The notes beneath the pieces are model-generated. The model was not told where the DNA came from and searched no databases. It worked only from the letters and a program-made list of their open reading frames with translations. A DNA stretch of 58,006 nucleotides from Smithella sp. (GTDB lineage Bacteria > Desulfobacterota > Syntrophia > Syntrophales > Smithellaceae): positions 1 through 58,006 of the forward strand of contig JAAZHX010000066.1 in NCBI GenBank assembly GCA_012510495.1. Reading direction: 5' to 3'. The position numbers and the translations under genes were made by a program. Positions 1 through 58,006 of the stretch are shown here, piece after piece; positions within the stretch are counted from its first letter, which is position 1; every line of letters begins with the position of its first letter.

Positions 1-357
1 GCAATAATGGCGTCGGGAAGTTTAATGAGGAATTTCTGGCGAAAACCAATACATTGACGAATTATATCTTCATTAAGTGGTATCTCTGAGACGGATTGAA
101 GCAACGCTGCTGTAGAATTAAGGGATTCTGGAGAATGTTTTCGCCAACCAAGCAACTCAATACGGGTGATGACTGAAATATTATTTTTGGCGATTCAGGA
201 TGTTATGAAAAAATGGACGATGCCCCTGGCCAACTGGGCTTTGACAATCTCCCAGCTGGCTGTTATGTATGAAGGCCGTTTCAATTTGGCGGCAGTATGA
301 AAAGAATTCCATTTACACAGATTATTTTACAGTCTCGTCGATGATGCAGCCGCTCAT
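1..357 (-). pseudogene. VapC-type PIN-domain toxin, interrupted by an IS256-family relic and cut by the window edge
   Basis: Reading the minus strand from about 183 down to 1 gives ISVITRIELLGW, then IPLNEDII, then IKLPDAIIA, which is the typical central and C-terminal part of a VapC/PIN ribonuclease toxin. The 3' end lies beyond the window. The 5' end survives at 357-337: an ATG overlapping the antitoxin stop as TGATG is followed by seven codons (MSGCIID) ending at the first conserved PIN aspartate, and then runs into foreign sequence. About 20 to 30 residues normally found between these parts are missing and are replaced by transposon sequence at 178-336. The toxin should therefore be inactive. 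The PIN assignment is from motif recall and is fairly sure; the exact junctions are approximate. Confidence 0.72.
178..336 (+). mobile_element. IS256-family insertion sequence relic (3' end of transposase plus right inverted repeat)
   Basis: The plus strand from 178 to 300 reads as the last 40 residues of an IS256-family (mutator-type) transposase, with LAIQDVMKKW, then TMPLANWALTISQLAV, and a stop at 298-300. Downstream, 309-336 reads on the minus strand as GAGACTGTAAAATAATCTGT and onward, which looks like the terminal inverted repeat of this family. The rest of the element, including its left end and most of the transposase, is absent. The element lies inside the PIN toxin gene, so it inserted there and later decayed by deletion. 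No target duplication can be shown because the other end is lost. Confidence 0.65.
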
Positions 358-602
358 CAGTCCCATTGCCTCGTCCATTCCTCTCTCATGGCACGAATGT
401 CTTTGTCAATCTCTTCGATAGTTATATGACGGCCAAGACTCCCTCGCGTCTGCCTCAATAATTTGGCTATGTTCATAGGCTTAGCTTCAATGTCATCATC
501 TGCCAGCAATACCTTGACGCGCCGGTTTTCAAGTACCGACGGCGGCGAACCTATCCACTGCAACTGTCCCTTCTTATAAATGGCTTCATATTGTTTATAC
601 AT
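357..602 (-). CDS. Antitoxin of the disrupted PIN toxin
   Basis: An 81-residue protein with an N-terminal part (YEAIYKKGQLQW) resembling small beta-rich antitoxin folds of the DUF104/AbrB-like kind, and a C-terminal tail (TIEEIDKDIRAMREEW) of the helical type that binds PIN toxins. AGGGAG stands about 7 bases before the ATG at 602. Its stop overlaps the start of the PIN gene (TGATG), the usual translational coupling of type II toxin-antitoxin pairs. With the partner broken by an IS relic, this is probably an orphan antitoxin that is still intact. The exact antitoxin family is uncertain. Confidence 0.7.
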   Translation of the reverse strand: MYKQYEAIYKKGQLQWIGSPPSVLENRRVKVLLADDDIEAKPMNIAKLLRQTRGSLGRHITIEEIDKDIRAMREEWTRQWD

Positions 603-630
603 TTATTTTCTCCCTTAAGTTATTTCTGAT

Positions 631-757
631 TTATTATAAGCCAAGTCATACAAATATCAAGATTTAACTTTGACGGTCCTGTAAAAAGTAATTCAAGCCG
701 CCACCCCGGCGGATACCCTGGACACCAAATAACCTGAAGGTCACGTGAGGAGACAGA
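631..757. repeat. Direct repeat A, copy 1
   Basis: About 125 bases starting TTATTATAAGCCAAGTCATA are repeated almost exactly at 1882-2006. The copies start just upstream of the antitoxin gene at 602 and of the DUF433 antitoxin gene at 1820, so each may carry promoter sequence for a leftward toxin-antitoxin operon. A GAGACAG-rich tract follows both copies. Confidence 0.85.
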
Positions 758-844
758 AGACAGAGGACAGAAGGCGGGAGTTAGGAGACAGGAGACAGAG
801 GAAAAAAATGTTCTAAGTTCAAGGTTGATGCACTCGTAACTAGT

Positions 845-930
845 AATTCAAGTCGTCACCCCGGCGGAGGCCGGAGTCCATAACCAACTGTAACTACTGG
901 ATACCGGCTTTCGCCGGTAAGACGAAAAGG
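845..930. repeat. REP-like extragenic palindrome pair
   Basis: The stretch holds GTCACCCCGGCGGAGGCCGG and then CTGGATACCGGCTTTCGCCG, each forming a short GC-rich hairpin. This is the common 'CCGGCGxxxGCCGG ... CTGGAT' type of dispersed extragenic repeat. No gene is visible between 603 and 1221; the interval is made of repeats. Confidence 0.55.
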
Positions 931-964
931 CGCCGAGACTGACTTTTCACGAGGACGTTAAGGA

Positions 965-1135
965 TTAATTTCAGTAAAATCTCCCCTAACCCCTCTTTAG
1001 AAAAGAGGGGGACTGGTGCGGCGGTTCTTTGGAAAAGAGGGGGAGGATTGGGAGGTCCCCCTTTTTTAAAGGGGGATTCAGGGGGATTTTTTGAGGGAAA
1101 ATCGGGACAGCGCCTGATTATTTACAGGAATGAGC
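965..1135. repeat. G-run palindromic repeat B, copy 1
   Basis: The sequence AATCTCCCCTAACCCCTCTT followed by its near-complement GAAAAGAGGGGGA forms a hairpin, and further on CCCCCTTTTTTAAAGGGGGA forms another. The same block recurs at 2124-2328 with one extra internal unit, and its last part recurs at 2070-2110. Blocks of this kind are known as dispersed extragenic repeats in several phyla. It codes for nothing that I can see. Confidence 0.8.
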
Positions 1136-1221
1136 GATTATCAACGAAGGCAACAACCAAATTGTTTTAGAAGCTGTCGGCTCTGGTCAATGCCGGTGTG
1201 TGGCAGTCATGAAATACCTGG

Positions 1222-1593
1222 TCAGCCGTTTATCGGCAGGTTGCGGACACGGATTCTGTTTTGATCAAACACAACAACACAACCATTTTCCAGAAATTCT
1301 TTCAGGTTTGGCAGGTTTGCCAGCAGGATTTGCAACTGTGTTTCCGGCCGGCGCGTTTTCATACCCCGAAATAAAATGAAGGAAGGTTTGATTTCTGCAT
1401 TACGCGCAAGTAACGTTCCGAAATCGGTATCCGCTGAAACAATTATGCGATTTTCATTGAGAGCGCGCGCCAAGATCTCCGTGTCAGACGCTCTTTGCAT
1501 TCCATAATCGCGGACATGCATACTATCGTATCCCGCCTGTCTCAATCCGATGGAGACCTGCGGTGATAAGGCATTATCGATCAGGAAATTCAT
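1222..1593 (-). CDS. DUF5615 PIN-like toxin
   Basis: A 123-residue protein beginning MNFLIDNALSP, with VSADTDFGTLLA in the middle and SFILFRG further on. This is the DUF5615 (Mut7-C-like, PIN-fold) family, a predicted ribonuclease toxin. The acidic residues expected for the metal site are present (D6 and the D-T-D near residue 55). Its ATG overlaps the stop of the upstream DUF433 gene by four bases (ATGA), so the two are translationally coupled. The partner and length both match the known DUF433-DUF5615 modules. The target RNA cannot be inferred. Confidence 0.85.
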   Translation of the reverse strand: MNFLIDNALSPQVSIGLRQAGYDSMHVRDYGMQRASDTEILARALNENRIIVSADTDFGTLLARNAEIKPSFILFRGMKTRRPETQLQILLANLPNLKEFLENGCVVVFDQNRIRVRNLPING

Positions 1594-1820
1594 GCATGCA
1601 TTACCAGCGGCAATTCCCGTTCGCGGAGAGCTTCCGCCGCATACCGCAGGGACTCGGCAATATCATCATTTTCAAGATCGGGATAGGCAGCCAGGATTTC
1701 CTCATTATTCATCCCTTCCGCCACCATGGCGACAATCGTGGCTACGGGAATCCTTAAACCACGGATACAAGGCATTCCATTCATTTGATTGTGGTTAATG
1801 GTTATTCGTGAAAAGTTCAT
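1590..1820 (-). CDS. DUF433 antitoxin
   Basis: A 76-residue protein with the family core GMPCIRGLRIPVATIVAM, followed by the helical LENDDIAESLRYAAEAL. DUF433 proteins are DNA-binding antitoxins of the Phd/YefM-unrelated helix-turn-helix kind, found next to DUF5615 toxins. The gene is first in its operon and probably autoregulates the promoter in direct repeat A just upstream. Start at 1820 is chosen because the family begins close before the ITINHNQMNG motif. Confidence 0.85.
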   Translation of the reverse strand: MNFSRITINHNQMNGMPCIRGLRIPVATIVAMVAEGMNNEEILAAYPDLENDDIAESLRYAAEALRERELPLVMHA

Positions 1821-1881
1821 GCCTCAACCTCCATTGTCTTGACTGATTATACGACATTTATTTTTTGCCTTTATTTTGACG

Positions 1882-2006
1882 TTATTATAGGCCAAGTCAT
1901 ACAAATATCAAGATTTAACTTTGACGGTCCTGTAAAAAGTAATTCAAGCCGTCACCCCGGCGAATACCTTGGGCACCAAATAACCTGAAGGTCACGTGAG
2001 GAGACA
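1882..2006. repeat. Direct repeat A, copy 2
   Basis: This is the second copy of the roughly 125-base repeat found at 631-757, differing by a handful of substitutions (for example GTCACC for GCCACC). Together with repeat B the copies bracket the DUF433/DUF5615 pair at 1222-1820. Confidence 0.85.
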
Positions 2007-2328
2007 GGAGTCAGGAGACAGAAGTCAGGAGACAGAAGACAGAAGGCGGGAGACAGGAGACAGGAGACAAGTCCCCCTTTTTTAAAGGGGGATTCAGGGG
2101 GATTTTTTGGGAGGTTGCAAGAATTGATTTCAGCAAAATCTCCCCTAACCCCTCTTTAGAAAAGAGGGGGACTGGATCGGTGGCTCTTTGGAAAAGAGGG
2201 GAACTGGGTCGGCGGTTCTTTGGAAAAGAGGGGGAGAATTGGGAGGTCCCCCTTTTTTAAAGGGGGAGTCAGGGGGATTTTTTGAGGGAAAATCGGGACA
2301 GCGCCTGATTATTTACAGGAATGAGCGA
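2007..2328. repeat. GAGACAG tract and G-run palindromic repeat B, copy 2
   Basis: A GAGACAGGA/GAGACAGAA tract runs from about 2000 to 2070. It is followed by a partial unit of repeat B (2070-2110) and a complete copy (2124-2328) that carries one extra GGAAAAGAGGGG unit compared with 965-1135. The run ends with the same GGACAGCGCCTGATTATTTA sequence as copy 1. No gene is visible from 1821 to 2461. Confidence 0.8.
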
Positions 2329-2461
2329 CGAGGTAAGAGATATCAGATGATCCCAATAGAGCATTCTTAAATCATTCCTTTATTTTTTGTCGCAAAAATA
2401 ATATATTACGCATCATCAAAAAAGCGGGGAATTTACCGACAGGTCAATGGAGGATGTGCTT

Positions 2462-2635
2462 ATGAGAACAGCTGCCGTTGTTGAAAGATGCCCGGCCACA
2501 CGTTTGCGCGTGGGTTATGTTCCTGGTTTTCCAGAGGCACATTCTCAGGGCGCCGCCCTGGACGAACTGAACGATAACCTGAAAGAAGTCATGGAGACGC
2601 TTCCTGATGATAATTTCTCCAATTTATTTTTATGA
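2462..2635 (+). CDS. HicB-like small antitoxin domain protein
   Basis: A 57-residue protein with VGYVPGFPEAHSQGAALDEL followed by NDNLKEVMETL, the single partial RNase-H-like fold of HicB antitoxins. There is no C-terminal DNA-binding domain. GGAGG at 2449-2453 is 8 bases before the ATG at 2462, which decides the start over the ATG at 2447. No hicA toxin is next to it; instead its stop overlaps the ATG of the next gene (ATGA). It may be an orphan antitoxin or part of the three-gene unit with the nucleotidyltransferase. Confidence 0.7.
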   Translation: MRTAAVVERCPATRLRVGYVPGFPEAHSQGAALDELNDNLKEVMETLPDDNFSNLFL

Positions 2636-2841
2636 AAAGTGAATTGCCCCGAATCGACAAGACAATATTGATTGTTGTTGATCTCTCCGATAAGACTGAA
2701 GAAAAACGATATTGGCTGTCTCAAACCCCATCTGCCCGCTTGAATGCAATTGAATGCAACAGGAGAATGGTTTATGGCACCCATAGAGCTTCATCCAGAC
2801 TTCAAAGATTTCTTGAGGTTGCTGAACTTACATCAGGTTGA
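2632..2841 (+). CDS. Small putative antitoxin paired with a nucleotidyltransferase
   Basis: A 69-residue protein with LSDKTEEKRYWLSQTP, LNAIECNRRMVYG and SRLQRFLEVAEL. I recognise this as the short helical protein that usually precedes DUF6036-type nucleotidyltransferases in bacterial genomes. It overlaps the HicB-like stop by four bases and the following gene by 68 bases in another frame, which is a strong sign of co-translation. Function is inferred from the pairing; no catalytic motif is visible. Confidence 0.65.
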   Translation: MKSELPRIDKTILIVVDLSDKTEEKRYWLSQTPSARLNAIECNRRMVYGTHRASSRLQRFLEVAELTSG

Positions 2842-3223
2842 GTATCTTCTTGTTGGCGGATATGCGGTTGGTTACCATGGTTATCCGCGAGCTACCGGTG
2901 ATATGGATATATGGATCGCCGTGAATGATGCCAATGCAGAAAAAGTTGTTGCTGCCGTTAGTGATTTCGGAATGCCCGGGGAATATCTTTCAAAGGAATT
3001 ATTTCTTGAGAAAAATAAAATCATTCGTATGGGAGTTCCTCCGGTTAGAATTGAGATGATAACGGGAGCTTCCGGAGTTGACTTTGCTGAGTGTTACAAA
3101 CGTTGTGTGACCGCAAATATTGAGGATCTGGATGTAAACATTATTTCTCTGAATGATTTGAAGGTGAATAAACTCGCAGCAGGAAGACACAAGGATTTAG
3201 AAGATATCGAACATATTCCATAA
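2774..3223 (+). CDS. DUF6036-like minimal nucleotidyltransferase
   Basis: A 149-residue protein with EYLLVGGYAVGYHGYPRAT followed by GDMDIWI, the GG...D-x-D signature of the polymerase-beta-like nucleotidyltransferase fold, and a C-terminal NKLAAGRHKDLEDIEHI tail typical of these proteins. The AGGAG at 2760-2764 points to the ATG at 2774, not the earlier in-frame ATG at 2744. Proteins of this fold act as toxins that modify tRNA or proteins in MNT and AbiE systems. Whether this one is a toxin is an inference from its small upstream partner. Confidence 0.75.
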   Translation: MAPIELHPDFKDFLRLLNLHQVEYLLVGGYAVGYHGYPRATGDMDIWIAVNDANAEKVVAAVSDFGMPGEYLSKELFLEKNKIIRMGVPPVRIEMITGASGVDFAECYKRCVTANIEDLDVNIISLNDLKVNKLAAGRHKDLEDIEHIP

Positions 3224-3255
3224 GTTGAATAAAAAAGTTTTCCCGCTTCTTCCAT

Positions 3256-3324
3256 GACCTATTACCCATGCCCCTGCATTATGCCTTTGCCTGTTTTTCC
3301 ACCATCCACCATCCACCATCCACT
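3256..3324. repeat. Dispersed TGGTGGA-unit repeat, locus 1
   Basis: The stretch has ACCTATTACC, then GCCTGTTTTTCCACC, then tandem ATCCACC units (3299-3324). The same combined layout is seen at 6626-6676, and in the opposite orientation at 12297-12383. It lies in the 129-base gap before the HD-domain gene. Confidence 0.85.
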
Positions 3325-3352
3325 AATTGATCTTTGCGGCATAATATTGTAA

Positions 3353-4786
3353 ATGCAGATCATGGACAAGAAGGATTTTCCCTCCAGCGTGTATGACGGG
3401 ATGGCGCTGATTGCCGATCCGATCCACTCCTACGCGTTTTTCACGGCGCCGCGGGACTCAAACCCCGCGGAAAAAACGGAAAAGGACGTTCTTGACTCTC
3501 CCTGGATGCAGCGGCTCCGGCGCATCTACCAGCTGCAGAGCGCCCGCTGGGTTTATCCGGCGGCGGAGCACACCCGTTTTCAACATTCGCTGGGCACGAT
3601 GCACGTTGCCGGAGAATTTGCGAGGCATCTTTATCCCAGTCTCAGGCAGGTGTGCCGGGATGCGCCGTCGATGCATTATGTAGAGGAGCTGGTCCGGCTC
3701 GCGGGTCTGCTGCACGACGTGGGGCACGGGCCCTTCGGCCATTTTTTCGACGAACATTATCTTTCCTTTTGGGGACTGACGCACGAGGACATGGGCCGCC
3801 GAATCATCGTGAAAAAGCTGGGAACGCTCCTTGCGAAAATTTCCCGCAGCCCTTCCGGGCCTTTCGCCCGCGGGGAAAAGCTCGATCCGCGGCAGGTGGC
3901 TTTTCTGATCAAAATGCCGGACGAAGGCGAACAGCCCCGTCAGCCGCGCTGGCTGGTCTGGCTGCGCCAGTTGTTTGCCGGCATCTACACGGTCGATAAT
4001 CTGGACTATGTTCAGCGCGACGCTTACATGACCGGCTTTTCTCTGGACATGGTCGATGTGCCGCGCCTGCGCTACTACACGTTTTTTACGAAAGACGGCC
4101 TGGCGCTGCATCAGTCCGGCATCTCGGCGCTGCGGCGCTTTCTCAACGCCCGCCTGAATCTTTACAGCAACGTGTATTTTCACCGCACGACGCGCGCGAT
4201 GGACTTGCATCTGAAGGAAATTTTTTCCGATACGCTGAAGCTGATTTATCCGGAAAATCCGGCAAAGCATCTTGAGGCCTATCTGGGCTGCGACGAGTGG
4301 TCCCTGTTCAGCGAAGTGCGGGGCTGGCTTTTCGCCAGAGACGCGCGCCGCAAAAAACTGGCCCTGGAATGGCGGAAGATTTTTGCCCGGCAGCTCAAGT
4401 GGAAAATGTCGTTTGCCGCCGAAATCTCCGTCGATTCAATCCAGCGGGGAACGGAATTGGTCGGCGCTGAAAACTATGAGGCGAAGGTGCGGGAATGCCT
4501 GCCCGCCTCGCTGCAGCGTCTGGCTTTTCGCGTGGATGTGGCCACGCAGGACCCGCGGCCGCTTAATCCGATCCCGATTGCCGAACCGGACAAACGCATC
4601 AATATCTTCAATCCGGTGACGGGAAAAACGTCTCCCGAGCCGCTGGCCGAAATCTACCGGTTCATTCCGGCCCGCGTCCGGCACTTCCGCGTGTTCGCGC
4701 TCAACCATGATCATGACGAGGAGCTGGCGAAGGCGGCCGAGTCGGCGCTGGGCAACATCGAGCGTTCTTCCCCGACGAATGTGTAA
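3353..4786 (+). CDS. HD-domain phosphohydrolase, dGTPase/SAMHD1-like
   Basis: A 477-residue soluble protein. The metal-binding residues of the HD superfamily are in place: H78 in HTRFQHSLG, H121-D122 in LLHDVGHGPFGH, and D219 in DNLDYVQRDAYMTG. The layout (RFxHSLG, HDxGHGPF, DNxDYxxRD) is that of the dNTPase/SAMHD1-like group (COG1078), whose members hydrolyse dNTPs or related nucleotides. An ATG at 3362 would remove only three residues and cannot be excluded, since neither start has a clear ribosome binding site. The gene stands alone between two repeat loci. Substrate unknown. Confidence 0.85.
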   Translation: MQIMDKKDFPSSVYDGMALIADPIHSYAFFTAPRDSNPAEKTEKDVLDSPWMQRLRRIYQLQSARWVYPAAEHTRFQHSLGTMHVAGEFARHLYPSLRQVCRDAPSMHYVEELVRLAGLLHDVGHGPFGHFFDEHYLSFWGLTHEDMGRRIIVKKLGTLLAKISRSPSGPFARGEKLDPRQVAFLIKMPDEGEQPRQPRWLVWLRQLFAGIYTVDNLDYVQRDAYMTGFSLDMVDVPRLRYYTFFTKDGLALHQSGISALRRFLNARLNLYSNVYFHRTTRAMDLHLKEIFSDTLKLIYPENPAKHLEAYLGCDEWSLFSEVRGWLFARDARRKKLALEWRKIFARQLKWKMSFAAEISVDSIQRGTELVGAENYEAKVRECLPASLQRLAFRVDVATQDPRPLNPIPIAEPDKRINIFNPVTGKTSPEPLAEIYRFIPARVRHFRVFALNHDHDEELAKAAESALGNIERSSPTNV

Positions 4787-4846
4787 AAAAAGTTCAGAGT
4801 TCAGAGCGATGAGCAATGAGTGATGAGTGGAAAGACCGTTCCCATC

Positions 4847-4881
4847 CACCATCCACCATTCACTATCCACTATCCACCATC
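4847..4881. repeat. Dispersed TGGTGGA-unit repeat, locus 2
   Basis: Tandem ATCCACC/ATTCACT/ATCCACT units lie between the convergent HD and ubiE genes. The leftward ubiE reading frame ends inside the repeat: its last residues MVDSG and its stop at 4863-4865 are encoded by the repeat units. Confidence 0.85.
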
Positions 4882-5624
4882 TTCTCCCCCACGTGCAGCC
4901 AGGTGATGCCGAAGGTCAGGGAATGTTTTTCCACCCGGACCATGCCCGCTTCTTCGAGGATTTTTGCAAATTGGCCGGGGGAGGGGAAGTTCATGATGGA
5001 GTCGGCCAGGTAGGAGTAGGCGGCGGGATTTCCGGAAAAGATTTTTGCAAACGCGGGCAGCAGAAAATTCAGATAGGCATGGTAGATCCATTTAAAAAAC
5101 CGGTTTTCCACAAAGGTCATCTCCAGGATCATGACCTGCCCGCCGGGGACGACGACGCGAAGCATTTCGGAAAGCGCGCGGGCGCGGTCGGGGATGTTGC
5201 GGATGCCGAAGGCGATGCCCGCGACGTCAAAGCTGTTGTCCGCAAAGGGAAGGCTGAGCGCGTCGCCGTGAACGATCTGAATCCGGCCGCCAAGATTTCT
5301 CTGTTGTATTTTGTCTTTTGCCGCCGCAACCATTTCCGGCACGAAGTCCAGGCCGGTGACCGCAATATCCGGATGCATTCCGGCTGCGGCAATCGACAGG
5401 TCGCCCGTTCCGCAGGCGACGTCCAGGTAGCGGTGGGTTTGAAAAAACCGCATTTTCTTTGCGGCAAATTTGCGCCAGGCCACGTCGCGCCGGAGGCTCA
5501 GAAGCCGGTTTAAAAAATCGTATTTTCCGGTAACGGTGGAGAAGATCTCTTTGACGATGCGGATGCGCCGGGCGTCGGAGATTTCCTGAACCGGCGGATA
5601 TTTTTCGGGGACGTTCGTTTCCAT
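4863..5624 (-). CDS. ubiE: Demethylmenaquinone methyltransferase (UbiE/MenG)
   Basis: A 253-residue SAM-dependent methyltransferase that carries out the C-methylation step of menaquinone (or ubiquinone) biosynthesis. The SAM-binding motif I (YLDVACGTGDLS) and the UbiE signatures (VTGKYDFLNRLLS near the start, AFGIRNIPDR, VVPGGQVMILE) are all present. Start at 5624 is chosen by the family length and by AGGAA about 11 bases upstream; the frame stays open much further but runs through repeat sequence. The C-terminus ends in repeat-encoded residues. In an anaerobe the product would be menaquinone; that is an inference. Confidence 0.95.
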   Translation of the reverse strand: METNVPEKYPPVQEISDARRIRIVKEIFSTVTGKYDFLNRLLSLRRDVAWRKFAAKKMRFFQTHRYLDVACGTGDLSIAAAGMHPDIAVTGLDFVPEMVAAAKDKIQQRNLGGRIQIVHGDALSLPFADNSFDVAGIAFGIRNIPDRARALSEMLRVVVPGGQVMILEMTFVENRFFKWIYHAYLNFLLPAFAKIFSGNPAAYSYLADSIMNFPSPGQFAKILEEAGMVRVEKHSLTFGITWLHVGEKMVDSG

Positions 5625-5697
5625 AAAAAAATAATTCCTGCCGTAATTTTCTGCCGCGGATTTAGCAGTCCGGACGGGGAAAAGCAACGAAAAACAA

Positions 5698-5760
5698 GTA
5701 AATGGTGGATGGTGGATGGGGGATGGGGGATGGGGGAAAGACAGGCAAGGAGCATAATGC
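5698..5760. repeat. Dispersed TGGTGGA-unit repeat, locus 3
   Basis: Tandem TGGTGGA and TGGGGGA units are followed by GGAAAGACAGGCAAGGAGCA, the same tail that follows the repeat at 12297-12383 (GGAAAGACGGGCGAGGGGCA). It lies upstream of ubiE and directly before the antitoxin remnant at 5772. Confidence 0.85.
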
Positions 5761-5771
5761 TCCAGAACCGT

Positions 5772-5905
5772 TTCTCTTTGAAGTGCTCGATTTTGTTCGC
5801 TTCCTGAAAGTAAGGTCTGGCCGGGAAAAATTGGAGAATGCTGTGATGAGCGAATCGTCATTGGCAAAAGACTGGTTGAAGAAGGAAGAGGATGAAGTAG
5901 GGATC
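5772..5905 (+). pseudogene. Remnant of a small antitoxin gene
   Basis: One frame reads FEVLDFVRFLKVRSG, then KLENAVMSESSLAKDW, then LKKEEDEV. I recognise this as the C-terminal half of a widespread short antitoxin family whose members end in ...SLAKDWLxPEEDEAWxxL. The upstream part is replaced by the repeat at 5698-5760 and the downstream part runs into a palindrome at 5901. No toxin is adjacent. The rest of the 5625-6080 interval holds only repeats, hairpins and a terminator. Confidence 0.5.
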
Positions 5906-5949
5906 GATCGCCGATCGATCCGCCAGGCGGCGCGATTGGCAATCGCGCC
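5901..5949. repeat. Two consecutive perfect hairpins
   Basis: GGATCGATC at 5901-5909 pairs with GATCGATCC at 5913-5921 over a three-base loop. GGCGCGATT at 5929-5937 pairs with AATCGCGCC at 5941-5949 over a three-base loop. Neither is followed by a T run on either strand, so they look like extragenic palindromes and not like terminators. Confidence 0.8.
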
Positions 5950-5983
5950 CTGCATTGCTTTGAACATTTGCATGCATACTATC

Positions 5984-6018
5984 TAAAAAACCGCCGCCCG
6001 TCAGGTGAAGGGCGGCGG
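5984..6018 (-). terminator. Rho-independent terminator of the hsp20 operon
   Basis: On the minus strand CCGCCGCCC (6018-6010) pairs with GGGCGGCGG (5999-5991) and is followed by six T residues. It lies 63 bases after the stop of the last hsp20 gene, on the correct strand. Confidence 0.85.
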
Positions 6019-6080
6019 CAATCTGTGTTGTCCTGACTTTCAGTTTTTCAGCCTTCGGTCTTCAGCTTTTGAACCTTCTT

Positions 6081-6581
6081 CTACCCCGCCTTGATGGGAA
6101 CCTTGGTTCCCCTGGCTTTGGCCGACTGGCTTTTTGGAACGGTAATGTTCAGAACGCCGTTTTTAAAGCCGGCGGATGCCTTGCCCGCGTCGGTTTCCGC
6201 GGTCAGAGGGATCACGCGGTTGAAAGAGCCGTAGGACCTCTCCATGTAATAATAGTTTTTCCCTTTGTCTTCCTTATCTTCCTTCTTTTCGCCCCTGATT
6301 GTTACCGTGTCGCCGGAAAGAGTTACTTCGATATCTTTTTCTTCCACGCCGGGAAGCTCCGCGCGGATCACAAAATCCTTGTCGCTTTCCTTGACGTCCA
6401 CCGACGGGGTGAACGCGCCGAACCCTCCGGCGGCCGGCGTGCGCGGCGCGGCGTCGAATCCGGAAAAGAAATCGTCAAACAAACTGTTCATCTGACGCTG
6501 CAAAGCATAGAAGGGATGATTATCATCTCTTGCCGCAGGTCTCGCTACAGCGGGCAGCAGATTTTTAAATCTCATCATCAC
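6081..6581 (-). CDS. Small heat-shock protein, Hsp20 family (third gene of the operon)
   Basis: A 166-residue member of the alpha-crystallin/Hsp20 family, an ATP-independent holdase that keeps unfolding proteins soluble. The alpha-crystallin domain spans about residues 58-160 (TPSVDVKESDKDFVIRAELP, then GVEEKDIEV, then GFKNGVLNITVPK). It is preceded by AGGAGG a few bases before the ATG. A Gly/Ala/Pro-rich linker sits between the N-terminal arm and the domain. It is last of three leftward hsp20 genes and ends before a terminator. Confidence 0.95.
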   Translation of the reverse strand: MMMRFKNLLPAVARPAARDDNHPFYALQRQMNSLFDDFFSGFDAAPRTPAAGGFGAFTPSVDVKESDKDFVIRAELPGVEEKDIEVTLSGDTVTIRGEKKEDKEDKGKNYYYMERSYGSFNRVIPLTAETDAGKASAGFKNGVLNITVPKSQSAKARGTKVPIKAG

Positions 6582-6625
6582 GTCCTCCTTTCTTTAAGTG
6601 TCCTGGTTCGATAAGCTCACCACGA

Positions 6626-6676
6626 CACCTATTACCTCTCGCCTGTTTTTCCACCATCCACCATCCACCATCCACC
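6626..6676. repeat. Dispersed TGGTGGA-unit repeat, locus 4
   Basis: ACCTATTACC, GCCTGTTTTTCCACC and tandem ATCCACC units occur between the second and third hsp20 genes, inside the operon. The order matches the copy at 3256-3324. Confidence 0.85.
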
Positions 6677-6679
6677 AAA

Positions 6680-7072
6680 CTACGCCGCCTTGATCGCGAT
6701 CTTTTTCGGTTTCACCTCTTCCGCCTTCGGCAGCTCCAGTCTCAGAACGCCGTTCTTGACGGTCGCGACGATTTTATCACGGTCGATTTGGTCCGACAGC
6801 GTGAACACCCTTTCATAGTCGCCGATTTCATACTCGGAGTATATCATCGCCGCGTCCTTGACCTGTCCGTTTTCAACACGCCCCGTGATGGTCAGAACAT
6901 TTTTCTCGAGTTCGATATCCACCGTCTTTTCGTCGACGCCCGGCATGTCGGCCAGCAAAAAGAGGGAATCCTTATTTTCATAAATATCGACGTGCGGCAC
7001 GAACGTTTTGACGTTGCGAATGCGTTCCACAGCGGATACGTTTTCTGTTTTCTGAATATCTTTTTCTAACAT
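6680..7072 (-). CDS. Small heat-shock protein, Hsp20 family (second gene of the operon)
   Basis: A 130-residue Hsp20 protein with the alpha-crystallin domain from about residue 25 (FVPHVDIYENKDSLFLLADM, then VDIELEKNVLTITG, then VKNGVLRLELPKAE). The IxI-type C-terminal anchor appears as KKIAIKAA. AGGAGG lies just before the ATG at 7072. Only 20 bases separate it from the first hsp20 gene, so they are one transcript. Different subunits could form mixed oligomers; that is an inference. Confidence 0.95.
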   Translation of the reverse strand: MLEKDIQKTENVSAVERIRNVKTFVPHVDIYENKDSLFLLADMPGVDEKTVDIELEKNVLTITGRVENGQVKDAAMIYSEYEIGDYERVFTLSDQIDRDKIVATVKNGVLRLELPKAEEVKPKKIAIKAA

Positions 7073-7092
7073 GGGATCAGACCTCCTTTCCC

Positions 7093-7530
7093 CTATTGAA
7101 TCTTGATCTTCTTGGGTAAATCTTCTTTTACTCTGGGAAGCGCAATGACCAGAATGCCCTTTTCGTAACGGGCCTCAACGTCCTGCGCGTCGATCTGGAA
7201 GGGCAGTTGAATATTGCGCTTGAAGCTTCCGCTGCCTCTTTCCTGACGCAGATAGGTTGTTTCCCCGGCCGGGGTTTCCTGAAGCGCCGCGCCGGAAATA
7301 GTCACCGTGTCTCCGGAAACGGAAATGTCCAGCTTTTCAGCATCAATTCCTGGAAGTTCAGCCGTAATCACGGCGGCGCCGCTTTTTTCCCAGATGTTGA
7401 CGGCGGGATACTCAGTCGGTGACTTTTGTCCCATCGTGGAAAAAAGCCGATTCATTTCCCGCTGCAGATTCAACATTTCCGGCATTGTTTCCGATAACCT
7501 TCGCAATCTCCATAAATTCGGGGTGAACAT
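7093..7530 (-). CDS. Small heat-shock protein, Hsp20 family (first gene of the operon)
   Basis: A 145-residue Hsp20 protein. Start is set at 7530 (MFTPNLWRLRR) because AGGAGG lies just upstream; the open frame extends 16 codons further without a ribosome binding site. The alpha-crystallin domain covers about residues 40-140 (AVNIWEKSGAAVITAELPGI, then VEARYEKGILVIALPR). It is the promoter-proximal gene of the leftward three-gene hsp20 operon, divergent from gmhA-grpE-dnaK. Confidence 0.94.
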   Translation of the reverse strand: MFTPNLWRLRRLSETMPEMLNLQREMNRLFSTMGQKSPTEYPAVNIWEKSGAAVITAELPGIDAEKLDISVSGDTVTISGAALQETPAGETTYLRQERGSGSFKRNIQLPFQIDAQDVEARYEKGILVIALPRVKEDLPKKIKIQ

Positions 7531-7602
7531 AAACTTTCCTCCTTTCTTTCTTGATTTTATATAAGCCTTTACTCTCACTCACTATTTTTCTCTTACAGAT
7601 TC

Positions 7603-7630
7603 AATGTATGAATGAAAAATTTGTTGTCAA
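7603..7630 (-). promoter_or_regulatory. Possible promoter of the hsp20 operon
   Basis: On the minus strand TTGACA (7630-7625) is followed after 16 bases by TACATT (7608-7603). The -35 is perfect for sigma-70 and also starts CTTGACA, which resembles the sigma-32 -35 element, but I see no CCCCAT -10. No CIRCE inverted repeat is present. Confidence 0.4.
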
Positions 7631-7781
7631 GGGGGGCTCCCCCCAACTTGTTTCCCGGCGGATTCGTTGGGACGGTCATGGCAGCCGGACGGTCTTCCCG
7701 GCAGGATACCCTTCGTTTTGTTGCGCTTTGCTTTCACCCGGCGCCTGTGGTTTTGGCAAAACGGAAAATCGGCGTTCACCC

Positions 7782-7810
7782 TTGACACGCCATGAGCCCG
7801 TTCTTATATT
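7782..7810 (+). promoter_or_regulatory. Sigma-70-type promoter of gmhA-grpE-dnaK
   Basis: TTGACA (7782-7787) and TATATT (7805-7810) are separated by 17 bases. It lies 51 bases before the gmhA start, the first gene of the rightward operon. Confidence 0.75.
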
Positions 7811-7860
7811 AAGGCCGCTTTAAACAGGTGTTTTTAAAAGGAACTCCAAGGATAGTCGCC

Positions 7861-8445
7861 ATGAAGGATAATCTGGTAAAATTGTTTCGGGAAAGCTGCC
7901 GGGTCAAAGAGGCTTTTCTCAATGACAACTTAGGCAAATTGGCCAATGTTATTGAAGTTCTGACCGCTGCGCTGAAAGCGGGCAACAAAATCCTCATTTT
8001 CGGCAACGGAGGCTCGGCCGCGGACGCTCAGCATATCGCCGCGGAATTTGTCAACCGCTTTATCATCGAGAGACCGCCGCTGCCGGCCGTTGCTTTGACG
8101 ACGGACACGTCCATCATCACCAGCATCGGCAATGATTATGATTTTTCGGAAATATTCGCCAAACAGATCCGGGCGTTGGGACAGGCGGGCGATGTGGCTT
8201 GGGGAATCAGCACCAGCGGCAATTCGCCCAACGTGCTCAAGGGGCTGGAAACGGCCAAAAAGATGGAGCTCGTCACGCTGGCCCTGACGGGAAAAGACGG
8301 AGGACCGATTGCCGCGATGGCTGATTTGTCGCTGAATGTCTCCTCCGGCAGCACGGCGCGCGTTCAGGAAACCCATATCACCATCGGTCATGCGATTTGC
8401 GAACTGGTGGATATCAAATTGTTCCAGAAACCGGATCTCAAATAA
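7861..8445 (+). CDS. gmhA: Phosphoheptose isomerase (GmhA/DiaA-type SIS protein)
   Basis: A 194-residue SIS-domain protein with the signature FGNGGSAADAQHIAAEFVNR and, near the C-terminus, RVQETHITIGHAICELVD, typical of GmhA. The enzyme converts sedoheptulose-7-phosphate to D-glycero-D-manno-heptose-7-phosphate for the lipopolysaccharide inner core; the close paralogue DiaA instead regulates DnaA. Start at 7861 follows AAGGA; the frame is open 11 codons upstream. It is followed after 18 bases by grpE, so it heads a heat-shock operon. The conserved glutamate and histidine of the GmhA active site are present. Confidence 0.88.
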   Translation: MKDNLVKLFRESCRVKEAFLNDNLGKLANVIEVLTAALKAGNKILIFGNGGSAADAQHIAAEFVNRFIIERPPLPAVALTTDTSIITSIGNDYDFSEIFAKQIRALGQAGDVAWGISTSGNSPNVLKGLETAKKMELVTLALTGKDGGPIAAMADLSLNVSSGSTARVQETHITIGHAICELVDIKLFQKPDLK

Positions 8446-8463
8446 TCGGTTCCAGGAGTGAAA

Positions 8464-9066
8464 GTGAAGACGAAAAAAGAGCATGTCGAAAAAAAAATAA
8501 AGATTGAAACTGTCGCAGCGGCTGAACCGGAAAACGATGCCGCGCCGCCGCAGGACGAAATCAGCGCGCTGAAAGAAGAGCTTGCCGCGCGGGAAAAAGA
8601 GGCCAAAGAAAATTACGACCGCTACATGCGGACCGCGGCCGAGCTGGACAACTACCGGAAGCGGGCGGCAAGGGACCGGGCCGATATCATCAAATACGGC
8701 AAGGAGGATTTGATCAGGGACATCCTGCCTTTTCTGGACAGTCTGGACCGGGCGCTGGAACATAAGGACGCAAGGGACGCGCAGGCTTTCCGCGACGGGA
8801 TGGCGCTGATTCAGGAGCAGTTTCTGTGCTGCCTGAAAAAACACGGCGTGGAGAGAATTGAAAGCATCGGGGCGGATTTTGACCCCAACGTTCATGAGGC
8901 GCTGATGCAAATGGAAAGCCCGGATCATGAAGACAATCAGGTGGTCAGTGAAATGGAAAAAGGCTATCTGCTCAACGGCAGGCTGGTCCGGCCGTCGAGA
9001 GTCTGTGTGTGCAAAAATACCGGCAAAAACAACGGATGGAAAAACCAAGAGGCCAATGGAAAATAA
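8464..9066 (+). CDS. grpE: Nucleotide exchange factor GrpE
   Basis: A 200-residue protein. GrpE releases ADP from DnaK. An acidic, lysine-rich N-terminal arm is followed by a coiled coil (about residues 35-75, with [18 protein letters not shown]) and the beta domain, with [14 protein letters not shown] and the terminal [13 protein letters not shown]. The start is taken as GTG at 8464, 5 bases after AGGAG (8454-8458); the GTG at 8458 overlaps that element and is less likely. The gene ends 11 bases before dnaK. Confidence 0.94.
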
Positions 9067-9077
9067 GGAGGAATAAC

Positions 9078-10991
9078 ATGGGAAAGATCATCGGAATCGA
9101 TTTAGGAACAACCAATTCGTGCGTGGCGATTATGGAAGGGGGAGACCCGGTCGTGATTGCCAATCAGGAAGGCAACCGCACCACGCCCTCCGTTGCCGCC
9201 ATTACGGAAAGCGGTGAACGTCTGGTGGGCCAGGTGGCCCGGCGGCAGGCGATTACCAATTCGGAAAATACCGTTTACGCCGTCAAGAGAATGATCGGCA
9301 GAAAATATAATTCCAAAGAGATTCAGTACGACGTCAAGATTTCCGCCTATAAGATCACGGAGGCGGCCAACGGCGACGCGCAGGTCACCGTGCGGGGCAA
9401 GAATTACTCCCCGGCGGAAATTTCCGCGATGATTCTCACCAAAATGAAGCAGACTGCGGAAGATTATCTGGGCGAGAAAGTCGGCGATGCCGTCATCACG
9501 GTCCCGGCTTACTTCAACGATTCGCAGCGCCAGGCGACCAAAGACGCGGGCAAGATCGCCGGCCTGAATGTGATGCGCATCATCAATGAACCGACAGCCG
9601 CGGCCCTGGCCTACGGCCTGGACAAAAAGAAGGATGAAAAAATCGCGGTGTTCGATCTGGGCGGCGGAACGTTTGATATTTCCATTCTGGAGCTGGGCGA
9701 CGGTGTGTTCGAAGTCAAATCGACCAACGGCGACACGCATCTGGGCGGAGAGGACTTCGACCAGCGCGTCATGGATTATCTGGTCGCGGAGTTCAAAAAG
9801 GATCAGGGCATCGATCTCAGGGCCGACAAAATGGCGCTGCAGCGCCTGAAAGAAGCGGCGGAAAAGGCCAAGATGGAGCTTTCCACGACCATGGAGACGG
9901 ACATCAATCTGCCGTTTATCACGGCGGACGCGTCCGGGCCGAAGCACATGAATATCAAGCTGTCGCGGGCCAAGCTCGAATCGCTGGTGGAGGAGCTGAT
10001 TGATAAAGTTGTCGGCCCCTGCCGGACCGCGCTCAAGGACGCCGGTCTTTCCCCCAAGGACATCAATGAGGTGATCCTGGTCGGCGGAATGACCCGCATG
10101 CCGCGCGTGCAGCAGAAGGTAAAGGAAATTTTCGGCAAGGATCCCCATAAGGGCGTCAATCCCGATGAAGTGGTGGCGATCGGCGCCGCCATTCAGGGCG
10201 GCGTCCTGGCGGGAGACGTCAAGGACGTGCTCCTTCTGGATGTGACCCCGCTTTCGCTGGGCATTGAAACGCTGGGCGGTGTGATGACCCGCCTCATCGA
10301 GAAGAATACAACAATCCCCAGCAAGAAAAGCCAGATCTTTTCGACGGCGGCGGACAACCAGCCGGCGGTCAGCATCCATGTTCTGCAGGGCGAGCGCCAG
10401 ATGGCCGCGGACAACCGCACACTGGGGCGCTTTGAGCTGGTGGGCATTCCGGCCGCTCCGCGCGGCGTGCCGCAGATTGAAGTGACGTTCGACATCGACG
10501 CCAACGGCATCGTGCACGTCAACGCCAAAGACCTGGGCACGGGCAAGGAACAGAGCATCAAGATCACGGCTTCCAGCGGCCTGTCCGAGGCTGAAATCGA
10601 GAAACTGGTCAAAGACGCGGAGATGCACGCCGAGGAAGACAAGAAACGCAAAGAGCTGATCGAAGCCAGAAACCAGGCCGATGCACTGGTCTATTCCGTC
10701 GAGAAGAACGTCAGGGAGTTCGGCGACAAGGTGGATGCGGCGGAAAAATCCAGGATTGAAAACGCCATCGCCGGAGTGAAGAAGGCGCTGGAAGGAGACG
10801 ATCTGGACGCGATCAAGAAGGCGCAGGATGAACTGATGAACGTGTCGCACAAACTGGCGGAAGCCATGTACGCCAAGACTTCGGGCGGACCGGAAGCCGC
10901 AGACGGCGCGGGAGCCGCGGGTCCGGATGCGTCCGCCGGCAAGCCGGATGACGATGTGGTCGATGCGGATTTTGAAGAAGTGAAAAAATAA
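9078..10991 (+). CDS. dnaK: Chaperone DnaK (Hsp70)
   Basis: A 637-residue Hsp70 chaperone. It opens with [20 protein letters not shown], and the ATPase domain carries [40 protein letters not shown] and [11 protein letters not shown]. The substrate-binding domain and helical lid follow, with a Gly/Ala-rich tail ending in [17 protein letters not shown] lies 8 bases before the ATG at 9078. The gene closes the gmhA-grpE-dnaK operon and is followed by a strong terminator. dnaJ is not in this window. Confidence 0.98.
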
Positions 10992-11006
10992 TTCCGCCGG
11001 AGACTA

Positions 11007-11044
11007 GGCCCGAAGCCGCATGGAGCGGTTTCGGGCCTTTTTTT
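11007..11044 (+). terminator. Rho-independent terminator after dnaK
   Basis: GGCCCGAAGCCGC pairs with GCGGTTTCGGGCC over a five-base loop and is followed by a T run. It ends the gmhA-grpE-dnaK transcript. Confidence 0.92.
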
Positions 11045-11096
11045 ATCGACCCTGGAGGAAAAATATTGTAGCATCTTTCATGAAGATGGAGGCGCG

Positions 11097-12296
11097 GTGA
11101 ATTTTTCTTATTGGTCGGCCATATCCGTTTTTTTTCTGTCCCTGCTGCTTTTGGGATTTTCGCAGCAGCCGGCGAGCGCCGGCCCGGTTTCCGAATTAGC
11201 AAACCGGCATGTCGTCGGGTGCGCTCTCCCGTTGAGCGGCCGTTTTGCGAAGGAGGGGAAAAATGCGCAGGATGCGGCAATGCTGTCCGCGCGGCAGTTC
11301 AGGGCCCGTTCCCCATTTTCCCCGAGAATCGTAACCGCCGACTCCGGCGCCAATCCGGCCATGATGAAAAAAGCGATCGCCGATCTCGCGGACCAGGAGA
11401 ATGTTGTGGCGATTATCGCCGTCTCCGGCACCGCCGAGGCGGAAGCCGCCGCTGCTGAAGCGCGGAAACGGCGCGTCCCGGTGATTCTGATTACGTCCAA
11501 AGAGGGCGTCACCGATGCCGGCGGCCAGGTGTTCCAGCATTTTCTGACGCGGGAGCAGCAGGTGAAGGCCGTGGCGGAATATGCCCTCGATTCGCTGCAG
11601 ATTACCGTGTTTTGCACACTGTATCCCAGGGATGATTACGGAGAAGCAATGAACCGGCTTTTTTGCGCTGAAGTTCAAAAAAGAGGAGGAAGCGTTGTGC
11701 AATCCGTTCCGTATGACATGACGCAGACGGACTTCAGACGGCAGATTCAAAAACTCGCCGCGGAAAAAGATAAAATATCGCAAATTATTGGCGCCCGGAA
11801 CGGGGGAAACAAAGACGCAATCTCCGTGGGTTTTGAAGGCCTGTTTATTCCGGATTCGGCCTTTCGGGCAAGAATGATCACTGCGCAGCTTGTTTTTTAC
11901 AATGTCAGGGGCTTGCAGATTTTCGGGACCAGCTTGTGGAATTCGCCCGACTTGCTGCGGCAGGACAACGGATACATGGAAGGGGCTTTTTTCGTGGACA
12001 GTTTTCATGCGCGCCGTTTGGCGCCGGAAACCGTTGATTTTACGGATGCCTACCGGGCGGTTTACAACCGCGAGCCGCAAACCACGGAGGCGCTGACCTA
12101 TGACACAATGAAACTGGTCCTCGGTATTTTGGAGAATCCCGGCATTGAGGACCGGGACGGGTTTGCGCGAGCCCTTCTGGCGATCAAAAATTTTCAGGGC
12201 GTCACGGGCAATATTTCTTTCGGAGGCGGCCGGGTAGCGCAGAAAGAGGCAGTGATTTTGAAAGTTCAGGGCGGGGAAATCGTGCAGGTCAGGTAA
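11097..12296 (+). CDS. Periplasmic ligand-binding protein, LivJ/LpoA-like (Peripla_BP_6)
   Basis: A 399-residue exported protein. It begins with a hydrophobic signal peptide (about residues 1-28, ending ASA-G) and continues with a type I periplasmic-binding fold: VGCALPLSGRFAKEGKNAQD, IVTADSGANP, VAIIAVSGTAEAEA, VPVILITSKEGV, and TTEALTYDTMKLVLGIL. The start is GTG at 11097 with GGAGG a few bases before. No ABC permease or ATPase genes are adjacent, so it may be a stand-alone sensor or an LpoA-like envelope protein instead of a transporter component. Ligand unknown. Confidence 0.85.
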   Translation: MNFSYWSAISVFFLSLLLLGFSQQPASAGPVSELANRHVVGCALPLSGRFAKEGKNAQDAAMLSARQFRARSPFSPRIVTADSGANPAMMKKAIADLADQENVVAIIAVSGTAEAEAAAAEARKRRVPVILITSKEGVTDAGGQVFQHFLTREQQVKAVAEYALDSLQITVFCTLYPRDDYGEAMNRLFCAEVQKRGGSVVQSVPYDMTQTDFRRQIQKLAAEKDKISQIIGARNGGNKDAISVGFEGLFIPDSAFRARMITAQLVFYNVRGLQIFGTSLWNSPDLLRQDNGYMEGAFFVDSFHARRLAPETVDFTDAYRAVYNREPQTTEALTYDTMKLVLGILENPGIEDRDGFARALLAIKNFQGVTGNISFGGGRVAQKEAVILKVQGGEIVQVR

Positions 12297-12383
12297 GAAG
12301 TGGATGGTGAATAGTGGATAGTGGATGGTGGATGGTGGATGGTGGAAAGACGGGCGAGGGGCAATGGGCGATAGGTGACGGGC
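12297..12383. repeat. Dispersed TGGTGGA-unit repeat, locus 5
   Basis: Tandem TGGATAG/TGGATGG units directly follow the stop of the binding-protein gene and continue into GGAAAGACGGGCGAGGGGCA and GGGCGATAGGTGAC. The last AGGTGA, 5 bases before the surE ATG, is the only ribosome-binding-site-like sequence there, so the repeat appears to supply it. Confidence 0.85.
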
Positions 12384-13181
12384 ATGAGGATTTTATTGAC
12401 CAATGACGACGGGATTTACGCGCGGGGCCTGGCCGCTCTTTATGAGGAGCTCTCAAAAGAGGCGGACTGCCTGATTGTTGCGCCGGAAATCGAACAATCC
12501 GCCGTCGGGCACGCCATCACGCTCTCCCGTCCGCTGATGGTGCGCAGAGCCGCCAGGGGAGGCGGCCATCTGGGATACGCTGTCTGCGGAACGCCGGCGG
12601 ATTGCGTGAAAATCGGCATCAGGGAACTGGCTGGGTCACGGCCGGACATGGTTGTTTCCGGCATCAATCGCGGCGCCAACTGCGGCAACAATCTGATTTA
12701 TTCGGGAACCGTTTCCGCCGCGACGGAAGCGGCCATGATGGGCGTGACATCGATGGCCGTCTCTCTCGACACGCACCGGGAAGCGGATTTTTCATTTGCC
12801 GCGCGGGTGGCCCGGCAAATGGTCCGTCTTCTCGCCGCAAACACGCTGTTCACCGGAGAGGCGTTCAATGTCAACGTGCCTTCTCTCCCGCCTGAGCAAA
12901 TCCGGGGCGTCGCGGTGGTCCGTCAGGGGAAAGGCAGAACCATCGAGACTTTCGAGAGGCGGGTGGACCCGCGCGACAATATCTACTACTGGATGTCCGG
13001 GGAGAAAGCCGCGGGCATGCAGAGCATCGAAACGGACGTCGGAGCGCTTGCCGCGGGCTATGTCACCATCACGCCGATCCGGTATGATCTGACCCGCTAT
13101 GATGTGCTCGCGCCTTTGAAAGAGACGGTGGATGCTTCTTTCAGCGGATCAGCAGCACCGGAATGGGGCTTTTCTGAATGA
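12384..13181 (+). CDS. surE: 5'/3'-nucleotidase SurE
   Basis: A 265-residue survival protein E, a metal-dependent nucleotidase and exopolyphosphatase. The signature MRILLTNDDGI gives the start and the metal-binding D8-D9. The metal-binding Ser and Asn are in EQSAVGHAITL and VSGINRGANCGNNLIYSGTV. The frame is open three codons upstream from a GTG at 12375. The 3' end overlaps the convergent Usp gene by 41 bases. Confidence 0.95.
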   Translation: MRILLTNDDGIYARGLAALYEELSKEADCLIVAPEIEQSAVGHAITLSRPLMVRRAARGGGHLGYAVCGTPADCVKIGIRELAGSRPDMVVSGINRGANCGNNLIYSGTVSAATEAAMMGVTSMAVSLDTHREADFSFAARVARQMVRLLAANTLFTGEAFNVNVPSLPPEQIRGVAVVRQGKGRTIETFERRVDPRDNIYYWMSGEKAAGMQSIETDVGALAAGYVTITPIRYDLTRYDVLAPLKETVDASFSGSAAPEWGFSE

Positions 13182-13980
13182 TGGTGGAGGTGGTGCTGCC
13201 CAGCAGCCATGCGCGCAGGCGGTTGTGTCCGTAGGCGCCCATGACCATCAATTCAACGGATCCCTCTTTGATGAATTTCAGGATTTCCTCCGCTTCCTTT
13301 CCGGAAGAGACGACGATTTCACAGTCCGCCGCGCCGCGCCCGGCCGTGTTTTCAACCTGCGCGGACAAATCCGCCGCTTTTGCCGCGTCCGCCTGGACGA
13401 TCAGGACGGTAAGGGGCCATTGGAGTTTTTCGGAAAGGGAGAGGGAAAGATCCAGCGCTTTTTTCGCGGAGGGACTGCCGTCGTAGGCCAATCCCATGCT
13501 TTCGATTTCACGATAGGATTCCGGGGTGACCAAAACGGGTTTTCCGGATTTTCGGATCACGACTTCGGCGACCGATCCGATCAGGCCGCCTTCCTTCAGG
13601 TGAAAGTGTTCCCCTTTTCTCGCCATCAGGATCAGATCCGCGTTTTCGGCTTCCTCGATAATGGAGTCGCTGATTTTGCCGATATTGGTTTTGGCGGCGC
13701 AGGCAACGCCCGCCGCCCGGCAGCGCTCCCTGAAAGACGCGAGAACCGCGTCGGCTTTTTCCTTGAGGGACGTTTCGACGGCTTCGAGAAAGCCTTCGTA
13801 GGGAGGCACGCCGACCGTGGCGGTAATGTCCGTCATCATCGGCCCCTGAATCAGAAACACATCGATGACATGCAGCCCCGTCAGAGAGGCCCCGAGCTTC
13901 GGCGCAATGTAAACGCCGTATTCCAGCGCATTGCCGCTGTTGGCCGATCCATCCAGGGGAAGAAGCATGGTTTGAATCAT
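13141..13980 (-). CDS. Universal stress protein with two tandem Usp domains
   Basis: A 279-residue protein of two Usp domains, residues 1-150 and about 158-279. The second keeps the ATP-binding pattern G-x2-G-x9-G-S (GAYGHNRLRAWLLGSTTSTI). The first has ARKGEHFHLKEGGLIGSVAE, where the glycine spacing is altered, so only one site may bind ATP. The gene is transcribed alone, leftward, and its start codon has AGGAGG-like GGAGGGACGTC upstream. Its role is presumably in stress or energy-state signalling. Confidence 0.92.
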   Translation of the reverse strand: MIQTMLLPLDGSANSGNALEYGVYIAPKLGASLTGLHVIDVFLIQGPMMTDITATVGVPPYEGFLEAVETSLKEKADAVLASFRERCRAAGVACAAKTNIGKISDSIIEEAENADLILMARKGEHFHLKEGGLIGSVAEVVIRKSGKPVLVTPESYREIESMGLAYDGSPSAKKALDLSLSLSEKLQWPLTVLIVQADAAKAADLSAQVENTAGRGAADCEIVVSSGKEAEEILKFIKEGSVELMVMGAYGHNRLRAWLLGSTTSTIIQKSPIPVLLIR

Positions 13981-14010
13981 GACGTCCCTCCTTTATTTTT
14001 TATGCTGAAA

Positions 14011-14670
14011 TCATTTTTTCTTGTCGTCGAAATGACTCAGGTCGTGCAGTAAGCCGGCAACATCCTTTTCGTTCCAGGAACTCGGCCCTTCTTCTTCCGC
14101 CTCCTCATCCGCGGGAGAGCCGTCTTCCCGAAAAATTTGAAACGGACCGGCCAGATTGCCGTTTTTGTAGACCGCTTTTTCCCGGACGTTTCCGTTTTTG
14201 AAATACGCGACATAGTCGCCGTGACGCCTGTCGTTTTTAAAAGCCCCCTTTTCCTTGATTTGTCCGCTTTTGTAATAGCAGACATATTCCCCTTCGTACT
14301 TTCCGTTTTGAAACAACTCCTGTTCCCTGAGCTCGCCGGTTTTGAAATAGCGGCGGTAGATGCCGTGCAGCCTGCCGTTTGCGTAAGGCTCTTCTTCCCG
14401 CACATGGCCGCTTTCGAAATAGGAGACGTACAGGCCGTCGATCTTATCATTGACAAACGTCGCCTTCTCCCGGATCTGCCCGCTGGAATAATAACTGACG
14501 GCGGGGCCGTTTCTCCTGCCCTGGCGGAAAACAAGCTGCGTCATGATCTGACCGCTCGGGAAATAGGCCGTGTATTCGCCTTCCAGTTTTCCGTCCAGAA
14601 GCCGCTTCTTTTCCTTGACGGCGCCGTTGGCGTAATGAAGAATTTTTTCCTGGAGCATGGGATCGTTCAT
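14011..14670 (-). CDS. MORN/YwqK-like repeat protein
   Basis: A 219-residue protein made of about seven copies of a 22- to 23-residue unit of the form GxYxxYFxSGQIxEKxxFxNG (for example GEYVCYYKSGQIKEKGAFKN). This is the MORN-variant repeat of the YwqK family, annotated in databases as a toxin-antitoxin component, though the evidence for that role is thin. The tail is acidic (DEEAEEEG). No signal peptide is visible. No toxin gene is next to it. Function unknown; it could bind another protein or a membrane. Confidence 0.8.
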   Translation of the reverse strand: MNDPMLQEKILHYANGAVKEKKRLLDGKLEGEYTAYFPSGQIMTQLVFRQGRRNGPAVSYYSSGQIREKATFVNDKIDGLYVSYFESGHVREEEPYANGRLHGIYRRYFKTGELREQELFQNGKYEGEYVCYYKSGQIKEKGAFKNDRRHGDYVAYFKNGNVREKAVYKNGNLAGPFQIFREDGSPADEEAEEEGPSSWNEKDVAGLLHDLSHFDDKKK

Positions 14671-14860
14671 GTCAACCGCTGAAGCTGTTTTCTTTTTGTT
14701 TTCCGATTTTTAAACAATCCTTCGGGATAATGCAACTAAAAACAGCCGCACTTGGGGCAAATTTTGTTTTACTTTTTTTTAAAAGATGATTAGGGTGGGG
14801 CACCCGGACAGTGTTTTTTATGTTTGAAGTTCATAATTTACCGCTAAAGAGCGCACGCAG

Positions 14861-16054
14861 ATGATCGCAGCAAATTTGGATACCACAAGAGTCGCCATTA
14901 TCGGGCCCGGACGTCTGGGCACGTCCTTTGCCTACAAACTGGCGCGCGACAACAAGCGCGTTGCCGTCTATTACCACAATTCGGATGTCTGCAAGGCCAT
15001 CAACCGGGATCATCTCAATCCCATTCACCTCACCGAGGATCTGGCTTTGCGGACGGGCGGCATGGACCGGGTTCCGCGCCTGGGACCGAAGGTTTACGCG
15101 ACCAACGATCTGGAGTACATCGTAGAAAACAATGATTTCATCCTGCTGTGCGTGACGATGAACCGGCTGCCGGAGCTGCTCAATTATCTCAAACCGCTGA
15201 TCGACCGGAAAGCGGGCGATACCTGCCTGATTTCGCCGATCAAGGGGTTGATTGCCGATGAGATAACGACGGAGCTGATTACGCCGTCGCAGCTGATTCA
15301 CAATCACCTGTACAATCTGGAGCATAAATGCCAGGTGGTCTGCATCGGCGGTCCTTTTTTTGACGTGGACATCGCGCTGGGCAAGCCGATCTGTCTGACC
15401 GTCGCGGGGAAGCGGCGGACGGCCAACATGATCCGCGACCACCTGCTGATGTTCAACCGCAAGGAGCTCAACGCCTATTATAATTTCGACATGATCGGCG
15501 TGGAGGCCTGCGGCGCGCTGAAAAACATCGTGGCCAACATCAAAGGTCTGACGGATTCGCTGGATATGGGGGACTCGCTCCCGGGGACCCTCTTCGCCCG
15601 CTCGGGGGTGGAGATCCGGTCGCTCTGCCGCCTGCTGGGCGGCGGTTTTCAGGCCTTTCAGTCCCAGGCGGGCGTCGGCGACATGTATGTCACCATCTCC
15701 TCCCTGGCCAGCAAAAATTACCGCTACGGGAAATATTTCTATGAGTTGTATACCGGCAACCCCATTGAAACCAATTTGAGGGTGCTGGGCAAAATCGACG
15801 GCACGCCGGAAGGCCCCAATACGATCCGCAACGTCTATAAATATCTGGAAAAGAAAAACATGTACAGTCCGCTGTTTTCCTGCGCCTATGCGATTTTCAA
15901 CAGGGGCGGCAACAAAGACGCGATCCGGGACATGATTATTCATGCCTGCCAGTTTGATAAAAGAAAAAATGAATACATCGGCCCGGTTTCCCGGCTGATG
16001 TACCGGCTGATTCCGGACCACTGGTACCGACGGGACAAAGAATTTTTTGAATGA
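14861..16054 (+). CDS. GpsA-like NAD(P)-dependent glycerol-3-phosphate dehydrogenase family protein
   Basis: A 397-residue Rossmann protein beginning VAIIGPGRLGTSFAYKLA, with SPIKGLIADEITTELI, the catalytic-lysine motif GVEACGALKNIVANIKG, and GTPEGPNTIRNV near the C-terminus. This is the GpsA fold, but the hallmark GxGxWG reads GPGRLG, and the protein is about 60 residues longer than usual, with a basic aromatic tail. It may use another substrate. It stands 12 bases before the CoA-transferase/GNAT gene, so they are one operon. The context suggests a role in lipid or CoA metabolism; that is inference. Confidence 0.75.
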   Translation: MIAANLDTTRVAIIGPGRLGTSFAYKLARDNKRVAVYYHNSDVCKAINRDHLNPIHLTEDLALRTGGMDRVPRLGPKVYATNDLEYIVENNDFILLCVTMNRLPELLNYLKPLIDRKAGDTCLISPIKGLIADEITTELITPSQLIHNHLYNLEHKCQVVCIGGPFFDVDIALGKPICLTVAGKRRTANMIRDHLLMFNRKELNAYYNFDMIGVEACGALKNIVANIKGLTDSLDMGDSLPGTLFARSGVEIRSLCRLLGGGFQAFQSQAGVGDMYVTISSLASKNYRYGKYFYELYTGNPIETNLRVLGKIDGTPEGPNTIRNVYKYLEKKNMYSPLFSCAYAIFNRGGNKDAIRDMIIHACQFDKRKNEYIGPVSRLMYRLIPDHWYRRDKEFFE

Positions 16055-16066
16055 GGGTAAAGGGGT

Positions 16067-17902
16067 ATGTGGAAGCAAAAAATCGTCACCCCCGCGGAAG
16101 TGCTGGAAAAAATTGATCCGGGAATGAGCATTTTCCTGGGAACGGGAATGGCCGAACCCCGCACGCTGGTCAGAAACCTGATGGAATCCCGGCAGCATAA
16201 CCTGCAGGATCTGGAGCTGATTCAACTGGTCAGCCTGGGCGACGCGGTGGCGATCGACGAGCGTTACTCGCGGAAATTCCGCCTCAAAACGTTTTATTCC
16301 GGGTGGCTCGCCTCGGACGCCATCAGCCAGGGAAGAGTGGATCTGATTCCCAGCCGTTTCTCCCGGGTGGCCTGGCTGTTTAAAACCGGCGCCATTCATA
16401 TCGACGTGGCGTTCATTCAGGTGACGCCCCCCGATGAAAACGGCTACGCCTATCTGGTGGGCGCGTCCGTGGAGCGGCAGGCCATGGAAATGGCCCAGAT
16501 CGTTGTCGGCGAAATCAATTCGCAGATACCCCGGACGATGGGGGACACGCTGGTGAACATGGCGGATTTCCATTACCTGATCGGGGCGACAGAGCCGCCC
16601 TATTACCTCGCCCGCTGGCCGCTGCAGGACGTTTATCTCAAAATCGCAGCCAACATTGCCTCCATGATTCCCGACGGAAGCTGCATCTCTTACGGCATCG
16701 GGCCGTTGTATGAGGCGCTGGCCAAGGGCCTGGCCGCGAAAAAAAATCTGGGCGTGCATTCGCCCTTCTTCACGGACGCGCTGATGGACTTGGTGAAAAG
16801 CGGCGCCGTGACCAACCGCTACAAAGGCATCTTCCGCGGCAAGTCCTGCGCCTCCTACGTGCTGGGCACCAGGGAGCTGATGTCCTGGCTGGATTTGAAT
16901 CCGCTCGTGGAATTTCAGCCGCAGGACATTGTGATGGATCCGCGCACTATCGGCCTCAACGACAATATGATTGCGATTTTCCCGGCGCGGAAAGTTGATC
17001 TCACCGGCTGCGTCGCGCTGCACACCGGCAAGGGCAATGTGACCGCGGGCCCCGGCAACGTCGCGGAGCTGTTTATGGGCGCGGCGCTTTCCAAAAACGG
17101 CCGGAGCATTTTCGCCCTGCCCAGCCGCAATCGAAAGGGAAAACCCAATATTCTGCTTTCGCTGGATCAGTATCCCTTCCAGTTTACGAACCGGGAATCC
17201 ATGGACGTGGTCGTTACGGAATACGGCGTGGCGCTGCTCATGGGCAAGACGCTGCGCGAGCGGGCGCAGGCGCTCATCGAGATTGCCCATCCGGATGATC
17301 GCGCCGAACTGGTCCGCCAGGCCAAGGAAGAAAAGATGATCTACGCCGACCAGATTTATTTTCCCGAATCCGGCTATTTGTATCCCGAAAAGATCGCCTG
17401 TTCGCACCGCTTCAAGGATTCGCTGACCGTCCGCTTCCGGGCGATCAAACCATCCGATGAAGAGGACATGCGGCGTCTGTTTTACCGGTTTTCCGATCAG
17501 GCGGTGTATTACCGGTATTTCAGCCCGATCAAGACCATGCCGCACAAGAAGATGCAGGAATACGTGAATGTCGATTACCGGCACACGATGTCCATCGTGG
17601 CGATTGTGGATGAATCCGGCGTGGAAAAAATTATCGGAGAGGCCCGCTATGTCAAAACGCAGGGGGAGCCTTTTGCCGATACGGCGTTCATTGTTGATGA
17701 GCAGTACCAGGGGATGGGCATTTCAACGTATCTGTTCAACCTGTTGATCCGCGCGGCCCGGGAAGAGGGCATCGGCGGATTCAAGGCCGATGTTCTGGAA
17801 AACAACCGGGCCATGCTGAAAGTTTACGAAAAGGCGCTCTATCCGGTGCAGACCGTTTTATCCGACGGCGTCTATAAAATTTCGATTCCCTTCAACGAAT
17901 AG
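16067..17902 (+). CDS. CoA-transferase/acetyl-CoA hydrolase-like protein fused to a GNAT domain
   Basis: A 611-residue fusion. Residues 1-430 follow the Cat1/4-hydroxybutyrate CoA-transferase family (GTGMAEPRTLVRNLME, GLNDNMIAIFPARKVDLTGC, VVTEYGVALLMGKTLRERA). Residues 445-611 are a GNAT acyltransferase (LTVRFRAIKPSDEEDM, FIVDEQYQGMGISTYLF). In family members I know, the catalytic glutamate lies in an HSE or HTE motif; here the same place reads GVHSPFFTDALMDLV, with proline at 233. The CoA-transferase half may therefore not form the usual glutamyl-CoA intermediate. GAGGG precedes the ATG. It is in an operon with the GpsA-like gene. Confidence 0.82.
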   Translation: MWKQKIVTPAEVLEKIDPGMSIFLGTGMAEPRTLVRNLMESRQHNLQDLELIQLVSLGDAVAIDERYSRKFRLKTFYSGWLASDAISQGRVDLIPSRFSRVAWLFKTGAIHIDVAFIQVTPPDENGYAYLVGASVERQAMEMAQIVVGEINSQIPRTMGDTLVNMADFHYLIGATEPPYYLARWPLQDVYLKIAANIASMIPDGSCISYGIGPLYEALAKGLAAKKNLGVHSPFFTDALMDLVKSGAVTNRYKGIFRGKSCASYVLGTRELMSWLDLNPLVEFQPQDIVMDPRTIGLNDNMIAIFPARKVDLTGCVALHTGKGNVTAGPGNVAELFMGAALSKNGRSIFALPSRNRKGKPNILLSLDQYPFQFTNRESMDVVVTEYGVALLMGKTLRERAQALIEIAHPDDRAELVRQAKEEKMIYADQIYFPESGYLYPEKIACSHRFKDSLTVRFRAIKPSDEEDMRRLFYRFSDQAVYYRYFSPIKTMPHKKMQEYVNVDYRHTMSIVAIVDESGVEKIIGEARYVKTQGEPFADTAFIVDEQYQGMGISTYLFNLLIRAAREEGIGGFKADVLENNRAMLKVYEKALYPVQTVLSDGVYKISIPFNE

Positions 17903-17938
17903 CGGGAGAACCTCTCCGGCTTCGTCCTTCCGCCGGTC

Positions 17939-18898
17939 CTACGCCAGGTTTTTCAAAAGCACCCCCCGCCTTTTGAGTTCTTTCCGGCCGGCCAGAAGCT
18001 CCCCGGCCGCGATTCGGTCGAGAACGTAAATCAATTCCCCGCCTCGTGCGGCGTACTTCTGCCCGTAGGAGATGGGAATCTCCGGGGTGACTTCGCCCAG
18101 AAGCGACCGGGCCACGGACTCCGTTTTACGCGCGCCGCAGGCCAAAAGCAGAACGGTTTTCGCGCGATACACCAGCTCGGCCCCCATGCTGATTGCGTAC
18201 TGCGGGGATTGGACCCTGGTCTTGAAATGTCCGTCGGCAACGGCATTGGCGATGGTGTTGTCGTCGAGCCTGACCAGCAGCACCCGGCTGCCCGCAAAGG
18301 GAATGCCCGATTCGTGGAAAGCGACGTGGCCGCGTCCGCCCACGCCGATGATCTGCAGGTCGATGCCGCCCGACGCTTTGATTTTCCGCGCATAGCCGTC
18401 CAGAATATCTTTTTTGATCCAGGCGAGGTAGGCTGACTTAGGGCGTGGTTTGATGACAACGGATTTCCCTGCGTCCGTTCCCCTGAATTCCCAGTCGCCC
18501 TTGTTTTCCCGAAGTTCCCGGATCAGAGTTTTCTGGTCGATCAGGGCGCCTGCGGGAACGCGGGTTTCGATGAATTTCTTTTGCAGACGGCCGAACAGCT
18601 CCTGGATCATGAAATAGGCGTAGCTTTCCGGGTGAAGGAGACGCTGCTGGGCATTTTCGCCCGGCAGGCCGACGTACTCATCCAGGTTGAAGCTGCGGAT
18701 GCGTCCGGCGTCCAGCTTCCCTTCATTGGCCGCCCGGGCGAAATGCTTGTAGAGTCCCGTGGGTGAAATTCCTGTGGCCAGCCCCAGCGTCGCTTCTTTC
18801 TTGTTCTTCAGGATGCCGATGGTTTTCCGGACGGCAATGGCCGCCGCCGCCTCGCTCAGCTGCGCAAAGTCTCTCGTCACCCAGACGGTGATTCCCAT
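17939..18898 (-). CDS. Glucosamine-6-phosphate deaminase/6-phosphogluconolactonase family protein (NagB-like)
   Basis: A 319-residue protein with LGLATGISPTGLYKHF, IRSFNLDEYVGLPGENAQQ and IIGVGGRGHVAFHESGIPF, the NagB fold. D in NLDEY, H and E in GHVAFHE are conserved, but the acidic residue of GxGxDGH (Asp141 of E. coli NagB) is replaced by arginine (GGRGH). There is also an insertion of about 50 residues before that motif. The start at 18898 matches the family. It follows glmM in the same direction with a 19-base gap, so a role in amino-sugar phosphate metabolism is likely, but simple NagB activity is doubtful. Confidence 0.78.
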   Translation of the reverse strand: MGITVWVTRDFAQLSEAAAAIAVRKTIGILKNKKEATLGLATGISPTGLYKHFARAANEGKLDAGRIRSFNLDEYVGLPGENAQQRLLHPESYAYFMIQELFGRLQKKFIETRVPAGALIDQKTLIRELRENKGDWEFRGTDAGKSVVIKPRPKSAYLAWIKKDILDGYARKIKASGGIDLQIIGVGGRGHVAFHESGIPFAGSRVLLVRLDDNTIANAVADGHFKTRVQSPQYAISMGAELVYRAKTVLLLACGARKTESVARSLLGEVTPEIPISYGQKYAARGGELIYVLDRIAAGELLAGRKELKRRGVLLKNLA

Positions 18899-18917
18899 AA
18901 TCCGTTTCCCTTTCGCG

Positions 18918-20267
18918 CTATCCCAGTTCGTTTTTGACCACGTCGGCGATCTGCCGGCAGTATTTTTCCGTCGCCGCGTCGGACGGTCCCTCCACCATGA
19001 CGCGGCACATATTCTGCGTTCCCGAATAGCGGACCAGCACGCGTCCTGCGCTACCCAGTTCACTCTCCGCCTGCCGGATGGCTTCGACAAGCTTCGGCAG
19101 GTCTTCGATATTCGGTTTGTGTTTCACGTCCACGTTGATCAGCTTCTGCGGAAAGATATCCATCATCCGCGCCAGTTCGGAAAGAGGTTTTCCTTCCTTG
19201 ATCATCGCCGCCACCAGTTGCAGGGCGGCAATGATGCCGTCGCCCGTCGTGTGATGGTCCAGGAAAATCATGTGACCCGCTTCTTCCCCCCCGATGACGC
19301 CGTCGAGCCGTTTCATATCTTCCAGAACGTAGCGGTCGCCTACTTTGGAGGCGTGGTGTTTAAAGCCGTATTTTTTGCAGGCGATCGTCAGGCCGAGATT
19401 GCTCATGACGGTGGTGACCAGGAGATTGTTTTTCAGTTTGCCTTCCCGCTTCAGGATATTGGCGCAGATGACCAGGATCTGGTCGCCCGTGATTTTCCGC
19501 CCCTTTTCATCAACGGCAATGAGACGGTCGCCGTCTCCGTCAAAGGCCAGGCCGATGGCCGCCCCGCACTCGAGCACTTTTCTCCGGAGGATTCCCGTAT
19601 GCTGCGAGCCGCAGCCGTCGTTGATATTGGTTCCGTTGGGCGTCTTGTGAATGACTTCGATGTTGGCGCCCAGTTCGTGGAAGGTGTCGGGGGCGACCTT
19701 GTATGTGGCGCCGTTGGCGGTGTCCAGAACGATCTTCATGCCTTCCATGGAGAGATTGCGGGGGAAGGTGTTTTTGGCGAAGACAATGTAGCGACCGTTG
19801 ACGCCCTCCGGACGATACGCCTTGCCGATGTCGAGCCCTCTGGACGCCAGACTGTCAAGTTTGTTGTTCAGGACCATGTCCTCGATCCGGCTTTCCTGCT
19901 CGTCGGAAAGCTTGTAGCCGTCGCCGCCAAAGATTTTCAGGCCGTTGTCCTGGAAGGGATTGTGAGACGCCGAGATCACAACGCCCGCGTCGGCGCGCAT
20001 GCTCTGGGTGACGAAGGCGATCGCCGGCGTCGGCATCACGCCGACCAGATAGGAATGGCCTCCCATGGACGTGATGCCGGCTTCCAGGGAGCTCTCCAGC
20101 ATGTACCCGGAAAGCCGGGTGTCCTTCCCGATAATGACGACGGTCCGGTGTCCTTCCTTTTTAAAAAAATGCGCTATGGCCCGTCCAACGCCGAAGGCGA
20201 TTTCAGGGGTCATGGGGTATTGATTTGCTTCGCCTCGAATTCCGTCCGTGCCGAACAGCTTGCCCAT
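18918..20267 (-). CDS. glmM: Phosphoglucosamine mutase
   Basis: A 449-residue enzyme that interconverts glucosamine-6-phosphate and glucosamine-1-phosphate on the way to UDP-GlcNAc. It begins GKLFGTDGIRGEANQYPM. The phosphoserine loop is VVISASHNPFQDNG, the metal loop is LAFDGDGDRLIAVD, the sugar-binding loop GGEEAGHMIF, and the phosphate-binding loop VRYSGTQNMCRVMVEG. AAGGAG precedes the ATG. It lies between the hexapeptide-repeat gene and the NagB-like gene, all leftward, an amino-sugar cluster. Confidence 0.96.
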   Translation of the reverse strand: MGKLFGTDGIRGEANQYPMTPEIAFGVGRAIAHFFKKEGHRTVVIIGKDTRLSGYMLESSLEAGITSMGGHSYLVGVMPTPAIAFVTQSMRADAGVVISASHNPFQDNGLKIFGGDGYKLSDEQESRIEDMVLNNKLDSLASRGLDIGKAYRPEGVNGRYIVFAKNTFPRNLSMEGMKIVLDTANGATYKVAPDTFHELGANIEVIHKTPNGTNINDGCGSQHTGILRRKVLECGAAIGLAFDGDGDRLIAVDEKGRKITGDQILVICANILKREGKLKNNLLVTTVMSNLGLTIACKKYGFKHHASKVGDRYVLEDMKRLDGVIGGEEAGHMIFLDHHTTGDGIIAALQLVAAMIKEGKPLSELARMMDIFPQKLINVDVKHKPNIEDLPKLVEAIRQAESELGSAGRVLVRYSGTQNMCRVMVEGPSDAATEKYCRQIADVVKNELG

Positions 20268-20324
20268 CGATGATCTCCTTTTCTGTAACGCAACCGATAT
20301 GGAAACATCCGGTTTGCGCCCGTT

Positions 20325-21563
20325 TCAGTTTTTAAATAATTCCATCAGCGGCAGCGCCTGTGCCGCCCGATCGCCGAGCGCCCTGACGATGCCGTTTAGC
20401 CAGGCCGTTCCTTTTAACGAAACCGTCCCGGGCAGATTCCGGATCACCCCGACGTAGTCGGTGGAGTTTTGCGCGCTTTTGGCGAAGTCTTCCAAAAAAA
20501 CCTCGCGCAACGGCCGGGTTGCCGTGAAGACGTCCGGTATATTTCCGGTGAAGAGGTCTTCGCAAAAACCGGTTTGGCCGAGCAACTCTTTTCTGGCCCG
20601 GGTGTCGGGCCCGGAGAAGGCGGCGGCCTTTTCGGCCATCGCCCTCAATCTTTTCAGCCGCTCTTTTCCGGCCGATGCCAGCGTCTCCAGAACGCCCGCG
20701 TACAGAAGCGAACCGAGGGGCCGGGCCTCCAGAAAAGGTTTGCGGACGTGCCTGTACCAGGACTCCAGGGCGGACAGATTGGCCAGGTACAGGATATTGT
20801 TTTCCACGACTCTCCGCAGATTCGGGTAGGCAGAAGGATGAAATTCTTTTGCGCCGCCCGCGGGCCTTGTTTCAAAAATCAACAGGCCGTCCTGGGGGTA
20901 ATCATGGCGCAAAATCGAGCCGGCGGCCACGATGTTGCCGTACCCGAGGCGCGCGGGGCCGATGATCCCCCCCTGACCGCCCAGAAATATGGGGGGCTGG
21001 TTGAGCATCACGCCCCGGGGGACGTCCCCCAGCAGGGAAGGCGTGGCTTTGTCCGCTTCGGGCGTGAAATTGAAGTGAATGTAGGAGCTGCCCACTTCGG
21101 AGTGATTGCTGCGGCTGGTGCCGCCGGCCATCAGACAGTCGCAGAGGTTGATCAGGCTGCCCAGCGTGACAAAGGGAAAGAGGATGGTCTGTTTCAGGCC
21201 GACGCAATGGACGCCGCCCGCTTCTTCCTCCAGGAGACATCCTTCCCGGACGTGCGCGCCCATTCCCAGGGTCGCCTTGTCCAGAAAAATCGATTTGCTG
21301 AAGAATCCTCCCTTTAACTCGACGCGTTGTCCGAGCCGGCAGTCCTCGACGGTCGCGGGCGCTTCGTACCCCAGTTTGCAGCCGGACGAAATAACGGTTT
21401 TTCCGCCGTAAATCCGGCAGCCGGGGTAGATGGTTACTCCCTGTCCTGAAATCTGATCGATATGAACATCATCGCCGATATCCAGCGTTGCCGGATTGGG
21501 GATGTGGACCCCTTTGGCCAGCAACTGCTGTATTTTTTCATGGGATTTCGGTTTAAAATCCAT
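20325..21563 (-). CDS. Hexapeptide-repeat (left-handed beta-helix) protein, GlmU C-terminal-like
   Basis: A 412-residue protein. Residues about 20-250 form a left-handed beta helix of isoleucine-patch repeats (IGDDVHIDQISGQGVTIYPG, KTVISSGCKLGY, LGYGNIVAAGSIL). The remaining 160 residues are helical and unassigned (from YPNLRRVVENNILYLANLSA). Some databases call such proteins UDP-N-acetylglucosamine pyrophosphorylases, but the nucleotidyltransferase domain of GlmU is absent here. GAGGAG stands 6 bases before the ATG at 21563. It is upstream of glmM in the same direction, which supports a link to UDP-GlcNAc. Confidence 0.72.
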   Translation of the reverse strand: MDFKPKSHEKIQQLLAKGVHIPNPATLDIGDDVHIDQISGQGVTIYPGCRIYGGKTVISSGCKLGYEAPATVEDCRLGQRVELKGGFFSKSIFLDKATLGMGAHVREGCLLEEEAGGVHCVGLKQTILFPFVTLGSLINLCDCLMAGGTSRSNHSEVGSSYIHFNFTPEADKATPSLLGDVPRGVMLNQPPIFLGGQGGIIGPARLGYGNIVAAGSILRHDYPQDGLLIFETRPAGGAKEFHPSAYPNLRRVVENNILYLANLSALESWYRHVRKPFLEARPLGSLLYAGVLETLASAGKERLKRLRAMAEKAAAFSGPDTRARKELLGQTGFCEDLFTGNIPDVFTATRPLREVFLEDFAKSAQNSTDYVGVIRNLPGTVSLKGTAWLNGIVRALGDRAAQALPLMELFKN

Positions 21564-21731
21564 AGACATCTCCTCAATACAGTGAAGGGTGAAAAGCGCC
21601 TTCGCCTCAAATCTCACAATGCACGCTTTTCACTCAACCGTCAAAGCGTTTCAATATCCCGCATTTTTTCAAATTCCATGACGGTGGACATGGCCTGATT
21701 GTCGACCGGCAGGTTGAAAACGTGAGCGGTT

Positions 21732-22550
21732 TTATCCGGACAGATCCGGAAAATCCTTCCGCACCGACATTTTCCACTGTGGCGGCCGTTTTTCCAGGAA
21801 GGATACGACGCCTTCCATGGCGTCGGGTTGCGTGCAGACCCACTCGAAGATTTTAAATTCTCTGGCGCCAACTTCAGCCACACTCGCCGTGAGATTGTCC
21901 CATAAAAGTCTTTTGGAAAGCGCCACGGACACGGGCGCGGTCTTGTGAAATTCACGAGCCAGCGCCAGCGCCGCCGGCAGGACCTCGTCCGCGGGCAAGG
22001 CTTTCGAGGCCAGTCCCATTTCCACAAGCTCGGTTCCCGTGATCATGCGGCCGGTAAGGAGCAAATCGGCAGCCCGGGAGAGTCCCGCCACGCTGGGAAC
22101 GATCACGTGAGAGGAAAGTTCCGGCGTGATGCCCCGGCGCACGAAGGCGAACTGGATTTTTGCGTCCCGGGCGACGAAGCGGATGTCGCAGTTCATGGCG
22201 AAGGTTATGCCCACGCCGATGGCATGGCCGTTGACGGCGGCAATGACCGGTTTTTTAATCTGCCAGGGCATGACGTTGGGAAAGGCCAGCGACCTGCGTC
22301 TGGCTTTCTCATCTTCCGCCCCTCCCGCCGCAAACTCGGAGGCGCCGCTTAAATCCGCGCCCGCGCAGAAGGCTTTACCCGCGCCGGTGATCACGACCGA
22401 GCGTACGGCGTCATCCTTGTCGCAGGCCAGCAGCGCCGCTTCCATCTCCAGCGCGACCTGCCGCGTCCAGCTGTTCATAGCCTGCGGCCTGTTGAGGGTG
22501 ATGGTCGCAATTCCGTCTTCCACATTGAATAAAATTTCGGAATAAATCAT
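21732..22550 (-). CDS. Enoyl-CoA hydratase/isomerase family protein
   Basis: A 272-residue crotonase-fold protein. Typical elements are IATITLNRPQAMNSWT, VVITGAGKAFCAGADLSG, the oxyanion-hole loop AAVNGHAIGVGITFAMNCDI, and RGITPELSSHVIVP. One of the two glutamates used by hydratases is visible in PELSS; at the other position the loop reads VGI where hydratases have GGxE, so it may act as another crotonase type. GGGGAG precedes the ATG. It is transcribed from a promoter at 22664-22692, divergent from gctAB. Confidence 0.88.
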   Translation of the reverse strand: MIYSEILFNVEDGIATITLNRPQAMNSWTRQVALEMEAALLACDKDDAVRSVVITGAGKAFCAGADLSGASEFAAGGAEDEKARRRSLAFPNVMPWQIKKPVIAAVNGHAIGVGITFAMNCDIRFVARDAKIQFAFVRRGITPELSSHVIVPSVAGLSRAADLLLTGRMITGTELVEMGLASKALPADEVLPAALALAREFHKTAPVSVALSKRLLWDNLTASVAEVGAREFKIFEWVCTQPDAMEGVVSFLEKRPPQWKMSVRKDFPDLSG

Positions 22551-22663
22551 TTGTTCTCCCCGGGACGCCGGTTAGGCTTTGCGGCGGCTTGCCCCAGACG
22601 GCAGAAAACCTCCGCAATGATTGAATAACATTGAATTGACGGGCTTCCCTTTTTATGTGGGTG

Positions 22664-22692
22664 AATATATGAGGACGTAAATTGTGTGTCAA
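22664..22692 (-). promoter_or_regulatory. Sigma-70-type promoter for the leftward enoyl-CoA hydratase
   Basis: On the minus strand TTGACA (22692-22687) and TATATT (22669-22664) are 17 bases apart. This is back to back with the rightward promoter at 22738-22766. Confidence 0.72.
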
Positions 22693-22737
22693 GGATATTT
22701 TGGGCAAAGGATATGGAAAAGACGGGTCCATATTTTC

Positions 22738-22766
22738 TTGACGCGCGGGGGGGCGCCCAGTATACT
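22738..22766 (+). promoter_or_regulatory. Sigma-70-type promoter for gctAB, with a long leader
   Basis: TTGACG (22738-22743) and TATACT (22761-22766) are 17 bases apart. The transcript would carry a leader of about 190 bases before gctA, with GC-rich self-complementary stretches but no riboswitch that I can name. The 22551-22962 interval holds only these two promoters and the leader. Confidence 0.72.
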
Positions 22767-22962
22767 GCGCCCAAAAGCAAGTTCTTTTCGGCGTTCAATA
22801 CCCATAATGGGTTCCCCGCAAGCTTCCGGCCGGGTTTTAGGTTGCAAAGCGGGGTCGCCCCTGAAGCGCACGGAACCGTTTCGTTTCGCTTGCAATCCTG
22901 CAAAGCAGGCGGCCCGGACGGGGCCGGCGGATTGTTTGTCCGTTCCGACAAAGGAGGGAAAT

Positions 22963-24009
22963 ATGCCTGAGGCAGTCAACAAGGTCATGACGGCGAAGGA
23001 GGCTATCGGCCGCTTCGTCGGGGATGGCGACCATCTGGTCATCGGCAACTACACTGCCGGGACCTGTGCCGCCCTGGTTTTTGAAGTCATCCGCCAGCGG
23101 CGGAAAGGCCTGACACTCTACTCGCAGTCCGGCGTTTTCGACGTGGAGGTGCTTGTGGGAGGCGGGTGCGTGGACCGGCTCGTTTCCACCTACGTTTACC
23201 GTGCCGGCGGCAAGGAGGGCGGGTCGGCCGTGGAGCGCGCGATGAAGGCGGGGACGCTCGAAATGGAGGACTACACGAACTTCCAGTACAACGCCCGGCT
23301 CGTGGCGGGCATGCACGGCTTTTCGTTCATGCAGGTTCTGGAGGGCGCGATGGTTACGGACCTGTTCAAGAAGCGCTCGTTTCTGGGTGACGACAAGTAC
23401 CGGGTCATCTCCTGCCCCTACACGGGCAAGCGGATTCTCACCGTGCCCGCCGCCAACCCGGACGTCTGCATCGTGCACGTCCAGCGGGCCGACCGGTTCG
23501 GCAACGCCCAGTACTGGGGCGCCCTGGGCAGCGTGGCGGCCGCCGCGCTGGCGAGCAGGCGCATCGTCGTGTCCTGCGAGGAGATCGTGAAACATGACAT
23601 CATCCAGTCGAGTCCCCACCTGACCATCATCCCCGGTTACCGGGTGGATGCGGTGGTGGAGATCCCCTTCGGGGCGCATCCCACCGAAGTGCTCGGCCAC
23701 TACAACCTCGACCGGATGATGTACGCCCTGTTCTTCATGGCGGACATGACCGGCGAAGGCCTCAAGGCCTGGATGGACGAATGGATCTACGGCTGCGCGG
23801 ACCGGCACGCCTACCTGGATCACTACATGACCAAGCACGGCGCCGAATTGCTCGACGACATCCGGGCGAAGGCCTACTATTCGGCGCCGGCGAACTACGG
23901 CGCGGCCTACACCTCATGCTGGGACAACGAAGGCCGGGAGCGCACCATGGGCGTCACGCTCGCGGAGATGGAAAAGATTATGGAGGAAAGGGGGCTGCTC
24001 AATGGCTAA
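22963..24009 (+). CDS. gctA: CoA-transferase subunit A, glutaconate CoA-transferase type
   Basis: A 348-residue subunit of a type I CoA-transferase. Family features are VIGNYTAGTCAALVFEVIRQ, VEVLVGGGCVDRLVSTYVY, and HVQRADRFGNAQYWGALGS. The start at 22963 is set by AGGAGG 6 bases upstream; the frame stays open about 90 codons further through leader sequence. Its end overlaps gctB by 8 bases. The genes use almost only C- or G-ending codons and look richer in GC than their neighbours, so transfer from another genome is possible. Substrate is likely a dicarboxylic or acyl acid but cannot be fixed from sequence. Confidence 0.85.
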   Translation: MPEAVNKVMTAKEAIGRFVGDGDHLVIGNYTAGTCAALVFEVIRQRRKGLTLYSQSGVFDVEVLVGGGCVDRLVSTYVYRAGGKEGGSAVERAMKAGTLEMEDYTNFQYNARLVAGMHGFSFMQVLEGAMVTDLFKKRSFLGDDKYRVISCPYTGKRILTVPAANPDVCIVHVQRADRFGNAQYWGALGSVAAAALASRRIVVSCEEIVKHDIIQSSPHLTIIPGYRVDAVVEIPFGAHPTEVLGHYNLDRMMYALFFMADMTGEGLKAWMDEWIYGCADRHAYLDHYMTKHGAELLDDIRAKAYYSAPANYGAAYTSCWDNEGRERTMGVTLAEMEKIMEERGLLNG

Positions 24010-24823
24010 AAAATACACCCTTGACGAACTGCTCATCATCACGGCCGCCCGCGAGATCAGGGACGGCGAGAAAGTCATACTCGGCGTCGGGCTTCCCACC
24101 ACGGCCGGCGCCATGGCCAAGGCCCTGCACGCGCCGGACGCCACGCTCATGATGGAGTCCGGGATTCTCGACATCGAGCCCCTGGTGCCCCCGAACCACA
24201 TCGCGGACGCCCATTCGTGCCGGGGCTTCTCCTATGCCACGGACCTCTTCTCCATGTTCACCATGACTTACCGGGGCTATGTGGATGTGTGCTTCCTGGG
24301 TGTCGCCCAAATCGACCGCTTCGGCAACCTGAACACCACGGTCATCGGCGACTACTACCGGCCGAAGATGCGGTTGCCCGGCTCGGGCGGGGCGGCGGAT
24401 TTCATCTCCTACGCGAAAAGGACCATCCTCACCATGCGGGGGGGCGAGTTTGTCGAAAAGCTCGACTATTTCACCTCGCCCGGCTACCTGGACGGAGGGG
24501 ACAGCCGTGATGCCTCGGGGCTTTTCCCCAAGGGGTCCGGCCCGGCCATGTTGCTCACCACGAAGGGTGTCTTCCGCTTCGACGAGAAGACGAAAGAAAT
24601 GGTGCTGACGCTGGTTCACCCCGGCGTCGGTGTGGACGATATCCGCAGAGACATCCCCTGGGATCTGAAGGTTGCCCCCGATCTGACCGAAACGGAACGG
24701 CCGACAGATGCAGAGATCGATTTCGTCCGGCGTTTCGCCCCGACCGAGGCGGTCGGGCGGAAGCTCATGTACGAGCTGGGCATCGGGCACAGCCTGAACA
24801 AGGCCCTGGCGCGCGGGAAATAA
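24002..24823 (+). CDS. gctB: CoA-transferase subunit B, glutaconate CoA-transferase type
   Basis: A 273-residue partner subunit. The catalytic glutamate is E52 in LMMESGILDIEPL, the ESG motif of type I CoA-transferase B subunits. AGVGLPTT-like substrate elements (ILGVGLPTTAGAMAKALHAP) and VAQIDRFGNLNTTVIGDY are also present. Its start codon lies inside the end of gctA, so the two are translated together. The pair transfers CoA between carboxylic acids, which fits an organism growing on fatty, dicarboxylic or aromatic acids. Confidence 0.86.
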   Translation: MAKKYTLDELLIITAAREIRDGEKVILGVGLPTTAGAMAKALHAPDATLMMESGILDIEPLVPPNHIADAHSCRGFSYATDLFSMFTMTYRGYVDVCFLGVAQIDRFGNLNTTVIGDYYRPKMRLPGSGGAADFISYAKRTILTMRGGEFVEKLDYFTSPGYLDGGDSRDASGLFPKGSGPAMLLTTKGVFRFDEKTKEMVLTLVHPGVGVDDIRRDIPWDLKVAPDLTETERPTDAEIDFVRRFAPTEAVGRKLMYELGIGHSLNKALARGK

Positions 24824-25003
24824 ACCGTGGTCCGCAAGGTTTGTCCGAAAATACCTCGCCGATAAGAACCTTGTAAAATTTTACGGCGTTTGGAGACGTG
24901 TGTCGGGAGGGGGGCCTGAAAAACCTGCCCGGAGTTTCAAGAGGAAGCTTGCTGTGGGAAGGATTGGCTGTGATACGGGTGGGAGGGGTTCCGGCGCCGA
25001 TGG

Positions 25004-25318
25004 TCAGGAAAGAGAATCTTTTTCTTCACTGTCCAGACCCAGTTTGGTCATTTTATCGGTAAAGGTATTGCGATGGATGCCCAGAAAAGCCGCCGCCGTG
25101 CTTTTGATGTTGCCGGAGCGCCTCAGGGCGATTTTGAAAAGGCCTGTTTCCACCATGGCCATGACTTCCGCGTGAAGCTTGCTTTTGCCGTTGTCGGAGC
25201 CCGACAGGACCGTCGCCAGATCGTCCAGCTTTTTTTCCAGGATTTCTTCGACAGCCTTGTTGAGGGTTTCCTGAACGCCCATTCCTGCGGCCGGTTTGTG
25301 CTGTTTTTTCCCTTTCAT
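25004..25318 (-). CDS. Fis-like small DNA-binding protein
   Basis: A 104-residue protein whose C-terminal half (about 60-95) is a Fis-type helix-turn-helix: ETGLFKIALRRSGNIKSTAA followed by AFLGIHRNTFTDKMTKLGL. This motif is shared by Fis and the C-termini of NtrC-type regulators. The N-terminal half is polar and helical and lacks a receiver or AAA domain. It could be a nucleoid protein or a small regulator. It is transcribed alone. Target unknown. Confidence 0.8.
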   Translation of the reverse strand: MKGKKQHKPAAGMGVQETLNKAVEEILEKKLDDLATVLSGSDNGKSKLHAEVMAMVETGLFKIALRRSGNIKSTAAAFLGIHRNTFTDKMTKLGLDSEEKDSLS

Positions 25319-25395
25319 GATCCTGCGACTCCTGTGTTAAAAACTATCTTTTTCATTGGCCCGCTTCCACCGTGATTCCGGATGCCCGGCGGGCG

Positions 25396-25908
25396 TCAGG
25401 CCATCAGCCATCGGGTCAGCAGAATGCCGACCAGAATGATCAGGGCGACCCACGTCAAGACGACGAGCGAGGTCCGTTCTCTGGGGTTTTCGATGTATGA
25501 TTTGATCTCCGCCTCCACTTTTTCCCCGCCCAGCTTTTCTGCAAGGGCCTGGAGCAGCAGCGTGTGGTCCTGCAGCAGATTGGAGAATATGTAAAATCCT
25601 TTGGTCGTCGTCAGCAGAAAGTAAGCCTTGTTGCGCAGAAGCACCGTGCCCAGGTGCGTGATTTCCGCCCAGGTAAAATCTTTCGTCCGGAAAAACTTCC
25701 GGATTTGCAGGCCGTTTTCAGAAGTTCGAAATTCCCTTTCAGAGACTTCAACGGCCACGACAAGCGCGGCGGCGAATAAAGCGCCCGTCAGGACTTTTTC
25801 CCAGAACTCGCCATGCGCCAGTCCCGCCGTGAACAGCGCAAACAGAAGAACCGTCACCGCGACGAAAGGAAAACGAAAAGCTTTCTTGATTTTATAAACA
25901 GGGTGCAC
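25396..25908 (-). CDS. Membrane protein, possibly PH-like, unknown function
   Basis: A 170-residue protein with two N-terminal membrane segments (FPFVAVTVLLFALFTAGL and VLTGALFAAALVVAVEV), a soluble middle of about 90 residues (ENGLQIRKFFRTKDFTWAEI, then FLLTTTKGFYIFSN), and one C-terminal membrane segment (LVVLTWVALIILVGILL). The soluble part resembles bacterial PH-like domains in pattern, which is only a guess. The start is GTG at 25908, 6 bases after GGAGA. It follows moaC with a 13-base gap and is probably in its operon. Confidence 0.62.
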   Translation of the reverse strand: MHPVYKIKKAFRFPFVAVTVLLFALFTAGLAHGEFWEKVLTGALFAAALVVAVEVSEREFRTSENGLQIRKFFRTKDFTWAEITHLGTVLLRNKAYFLLTTTKGFYIFSNLLQDHTLLLQALAEKLGGEKVEAEIKSYIENPRERTSLVVLTWVALIILVGILLTRWLMA

Positions 25909-25921
25909 GTGTTGTCTCCGA

Positions 25922-26407
25922 TTATTTCGCGGCTTTTCTGACGAAGACGCCGCTTTTGCCGCCGGATTTTTCCAGAAGCAGGATATCGCCGATGACCATT
26001 TCCCGGTCCGCGGCTTTGCACATGTCATAGATGGTCAGCGCGGCGACGCTCACGGCGGTCAGCGCTTCCATTTCCACGCCGGTTTGCCCGACCGTCTGTG
26101 CCTGCGACTCAATGATCACCCGCGATTTTTTCCGGTCGATGAAAAAAACGACATCAATGCCGGTCAGCCCCAGGGGATGACACAGCGGAATAAGGTCGCC
26201 GGTTTTTTTGGCCGCCAGAATCCCCGCGATTTTAGCGGTCGTCAGCACATTGCCCTTGGCCATCCGGCCCTCCGCCAGAAGCTTCAGCGTGGCTCTTTTC
26301 ATGCTCACCTGACCGCGGGCTTTCGCTTTCCGGACGGTTGGGGCTTTGTCCGTCACATCCACCATTTGAACCTGCCCTGCATCGTTGATATGGGATAATT
26401 TCTTCAT
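25922..26407 (-). CDS. moaC: Cyclic pyranopterin monophosphate synthase MoaC
   Basis: A 161-residue enzyme of molybdenum-cofactor biosynthesis that converts the MoaA product into cyclic pyranopterin monophosphate. Signatures are [19 protein letters not shown] at the start, [20 protein letters not shown], and [20 protein letters not shown] with the following MCKAAD. Start at 26407 gives exactly the length of E. coli MoaC; the frame is open 22 codons further. No strong ribosome binding site is seen. It is divergent from comM across a palindrome. Confidence 0.95.
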
Positions 26408-26478
26408 AGCGGTAAAAGGTTTAACTGTGGTTGATGTTTTCCGGACCCAATCGATTTCAACGAACCCTAGCACAGCGT

Positions 26479-26493
26479 CTTGACCGAGTCAAG
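26479..26493. promoter_or_regulatory. Palindrome between the divergent moaC and comM genes
   Basis: CTTGAC-CGA-GTCAAG is a perfect inverted repeat that places a TTGAC -35-like hexamer on both strands. On the minus strand it is followed after 17 bases by TAGGGT, on the plus strand by AAATAT. It may be two overlapping weak promoters or an operator. Confidence 0.4.
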
Positions 26494-26586
26494 AATGACG
26501 AAAAATATTTTTCTCAAATTAAAATCTTGATATAAATGAGCGGATTCGCTAATATTTACGCCGCGAATCGGTCTTTGGAGAAAAAA

Positions 26587-28116
26587 GTGTTCATCAAAGT
26601 GCTAAGCATGAGCGTGATCGGCATGGAATCCTATCCTGTGACGGTGGAAGTGGATGTTTCTCAGGGTCTGCCGCAATTTGCCACGGTCGGCCTGCCGGAC
26701 GCTTCGGTCAAGGAAAGCCGGGACCGGATCAAGGCCGCCATCAAAAATTCCGGCTACGCTTTTCCGCGCGATCATGTGACGGTGAACCTGGCGCCCGCCG
26801 ATATTCGCAAAGAGGGGACCGGCTTTGATCTGCCGATCGCGGTGGGCATTCTGGCCGCGGAAGCGTTGATCGAAGAGGCCGCCCTGGGCGGATGCCTTTT
26901 TATCGGGGAGCTGTCGCTGGACGGCAGCATCAAGGGAGTGCGGGGTGTTCTGCCCGCCGCTTTCCAGGCCCGGGCAGCGGGGATCCGTTCCGTTTTTGTT
27001 CCCGAAGAAAACGCCGCGGAAGCGGCCATGGTGGAAGGCATCCATGTTTACGGTGTTCGGTCGCTTCCCGATGTTGTCGAGTTTCTGGCCGACAGGAAAA
27101 AAATCGAGCCGCTTTGTTTGAATGCCGATGACCTGTTTCAGGTCAACCGCCGCTATGACATCGATTTTTCCGAAATCAAAGGACAGAAGCTGGCGCTCCG
27201 GGCGCTGGAGATCGCCGCGGCAGGCTCTCACAATGTCATGATGATCGGGCCTCCGGGCTCCGGCAAAAGCATGCTGGCCCGAAGGCTGCCCACGATCCTG
27301 CCCGATCTTTCCTTTGAAGAAGCCATCGAGGTCACCAAGGTTTTTTCCGTGGCGGGCCTTCTGAGCGCGGGGGAAACGCTGATCGCCGCTCGTCCCTTTC
27401 GCTCGCCGCATCACACCATTTCCGATGTGGGCCTGGTCGGCGGCGGTCAGATGCCGCATCCCGGAGAAATATCGCTGGCCCATCTGGGCGTGCTCTTTCT
27501 GGATGAACTGCCGGAGTTCAAACGTAACGCGCTGGAGGCGCTCCGCCAGCCGCTGGAAGAGGGGACGATTACGATTACCCGCTCGGCCGTGACGGCCGCC
27601 TTCCCGGCGAAATTCATGCTGGTGGCCGCCATGAATCCCTGCCCGTGCGGCTATTTCGGGGACCGGGTCCGCCGCTGCCGCTGTTCCCCCCAGCAGATCC
27701 GGCAGTATCAGGCAAAAATATCCGGCCCTTTGCTGGACCGCATCGACTTGCACGTCGAAGTGCCGTCCGTCCATTACCGGGCGTTGACGGGAAAAGAGGA
27801 CAACGAATCTTCCGCCGCCGTCCGAAAGCGCGTGGTCGGGGCGCGCCGGCGCCAGCAGGAACGCTTCGGCGGCTCGGGCCTGCCGGCCAATGCCCGCATG
27901 ACGGAACAACAAATCCGGTCTTTCTGCCCCATCGATGAAGAGTCGCATCAGCTCATGGAAATGGCCGTTGAAAAGCTGGGTCTTTCCGCGCGCGCGATGA
28001 ACCGCATCCTGAAAGTGTCGCGCACGATTGCCGATCTGGACGGCGCTCCAAAGATCGAAACCGCGCACGTTGCCGAGGCAATTCAATATCGAAGCCTTGA
28101 TCGGAGTATTGTTTAG
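26587..28116 (+). CDS. comM: YifB/ComM family Mg-chelatase-like AAA+ ATPase
   Basis: A 509-residue protein. The N-terminal lon-protease-like fold (VGLPDASVKESRDRIKAAIK, PADIRKEGTGFDLPIAVGIL) is followed by an AAA+ core with Walker A MIGPPGSGKSMLARRL, Walker B VLFLDELPEF, and the zinc-ribbon-like CPCGYFGDRVRRCRC. In other bacteria ComM is a helicase that promotes branch migration during natural transformation. The start is taken as GTG at 26587, 6 bases after GGAG, because the family begins close to that point. An ATG at 26536 lies in frame but lacks a ribosome binding site. Confidence 0.93.
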   Translation: MFIKVLSMSVIGMESYPVTVEVDVSQGLPQFATVGLPDASVKESRDRIKAAIKNSGYAFPRDHVTVNLAPADIRKEGTGFDLPIAVGILAAEALIEEAALGGCLFIGELSLDGSIKGVRGVLPAAFQARAAGIRSVFVPEENAAEAAMVEGIHVYGVRSLPDVVEFLADRKKIEPLCLNADDLFQVNRRYDIDFSEIKGQKLALRALEIAAAGSHNVMMIGPPGSGKSMLARRLPTILPDLSFEEAIEVTKVFSVAGLLSAGETLIAARPFRSPHHTISDVGLVGGGQMPHPGEISLAHLGVLFLDELPEFKRNALEALRQPLEEGTITITRSAVTAAFPAKFMLVAAMNPCPCGYFGDRVRRCRCSPQQIRQYQAKISGPLLDRIDLHVEVPSVHYRALTGKEDNESSAAVRKRVVGARRRQQERFGGSGLPANARMTEQQIRSFCPIDEESHQLMEMAVEKLGLSARAMNRILKVSRTIADLDGAPKIETAHVAEAIQYRSLDRSIV

Positions 28117-28175
28117 TGCTATGAAAAAGTTCAGCCGGGCTCTGATGGCCGGACTCTTTTTGCCAAGAGGATGCT

Positions 28176-29246
28176 ATGAAAATTAAAACGATCAAAGCGC
28201 GCCCGGATCAACTGAAGCCCAAACCGGACGAAAAAAAGCTGGGGTTCGGTCAGTATTTTGCCGACCATATGTTTACCATGAAGTACAGAGGGGCGGACGG
28301 CTGGTATGACCCGGTCATCGAGCCGTACCATAGCCTGCAACTGGATCCCACCGCCATGTGCCTTCATTACGGACAGGAAATCTTTGAAGGTCTGAAGGCT
28401 TACCGGGGGACAAACGACGAAATTTTTCTTTTCCGTCCGATGGAGAATATCCGCCGCATGAACGTGTCCGCCGCAAGGCTGTGCATGCCGCCCGTTGACG
28501 AAACGGTGTTTTTGGACGCGCTCCGGCAATTTGTGCTGCTGGAAAAGGAATGGGTTCCCCGGGAGAAGGGCGCCTCTCTGTATATTCGGCCGACGATGAT
28601 TGCCACAGAGGCCGCCCTTGGCGTGCATCCGGCGGACGAATATCTTTTCTTCATCGTTTGCGGACCGGTGGGCGCATACTACGCGCACGGTTTCGGGCCG
28701 ACCAAAATTTATGTGTCCGACGACTGCGTCCGGGCAGCGCCGGGCGGGACGGGGCATGTCAAGGCGGCGGGGAATTACGCCGCAAGCCTTTACGCGAGCC
28801 GCATCGCAGGTGAGATGGGCTATACGCAGGTGCTCTGGCTGGACGCGAGGGAAAACCGGTATGTGGAGGAAGTGGGCACCAGCAATATCTTTTTTGCGAT
28901 CGGCGACCAGTTGGTCACGCCGCCGCTGGGAGGGACCATCCTGCCGGGAGTGACACGCGATTCCGTCATCAAACTGGCGGCGCATTTGGGTGTGAATGTG
29001 GACGAAAGACGGCTGGCCATGACGGAAGTGATCACGGCGATTGAAAAGGGAACGCTCCGGGAGGCTTTCGCCACGGGAACGGCCGCCGTCATTTCACCGG
29101 TCGGGCGGATTTACTACCGCGACAGGGAATATCTTATTAACGAAGGCAATGCCGGGGCGCTTGCCGAAAAATTGTACAATGAAATTCTTCAAATTCAGTA
29201 CGGAACCAGGGAAGACCCATTTGGCTGGAGAATGCAAATCGGATGA
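28176..29246 (+). CDS. ilvE: Branched-chain amino acid aminotransferase
   Basis: A 356-residue class IV PLP enzyme. The motifs CLHYGQEIFEGLKAYRGTND, the PLP-lysine region GTGHVKAAGNYAAS, NRYVEEVGTSNIFF and ATGTAAVISPVGRI match the BCAT type II group. It transfers the amino group between valine, leucine or isoleucine and glutamate. AGAGGA lies just before the ATG. It is 59 bases after comM and may be read from the same transcript. Confidence 0.95.
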   Translation: MKIKTIKARPDQLKPKPDEKKLGFGQYFADHMFTMKYRGADGWYDPVIEPYHSLQLDPTAMCLHYGQEIFEGLKAYRGTNDEIFLFRPMENIRRMNVSAARLCMPPVDETVFLDALRQFVLLEKEWVPREKGASLYIRPTMIATEAALGVHPADEYLFFIVCGPVGAYYAHGFGPTKIYVSDDCVRAAPGGTGHVKAAGNYAASLYASRIAGEMGYTQVLWLDARENRYVEEVGTSNIFFAIGDQLVTPPLGGTILPGVTRDSVIKLAAHLGVNVDERRLAMTEVITAIEKGTLREAFATGTAAVISPVGRIYYRDREYLINEGNAGALAEKLYNEILQIQYGTREDPFGWRMQIG

Positions 29247-29311
29247 GAAGAGCGCGAAAAGCCAACGTTTCCCAAACCATGGGAGCGTTTTTGCCCAACC
29301 GGAAAGCCGTA

Positions 29312-29355
29312 TTCCACAAAGTTGTGGAAAGGCCTGTTGACAACCATGTGGATAA
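29312..29355. promoter_or_regulatory. Possible DnaA-box cluster
   Basis: TGTGGATAA at 29347-29355 is the exact complement of the DnaA box TTATCCACA. Just upstream TTCCACAAAGTTGTGGAA (29312-29329) is an inverted repeat carrying two CCACA cores. The 311-base gap between ilvE and lolA also holds an imperfect hairpin with arms TCCAGGAT (29484-29491) and ATCCTGGA (29518-29525). No dnaA or dnaN gene is near, so an origin is not supported. Confidence 0.35.
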
Positions 29356-29557
29356 GCCCGTTAAGTCCGCATTGCTTCGGCTTTTAGACCGGATTGCTTA
29401 AGGTTTGGGCAATAAATTACATGAGTAATATTGATTAGTTGCGTATATATCCTTTAATCATAACAACTTATGGCCCTCTTCGTTCCAGGATATAAACTGC
29501 ATTGAAAAAAATGTGCCATCCTGGAGAGAATTTTCTCTATTTTGTGAAATAAAAAAA

Positions 29558-30259
29558 ATGAAGATAAATTTGAGTAAAATTGAATTGTTTATGACGGCTA
29601 AAATATTCGCGGTTTGCGCCGCATTGTTTTTAGGGGTTGTTTTTCCATCTGTTTCTTGGGCAGGCCCCGCCCCTCCCCTGGAGGAAGTTATTGAGTCTCT
29701 GCAGAAGATTTATGAAAAAACGCAGGACTTTCAGGCCGGTTTTATTCAGGAAACCACAGTGAAGTCGATCCGGAAAACGGATACGGAAGAGGGGACGGTC
29801 TGTTTTAAAAATCCCAGGCAGATGCTCTGGGACTATAAAAAGCCGAAGGTAAAAAAGCTGATCATCAACGCGCAAAAAGCCTGGCTCTACCTGCCTTCGG
29901 ATAAAACAGTTTATGTTCAGGAATCCAATAGGATTTTCAAATCTGAGGCCCTGATCAAGTTTCTGTCCGGTCTGGGGAAGCTCCACCATGACTTTACGAT
30001 TCAATACGCCTCTCCGGCAGTGGATTCGGACGGCAACTACCTGCTTTTGCTGTATCCCCGTGAAAAAGGTGCGTCTTATTCCTATCTGAAGATGACGATT
30101 GCCAAAGACAATTTTTACATTCTCCAGGTCGGCTTTGACGATGTGATGGGCAATTCCACGCTGCTGAAGTTTTCGGACATCAAAATGAACAGGGGGCTTT
30201 CCTCGAAACGTTTCCAGTTCAAACCGCCCCCCGGCGTCAGTATTTTCAAGATGCCGTAA
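29558..30259 (+). CDS. lolA: Outer-membrane lipoprotein carrier protein LolA-like
   Basis: A 233-residue exported protein. The signal peptide runs from the start to about residue 35 (FAVCAALFLGVVFPSVSWAG). The mature part has the LolA pattern: QDFQAGFIQETTV, GTVCFKNPRQMLWDYKKP, KKLIINAQKAWLYLPSDKTV and FKFSDI-like LLKFSDIKMN, with the final RFQFKPPPGVSIFKM. LolA shuttles lipoproteins across the periplasm. Starts at 29558 and 29591 are both possible and neither has a clear ribosome binding site; 29558 gives the more normal n-region. Confidence 0.88.
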   Translation: MKINLSKIELFMTAKIFAVCAALFLGVVFPSVSWAGPAPPLEEVIESLQKIYEKTQDFQAGFIQETTVKSIRKTDTEEGTVCFKNPRQMLWDYKKPKVKKLIINAQKAWLYLPSDKTVYVQESNRIFKSEALIKFLSGLGKLHHDFTIQYASPAVDSDGNYLLLLYPREKGASYSYLKMTIAKDNFYILQVGFDDVMGNSTLLKFSDIKMNRGLSSKRFQFKPPPGVSIFKMP

Positions 30260-30346
30260 TCAGGACGTTTTGGTGAACGTCGTCCAGAGAAAAGTTCTCC
30301 GCCGATTTTGCGGTTGATGGCGGATTGAATCAGGAAACCGATGGGT

Positions 30347-31270
30347 TCACCCGGTTGTGTCAAAAGGATTTTTGCAATTGAAATCCGGTGTCAGGGCTCT
30401 TTCATCGACTTCCTGAATGAACAGATTTTCAAACCCCAGGGAAAGGGCGAATTCCACAATTTCATGATATTCCGCCGCTGAAACCCTGCGGCCTAAAAGC
30501 GGATGCGAGCGCACTTTCGGAATGGGCGTGTATTGCGACATAAGGCTGATCGGAATACGCGTGGAGATCTCGCCGTGCAAAAGCCTCAGCGCCTCCTTTG
30601 AATTTTCCAGCCGTCCCGGCAGAACCAGGTGGCGGACGATGATCCCGCGGGAAGCGATTCCGTTCTCCAGGGCCAGGTCATCCCCTGTCTGCCGGACCAT
30701 CTCCCGGATGGAGGCAAGGGCGAAACGCGGGTACTGCGGGGCGTCGGAGAAGGCGAGCGCGTCTTCTTCCAGACCGTATTTGAAATCCGGAAGGTAAATA
30801 TCGACCATGCCGTCCAGCATCCGGATCACGTCCGGATTTTCATAGCCGCCGCAGTTATAGACCAGCGGGACGGTGAGTCCTTGGGCCCGTGCCAGACAGA
30901 GCGCTTCCATCACCAGGGGTGTCTGGGGTGTGGGCGTTACCGGCTCGACATTGTGGCAGCCGCTTTTCTGGAGGCCGATCATGATCCGGGCCAGTTCGAT
31001 GACGGTCAACCGACGTCCTTCAGCCGAGTGCGAAATTTGATAGTTCTGGCAATAGACGCATCCCAGATTGCAGGAAGAAAGGAAAATGGTTCCTGCGCCA
31101 CCCGTTCCCGAAAGAGGCGGCTCCTCTCCATGATGGGACAGGACGCAGTCCATGACGATATCGGAAGGCAGGCGGCAGTAGCCCGGTTCGCCTTTCGTCC
31201 GGTCAACACGGCAGGCGCGCGGGCAAAGGACGCAGGAGCGGTATAGCTCGAGAAGCTGCGGAATGATCAT
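30347..31270 (-). CDS. Radical SAM protein, PflA/PflX-like
   Basis: A 307-residue radical-SAM protein with the cluster motif CNLGCVYCQNYQIS (C67, C71, C74). A cysteine-rich N-terminus (C13, C16, C20, C32) and the elements VYNCGGYENPDVIRML and VDIYLPDFKYG place it in the pyruvate-formate-lyase-activating-enzyme-like COG1313 (PflX) group. Substrate is not known for this group; a glycyl radical partner is not in the window. It converges on lolA. No ribosome binding site is obvious before 31270. Confidence 0.87.
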   Translation of the reverse strand: MIIPQLLELYRSCVLCPRACRVDRTKGEPGYCRLPSDIVMDCVLSHHGEEPPLSGTGGAGTIFLSSCNLGCVYCQNYQISHSAEGRRLTVIELARIMIGLQKSGCHNVEPVTPTPQTPLVMEALCLARAQGLTVPLVYNCGGYENPDVIRMLDGMVDIYLPDFKYGLEEDALAFSDAPQYPRFALASIREMVRQTGDDLALENGIASRGIIVRHLVLPGRLENSKEALRLLHGEISTRIPISLMSQYTPIPKVRSHPLLGRRVSAAEYHEIVEFALSLGFENLFIQEVDERALTPDFNCKNPFDTTG

Positions 31271-31415
31271 ATTAACGGTCTCTTATTCGTATTTTCTTCA
31301 GAGTCGTTCCATTTTAGTGGTCTTTCCGTTCCGCATGCGAGAGGTAAACATCCGGCCATCAACCCACTCAAATATTCCGTCCTGCCGTCCTTCGCGTGTG
31401 TTGTCCTGTGGCCGG

Positions 31416-32183
31416 CTACTCGCCGGTGAAATTCGGTTCGCGCTTCTGCAGGAAAGCGGTGATGCCCTCTACCGCGTCCTTGCTGGCGGCCAGTTTATTG
31501 GACCACTCGATGTCCAGCTTCAGGCCTTCATCAAAGCCCTTTTCCATGCCGACGCTGATGCCTTCGAGGACGGCGGCCACGGCCAGCGGCGGGCGTTTGG
31601 TCAACGCCACGGCAAACGCCGTTGCCTCCTTTATCAGATCGGCGGCCGGAACGACCTTGTCCACCAGGCCGATGGCGATGGCTTCGGCAGACGTCAGGCG
31701 TTTGCTGAAGAGGATCATGTCCAGCGCCCTGGATTTTCCCAGAAGCCTGGGCAGCCGCTGAATGCCGCCCCAGCCGGGCGTGATGCCCAGGTTCACCTCA
31801 GGCAGTCCGATCAGGGCTTTGGGATTGTCCGTCATGATGCGGAAATGGCAGGCGATCGCTGTTTCGCATCCGCCGCCCAGGGCGTGTCCGTTGATCGCCG
31901 CGATGTAAGGCTTGGTGGAGCGTGAGATGGCGTTCATGATGTCGTTGCCGTTGGGGCCGCGGGTGATGTTGGCCACGTCGGAGATGTCCATGCCGGCGGA
32001 GAAGCCTTTTTCGCCCGCGCCGGTGATGATGACGGCCCGTGTTTCCTTGCTTTTTTCGATGTTCGTGACCGCGTCGAATAATTCCTCGCGAACGCCCAGA
32101 TTCACGGAATTCATCGGCGGGCGATTCAAAACGATCGTCGTCACGAAATCCCCGGTTGTCACAATAATGTTCTTGTATTCCAC
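31416..32183 (-). CDS. Enoyl-CoA hydratase/isomerase
   Basis: A 255-residue crotonase. Elements are VTTIVLNRPPMNSVNL, VIITGAGEKGFSAGMDISD, AAINGHALGGGCETAIACHF and GLPEVNLGITPGWGGIQRLP. Both hydratase glutamates are present (E in GGGCE and E in LPEVNLG), so a true hydratase is plausible, unlike the protein at 21732-22550. AGGAGAAGAAAGG precedes the ATG. It is monocistronic here. Confidence 0.92.
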   Translation of the reverse strand: MEYKNIIVTTGDFVTTIVLNRPPMNSVNLGVREELFDAVTNIEKSKETRAVIITGAGEKGFSAGMDISDVANITRGPNGNDIMNAISRSTKPYIAAINGHALGGGCETAIACHFRIMTDNPKALIGLPEVNLGITPGWGGIQRLPRLLGKSRALDMILFSKRLTSAEAIAIGLVDKVVPAADLIKEATAFAVALTKRPPLAVAAVLEGISVGMEKGFDEGLKLDIEWSNKLAASKDAVEGITAFLQKREPNFTGE

Positions 32184-32447
32184 CTTTCTTCTCCTTCCTA
32201 ATGGTTTTTCTGTTGAATATCAATTTTCATGAGGTCCCTCCGGATTTGCTCCGGCGTTTCGCGGCGCAGCTTTTTACGCCGTCCGCTCTCCTTGTTTTGT
32301 TTATTCACTTATTGGATTTACATCGGCACCCTATCATGATTTGCCGGTTACAGACAATTATTTGTGGACGGGTGCGGCGCCTATTTTCCCGCCGGAAATG
32401 GATCCGGGACCGCGAATCCGGCTTTCGGCCCCTGTGACGGAATGCTA

Positions 32448-32476
32448 TTGACAGACTTGGATCTTCTGTTTATACT
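32448..32476 (+). promoter_or_regulatory. Consensus sigma-70 promoter of plsC
   Basis: TTGACA (32448-32453) and TATACT (32471-32476) are exactly 17 bases apart, 46 bases before the plsC ATG. The 32184-32522 interval otherwise holds nothing that I recognise. Confidence 0.85.
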
Positions 32477-32522
32477 CCGCGCCATCCGGGCAGGAAAATA
32501 ATCGGAAGTAAAAGGATTTCCT

Positions 32523-33275
32523 ATGTTTAATCGCATTGTCAGCATTGTTTTTCTGATTTTTATTTCCTTGACGTCCATTCCGCTGTTTTTGACGGCCTTG
32601 CTCCTGCGTGTGGTTACTTACCCCTTTGACCGGCGGTTGCGGCTTTTGCATTTGTTTACCTGCTTCTGGGCTTCTCTTTACACCTGGACCATGCCGGCCT
32701 GGCGGATTCGCATTGAAGGCCGTGACAAAGTGCGGAAAGACGCGGCGTACATGGTCGTTTCCAATCACCAGTCGCAGCTGGATATTCTGATCGCCTTCCG
32801 GCTTTTCTTTCATTATAAATGGGTATCCAAAATTGAAATATTCCGTGTGCCGCTGATCGGCTGGAATATGATGCTGAACCGCTACATTCAACTGAAACGC
32901 GGCGACAGGCAAAGCATCGGACAGATGCTCAGCCAATGCGCAATGCACCTGGACGAGGGAAGCTCCATTTTCATGTTTCCGGAAGGCACCCGGTCTCATG
33001 ATGGCGAAGTCAAGACCTTCAAACTGGGCGCTTTCCAACTGGCGCACCAGAAGAAGGCGCCCATTCTGCCGATCGTGATCAGCGGAACCAACAAGGCCCT
33101 TCCCAAATACAGCATGAATTTTACCGGTGTGCAGAAAATTTACATCAAAATATTCGAAGAGATTCCGTATGACGTTTTTGCGCATCTTTCAATCGGAGAG
33201 ACGGCCGAAATGGTTCGCGGTTTCATCAGCCGGCAACTGCGGGTGATGAATGAATATACGCTGGGCAATGCCTGA
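32523..33275 (+). CDS. plsC: 1-acyl-sn-glycerol-3-phosphate acyltransferase (PlsC family)
   Basis: A 250-residue membrane-bound acyltransferase with an N-terminal membrane segment (IVFLIFISLTSIPLFLTALL). The four family blocks are visible: NHQSQLDILI (H-x4-D catalytic pair), the GxxFxDR-equivalent, FPEGTRSHDG and PILPIVISGTNKALP. It transfers an acyl chain to lysophosphatidic acid in phospholipid synthesis. It has its own consensus promoter. The downstream acyl-CoA dehydrogenase is convergent. Confidence 0.92.
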   Translation: MFNRIVSIVFLIFISLTSIPLFLTALLLRVVTYPFDRRLRLLHLFTCFWASLYTWTMPAWRIRIEGRDKVRKDAAYMVVSNHQSQLDILIAFRLFFHYKWVSKIEIFRVPLIGWNMMLNRYIQLKRGDRQSIGQMLSQCAMHLDEGSSIFMFPEGTRSHDGEVKTFKLGAFQLAHQKKAPILPIVISGTNKALPKYSMNFTGVQKIYIKIFEEIPYDVFAHLSIGETAEMVRGFISRQLRVMNEYTLGNA

Positions 33276-33297
33276 TCGTATCTTCCGGAGAGTCCGT

Positions 33298-34419
33298 TTA
33301 CGTTTTCAGCAGTGCTGCGCCGATTTTTTCCTGACGGATTTGCAGGCGTCTTTTTTGAAGCATTTCCAGAAATTCCATGTCTTTTTGCAGAAGTCCGAAG
33401 CGTTCGGGCGGTTGAATGTGCAGGCGTTGGAGCCACCGGGCGACGTCGGCGTGAAACTCCGCCGCGATGCGGGCAAAGGCAATGCCGAGCGGCGCGGGGG
33501 CGCCTGTGCCCCGGTCGAGCCTGCCGGCGGCTTCATAAGCGAGGATCCTGAGAGCCTCCCACAGGGCATGCAACGCGCCCCATTCGCCCGCCAGAGTTCG
33601 GTCCGCGGCCGCGGGATGTTCCAGAAGAGCTGCCTTCAGGAGGTCCAGTTGCGCGGCCATGCCGCCCAGAACGGGCCCCGTCATCACGATGTCTTCCGTT
33701 TCTCCCAGAGGGACGACGATGTCCTCCCAGGCGCTTCCCTCCCGGCCGAGGACGGATGTCTTCGGGACAAGACAGCGGTTCAGTTGAATGCCGCCGTGCG
33801 GGGAAGGCTTTAAAAAATTCAGAGACATCGGCGGCGTGACGCAAAGGCCCTGCGTGTCGCGCGGGACGATAAACGCGGTAAAGCCTTTTCGCGCCGACGC
33901 ATCGTCGGTTACGGCGACCACCACAAACAAATCGGCAATCGGTCCGTTGGTCAGGTAGGTTTTTTCGCCGTTCAGGAGGTAGCATTCCCCCTGCTGTTGC
34001 GCTTTTGTGGCCAGCGTTTTCGGAGAGGCGCCGCGTCCCGGTTCGGAGACGGCAAAGCTTATGGTGCAATCTCCCAGGGCTGCGGTGCGCAGATATTGTC
34101 GGCATTGCTCCGGCGTGCCGAATGCCCCCACAACTGAGCGGGCGATCATCTGCTGGAAGATCCAGGACATCCCCAACCCCAGATTCAAACCGCTGCGGAC
34201 AAACGTCTCTCCGCAACGCAAAAGGTCAAGATATCCCCTGCCGTCGCCGCCTTCGCTCTCCGGAAGGCCGACCCTGAACAGCCCGGTCCTTCCCATTTCC
34301 CGCCAGAGGTCTGCGGGAAATTCCTGCCCCGTCTGGAGATCTGTACGCATGGCGACGTGTCGTGCGGCAAAATCCGCGACCTGCGCCGGCATGTCGAAAG
34401 GCTTGTCCGGTTGTTTCAT
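33298..34419 (-). CDS. Acyl-CoA dehydrogenase-like protein with an atypical C-terminal domain
   Basis: A 373-residue protein. The N-terminal and middle domains are normal for acyl-CoA dehydrogenases (WREMGRTGLFRVGLPESEGG, CTISFAVSEPGRGASPKTLA, LLNGEKTYLTNGPIADLFVV). The C-terminal helical domain is shortened, and I cannot find the usual GGxGY and the Glu-containing segment before the end (LQKRRLQIRQEKIGAALLKT). It may have another catalytic base or be a non-canonical member. AGAGGAAAAC stands before the ATG. Confidence 0.78.
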   Translation of the reverse strand: MKQPDKPFDMPAQVADFAARHVAMRTDLQTGQEFPADLWREMGRTGLFRVGLPESEGGDGRGYLDLLRCGETFVRSGLNLGLGMSWIFQQMIARSVVGAFGTPEQCRQYLRTAALGDCTISFAVSEPGRGASPKTLATKAQQQGECYLLNGEKTYLTNGPIADLFVVVAVTDDASARKGFTAFIVPRDTQGLCVTPPMSLNFLKPSPHGGIQLNRCLVPKTSVLGREGSAWEDIVVPLGETEDIVMTGPVLGGMAAQLDLLKAALLEHPAAADRTLAGEWGALHALWEALRILAYEAAGRLDRGTGAPAPLGIAFARIAAEFHADVARWLQRLHIQPPERFGLLQKDMEFLEMLQKRRLQIRQEKIGAALLKT

Positions 34420-34469
34420 GTTTTCCTCTGTTTCAGATGCCGGCGTTTTTCCGGGCGCGGCGGAATACG

Positions 34470-35855
34470 TTACAAAACCAGCTCCTCGATGAACGTGAAC
34501 AGCTGGTTGACGTTGCGGCAGGCGCGCACTTCATGGCAGTGGCGCAGGTACGTCCGGATCTCGCTGTCGCCCGTGCCCCACAGTTTCTCCGGTTCGGGAT
34601 TAAGCCAGATGACCCGTCGGCAGCGCTCCCGCATGACGCCCAGAATCGCGTCTTCCGGATTCATGTAATTCGACCGACCGTCGCCGACGATGATGAGCGT
34701 CGTCTTTTTCGTCAGAAGATCCATGTAATTTTTTTTAAAATTTCTGAGCGTCTCGCCGTAATCGGTTGGCGCCGAGTAGTGCACGTCCGCTTCTTCCATG
34801 ACGATGCGGACGGCTTCGAAGATATCCTGCTCCTCAAAGATGCCGGTGACGTTCGTCAACTGGTCGATGAAGACAAAACTGTTGACCTTATCGAAGCAGT
34901 CCTGAAGGGAATAAACCAGATTGAGCATGAAGCGGGCCGCGGCCCAGACGGATCCGGACACGTCGCAAAGGGTGACGATCCGGCTTTTGCGCAGGCTTTT
35001 CCGGCGGTACTTGATGTCGAGGGGGACGCCGTCGTATTTGGCGGACGCCCGCAGGGTTTTTTTTACGTCCAGATTTCCCCGGTCGCGGACGGCAAAGCGC
35101 CGGCTGACGATGTTTTTCAGTTTGCGCACCAAGCGTTCGATGGCTTCGCGCATTTCCTCCACTTCCTCGCGGGTGAAGGACGAAAACGCTTTTTCACCGA
35201 GGTCGCGAACGCGTTGCTCGTGCGTTTTTATTTTTTTGGCGCCGCCGCCGCCCGCCTGCGGCTCGTAAACCAGAATGGACCGCGCCGCCGCCACGCGATC
35301 TTCAAAATGCGCCGCAAGGTTATGACGGTCCGCCGGCGTCATGTTCAATTCGTTGTTTTCCAGAAGTGCGGCGGTGGCGTTTGCCGCGGCATTGATCTGC
35401 AGCAGAACGTTGAAGCGGCTGGCGAGCGGCCCGAGATTGAACCGGGCGGGCGATGCCGCGTCATCCGATTCCGAATGGATCCGGCGCATTTCCGCCAGCA
35501 GGGCCATGGGATTGCCGGCCAGAAAATCCACCACGGCATCGTACATCGGATTGTCATGCGGTTTTTGTCTCAACAGGTCCGTCGCCTCCCGAATGCGGTC
35601 GATCTGGGAGGCCGCCTGCCGCATGTCTTCAGCGTTGACGCGCATTTCGTGAAAAAACAGATGGTAGAGGCGTTCAAAGTGCTTCAGTTCCCGCAGGCTT
35701 TTGGCAAAATTGGCCCGCAGCAGGGCCTTGAACTGCAGCTCATCGGTCGGGTCGATCAGCGCGAGCTGCCTGAGCGTGTCGAGGACTTCGGAGGTGGAGA
35801 CGCGCAGCCCCGCAGCCCGGCAGCAGGAAACAAATTGCCCAATCAGTTTGACCAT
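34470..35855 (-). CDS. CoxE-like VWA-domain protein
   Basis: A 461-residue protein. Residues 1-240 are helical with basic patches. The C-terminal von Willebrand A domain carries the MIDAS residues: TLCDVSGSVWAA (D-x-S-x-S), PTDYGETL (Thr) and IIVGDGRSNYMNP (Asp). CoxE/YehP-type VWA proteins work with MoxR AAA+ ATPases as metal-cofactor insertion or enzyme-activation machines. The moxR gene lies upstream in the same direction with a 167-base gap. The target enzyme is not in view. Confidence 0.9.
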   Translation of the reverse strand: MVKLIGQFVSCCRAAGLRVSTSEVLDTLRQLALIDPTDELQFKALLRANFAKSLRELKHFERLYHLFFHEMRVNAEDMRQAASQIDRIREATDLLRQKPHDNPMYDAVVDFLAGNPMALLAEMRRIHSESDDAASPARFNLGPLASRFNVLLQINAAANATAALLENNELNMTPADRHNLAAHFEDRVAAARSILVYEPQAGGGGAKKIKTHEQRVRDLGEKAFSSFTREEVEEMREAIERLVRKLKNIVSRRFAVRDRGNLDVKKTLRASAKYDGVPLDIKYRRKSLRKSRIVTLCDVSGSVWAAARFMLNLVYSLQDCFDKVNSFVFIDQLTNVTGIFEEQDIFEAVRIVMEEADVHYSAPTDYGETLRNFKKNYMDLLTKKTTLIIVGDGRSNYMNPEDAILGVMRERCRRVIWLNPEPEKLWGTGDSEIRTYLRHCHEVRACRNVNQLFTFIEELVL

Positions 35856-36022
35856 AAATCACCACGACGGAATTCCGGAGGCGCGTCCCCTGAAAGAGGG
35901 TTGCCCTGCCGGTTCGGGTCTTTACCGTTGCCCAAAGATATTTCTTTAGGCAACAGACGGTTGAAATTCAGCACGTCTGAAGGGTCGTGCGGCGCGTTCG
36001 CTTTTTCCCGGGACAGATAGCG

Positions 36023-36943
36023 TCATGAAAGCCCGGCGCCGACGACCCGGTCGATGTCTTTCCGCACCTTTTCCAGATCCGCCTGGTATTTGCAAATGAC
36101 GTTGAGGGTTTCCGAGATGACTTCCGGCGTCAGTTCGGTAATCTGCAGCGCCAGAAGCGATTGCGCCCAATCCAGGGTTTCGGAAATGCTGGGACTTTTT
36201 TTCAGATCCAGGGTGCGGATTCTGCGGATCGAATCCACCAGGACGGCGCAGAGCCTTTCCTCGATGTCCGGAATTTTCAGGCGGACTATCGAGATTTCCG
36301 TGTCGCGCGCCGGATAATCGATGTAGAGATGAACGCAGCGGCGCTTGAGGGCGTCGCTCATATCGCGATAGTTGTTCGACGTGAGCAGGACAAAGGGGAT
36401 CCGGACGGCCGTTCGCGTCCCCAGCTCCGGAATGGAAACCTGAAAATCACTGAGCAACTCCAGCAGGAAGGCCTCGAACTCCGGATCGGACTTGTCCACC
36501 TCGTCGAGCAGCAGCACGACGGGCTTGGCCGAACTGATGGCCTGCAGAAGCGGACGCGGCTGGATGAAACGGTCGGAAAAAAAAGCGTCTTCCTGGGCGG
36601 CGATGGCATCGACCGCTTCAGCAAGCGTTGCGGTGGCGCCGATGATATCGTTGATCCGGTCCTTGACCATCTGCGTGTAGAGCAGTTGCTTGGCGTATTC
36701 CCATTCATAGAGGGCTTTGGCCTCGTCCAGTCCTTCGTAGCACTGGAGACGGATCAACTCACGTCCCAGGCTGCGCGCCACCGCCTTGGCCAGCTCCGTT
36801 TTACCGACGCCCGCCGGCCCTTCGATCAAAACGGGCTTCTGGGTCGCCTGCGCCAGAAAAATGACCGTGGCAATTTCCCGGGACGGGATATAGCCTGCCT
36901 CAATCAACCTTTGTTCGACATCTGAAACGGTTTTATAGGACAT
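36023..36943 (-). CDS. MoxR-family AAA+ ATPase
   Basis: A 306-residue ATPase with Walker A VLIEGPAGVGKTELAKAVAR, Walker B VVLLLDEVDKSDPEFEAFLL, the sensor LLTSNNYRDMSDALKRRC and a C-terminal lid. Together with the CoxE-like protein it forms a MoxR/VWA pair, a class known to activate or assemble enzymes such as CO dehydrogenase. The start at 36943 (MSYKTVSDVEQ) is chosen over the frame start at 36979 by the family pattern. The gene order is moxR then coxE-like. Confidence 0.93.
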   Translation of the reverse strand: MSYKTVSDVEQRLIEAGYIPSREIATVIFLAQATQKPVLIEGPAGVGKTELAKAVARSLGRELIRLQCYEGLDEAKALYEWEYAKQLLYTQMVKDRINDIIGATATLAEAVDAIAAQEDAFFSDRFIQPRPLLQAISSAKPVVLLLDEVDKSDPEFEAFLLELLSDFQVSIPELGTRTAVRIPFVLLTSNNYRDMSDALKRRCVHLYIDYPARDTEISIVRLKIPDIEERLCAVLVDSIRRIRTLDLKKSPSISETLDWAQSLLALQITELTPEVISETLNVICKYQADLEKVRKDIDRVVGAGLS

Positions 36944-37006
36944 GTCCGACCTTTCTGCCGAAACTCTTATAACAAACATCCCGCGCGGTCAAGCAGAGCG
37001 ACCAGA

Positions 37007-37027
37007 GGTGTATATATGCTATACACC
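37007..37027. promoter_or_regulatory. Operator-like palindrome
   Basis: GGTGTATA (37007-37014) and TATACACC (37020-37027) are perfect inverted arms around five bases. The half-site GTATACACC recurs at 37190-37199. Both lie in the 348-base gap between the moxR start and the OadG-like gene, so a regulator of either gene may bind here. A TATAAT at 37101 has no matching -35. I see no other gene in the gap. Confidence 0.4.
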
Positions 37028-37291
37028 CTGAAGGTTGAAGGCGAATTAAAGAAAGCGCCCCTGGTGACATTTAATTTAAGATGTTTCCGTTACCGACATA
37101 TATAATTGAAATCACTCAAAACAAACAAATTGACATTGTGAAAAATTATAGATAGGAAACCATCAGCGTTGTCGTAGTAACTTGTATGTATTGTATACAC
37201 CAGTGGCCGGCCTGAGCGCTGAATAGGCGCGTGGCCGTTTTTCATCATTGTTGGATGTATCGATCAAAGCAGGAGGAGGTCTGATATCAGC

Positions 37292-37429
37292 ATGATTGAC
37301 ATGGGATTGGCTGTAAAGATCGCCGGAGGCGGATTTGGCCTGGTTTTCTTTCTTCTTACGATTCTTTGGTTTACCATATGGCTGACCAGAATCGTCGCGG
37401 AAAAGACAACAAAGTTTATGCGCAAGTAG
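37292..37429 (+). CDS. OadG-like small gamma subunit of a Na+-translocating decarboxylase
   Basis: A 45-residue protein starting MIDMGLAVKIAGGGFGLVFF and continuing LLTILWFTIWLTRIVAEK, that is, one membrane segment followed by a short basic end. This is the pattern of OadG/GcdC-type gamma or delta subunits, which anchor the biotin carrier and carboxyltransferase to the membrane subunit. AGGAGGAGG (37271-37279) lies 11 to 12 bases upstream. It is followed 47 bases later by the beta subunit gene. It is shorter than classic OadG, which also has a long proline-rich tail. Confidence 0.68.
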   Translation: MIDMGLAVKIAGGGFGLVFFLLTILWFTIWLTRIVAEKTTKFMRK

Positions 37430-37476
37430 GATAAATGGCTTCATTAACATAACGATTATTCAATACAGGAATCGAC

Positions 37477-38820
37477 GTGTTTGGCCTTTTAGAAAGCGGT
37501 TTTCAGTTTTTTACGTGGGGTAACGCCCTGATGATCCTCATCGGCGGCGTTTTTATTTATCTGGCGATTGCAAAAAAAATGGAACCTCTTATTTTGCTTC
37601 CTATCGGCTTCGCCATCATGCTCGTTAATTTACCCGTTGGGGGATTGATGGATTATGAGCATGAGATGAAAGCAAAGAAATCAGGGATCATCAGTCAAAT
37701 CTCCGTGGAGAAGGGCAATGTTTTTGATAAAGACGCTGTTGTTGTACAGACGGACACAGGAGACATTGCCTCACCGGTTTTCGGGCGGGTCAAAGAAATT
37801 AAAGTAAAAAAAGGTCAGCACGTCGAAGCAGGCGATGTCATCGCCGTTATGCTCACCCAGCAGCAGACCAACCAGGCGGAAGTTCCGACAAAACCGGTCG
37901 GGTTGCTGGCAATCTTTTTCTCCTTTGGCATTATGTGGCAGATTCTTCCGCCCCTTATTTTCCTGTGTCTCGGGGCGCTGACGGATTTCGGTCCCATGCT
38001 GGCCAATCCAAAAACGCTTCTTCTGGGCGCCGCCGCTCAGTTCGGTGTTTACTTTGCCTTTTTCCTGTCCCTTCTGTTCGGCTTTTCCTTCAACGAGGCA
38101 GCTTCCATCGGCATTATCGGGGGCGCCGAGGGACCGACGACTATTTATGTTACGGCGCAGCTGGCGCCGCATATTATCGGCGCGACGGCGGTGGCCTGTT
38201 ACTCTTACATGGCCCTGGTTCCGCTGATTTTGCCCCCCGTCATCAAGCTGCTGACGACGAAAAAGGAGCGCGCGATTTACATGAAGCCGTCGCTGCGGCA
38301 AGTGTCGAAACTGGAGAAAATCCTTTTCCCGCTTGTTACCACCATAATCGTAATTCTCTTTGTCCCTGCTTCTGCTCCGCTGATCGGCTGTTTTATGCTG
38401 GGCAACCTTTTCAGGGAAAGCGGCGTTGTGGAGCGACTCAGCCAAACGGCACAGACAGTTTTTATCGACGTGCTGACCATCATCCTGACGGTTTCCATCG
38501 GCGGCGCCATGGTTGCGGAAAACTTCCTCCAGGCCAAGACGCTGCTCGTTCTGATTCTCGGGGTTGTTTCATTTGCCAGTGCGGCCGCAGCCGGTGTCAT
38601 TCTGGCGAAAATCATGAACCTGTTCCTGAAGGAAAAAATCAATCCGATGATTGGCGCAGCGGGTGTATCGGCGGTGCCCATGTCTGCACGGGTGGTCCAG
38701 GTGATGGGTCAACAGGAAAACAAAAAGAACTTTCTGCTGATGCATGCGATGGGGCCTAACGTTGCCGGGGCCATCGGGGCCGCTATCGCCGGCGGCGTGT
38801 TCATCGGTATTCTGGGGTGA
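37477..38820 (+). CDS. Na+-translocating decarboxylase beta subunit with an inserted biotinyl/lipoyl-like domain
   Basis: A 447-residue membrane protein of the OadB/GcdB/MmdB family. The pump core has LTDFGPMLANPKTLLLGAAA, GIIGGAEGPTTIYVTAQLA and AGVSAVPMSARVVQVMGQQE, conserved in the family, with about ten membrane segments. After the first membrane segments, residues about 60-137 hold an extra soluble domain: SGIISQISVEKGNVFDKDA, then GDIASPVFGRVKEIKVKKGQ, then HVEAGDVIAVM. This is the pattern of a biotinyl/lipoyl barrel-sandwich domain but without the EAMKM biotinylation site. The start is GTG at 37477 with AGGA upstream. The alpha and biotin-carrier subunits are not adjacent. Confidence 0.88.
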   Translation: MFGLLESGFQFFTWGNALMILIGGVFIYLAIAKKMEPLILLPIGFAIMLVNLPVGGLMDYEHEMKAKKSGIISQISVEKGNVFDKDAVVVQTDTGDIASPVFGRVKEIKVKKGQHVEAGDVIAVMLTQQQTNQAEVPTKPVGLLAIFFSFGIMWQILPPLIFLCLGALTDFGPMLANPKTLLLGAAAQFGVYFAFFLSLLFGFSFNEAASIGIIGGAEGPTTIYVTAQLAPHIIGATAVACYSYMALVPLILPPVIKLLTTKKERAIYMKPSLRQVSKLEKILFPLVTTIIVILFVPASAPLIGCFMLGNLFRESGVVERLSQTAQTVFIDVLTIILTVSIGGAMVAENFLQAKTLLVLILGVVSFASAAAAGVILAKIMNLFLKEKINPMIGAAGVSAVPMSARVVQVMGQQENKKNFLLMHAMGPNVAGAIGAAIAGGVFIGILG

Positions 38821-38928
38821 CCGGATGAGAGCCCGTCTTCTGAAAAGCTTTTGCGGTGTTGAAAAACTCCTTATGCATCACGGATGACAATCCGTTTGTG
38901 GATTAATGCCTGGTCCTGCCGGGTCGGC

Positions 38929-38966
38929 AGATATTACGTCTTGAAATAAGGCGTAATATCTGTTTT
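38929..38966 (+). terminator. Probable terminator after the decarboxylase genes
   Basis: AGATATTACG (38929-38938) pairs with CGTAATATCT (38952-38961) and is followed by GTTTTATTC. It is A/T-rich and the loop is 13 bases, so it is weaker than the one after dnaK. A small CGGAT/ATCCG hairpin lies at 38881-38894. Confidence 0.5.
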
Positions 38967-38991
38967 ATTCGACCGGTAAAGGCAGCGGCTT

Positions 38992-41900
38992 ATGAAAGCA
39001 GAATCAAAATCCCCGGCCGGCAATGGCCGGTGGATCTCTTCAGCATTAAAGGTGAATCTGGAGCGCACGGCGGCGGATGTTCAGATCCCGCAGCAATATG
39101 CTCCGATCCTCTCGATTGTCAAAGACCGTTACGGATTGCAGAAAAAAACCCGCGAGCTTCTCACCGAACTCAATCATCCTTACGTCAACTGGGACTTCGT
39201 GCTCCGGGAGCTCAAGTCCATCTCCATCGGCAATTTTCACATTTGCAACCGCCATCCCGACGGGCTCGCCGGTTTGTGGATACTGCTGACGATTTATTTC
39301 GATATTCTGAAATCCACGGCCGGCGAAGAAGTGAAAGACAGCGCACTGCACTACCTGTTCGACTACGCGGACACGGTGATCCTGCACAGCAAGGAGTTTC
39401 TGGAGAGGAATCTGTCGCTGTTCCCCCCCCTGATCGAATTCCTGGCGGAGCTGGCGGACGGCGAATCGGCTCTGTTTAAAAAATGCTCTTCCTATCTGAA
39501 AAGAATCCTCCGGACGGCGGCCGACAGGAACGTGGATCTGGTCACACCGGCATTCGACGCGCTGCTCTACAAAATGTTCCGCGTGACCTACGTTTTCTGG
39601 CTGAATCAACCCGATCCCGCGTTATGGCTGGTGGCCGAACGCAAGGCCGAGACGCCGCCGAATGAAACCCCTTATCTGGAATTGATCCGGCCGCTTTCTC
39701 ATCACCGGTTCCGCAAGCTGATGCTGGAGATCGAAGCGCTTCGTCCCCGGGACGGCGAAAAAGCCGGGGCGCATCTCCGGGACTTTTTGGCCCTTCCGGA
39801 TTATTTTCAGATTCTCGACACCTACCTTCGTGTCGCCTCCGCGCTGGAAAAAGCCGAAGCCTACGCGAACCGTCACCTCGTGAAGCTGGATTTTCTCTTC
39901 GGCGTTATGACGGCGCCGGGTCTGCAGGACCTCCATGCCGGCGCCATGCGGGAAATCAATGCGTCGCTGAAACTTGTTTTTCAAGAGGAAAAGAAAGAGA
40001 ATCTGGATATTATTATAAGGAAAATTTTCAGTTTCCTGAAAAAGAACACAGCCCGGAGTGAATTCCGCAGCGCGAGCATCGACTGTATCCTCACGGCGGC
40101 CCGGGAAGTCTTTGCGCAAAACGACCACCCCCTGGTGGAAATGTTCATGGACGAACTGATCGCCTACGGATTTGAATATCCGGAGATCCGGGGATCGACG
40201 GCCGAATGGCAGGTGCGGGTCAATCCCGAACATATCCGGACGATCCGCGCCTGGCTGGAAATCATCGCCCTGAAGCCGCGCTGGACGAAAAGGCTCGTTT
40301 CCGCGCTGATTATTCATCTGAAAATCGGCGGCATTTTCATCCGGGACACGGACCTGATTCAACGCGACATTTCCCGCTTGCTCAACGCGGACATTGCCCC
40401 GGCCTACAGCCTGATCAAGCAGCTTTTGCGTCTGTTCCCCGTGTACTTCAGCGAAATCGGCGCCGAAGGCGAACTCAGGGACCTGACGACCCGGGTGGAT
40501 GAGTTGTCCTGCCGCAACGACCGCCTGATCGATTTTTTCCGCAAACAGTCCCACGTCGAGAGCAACAGCCTGCTGGTCGAATTTATCGAGGATATTTTCC
40601 GCTTCTGGGTTTCCGGAGAAAAAAAAGCCATCCGCAAGCATGTTCCCGATGAAGTCTATGATCAGGTGGCCGGCGAGGGGCTGTATTTCGACGGCATGCA
40701 TCGGGCGCTGATCCACCTTTTTGAGGGCGCCGGAAATCAACCGGGGAAATTTCTGGAATGGGATCCGGAGAAAATTGCCGGGGAAATTTCCCGGATTCAG
40801 AATATTTCCGAGACGGACCGGGAGCGCGCGTCGCTCATGATCCGCATTTATCAGCTGATTTACAAGAAATACCATCCGCGGTACTATAATCTGTTGGGCG
40901 ATCTGGAGTCCGCCGGCGTTTTTACCGCGCAGGATCTTGTGTCGCTGAAACGGTCGCTGGCCGATAAAAACCATTACCGAAGTCTGAATGTCATTCTGAA
41001 ATGCCTCGGTTCGCTCAAGACCCAAATTCTTTCCGAAAAGAAAACCCGCCCTTTTGAAAACATCTACTACAAAAGGCACATTGCCGCGGGGATTCCATCC
41101 ATGTATGGAACCTACCACGAGGAAAAATTTGACGCGCTGGGGTTTTCCCTGCGCCTGGAGAGCCTTGCGGGAATGCTCTTTGAAGAGCTGATTCAATCCC
41201 TGAATCTGCAGTTTATCACCAAGCGCACCATCATCAGGGTCCATACCTATCTGTGGACCTATCTGAACGCGCTGGATCTGGAAGGGATTTCCACCGAAGG
41301 GCTGGTGGCCAAAGTCCGGTACATCACCAGCGCGCTGCCCATCAAGCAGTTTTCCATGGAGCAGTATCTGGATATTTTCCGGTTCATCTCCCGGGGGATT
41401 CAGGATGTCATCCGGGATTACTATATCGACGCCCACAGCGTCAATTTGCCGGTGATTCTCCGTCAGCTTCAGGCGCAGACGGATCCACCCGACGGCAAGC
41501 AGGACGAGGCCCGGATGGAGGAGTTCATCTATCGGCAATCGGAGAATTTTCTCCGGGGCATGATCTCGTCCGCCTTCGGACTGCAGGTGCTGGACAATTT
41601 TGTGCACACCGTCATCAAAACGCTCAACGCGGAGTTGGAAAAGTTCAAGGACAACAAGCGGATTGTCAACCTCCTGATGGATTACAATCCGGATCTGGCC
41701 GTGTCTCCCATCTACAGTAAAAACCCGAAAATGGACAACCAGATCCTGCTGGGCAACAAAGGCTATTTCCTCAAGCAGCTTGTTTCGTTCGGGTTCCAGG
41801 TGCCGCCGGGCTTTGTCATCACCACGGAAGTGTTCCGGGGATTTGACGCAGTTTATGGATACAAGTACATTTTCCGGGATCTGGCCCGGCGGGTCAACAG

Positions 41901-43230
41901 GGAAATCGCCGCGCTGGAGCGGAAGACGGGCCGCCGTTTCGGAGACCCCGCAAATCCTCTACTCTTGTCGGTGCGAAGCGGCGCGACGATTTCGCTGCCC
42001 GGCATGATGCGTTCTTTTTTAAATGTCGGCATCAACGCCTCGATTGCCGAAACCCTCAGCGCCAAAAAAGATTTCCAGTGGGCGGCCTGGGATTCCTACC
42101 GCCGTTTTCTTCAGACCTGGGGGATGTTCCAGGGGATGAGCCGCGACTTCTTCGACGCCATCATGGATGGCTTCAAACAGAAGCATGGCGTGCAAAGAAA
42201 AATTCAATTTCCGCCCGGGATGATGAAGCAGATCGCTCTGGCGTATAAACAGGGGATTCTGGACAGCGGCATTCCGTTGTCGGATAATCCGCTCCGGCAG
42301 CTGCGTCATGCGGTTTTAAAGGTTTTTGATTCCTGGTATGCCGAGCAGGCGCGCATCTACCGCCACCAGATGCATTTGTCCGATGCGTGGGGGACCGCCG
42401 TCATCGTGCAGGCGATGGTCTTCGGCAACCTCCACGAGCGATCCGGCTCGGGCGTGATTTTTACCCGTGATCCGAAAAGCGCTTCCTCCGATGTGGCCCT
42501 TTACGGGGATTTCATCTTCGGCGTTCAGGGGGACGATATCGTTTCCGGGCTTGTCGAAACGCATCCCATCTCCGAGCGCCAGCGGCTTACCGAACAGCGC
42601 AACAAGGGAATTTCCCTGGAAGCGGACTTTCCGGACATCTATGCCGAACTGGTCAAAACCGCGGAAACGCTGATTTATGAAAAGGGCCTGAACCACCAGG
42701 AAATAGAATTTACCTTTGAAGGCCCGCAAAAAGAGCATTTGTTTCTGCTGCAGACGCGGGACATGGATCAGACCCAGGCAAAAAACCTGCGGCGCTTTAA
42801 AGAGACGGACTTCTTGCACGAGTCCATGCTGGGGACAGGAATTGGCGTCTCCGGCGGCGCCCTGTGCGGCCGGGTCGTTTATTCCGAAAAAGACATTCAG
42901 CAGTTTCGCCTAACGGAGCCCGAAACGCCGCTCATTCTGATCCGACCCGATACGGTGCCCGATGATGTCGGCGTCCTTTTGCAGGTGGAAGGGCTGCTTA
43001 CCGCCAAGGGCGGAGCGACCTCTCATGCCGCCGTTACTATTCCGCAGCTGGGCAAAGTCGGGGTGGTGGGGCTCAGCAAACTGAAGGTCTATGAAATGGA
43101 AGGCTATGCGACCCTGGAGAACCACACGATCCGAAGCGGAAATTTTATCGCCATTGACGGCTGGAGCGGCGCTTTGTATCTCGGGAAGCATGATCTGGAG
43201 CCGGCGCCCTACGCTTCCGTTATTCTGTAG
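38992..43230 (+). CDS. Large PEP synthase/PPDK-like protein with a long unassigned N-terminal region
   Basis: A 1412-residue protein. Residues 1-900 show no family I recognise and are mostly helical. From residue about 914 comes the PEP/pyruvate-binding ATP-grasp domain of pyruvate phosphate dikinase and PEP synthase (LGNKGYFLKQLVSFGFQVPP, LLLSVRSGATISLPGMM, SGSGVIFTRDPKS). Near residue 1340 is the phosphohistidine swivel domain (TAKGGATSHAAVTIPQ) with the conserved His. The PEP-binding TIM barrel is absent, so this cannot be a complete PEP synthase. It may phosphorylate another substrate from ATP, like rifampin phosphotransferase or glucan dikinases. It stands alone, with a terminator after it. 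Confidence 0.82.
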   Translation: MKAESKSPAGNGRWISSALKVNLERTAADVQIPQQYAPILSIVKDRYGLQKKTRELLTELNHPYVNWDFVLRELKSISIGNFHICNRHPDGLAGLWILLTIYFDILKSTAGEEVKDSALHYLFDYADTVILHSKEFLERNLSLFPPLIEFLAELADGESALFKKCSSYLKRILRTAADRNVDLVTPAFDALLYKMFRVTYVFWLNQPDPALWLVAERKAETPPNETPYLELIRPLSHHRFRKLMLEIEALRPRDGEKAGAHLRDFLALPDYFQILDTYLRVASALEKAEAYANRHLVKLDFLFGVMTAPGLQDLHAGAMREINASLKLVFQEEKKENLDIIIRKIFSFLKKNTARSEFRSASIDCILTAAREVFAQNDHPLVEMFMDELIAYGFEYPEIRGSTAEWQVRVNPEHIRTIRAWLEIIALKPRWTKRLVSALIIHLKIGGIFIRDTDLIQRDISRLLNADIAPAYSLIKQLLRLFPVYFSEIGAEGELRDLTTRVDELSCRNDRLIDFFRKQSHVESNSLLVEFIEDIFRFWVSGEKKAIRKHVPDEVYDQVAGEGLYFDGMHRALIHLFEGAGNQPGKFLEWDPEKIAGEISRIQNISETDRERASLMIRIYQLIYKKYHPRYYNLLGDLESAGVFTAQDLVSLKRSLADKNHYRSLNVILKCLGSLKTQILSEKKTRPFENIYYKRHIAAGIPSMYGTYHEEKFDALGFSLRLESLAGMLFEELIQSLNLQFITKRTIIRVHTYLWTYLNALDLEGISTEGLVAKVRYITSALPIKQFSMEQYLDIFRFISRGIQDVIRDYYIDAHSVNLPVILRQLQAQTDPPDGKQDEARMEEFIYRQSENFLRGMISSAFGLQVLDNFVHTVIKTLNAELEKFKDNKRIVNLLMDYNPDLAVSPIYSKNPKMDNQILLGNKGYFLKQLVSFGFQVPPGFVITTEVFRGFDAVYGYKYIFRDLARRVNREIAALERKTGRRFGDPANPLLLSVRSGATISLPGMMRSFLNVGINASIAETLSAKKDFQWAAWDSYRRFLQTWGMFQGMSRDFFDAIMDGFKQKHGVQRKIQFPPGMMKQIALAYKQGILDSGIPLSDNPLRQLRHAVLKVFDSWYAEQARIYRHQMHLSDAWGTAVIVQAMVFGNLHERSGSGVIFTRDPKSASSDVALYGDFIFGVQGDDIVSGLVETHPISERQRLTEQRNKGISLEADFPDIYAELVKTAETLIYEKGLNHQEIEFTFEGPQKEHLFLLQTRDMDQTQAKNLRRFKETDFLHESMLGTGIGVSGGALCGRVVYSEKDIQQFRLTEPETPLILIRPDTVPDDVGVLLQVEGLLTAKGGATSHAAVTIPQLGKVGVVGLSKLKVYEMEGYATLENHTIRSGNFIAIDGWSGALYLGKHDLEPAPYASVIL

Positions 43231-43323
43231 GACCTCTCGCGTCCAAAAACAAAATGATATGCTCTCCGGGCTGTTTTACCTGATGCATGATCTTCGCCGG
43301 GCGTCGCCGCGTATGCTTTCCAG

Positions 43324-43370
43324 CCAAAAACCCTCGTTTCCGTGTGAAAGAAAACGAGGGTTTTTGGTTT
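43324..43370. terminator. Strong bidirectional terminator
   Basis: CCAAAAACCCTCGTTT pairs with AAAACGAGGGTTTTTGG across an 11-base loop. The A/T flanks let it work on both strands, serving the rightward 1412-residue gene and the leftward GAPDH gene. Confidence 0.9.
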
Positions 43371-43427
43371 AAATGAACGAGAAGGCGCGTTTGCCGCAGC
43401 CTGCTCGTGGAGCGCTTTCTCGGCGGC

Positions 43428-44699
43428 TTACTGAAGGTTTTTGTGGATATAGACGGTCAGATCTCCCATCCGGTTAGTGTAACTGCCGTATTCGTTGTCG
43501 TACCAGCCGAAAATCTTGGCATGGACCACGGGAACCTGAAGCATTTTTTCGCCAAGGGCCGAAACGAGGTCCGCCGGCAGATTCGGAATGTGCGAAAGGT
43601 TGACTGGTATGAAAGCCGTGCGGGTGTGATTGAACTGGCCTTCAATGATGACCGCCGCGTCTTCGCCGATCAGATCGGTGGAGACATTCTGCTGCATGGT
43701 GAAGCGGACAAGAGGATTGTCCCTGGCGGCTTTCGCGTAAATATCATTGAGTTTTTTGGTGTCGAGACCGGCCGCCGCCGCCTTATCGTTGTTTCTCGCC
43801 TGAAACGTCGCGTTGAGCACGATGAGTGAAAGGGTGTTGGTCGGCACCCGGATGGAATCGCCCATGAAGCCGATGTTTTTGACTTCCGGAATGACTTCGG
43901 CCAGGGCCTTGGCCGCGCCGGTCGATGTCAGAATGATGTTGTTGAGAATGCTGCGAGTTTTACGGATGTCTTTCTCGCCGGCCTTGGGCAGTTTATCCAG
44001 AACGCTCTGCGTATTGGTCACGGCATGAATCGTGGACATGGACGCCGTCAGGATAGTGCTGGTTTCCTCGTTGTCCAGAAGCGGTTTGACCATGTGCGCG
44101 AGCCCCGTCGTGGTGCAGGATGCCGCGGAAATCAACAGGTGCTTCTTGGGGTCGAAAGCCGTGTGGTTGATGCCGTAAATCAAGGTCGTGGTGTCTTCCG
44201 GCGTCGCGAGAGCCTTGTTTTTGATCTTGAAAGGCGCGGAATGAATGACCGCTTTGGCGCCGCCGTTTAAGTGACCCCGGATGGAGCCTTTTTTGTCGTC
44301 CACGGGAACGGTCGGATCTTTGAAGCTGCCGCTGCAATCCACGACAATGTCCACCCCGTACTGGCGCCAGGGAATATTCATGGGATTGCGCTGTTCCCGT
44401 AAAACCGTCACCGGAATGCCGTCGATGAGCATCTTGCCGTTTTTTTCGTCCGTAATCTGAATGCAGGGCCGGGCTTTGATGCCGTACAGAAACCGGTGGA
44501 GCAGCCCGTAAGTCGCATCCGCTTCGATCAGGCGGGCGATGGTTTCCATCCCCAGGCCGATGTCCCGCCCCTGGTTGACGATAATTTCTTTGAAGTACTT
44601 TCTGCCGATGTGATGCCACAGAGTCAGTTTGCCGATGCGTCCCAGGCTGTTGATGCCGAGTGCCGGCAGTCTGCTTTCATTTGCGCTGCTGTTACTCAT
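43428..44699 (-). CDS. Divergent glyceraldehyde-3-phosphate dehydrogenase
   Basis: A 423-residue GAPDH-fold protein, about 90 residues longer than standard GapA. It begins GINSLGRIGKLTLWHHIG, and has the catalytic cysteine C195 in ISAASCTTTGLAHMVKPLLD and NNIILTSTGAAKALAEVIPE and GWYDNEYGSYTNRMGD. In ordinary GAPDH the motif is SCTTNCLAP; here the Asn of TTN is Thr and the following Cys is Gly. These changes suggest a different substrate or cofactor, but the fold and the nucleophile are kept. AGGAGG lies before the ATG. A weak leftward promoter (TTGACT 44908-44903, TAAAGA 44885-44880) lies upstream. Confidence 0.85.
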   Translation of the reverse strand: MSNSSANESRLPALGINSLGRIGKLTLWHHIGRKYFKEIIVNQGRDIGLGMETIARLIEADATYGLLHRFLYGIKARPCIQITDEKNGKMLIDGIPVTVLREQRNPMNIPWRQYGVDIVVDCSGSFKDPTVPVDDKKGSIRGHLNGGAKAVIHSAPFKIKNKALATPEDTTTLIYGINHTAFDPKKHLLISAASCTTTGLAHMVKPLLDNEETSTILTASMSTIHAVTNTQSVLDKLPKAGEKDIRKTRSILNNIILTSTGAAKALAEVIPEVKNIGFMGDSIRVPTNTLSLIVLNATFQARNNDKAAAAGLDTKKLNDIYAKAARDNPLVRFTMQQNVSTDLIGEDAAVIIEGQFNHTRTAFIPVNLSHIPNLPADLVSALGEKMLQVPVVHAKIFGWYDNEYGSYTNRMGDLTVYIHKNLQ

Positions 44700-44929
44700 G
44701 ATGTATTTCCTCCTTTACCCCCGTCCGGGCGGGAATGATTTTTGGCGTGAAAAAATATCAAACAAAAAGAATCGGTCGCAGGACGGCCTGCTTTGTGCTG
44801 CGGGAGGTATGACGGCGTAGATTGTGTGCAAATCCGTTATCCGTTGCTGTATTGAGGTCGTTTTGAGAAGACCGGAAAATCTTTACAGGAAAGACCGGTC
44901 AAAGTCAAGAGCGTAATAGATAAATATAA

Positions 44930-45202
44930 TTATATCATACGCATACGGCGTTTTGATCTTGCCGGAGGGCGGGATACGCCGCCAGCGAAAAAGCACTGAA
45001 CATTTTGATGAGTATTCCTGCCTTCTTTCGTGAGCGTCGGCACAAAGGCTCTGGAATCGTGGCTGGATTTTTGGCGGGTTAAAAAGCCTTTTTGAATCAG
45101 GGGATTGACCAGCCGGGTGCTCGTACTTTTTTCCACGGAAAGAATCCGGTGCAAATCTGGAACATTCAACTCTTCATTTTTCATAACGGTTGTATTATGC
45201 AA
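44930..45202 (-). CDS. Truncated MarR-family winged-helix regulator
   Basis: A 90-residue product with ELNVPDLHRILSVEKSTSTR, LVNPLIQKGFLTRQKSSHDS and FVPTLTKEGRN, which is the central DNA-binding wing of MarR proteins. The normal first two helices are missing: an in-frame stop lies just upstream of the TTG at 45202, and the next ATG is at 45184. The last 25 residues (basic, from GGVSRPPARS) do not resemble MarR. It is divergent from the crotonase gene at 45315 across a consensus promoter. It could be a decayed local regulator or a short dimerless form. Confidence 0.55.
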   Translation of the reverse strand: MHNTTVMKNEELNVPDLHRILSVEKSTSTRLVNPLIQKGFLTRQKSSHDSRAFVPTLTKEGRNTHQNVQCFFAGGVSRPPARSKRRMRMI

Positions 45203-45248
45203 CCATCTTTACGTTTGCCAGGGAACAATCATCAATTGGATTATTCCG

Positions 45249-45277
45249 TTGACACGCGCGGCCCCTTTCCTTATACT
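45249..45277 (+). promoter_or_regulatory. Consensus sigma-70 promoter of the crotonase gene
   Basis: TTGACA (45249-45254) and TATACT (45272-45277) are exactly 17 bases apart, 38 bases before the crotonase ATG. The box is followed by C and a GC-rich discriminator, as at 32448 and 52858. Confidence 0.85.
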
Positions 45278-45314
45278 CGCCGCCAGTAAAATACAGGAAA
45301 AGGAAGAAAAGCAT

Positions 45315-46097
45315 ATGACAATCAATATTAAAACCGAAGAACACATTTTGCTGATTGAAATTGACCGTCCCCAAAAATACAACGCTCTGACGCGGGAGAT
45401 GTATTCCAAAATAGCACAGGCCTATTACAAACTGGATACGGATGATGATTTATGGGTGGGAGTTGTCTATGGCAACGGCAAACATTTTACTTCGGGGCTG
45501 GAATTGACCGATTGGACGGATGCGTTTACCGGTGGAGGGGGTTTCCCCCTGAACCCGGAAAACGAAATTGATCCATTTTATATGGCGAATGAGAAGCGCT
45601 GCAGTAAACCGATCATTTTCGCCGTTCAGGGGTATTGCTATACCTGGGGCGTGGAGACGATGCTGAACGCGGATATTCGCGTGGCGGCGTCGGATACGCG
45701 ATTTGGCCAGCTGGAGGTCCTCCGCGGATTTTTCCCGTGCGGAGGCGGCACCATCAGATTAGCCAGGGACATGGGCTGGTCCAATGCGATGCGCTATCTT
45801 TTAACCGGCGATCAATGGAGCGCCGAAGACGCCTACCGCATGGGTTTGGTACAGCATCTGACCGAGCCGGGGAAACAACTGGAAAAGGCGATGGAACTGG
45901 CAAGAAGCGTGGCGAGCGCGGCGCCGCTGGGTGTGCGCAACATTTTGAAAAGCGGTCGCCTGGCGGAAACGCAGGGCGAACAGGCCGCGAAAAAAGTTAT
46001 TTTTCAGGATGTGGCCGAAGTGATGAAAAGCGAGGATATGAAGGAAGGTCTGCTATCTTTTATTGAACGGCGTAAGGCGGTATTCAAAGGGAAATAA
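45315..46097 (+). CDS. Enoyl-CoA hydratase/isomerase family protein
   Basis: A 260-residue crotonase-fold protein. Elements are ILLIEIDRPQKYNALTREMY, GNGKHFTSGLELTDWTDAF, IIFAVQGYCYTWGVETMLNA and FGQLEVLRGFFPCGGGTIRL. A glutamate is present in the VETML and QLEVL positions, so hydratase activity is possible. The start at 45315 follows AGGAAG. It is downstream of the truncated MarR, divergent, and 142 bases before the acyl-CoA dehydrogenase, probably co-transcribed with it. Confidence 0.9.
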   Translation: MTINIKTEEHILLIEIDRPQKYNALTREMYSKIAQAYYKLDTDDDLWVGVVYGNGKHFTSGLELTDWTDAFTGGGGFPLNPENEIDPFYMANEKRCSKPIIFAVQGYCYTWGVETMLNADIRVAASDTRFGQLEVLRGFFPCGGGTIRLARDMGWSNAMRYLLTGDQWSAEDAYRMGLVQHLTEPGKQLEKAMELARSVASAAPLGVRNILKSGRLAETQGEQAAKKVIFQDVAEVMKSEDMKEGLLSFIERRKAVFKGK

Positions 46098-46239
46098 TAC
46101 GGTGCGTTTTTGCCGGGAAAAGGGCGGACGCGACATTAACGTTTAATGGCAGTAAATGAAGTGCCTTCATCAGTGCTCGGGCGGGGAGCATGGATTCGTT
46201 TCATTTTGCGCCTTTAATTTTCAACGGGAGGAATTCAGT

Positions 46240-48066
46240 ATGGCTCACAGTAATTGGTTGTATCAGACGCGCGACATCATGTTCCAGATCAAAGAGTGGC
46301 TCGGCGTGGAAAAGCTCCTGGCCCTTGACGCTTACAAGGATTACTACGGGATGGACGATATCGACAGCTTCCTCGACGTCAACTTCAAAGTCTGCCGCGA
46401 TGTGATGTGTCCGGCCAACAAAGACGCCGACGATCCAGGCGCGAAATTTGTGGGCGGCAATGAGCATGCGGTGACGACGCCGGATTCGTTCAAGAATGTT
46501 TATAAAACCGTGATGGATGCGGAGCTGGGGCCTCAGTTCGGCTATCGCGGCGAAGGTAAAATACCGCTTTGCTGGTATGCGCCGATTCTGGAGATGCAGT
46601 CCGCCGCGTCGCCGTCGATTGTCATGTTCTGGTGTCTGACGCAGGGCGCCATCACTGTGCTTCATGAATTTGCCACGAAAAAACAGCAGGATATGTTCAT
46701 TCCCAAACTGCGCACCGGCGAATGGGGCGGCACCATGGGCCTTACCGAACCGGGTGCTGGCTCCGAAGTCGGCGCGGTCCAGAGCAAAGCTTATCCCACC
46801 GACACGCCCGGCAAGTATAAGCTTACCGGAACAAAATGCTTCATTTCGTCCGGCGACCATGACCTGGCCGAAAACATCATCCATCTGATGCTGGCCAAAA
46901 CGCCGGGCGCTAAAGAAGGCACCGCTGGCATATCGCTTTTCATCGTGCCCAAGTTCTGGGTCAACGAGGACGGCTCGCAGGGCGCCTGGAACGACGTCAC
47001 CACCATGGGCATCGAGCACAAGCTGGGCATTCACGGCTCGACGACCGCCACGCTGGCCATGGGTGAAAACGACAACTGTTACGGCTGGATGGTTGGCGAA
47101 GCGGAAGTGAAAGATGGACGCGGCATCGGCATGAGGCAAATGTTTGCCTATATGAACGAGGAGCGCCTGAACACGGGACTGTTCTCGCTGGGATGCATCG
47201 GCGCCGCCTATTACGCCGCGCTGGATTACACCAAGCTGCGCGTGCAGAGCAAGCATTCCACCAATCCCAAAGGCCCCAGCGTCCGGATCATCGAACATGA
47301 AGACGTCCGTCGCATGCTCTTGTCCCAGAAGGCCGTTCTGGAGGCCTGCCGGGCGCTCATCTACAAGTCCTATCTCTACCGCGACCTGGCTGTCGATGCC
47401 GCCACGCCCGAAGAGCGGGAATATTATGATGATATGTTTGCGATCAACAACCCCCTGTGCAAGGCCTATACTTCCGATATGGCGAGGCTCACCACCGGCG
47501 ACGCCATCCAGTGCCTCGGCGGCTACGGCTTCACGGAAGAATATGCCCCGGCGGAGCTCTACCGGGACGTTGTGATTTACGGCATCTGGGAAGGCACCAA
47601 CTTCATCCAGGCGCAGGATTATACCGGCCGCAAGTTCACCATGAAGGACGGCGCGCCTTTTAAAAAGTGGGTGGCGGAAATCGACGATTTTGTCGCCAAA
47701 AAGAAGACTGATGAGTTCGCGGCGGAATTTGCGATGATGGCGGAAGCCATGGCGTCCTTCAAGGAGATCGTGAGCCTCAATGACGCCTGGACGACGGGCG
47801 ACCGGCAGATGAAACAGCTCTTTGCCACCCGGACCATGCATGCAGGCGCGAGAGTTTACTGCGGCATGCTGCTGCTGGATCAGGCGCTTCTGGCGTCGGC
47901 CAGGATGAAAGAGAAGGGCGAGATCGACACCGATTTCTACAAGGGCAAAATCGCCACGGCCCGGTTTTATGTCATGAATCATGTTCCCGATATCTTCGGC
48001 TATCTCAAATCGATGAAGTTCGGCGACCGCAGCGCGATCGACATCCCCGAAGAAAGCTTCATGTAG
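46240..48066 (+). CDS. Large acyl-CoA dehydrogenase (about 600 residues)
   Basis: A 608-residue FAD enzyme of the longer acyl-CoA dehydrogenase type, similar in layout to the DmdC/AidB-like group. Residues at 166-180 read LTEPGAGSEVGAVQSKA, and AITVLHEFATKKQQDMFIPK precedes that. GIWEGTNFIQAQDYTGRK holds the likely catalytic glutamate, E451. It ends with an extra helical C-terminal domain. GGGAGG stands 9 bases before the ATG. Together with the crotonase it would oxidise an acyl-CoA and hydrate the product; the chain length or ring substrate cannot be fixed. Confidence 0.93.
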   Translation: MAHSNWLYQTRDIMFQIKEWLGVEKLLALDAYKDYYGMDDIDSFLDVNFKVCRDVMCPANKDADDPGAKFVGGNEHAVTTPDSFKNVYKTVMDAELGPQFGYRGEGKIPLCWYAPILEMQSAASPSIVMFWCLTQGAITVLHEFATKKQQDMFIPKLRTGEWGGTMGLTEPGAGSEVGAVQSKAYPTDTPGKYKLTGTKCFISSGDHDLAENIIHLMLAKTPGAKEGTAGISLFIVPKFWVNEDGSQGAWNDVTTMGIEHKLGIHGSTTATLAMGENDNCYGWMVGEAEVKDGRGIGMRQMFAYMNEERLNTGLFSLGCIGAAYYAALDYTKLRVQSKHSTNPKGPSVRIIEHEDVRRMLLSQKAVLEACRALIYKSYLYRDLAVDAATPEEREYYDDMFAINNPLCKAYTSDMARLTTGDAIQCLGGYGFTEEYAPAELYRDVVIYGIWEGTNFIQAQDYTGRKFTMKDGAPFKKWVAEIDDFVAKKKTDEFAAEFAMMAEAMASFKEIVSLNDAWTTGDRQMKQLFATRTMHAGARVYCGMLLLDQALLASARMKEKGEIDTDFYKGKIATARFYVMNHVPDIFGYLKSMKFGDRSAIDIPEESFM

Positions 48067-48077
48067 GGCGAACGTAG

Positions 48078-48240
48078 GGAACGGTCGTGACCGTTCCGAG
48101 ATAAATGCGCAGGGGATGATTCTATAATAATTTTTATCCGTAGGATTTCTTGTGATGGCGCCGCTGTAAGGTCCCTCCCTTGATGGGAGTGATTCCAGGG
48201 AGGGTGAATTCTTTCCCTCGTCGTGCCGGCGAAGGCCGGC
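48078..48240. repeat. Three extragenic palindromes
   Basis: GGAACGGTC and GACCGTTCC (48078-48097) are perfect arms two bases apart. CCCTCCC (48173-48179) pairs with GGGAGGG (48198-48204). GCCGGC repeats around GAAG at 48225-48240, followed by ATCCAG, the common REP-like type also seen at 845-930. Apart from these and the terminator at 48256, I see nothing in the 48067-48522 gap. Confidence 0.7.
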
Positions 48241-48255
48241 ATCCAGAAATATGAT

Positions 48256-48290
48256 AAAAAGGCTGAAGCGCGCCGCGCTTCAGCCTTTCG
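48256..48290 (+). terminator. Terminator-like hairpin
   Basis: AAAGGCTGAAGCG pairs with CGCTTCAGCCTTT over CGC, with A's before and TTTCGTTT after. It could end transcription in either direction. Confidence 0.65.
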
Positions 48291-48522
48291 TTTACCGTCA
48301 ACATCAATCGGCAAACAAGACTTCAAAATTTCGCGAAGGGATTCGGGGGGACATATCACTTAATTGCATTTTTCTACGCAGCCTTTCATGGTTTCTCAGA
48401 TCTAATTTTCAATTGTTAGTGAAAATCGTATCATCGTCCGCCACCATTCAAAAATTTTACCGATGTGATATATAGAGGACAAAACCGGCGGCAATTGCGG
48501 TCGACAGTTCCCCGGTAGGGAG

Positions 48523-48851
48523 ATGGATATGCAGTCGAACATCGCAGAGGCCTTGTCGCTGAGATTTCCGCCCCTGGCGATCAATTATACATGGGAGCCC
48601 CGGTGGATGCCGCGGAACTCCACCCGTTATGCTCCATGCTGCTTTTGGCCCGGGCCGCCAAAGGAGAGACCGTCGCAATTACCAAGGGGACATACGGGTG
48701 CCACGGAGCGCTGGAAGGATTTGGCCTCGCCCCTGCCTGCCCCGAGAGATTTCCGGGCGGCGGCCAGACCGCCAATTTCGGAATAGAGAGCCAACGCTCT
48801 GCGATAATAAAGCAGGTTATGGCCCGTCAGGAAAAGAAATCGGGTTTATGA
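48523..48851 (+). pseudogene. Frameshifted and truncated DUF169-family gene
   Basis: One frame gives AEALSLRFPPLAINYT and, from about 48590, a second frame gives APVDAAELHP, then LLLARAAKGETVAITKGTYG and CHGALEGFGLAPACPERFPG. Joined, they make the N-terminal two thirds of a DUF169 protein (RFPPxAxxYT ... LLxxAAKGxT ... xxGCxG). A frameshift near 48590 and a loss between ELHP and CSML break it, and the last third of a normal 220- to 250-residue protein is missing. It is therefore a decaying gene. Confidence 0.7.
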
Positions 48852-49273
48852 TGGAAATCGAATTCAGGTACGACATGACCGGCGTGAATTGGAAGGACGT
48901 GGCTCAGACGTTGCAGAGCGTCGGCATGAGTTATCATGAGCCTGACGAACACCGCAGGGCATTTGCCGCAAGCCAGATGACGGTCTTTGCTTATCGGGCA
49001 GGCCGGATGATCGGATTCGGCCGGGCTCTCACAGACGGTGTTTACCAGGCCGCCCTTTACGATATCGCTGTCGTTCCCGAGTTTCAGCGGCAGGGCGTCG
49101 GCACGCTGATCGTGCAGAAGATTCTCGAGAGGCTTCCGGGCTGCAATGTAATTCTTTACGCGGCGGCGGGCAGAGAAAGGTTTTACGAAAAGTTCGGATT
49201 CCGGAGGCTGAAAACCGGCATGGCGCTTTTCACCAATGCGCAGGTCATGACGCAGAAGGGGATCACCGGGTAG
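48848..49273 (+). CDS. GNAT-family N-acetyltransferase
   Basis: A 141-residue acetyltransferase. The acetyl-CoA-binding motif A is IAVVPEFQRQGVGTLIVQKI (V-x-x-x-x-Q-x-x-G-x-G), followed by VILYAAAGRERFYEKFGF. The N-terminal half is polar. The substrate is unknown. It follows the DUF169 remnant directly, and the ATGs at 48848 and 48851 are both possible starts. No strong ribosome binding site is seen. Confidence 0.87.
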   Translation: MMEIEFRYDMTGVNWKDVAQTLQSVGMSYHEPDEHRRAFAASQMTVFAYRAGRMIGFGRALTDGVYQAALYDIAVVPEFQRQGVGTLIVQKILERLPGCNVILYAAAGRERFYEKFGFRRLKTGMALFTNAQVMTQKGITG

Positions 49274-49458
49274 CGGGCATTTGCCGCGTCTGCGGCCCCG
49301 CTTCACTGAAGAGGTAATACTTCCGCCAGAGCAAGCGGTCCGGGAGATTGAAGAGTGGCTTGCCGGGGAGGTGGCGGCATGGGTCGCCGGCCGGCCTCAC
49401 TGGATGGGCTGGGCGAAACTGAATATCCATTGCTGAGAACGACAGGAGAAAGATATCC

Positions 49459-51285
49459 ATGACGCATCCCCTGATGAACGAACTGGGACGAACGATGCTT
49501 GTCGGCAGCGGGGCGATTGGAACCTGCCTGCGCAAAGCCGACGGCAGAAGCGACGAGCCGGTGGAACTGCTCAACCTCCGCGAGCCGGCGCTGGTCCGGA
49601 ACCTGCACACCGCTTATCGGGACGCGGGATCGCATATTCTCGTGACCAATACGTTTGCGGCCCAGACGCTGGCCTTGGAAGAGGCGGGCGCGGGCGAGCT
49701 GTGCGACGACGTGAACCGTGCGGGCGTAGCTCTGGCCAGAGAGGCGGGCGGCGCACAGTGCCTGGTCTGGGCCTCGATCGGGCCGCTCGGGCTCGGACTT
49801 CGTCTGGAGGACTATCCGGACGGGGCGCTGGAGGAGATCTACCGGAGACAGTGCCGGGCGCTGGTCGAAGCCGATGCACTGCTTCTGGAAACATTTGTGG
49901 AGCCGCGCGAAGCCAAAGCCGCTCTGGCTGCCGCTGCCGCGACGGGACGGCCCGTCATTTTCCAGATCGGCAACACCGGCGGGGGAGGGCAGCGATGGGA
50001 ACGCGTGGACCGCCTGCTCGCCGAGGCACGCCTGGCGAATGTCGCCGCCGTGGGCGCCAACTGCCGCCATCCGAACGAAATCGTCCGCGTGGCCGCCTAC
50101 CTTGCGGCGTACACCGATTGGTCCGTTACCGCTTCGGCCAACGCCGGGCATCCGCAAATCGAACGCGGCGCCGTCACCTACGAATTTTCACCGGACGATT
50201 TTGCCGCCTTTGCGCTTGAACTCGCCGACGCCGGCGCGGCGGTGATCGGCGGATGCTGCGGCACCACGCCGGACCACATCCGCAAATTGTCCGAAGCGCT
50301 GGGCGGCCGGGTGGTCGCGGCGCGTCCGCGTCCGGTCGCAGTCGCCGCGCCCCTGCCTGTCGTTGCCGCAACGGCAGCCGCGGCCGCGAACCCCGTCCGC
50401 GCGCTTGTGGCGGATAAACGTTTTCTGATCAGCGTGGAAATTCGCGCCGAACGCACAAGGACGCTTGACGAAATCATGCAGGGCGCGGCTGCCGTGGCTG
50501 AAGCGGGAGCGGATTTGTTCGACGTGCCGGACAATCCCGGCGCCACGGTCGGGCGCGATGCAATGGTGACCGCCGCCCGCCTTCAGTCCGTTCTGGACGT
50601 TCCGTCGATCTGCCACCTGGGCGTAACGCAGTCCAACCTGATGCGACTGCACTCCTCGCTCATCGGCGGCTGGGATCTGGGGCTCCGGGGGCTTTTGGCA
50701 GTGACGGGCGACGCGCCGTCCATGGGGCACCTGGGCAATCTGGTGCAGCGCGTGACGGATGTGCGCTCATCGGTGGAACTGCTGCGGCTTCTCCGCGGTT
50801 TGCGCGAAGGCCGCATCATCAACGGCGAGGGGCTGGCCGATCCGCCGGATTTCTGCGCCGGCTGCGCGATTGCCCGGCCCATCCCGCCGCAGATCAAGTG
50901 GCTCAGGGCCAAGATCGACGCGGGCGCCGAGTTCGTTTTTTCCCAGCCGGTCTTTACCGTCGATGATTTCCGCCGTCTGCAAGACGCCCTGTCGGAACTT
51001 CCTATTCGTTTGTTCCCCGGCGTTATGCCGCTTACGAGCCGGCGCAACGCGGCATTTCTGGCCGGCGGCCGGATTCCGGGCATTGCCGTTCCCCCGGAAG
51101 TTGCGGTTGGATTTGACCGGTACGAATCGCTCCAGGACCAGCGCCGCTTCGGCCTGGATCAGGCCTGCGAGCTTGCCGCCGGAATTGCCGCGGAGGCTTC
51201 CGGTCTTTACCTGATCATGCCTTTCGGCAAAAGCTGCTACGAAGACGCAGCCCGGATTGTCCGGGAAGTGAAGAATAGTGGATAG
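49459..51285 (+). CDS. Bifunctional homocysteine S-methyltransferase/methylenetetrahydrofolate reductase
   Basis: A 608-residue fusion. Residues 1-290 are a homocysteine S-methyltransferase with the zinc cysteines in GANCRHPNE and GGCCGTTPDHI. A linker rich in Ala and Pro (about 285-310) leads to the methylene-THF reductase domain: DLFDVPDNPGATVGRDAM, LLAVTGDAPSMG, FVFSQPVFTVDDF. It makes methionine by passing C1 units from 5,10-methylene-THF, or works in reverse to feed the folate pool. Fusions of this type are known in Firmicutes and deltaproteobacteria. The last residues and stop (NSG) are encoded by the adjacent TGGATAG repeat. Confidence 0.93.
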   Translation: MTHPLMNELGRTMLVGSGAIGTCLRKADGRSDEPVELLNLREPALVRNLHTAYRDAGSHILVTNTFAAQTLALEEAGAGELCDDVNRAGVALAREAGGAQCLVWASIGPLGLGLRLEDYPDGALEEIYRRQCRALVEADALLLETFVEPREAKAALAAAAATGRPVIFQIGNTGGGGQRWERVDRLLAEARLANVAAVGANCRHPNEIVRVAAYLAAYTDWSVTASANAGHPQIERGAVTYEFSPDDFAAFALELADAGAAVIGGCCGTTPDHIRKLSEALGGRVVAARPRPVAVAAPLPVVAATAAAAANPVRALVADKRFLISVEIRAERTRTLDEIMQGAAAVAEAGADLFDVPDNPGATVGRDAMVTAARLQSVLDVPSICHLGVTQSNLMRLHSSLIGGWDLGLRGLLAVTGDAPSMGHLGNLVQRVTDVRSSVELLRLLRGLREGRIINGEGLADPPDFCAGCAIARPIPPQIKWLRAKIDAGAEFVFSQPVFTVDDFRRLQDALSELPIRLFPGVMPLTSRRNAAFLAGGRIPGIAVPPEVAVGFDRYESLQDQRRFGLDQACELAAGIAAEASGLYLIMPFGKSCYEDAARIVREVKNSG

Positions 51286-51324
51286 TGGATGGTGGATGGT
51301 GGATGGTGGATAGTGGATGGTGGA
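51270..51324. repeat. Dispersed TGGTGGA-unit repeat, locus 6
   Basis: Tandem TGGATAG/TGGATGG units lie between two convergent genes. The stop TAG of the methyltransferase/reductase gene (51283-51285) belongs to the first unit. Confidence 0.85.
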
Positions 51325-51424
51325 AAATGTAGTGCTGGTTTTTAGACCCGCTGTGAGCGCGCCTGAAGGCACGCACTACTTGTCACGCCAAGCTTGTCGA
51401 GGGGTGCCATCCACGATTCACCGG

Positions 51425-52732
51425 TCACAATTTTCTTCGGTCGATTACGCGGCTGGCTTTGCCTTCGGAGCGCTGGATGGTTTTGGGCTCGACCAGTTTG
51501 ATCTTGGCGGTGATGCCCAGATAATCCTTCATGTCCTTTTTCAGTTGACTTTCCAGCCGTTGCAGCACCTTGACTTCATCGGCGCCGTCGAATTGCTTTT
51601 CCGTCAATTCCACCTGGACTTCCAGCGTGTCCAGCGTTTCTTCCCGGTCCACGATCAGCTGGTAATGCGGCTCCAGTCCCTCAATGCCGACCAGTACCGT
51701 TTCAATTTGCGAGGGGAAGACATTGACGCCGCGGATAATCAGCATGTCGTCGCTGCGGCCCATGACACGCCCCATGCGGTAATGTGTCCGCCCACAGCGG
51801 CAGGGCGCAGGGTTCAGGCAGGAGATGTCGCGCGTCCGGTAACGGATCAGAGGAAAAGCCTCTTTGGTCAGCGTGGTGAAAACCAGTTCGCCCTCGGCGC
51901 CGGGCGGCAGAATGTCCCCCGTTTCGGGATCGATCGTTTCCACGAGAAAATGATCTTCAAAGATATGCATGCCGTCGCGCGCTTCGTCGCATTCCATCGC
52001 CACGCCCGGCCCCATGATTTCGGACAGACCGTAGATGTTGAAGGCCTTGAGGTTCATCGCCTTTTCAATCTTGTCCCGCATCTGATCGCTCCAGGGCTCC
52101 GCGCCGAAAACACCGACGCGAAGCGCCAGGGAGCGCATGTCCACACCCAGGGCGCGCCCCTGTTCCGCCAGGTTCAGCGCGTAGGAAGGAGTGCAGCAGA
52201 TGGCGGTGGGACGGAAGTCCTGCAGAATCATGATTTGGCGTTTGCTGTTGCCCCCGGACATCGGCACGACACTGGCGCCGATTTTTTCCGCGCCGTAATG
52301 AGCGCCCAGTCCGCCGGTGAACAGACCGTAGCCGTACGCGTTATGGATGACGTCGTTCCCGGTGAGGCCCGCGGCCACAAAGCAGCGCCCCATGAGTTCC
52401 GCCCAGGTGTCGATGTCTCGTTTCGTGTAGCCGACCACGATGGATGCGCCGGTTGTGCCGGACGACGCGTGCAGACGCACGATGTTGCTCATCGGCGCGG
52501 CAAAAAGCCCGAAGGGATAATTGTCCCGTAAATCCTGTTTGGTGGTGAAAGGAAAACGCTTCAGGTCATCGAGGGTTTTCAGGCTCTCCGGCGTCACGCC
52601 CGCCCGGTCGAAGGACTTTTTGTAAAAACCGACGTTATGATACATCCGTGAGGCGATCTGCCGGAGTCTTTTGAGCTGCAGCGCTTCGAGCGCCTCACGG
52701 GGCAGAGTTTCAAATTCTTCATTATAGATCAT
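51425..52732 (-). CDS. paaK: Phenylacetate-CoA ligase (PaaK-like)
   Basis: A 435-residue adenylate-forming enzyme that activates phenylacetate or a related aryl-acetic acid with CoA and ATP. Signatures are [17 protein letters not shown] (phosphate loop), [34 protein letters not shown] and [16 protein letters not shown]. The start at 52732 ([20 protein letters not shown]) has GGAGGAG about 10 bases upstream. The closest families also include indoleacetate- and 2-aminobenzoate-type ligases, so the substrate is not certain. It fits an organism that uses aromatic acids. Confidence 0.92.
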
Positions 52733-52857
52733 GGGGTTCGATTCTCCTCCGGCCTCAAAAAAGGTTTGCATCCCTATAGCATAAACCTTCCGTAAAAAAA
52801 CATAATTTTTCAGAGTTTACCCTTCTTTACGCGTCCGGTTATCTGCTGTAAAATTTA

Positions 52858-52886
52858 TTGACAGACACAGATGTTCTTTCTATACT
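52858..52886 (+). promoter_or_regulatory. Consensus sigma-70 promoter of the STAS/anti-sigma pair
   Basis: TTGACA (52858-52863) and TATACT (52881-52886) are exactly 17 bases apart, 58 bases before the ATG at 52944. Confidence 0.85.
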
Positions 52887-52943
52887 CGCACCGTTCGAAT
52901 ATTTTTTTTCAGGTTCGAGCCATCCCGATTAAGGAGCGCATCT

Positions 52944-53279
52944 ATGGAAATCGTCGTTACAAATGAGTCAGACATTGCCGTTTTCGCCATTACAGGAAGA
53001 CTGGATGCCGTTTCCGTCCCTCAGCTGGAGGAACGGCTCAATCAGTGGTTTGAACAGTCCGGGAAACAGCTGATTTTCGATCTGCAGGGACTCGACTATA
53101 TCAGCAGCGCCGGCCTGAGAGTCTTTCTGACCACGGCCAAGAAAATAAAGGCGCGCGACGGGAAATTGTGCATGGCCAGACTCCGGGACAATGTGAAAGA
53201 CGTTTTTACCATCTCGGGTTTTATCGCTCTGATTCCCGTATTTGACACTCTGGGAGCGGCTCAGGACGCCATCAAGTAG
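52944..53279 (+). CDS. Anti-anti-sigma factor (STAS domain, SpoIIAA/RsbV-like)
   Basis: A 111-residue STAS-domain protein. The strand-loop LIFDLQGLDYISSAGLRVFL holds the phosphorylatable serine (Ser54 or Ser55) of anti-sigma-factor antagonists. It would be phosphorylated by the kinase encoded next and, when unphosphorylated, bind it. Both genes are in one transcript from a consensus promoter. The sigma factor and the phosphatase are not in the window. Confidence 0.92.
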   Translation: MEIVVTNESDIAVFAITGRLDAVSVPQLEERLNQWFEQSGKQLIFDLQGLDYISSAGLRVFLTTAKKIKARDGKLCMARLRDNVKDVFTISGFIALIPVFDTLGAAQDAIK

Positions 53280-53297
53280 CGTTGGCCGGATTAGTCT

Positions 53298-53705
53298 ATG
53301 GTCATGAAGAAAATGCCCGCCCGGGTGGAAAGCTTGCATGAACTGCTGACTTTCATTCGCGGCGAGGCAAATAAGCGGGGGTTTTCCGAAAGCACCCTGA
53401 ACCGGATTGAGCTGGTTGCCGAAGAGGCGCTGGTCAATGTGTTCGTGCATGGTTACGCTCAAAACCAAGGACAGGTGGAAGTGCGTTGCCTGATTGCGGA
53501 CGATCCGGCGCTGACGATCGAGATCCACGACACGGGTGTGGCCTTCGACCCCCTGTCACTGGCTGATCCGGACATTCAATCGGATCTGACGATGCGCAAG
53601 ATCGGCGGTATGGGAGTGTTCTTTATCCGCAAGATGGCCGACCGCGTGTCCTATCGCCGGGAAGGAAACAGCAATGTCCTGGCGATGACGTTTTTGAACC
53701 GCTGA
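53298..53705 (+). CDS. Anti-sigma regulatory serine kinase (RsbW/SpoIIAB-like)
   Basis: A 135-residue GHKL ATPase of the RsbW type. The N box is IELVAEEALVNVFVHGY, the G1 box is IEIHDTGVAFDPLSL, and GGMGVFFIRKMADRVSYRR forms the G2/ATP-lid end. It is expected to phosphorylate the upstream STAS protein and to bind a sigma factor or another partner. ATGs at 53298 and 53304 are both possible starts. It is 18 bases after the STAS gene. Confidence 0.92.
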   Translation: MVMKKMPARVESLHELLTFIRGEANKRGFSESTLNRIELVAEEALVNVFVHGYAQNQGQVEVRCLIADDPALTIEIHDTGVAFDPLSLADPDIQSDLTMRKIGGMGVFFIRKMADRVSYRREGNSNVLAMTFLNR

Positions 53706-53900
53706 ACCAGGCGGGACTTCGCCTTCACCTTTTTTTATCCATCCTTCTGACTAACTTCCCCAGAAATTAGTTGTTCTCCAAGCGCTACACCGTGGCGTGA
53801 ATCGCTATTCGGCAAGACGGCTTTGTCGCTTCACTTTTCGAAAAGGACGGACCGGAATTTGTAACGGATGCGGCAAACCATCCTGATGGCAGGGGCGGGG

Positions 53901-54476
53901 TTAATATCCGGACAGGTGCGCCTGAAGCGCGCTGAGATCAACCGACCCCAGGTGCCGCACATTTTCATTAAACCGTTTCATGCCCAGGGCAACCTCTTTC
54001 AGGTTTTGCGGCGACGCTGCCAGGCAGATATTGGTATGGGTCAGTCTGCCGATGTCCTGCGACAGGCAGTCAAAAAATCCGGTGAGCATGGCTTCCAGCA
54101 AGCCGGCCGGAGAGAGCATCGAACGGCCTGCGCCGGGCAGGTCAAACGTAAAATCCCACACCTTCATTTTGCCTGCCGCGGCCATCACCGCGTAGGCCGC
54201 CTCGTAAATCCGATCATAGGAAAGATCGGCCAAGGAGCCCAGGCCGAAAAGAAAAAGAAGCTCCGCGTCAATTCGCTCCGGCCAGGGAATCGCCACCTGT
54301 TCCCTGAACTCGCCCCGGATGTGTCCCCGTTTGATTTCCCTGGAAATCAAACTGTTGAGACGCCAGTCTATCAGGCCGCAAATGCCGCGCGGTGGCTTCT
54401 CATCGTCGAAAAAACCCAGAACCAGACATTTATGCTTTTGCCGGTCGGGGGACTGAGTGGACAGCGTGATCTGCAT
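53901..54476 (-). CDS. Protein resembling only the N-terminal domain of M17 leucyl aminopeptidases
   Basis: A 191-residue product with FFDDEKPPRGICGLIDWRLN, SLISREIKRGHIRG and PERIDAELLFLFGLGSLADL. The pattern is that of the macro-like N-terminal domain of M17 peptidases, but the catalytic domain with its metal-binding residues is absent. The start at 54476 overlaps the 3' end of nusB by 47 bases in another frame, so translation is probably coupled. I cannot assign a function. It closes the leftward rib operon. Confidence 0.65.
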   Translation of the reverse strand: MQITLSTQSPDRQKHKCLVLGFFDDEKPPRGICGLIDWRLNSLISREIKRGHIRGEFREQVAIPWPERIDAELLFLFGLGSLADLSYDRIYEAAYAVMAAAGKMKVWDFTFDLPGAGRSMLSPAGLLEAMLTGFFDCLSQDIGRLTHTNICLAASPQNLKEVALGMKRFNENVRHLGSVDLSALQAHLSGY

Positions 54477-54885
54477 GGTTTTTTTGAATTTTCGAATGAA
54501 GGGCATCCAGGATGCCGTTGATAAATGAGCCGGAATTTTCCGATCCGAACATTTTCCCCAGGTCAACCGCTTCATTGATGCTGACTTTGGGCGGAATGTC
54601 GTCGCAGTAGAGAAACTCAAAAGCGGCCATCCGCAGGATGCTGATATCCACCTTGGACATCCGCCCCAGCGACCAGTTGTCCGAACAATCGGCAATGAGG
54701 CGGTCGAGTTCTTCCCGGTGGCTCCAGGCGCCGGAAATCAGCCTGGCCGCAAATTCCCTGGCCGATTTGGGAGCGACAAAATTCCCCCAGAAAAGATCCT
54801 GGGCTTTTTCCGTGTCGAGTCCGGCAAAATTCAAACTGTAAAGAACCTGCAAGGCGACTTCGCGCGCCTTTCTCCGTTCCTGCAT
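54430..54885 (-). CDS. nusB: Transcription antitermination protein NusB
   Basis: A 151-residue protein of all-helical NusB fold, with RRKAREVALQVLYSLNFAGL at the start and VSINEAVDLGKMFGSENSGS followed by FINGILDAL at the end. NusB with NusE binds boxA RNA in rRNA antitermination. It follows ribH in the classic ribH-nusB order. The 3' end overlaps the next gene. Confidence 0.96.
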   Translation of the reverse strand: MQERRKAREVALQVLYSLNFAGLDTEKAQDLFWGNFVAPKSAREFAARLISGAWSHREELDRLIADCSDNWSLGRMSKVDISILRMAAFEFLYCDDIPPKVSINEAVDLGKMFGSENSGSFINGILDALHSKIQKNHADHAVHSVPRPAKA

Positions 54886-54940
54886 CGAATCCTCAAACGT
54901 CGCAATGCCGGATCATGCCGGCACTGTCCTGCTTTTCGCC

Positions 54941-55411
54941 TCAGGGGTTCATCTTTTTGAACAGGTCCACCATTTCAATGGCCGCCATCGCCGCGTCGGT
55001 GCCTTTATTGCCGGACTTGGCGCCCGCCCGTTCAATGGCCTGTTCGATGGTGTCCGTTGTCAGAACGCCGAAGACCACCGGAATTTCCGCGTCCAGCCCC
55101 ACGCTGGCGATTCCCTTGGATACTTCCGCGCTGACGTATTCAAAATGCGGCGTTGCTCCGCGAATGACCGCGCCCAGGCAGATGACCGCGTCAAAACGCT
55201 GGCTTTTGGCCAGCTTTTTCGCCGCGAGCGGCAGTTCAAACGCGCCGGGAACCTTGTAAATGGCGATGTCTTTCTCATCCGCTCCCGCCCGGACCAGCGT
55301 GTCCACCGCGCCGTCGATAAGACGTCCACTGATGAAATCGTTAAACCGGCTTGCGGCGATCGCGAATTTCATCCCTTTGGCGACAAATTTTCCTTCGATG
55401 ATCTTCGGCAT
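54941..55411 (-). CDS. ribH: 6,7-dimethyl-8-ribityllumazine synthase
   Basis: A 156-residue enzyme. It condenses the ribityl-pyrimidine intermediate with 3,4-dihydroxybutanone-4-phosphate. Signatures are [58 protein letters not shown] and [19 protein letters not shown]. The catalytic His is in the GATPHFEY motif. It is the fourth gene of the leftward operon. Confidence 0.97.
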
Positions 55412-55508
55412 GATTAAAGCACCATCCTTATGTTTGTTGGAACAAAGGGACTTGCCACCCGCAGGGTGGCTGCAACCCCTTGTTCGGTTTTTAGCGCCGC
55501 TGCGCTTT

Positions 55509-56711
55509 TTACAGCTCCAGAATATGCCCCATTTTCTTTTTCTTGGTGGTCATATACCGGATGTTGTTTTCGTTTGGAGGAATTTCGATCGGAACCCGCT
55601 GGGTCACGGCAATGGCGTACCCTTCCAGACCGACAATTTTCTTGGGATTGTTGGTCATCATGCGCATTTTATGCACACCCAGATCCGCCAGGATCTGCGC
55701 CCCGATGCCGTAATCCCGCAGATCGGCCTTGAAGCCCAGCGCAATATTGGCTTCGACTGTGTCATGGCCCTCGTCCTGCAGCGCATACGCTTTGATCTTG
55801 TTGACCAGGCCGATGCCCCGTCCCTCCTGACGCATATAAACGATGACGCCTTTTCCTTCCTCCTCGATCATTTCCATCGCGCGGTGGAGCTGATCGCCGC
55901 AGTCGCAGCGGGCCGAAGCGAAAATATCGCCGGTGCAGCATTCCGAGTGCACACGCACCAGCACGTCGTCTTCCTTGCTGATTTCTCCCTTGACCAGCGC
56001 TATGTGCTGCATGTCGTCCACGTCGTTTTCATAGACGATGATCTTGAAGTCCCCGCCGTAAAGCGTCGGCAGCGAGGCTTCGGCCGCGCGGCGAATGAGA
56101 GACTCATGCTGCATCCGGTAGTCGATCAGGTCGGCGATGGTGACGATTTTGAGATTGTGCTCGCGGGCAAAGAATTCCAGATCCGGCATGCGCGCCATTG
56201 TGCCGTCGTCCTTCATGATTTCGCAGATCACGCCCGCCGGCGTCTGCCCGGCCAGGCGGCACAGATCCACCGATCCCTCGGTCTGGCCCGTGCGCACCAG
56301 GACGCCGCCCTTGCGCGCGAGAATCGGAAACACATGTCCGGGACTGACGATATCCTCCGGTTTGGACGCGGGATTGACCGCCGTCAGAATCGTCGTGGCG
56401 CGGTCCGCCGCGGAAATGCCGGTGGTCACCCCATGGCGCGCTTCGATGGAAACGGTGAAGGCCGTGCCGAAGCGCGCCTGATTGTCTTTGACCATCAGGT
56501 TGAGTTTCAGGCGCGAGGCGATGTCTTCATTGACGGTCAGGCAAATCAATCCGCGCCCGAGCCTGGCCATGAAATTGATCGCTTCCGGCGTGACAAACTG
56601 CGCCGCCATGCAGAGATCGCCCTCGTTTTCCCGGTCTTCATCATCCACGAGAATGACCATCTTCCCGTTGCGGATGTCTTCTATTGCTTCCGAAATTTTA
56701 CTGACTGCCAT
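55509..56711 (-). CDS. ribBA: Bifunctional 3,4-dihydroxybutanone-4-phosphate synthase/GTP cyclohydrolase II
   Basis: A 400-residue fusion. The N-terminal RibB domain has [19 protein letters not shown] and [20 protein letters not shown]. The C-terminal GTP cyclohydrolase II domain has the zinc cysteines in [20 protein letters not shown] and [20 protein letters not shown]. It makes both early riboflavin precursors, from ribulose-5-phosphate and GTP. It lies between ribE and ribH in one leftward operon. No FMN riboswitch is visible in the window. Confidence 0.97.
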
Positions 56712-56725
56712 GTTGCTTCCTTCGT

Positions 56726-57361
56726 TTATTTTACAAAGCCGTGTTCGGCGAGAAAATCCTTATCGATTCCCCGCGGGGTTTGCAATAACTTTTCCACATA
56801 CTTGCCCAGGATATCCGTCTCGATGTTGACCCATTCGCCCTCTTTTTTTCCCGTCAGTGTCGTATGGACGGCCGTATGCGGAATGATATTAACATAAAAC
56901 CGGCCTTTTTCAAGCTTGTTCACGGTCAGGCTGATGCCGTCGATGGCCACCGACCCCTTCTCCACGATATAGCGCGACAGGGATTCCGGGGATTCGACGG
57001 CAAAGATGATGGACCCGGACTTCTGTGTTCTGGAAAGAATACGGCCGACGCCGTCCACGTGGCCCAGCACAAAGTGGCCGCCCAGAAATCCGCCGGCGCG
57101 CAGGGATTTCTCCAGATTGACGCTGTGCCCCGCCTGCAGGTGTTTCAGCGTGGTCCGGGAAAGCGATTCGGCGGAAACATCTGCGCAGAAGACCTTCGAT
57201 TTTTTGGAGGTGACAGTCAGGCAGGCGCCGTTGACCGCGATGCTGTCGCCCGGGGACACCTCTGTCATGTCGATGCCCGCGTCAATTTCCAGAACGGCGT
57301 CCGCGCCTTTCACGGTGAGGCGGACGACTTTTCCCAATCCTTCGACAATGCCGGTAAACAT
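56726..57361 (-). CDS. ribE: Riboflavin synthase alpha chain
   Basis: A 211-residue protein made of two similar lumazine-binding barrels, starting [15 protein letters not shown] and with [16 protein letters not shown] and the second [18 protein letters not shown]. The catalytic core [11 protein letters not shown] is clear. The start codon overlaps the nrdR stop (TAATG), so the two are coupled. The preceding ribD gene expected in this operon is missing. Confidence 0.96.
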
Positions 57362-57822
57362 TATTTTTTGCCTTTGCTTAACAAGTCCTTCAATTCGGAC
57401 ATGAACTCCGCCACGTCGCGGAACTGCCGGTACACCGAGGCAAACCTCACATAAGCGACGCCGTCCAGTGTTTTGAGTTCGGTCATCACTTTTTCGCCGA
57501 TCACCGAAGAAGGAATTTCTTCGCCCTGAAACTCCTGGCAGGCGGTTTCCACGCCCTCCACCAGCCTCTCGATGTCCTCTGTGCTGATCGGCCGTTTTTC
57601 GCACGCCGTTCGCACGCCGTTGCGGATTTTCGTCCGGTCGAACGGCTCGCGCCGCCCGTCTTTTTTGACGACCATCGGCAGGATGTCTTCCACGTACTCA
57701 TACGTCGTGAAGCGGCGGGAACAGCCCATGCACTCGCGGCGGCGGCGGATGGCCTTGCCGTCCTTGCTGATCCGGGAATCGATGACTTTGTTTTCCGCGT
57801 TGCCGCAAAAAGGACATTTCAT
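57361..57822 (-). CDS. nrdR: Transcriptional repressor NrdR
   Basis: A 153-residue regulator of ribonucleotide reductase genes. The zinc ribbon uses C3, C6, C31 and C34 ([34 protein letters not shown]). The ATP-cone follows ([20 protein letters not shown]). It binds dATP/ATP and represses nrd operons. It is between a dCMP deaminase gene and ribE, and overlaps the latter by one base. Confidence 0.97.
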
Positions 57823-57842
57823 AACGTTTACGTACCGATCCT

Positions 57843-58006
57843 TTATGATGTCTTCAGTGTTTCAACGCTGATGCCGGCTTCCCGCAGCATATCCGCGGCC
57901 AGTTGATCGCTGTAGCTGTCGCGGATTACAATGCGCGCGACCCCGGCATTGATGATCATTTTGGCGCAAATCACGCAGGGATGGTGAGTGCAGTACAGCG
58001 TGGAAC
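57843..58006 (-). CDS. Deoxycytidylate (dCMP) deaminase, C-terminal part
   Basis: The minus strand reads [18 protein letters not shown] and ends [14 protein letters not shown], cut at the window edge by the missing 5' part. The PCxxCAK motif is the zinc site of the cytidine deaminase superfamily, and the pattern is of the ComEB/dCMP deaminase group, which supplies dUMP. It is the first visible gene of the nrdR-rib operon, a link between nucleotide supply and its repressor. Partial. Confidence 0.9.

Follow-up and report, generated by a model that had tools for sequence, protein, structure and literature searches.

In the beta subunit of the Salmonella OAD (StOAD, 6IWW), the region between T2 and T3' forms domain E, which PMC7274780 describes as four solvent-exposed, poorly conserved helices, one of them contributing slightly to the trimer interface. 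The same paper names Glu40 (before T2) and Thr148/Asp149 (after T3) as residues of the cytoplasmic face, in a list that also holds cavity residues such as Ser419. Residues 416, 419 and 423 are spaced so as to lie on one helix face, and Ser419 touches the tip that bears Asp203. Glutaconyl-CoA and methylmalonyl-CoA decarboxylases, whose beta subunits belong to TIGR01109, work with a separate carrier. For the C. symbiosum GcdB, PMC7145394 gives 35 and 39 kDa, sizes that would be too small for an insert of the kind described here.

The window analysed in this study is a stretch of 58,006 nucleotides of contig JAAZHX010000066.1 from a Smithella sp. At 37477-38820 (+ strand) it carries a gene with a GTG start that encodes 447 aa, and the coordinates and frame of this ORF were correct. 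The protein matched OAD_beta (Pfam PF03977) with 488.4 bits (E 1.5e-146, cut-off 31.6) and, like the glutaconyl-CoA and methylmalonyl-CoA decarboxylase beta subunits, TIGR01109 (478.2 bits, cut-off 190.6). A Foldseek search with the AlphaFold2 model of the whole protein returned 6iww_A, the StOAD beta subunit (TM 0.75/0.80), with biotin carriers among the matches too. StOAD numbers were assigned by alignment of the window protein to StOAD, which is gapless for residues 8-57 (StOAD 12-61). Glu36, the equivalent of StOAD Glu40, is directly followed by the T2 region (residues 37-57, 37585-37647, + strand; AlphaFold2 helix 37-51). About 80 extra residues follow T2 and occupy the site of domain E, between T2 and T3'. 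Compared with StOAD, the window protein has the same fold, the equivalents of Glu40, Ser382 and Asn412, and likewise an extra domain at T2-T3'. The two differ in the nature of this domain (four helices in StOAD, a beta barrel-sandwich here), in the replacement of Asp203 by Glu and of Ser419 by Ala, and in the gamma subunit, which has 45 aa in the window system. The sequence-only reading had assumed that other family members have only a short loop at this place; this holds for the nearest relatives and fails for the Salmonella OAD with its helical domain E.

Within the whole protein, residues 96-125 matched Biotin_lipoyl (33.1 bits, cut-off 22.1) and residues 97-124 matched Biotin_lipoyl_2 (35.0 bits, cut-off 29.8). 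When the 81-aa insert piece was given alone, the scores were 39.8 and 43.7 bits. All 12 members of alignment A3, which comprises the window protein and 11 relatives, matched both families at E <= 0.01, and all 12 also matched HlyD_3 and HlyD_D23 at this level. In L094, a main-clade protein from Dehalococcoidia, the insert stayed below both Pfam cut-offs (15.0 and 13.7 bits), so that the domain there rests on alignment. AlphaFold2 predicted strands at residues 60-65, 70-75, 88-92, 95-98, 103-108 and 121-127 of the whole protein, with a pLDDT of 83-93 in this block; the best model had a mean pLDDT of 85.4 and a pTM of 0.85, and the five models ranged from 66.6 to 85.4. The domain modelled alone showed nearly the same strands (mean pLDDT 91.0). 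The barrel-sandwich domain that had been proposed for residues 60-137 or so is thereby borne out by Pfam, AlphaFold2 and Foldseek as an all-beta, not helical, unit at about residues 60-127 (37654-37857, + strand).

The domain alone superimposed on the P. horikoshii biotin carrier (BCCP, 5GUA/2D5D) with an rmsd of 0.6 A over 69 columns (Foldseek match to 5gua, TM 0.90 by target length, 25% identity). Unlike this carrier, the insert lacks the MKM lysine, has a shorter turn and is embedded in a membrane protein. The second structural match was the membrane-fusion protein BesA. With the lipoyl domains of BesA and MacA the insert shares the barrel-sandwich fold and, if its sidedness is assigned correctly, the extracytoplasmic location. 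It differs from them in being attached to a decarboxylase subunit and in lacking the alpha-helical hairpin between the halves of membrane-fusion lipoyl domains, since strands 88-92 and 95-98 are connected by a direct turn in the AlphaFold2 model. A Peptidase_M23 match of the insert alone (37654-37857) was slightly over the cut-off of 28.7 (29.9-30.0 bits) and fell under it in the shorter or whole form; Peptidase_M23 and the biotinyl/lipoyl-type insert have a common fold.

While the window insert thus has the barrel-sandwich fold and the PF00364 profile of a biotin carrier, the hairpin MKM lysine is missing. In an alignment of 32 inserts, a short turn (TDTGD in the window, residues 92-96, 37750-37764, + strand) stands at the place of the carrier's EAMKM, and none of the 30 main-clade inserts has a Lys at the tip of this turn between the halves. 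The absence of the biotinyl-lysine motif, pointed out earlier from the letters alone, is confirmed by this. In 10 of the 30 a Lys is located two residues ahead of the tip, within the strand, and the others carry Q, T, R or I; the insert of L100 has a longer turn that contains a Lys. The sole MK[A/M]-type match of the window insert is EMKA, in strand 1. Invariant residues of the insert are found mostly at its membrane-proximal ends and in a P..GR loop. The linker from the domain to T3' (37858-37902, + strand) carries a conserved QT...P..P.GL, invariant columns in two insert alignments (A2 and A3), and is shorter in three Dehalococcoidia members.

A circular permutation of a biotin carrier was also considered, as MDYE at the start of the insert resembles MKME. 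For three inserts, the native and half-swapped forms had similar Biotin_lipoyl scores (40.0 to 40.7, 41.8 to 42.0 and 34.9 to 30.9 bits), and with our own carrier profile the swap improved the best-domain score in 27 of 32 inserts. Scoring of each half against half-profiles favoured the permuted order in no more than 11 of the 32 inserts, or 8 when the motif was left out, and both insert halves were on average most like the second half of the carrier. The permutation was rejected, since half-by-half scoring favours the normal order.

The distribution of the insert was surveyed in several genome sets. An OAD_beta match was present in 94 of 149 sampled genomes of the window's order, and 22 matches in 21 of these genomes had insert length, counted by span as matches of exactly 1290 nt, fragments not being judged. 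The insert is thus restricted to a part of the family and does not occur in all beta subunits. These 22 proteins are gapless in the domain, with a mean pairwise identity of 51% for residues 59-140 and 85% for residues 141-447. The insert is under purifying selection, with a dN/dS of 0.11-0.21 in six of seven comparisons (one saturated, the others with high dS), and the rest of the beta gene gave 0.05-0.07. Judged by these comparisons, evolution is faster in the insert than in the core. Forty relatives were obtained from a scan of named genomes, 19 of them with the insert by alignment; the hosts of the 40 were Syntrophaceae including Smithella, other Deltaproteobacteria, Dehalococcoidia, other Chloroflexi, one Planctomycetota and one Acidobacteria MAG. 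In the class of G149, 103 of 294 genomes had a match and four of these were of insert length, including G149 itself and the already known G155 and G156. An insert-clade profile at E 1e-180 found one of 400 genomes in a Chloroflexota sample, which was the sample's own centre genome, and two of 395 in a sample of the window's phylum, the window genome and one of its genus. L100, L101 and L172 carry a diverged insert. In L101 and L172 it exceeds the Biotin_lipoyl cut-off of 22.1 and can be aligned to the insert profile, and in L100 it reached 20.4.

A quick tree with midpoint root was calculated from 104 rows with the insert columns removed; first-set proteins of <=330 aa, window repeats and nine named loci, presumed to be already included contigs, had been left out of the alignment. 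The 30 main insert proteins formed one group (SH-aLRT 100), next to a group composed mostly of insert-free Chloroflexota proteins. Within the 30, Dehalococcoidia or Chloroflexi MAGs branch off early, and those from Syntrophales cluster together. This branching order suggests a transfer of the insert-bearing gene between Chloroflexota/Dehalococcoidia and Syntrophales, in either direction, provided that the MAG contigs are binned correctly. On this tree, Glu at the Asp203 site requires one change and the insert three.

The tiny OadG-like gene that had been noticed upstream of the beta gene is present at 37292-37429 (+ strand) as a truncated OAD gamma subunit of 45 aa, with one TM helix and no room for an alpha-binding tail. 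Its PF04277 match (20.2 bits, residues 7-42 to profile positions 3-38 of 76) is below the cut-off of 27. Judged by eye, a comparable short ORF precedes the insert gene in 21 of 22 cases. This micro-gamma was rejected as a hallmark of the insert form, since it is also found upstream of many insert-free beta genes. Directly downstream of the beta gene is an ORF of 1412 aa (38992-43230, + strand), PEP-synthase/PPDK-like by eye with a long N-terminal part, and at L060 a homologue of 1412 aa lies at identical spacing (172) 3' of beta. The decarboxylase alpha subunit is indeed not nearby, as no Carboxyl_trans or PYC_OADA match was obtained on the window's contig, and no carrier or carboxyltransferase gene was matched in the window. 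Of the 32 insert loci, 15 have a separate MKM carrier gene close to beta, and so do 31 of the 72 insert-free loci, many loci ending at contig edges; the carrier gene is therefore a family trait and no mark of the insert. In five Dehalococcoidia insert loci the carrier lies 15-19 nt upstream of beta on the same strand. A member of the carboxyltransferase cluster adjoins beta in 6 of 22 loci, that of L047 being assigned by clustering. As in glutaconyl-CoA and methylmalonyl-CoA decarboxylases, the carboxyltransferase beside some window-clade members is mmdA-like or of what we take to be the Gcd type; unlike in those systems, each carrier here is a bare domain of about 71-79 aa. L094-L097 and L122 (Dehalococcoidia) share a compact gamma-carrier-beta cluster between genes that by eye are Clp ATPase-like and RadA-like, and no carboxyltransferase was seen beside it.

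The window genome (estimated as 100% complete with 6.56% contamination) has two carboxyltransferases on other contigs, one mmdA-like but under the mmdA cut-off (C169) and one further (C147). Other contigs also encode a PycB/5S-like protein (C74), whose ORF contains no carrier domain, and a bare MKM carrier of 71 aa (C90). These transcarboxylase/decarboxylase parts (C74, C90, C147 and C169; L123, L035, L033 and L032) are on separate contigs, none of them beside beta. The carrier and carboxyltransferase genes near relatives, together with the carrier elsewhere in the genome, indicate that the partner of the window protein is probably a separate biotin carrier, as for its insert-free kin. Replacement of the carrier by the insert was rejected for the loci with a carrier beside beta and for the window genome, where the carrier is on another contig.

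At the position of StOAD Asp203, the window protein has Glu218 (38128-38130, + strand). In the 104-row alignment, all 30 main insert proteins have Glu here, and Asp is present in all 72 insert-free proteins as well as in both divergent insert proteins. A motif tally over 134 distinct proteins, which detects only Asp or Glu and in which the insert was called by protein length, gave Glu in 30, all of which have the insert; the other 104 have Asp, and three of these carry the insert (L100, L101 and L172). The data do not show that insert and Glu became coupled more than once in evolution, as Glu218 has a single origin and Asp is retained in three insert proteins. Further residues fixed or nearly fixed in the 30 are Ala435 (StOAD Ser419), Ala432 (Val416), Gly439 (Ala423), Cys241 and Thr338. 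Ala432, Ala435 and Gly439 (38770-38793, + strand) are found in 30 of 30 proteins of the insert clade, on one helix face beside the cation site; insert-free rows have T/S at 435 and A/T at 439, and four of them have Ala at 432. Given the one-face spacing and the contact of Ser419 with the Asp203-bearing tip, the smaller side chains at 416, 419 and 423 may make room for the longer Glu. Since the Asp203 ligand for Na+ of Na+-pumping decarboxylases is replaced by Glu218, we do not class the window protein as a proven Na+ pump. The equivalents of Glu40, Ser382 and Asn412 are kept, and the protein probably works like a Na+-pumping decarboxylase. Among the titles and abstracts listed by the literature searches, there was no description of a biotinyl-fold domain in a beta subunit or of a natural Asp203-to-Glu exchange.

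In insert-free groups the hairpin at the cation site reads IGACDGPT or VGGADGPM, with several variants within one order. Hairpin-variant groups comprised 20 Syntrophales-relative beta proteins (e.g. L014, L016, L017, L019-L026, L028-L031, L074-L077) and 14 further proteins (e.g. L063-L072, L079-L081 and a second copy in L056), the ranges L073-L078 and L063-L072 including a few members of other hairpin types.

The insert is located between two helices whose far ends are cytoplasmic in StOAD and is therefore most likely extracytoplasmic; with cavity residues in the same cytoplasmic-face list, this argument is good, not strict. In the charge pattern, the T5-T6 linker is strongly K/R-rich (7.3 K+R versus 2.4 D+E) and T1-T2 weakly so, the T2-T3 loop of 74 other proteins (72 insert-free, two divergent) has on average 0.7 K+R versus 3.1 D+E, and loops T3-T4 and 343-354 show no charge bias. 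StOAD homology and charge pattern together indicate that the insert is probably extracytoplasmic. An older topology paper, by Jockel in 1999, reportedly places the N terminus inside.

We assign a probability of about 0.5 to the reading that the gene encodes a biotin-dependent decarboxylase beta subunit in which the cation site is remodelled and an extracytoplasmic biotinyl-fold collar takes the place of domain E. The product would be the membrane carboxybiotin decarboxylase and cation pump subunit, in which the T2-T3' loop appears to have turned into a barrel-sandwich domain without biotinylation motif, most likely on the extracytoplasmic face. Three copies per beta trimer would form a collar above the central outward-facing cavity, and if the small interface role of domain E is assumed, this collar may steady the trimer or limit its motion. 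A soluble biotin carrier, as a separate protein, would still serve catalysis on the cytoplasmic side. The first cation site would have been rebuilt by the exchange of Asp203 for Glu and by shrinkage of StOAD residues Ser419, Val416 and Ala423 on one helix face, which might shift ion affinity or specificity.

The sequence-only reading had suggested that the domain docks the biotin carrier or mimics it. A cytoplasmic domain of this kind, or an inert mimic in the carrier's site, would fit the best structural match 5gua, itself a biotin carrier whose Pyrococcus protein is named methylmalonyl-CoA decarboxylase gamma chain in other PDB entries, as well as the gamma subunit without room for an alpha-binding tail. 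However, the short gamma occurs without the insert too, the domain lies between two membrane helices with far ends at the cytoplasmic face, and relatives have an acidic loop with few K/R; by StOAD homology and charge, the domain should lie across the membrane from the carrier's site. The presence of a separate MKM carrier gene beside beta in 15 of 32 insert loci also speaks against this suggestion, and we regard docking or mimicry as unlikely. Binding of an envelope partner by an extracytoplasmic domain (an adaptor, peptidoglycan, the S-layer or another membrane complex), as by membrane-fusion lipoyl domains, is a less likely alternative. It is suggested by BesA as second structural match and by the HlyD_3 and HlyD_D23 matches in 12 of 12 A3 members, but the fusion-protein alpha-hairpin is absent and the conserved neighbours seen are gamma, the carrier and, in some loci, a carboxyltransferase.

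The substitutions Glu218 and Ala435 could also mark an uncoupled or inactive pump, a subunit shifting to another role. According to PMC7274780, D203A abolished Na+ binding in StOAD and Ser419Ala is said to cost 90% of the activity of Klebsiella OAD, although substitutions of Ser419 and six other residues are called not severe alongside this figure. The low dN/dS of the core (0.05-0.07), the retained equivalents of Glu40, Ser382 and Asn412 and the carrier and carboxyltransferase genes near some members argue against a loss of function. The D203E variant of Klebsiella OAD is reported to be inactive, which would agree with such a loss. On balance we consider an inactive pump improbable. A bolder proposal, which we find doubtful, concerns altered coupling in a subfamily exchanged between Dehalococcoidia and Syntrophales: the Glu site would move another ion or another stoichiometry (e.g. 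H+), and a trimeric biotinyl-fold ring would act as outward gate or seal of the elevator.

Under the preferred reading of a collar-bearing beta subunit with a remodelled cation site, a known pump is found in variant form in an anaerobic syntrophic bacterium, with a biotin-carrier-shaped extra domain without biotin site, probably on the outer side of the membrane, and with a Na+ site that is altered in the clade. Most likely, a biotinyl fold is employed here outside the compartment of biotin chemistry. Syntrophs live near the energetic limit, and the ion coupling of decarboxylation therefore matters to them. The clade represents a natural test of whether carboxybiotin decarboxylation strictly depends on Asp203 and of which ion this residue binds, and likewise a natural test of the role of the variable T2-T3' domain.
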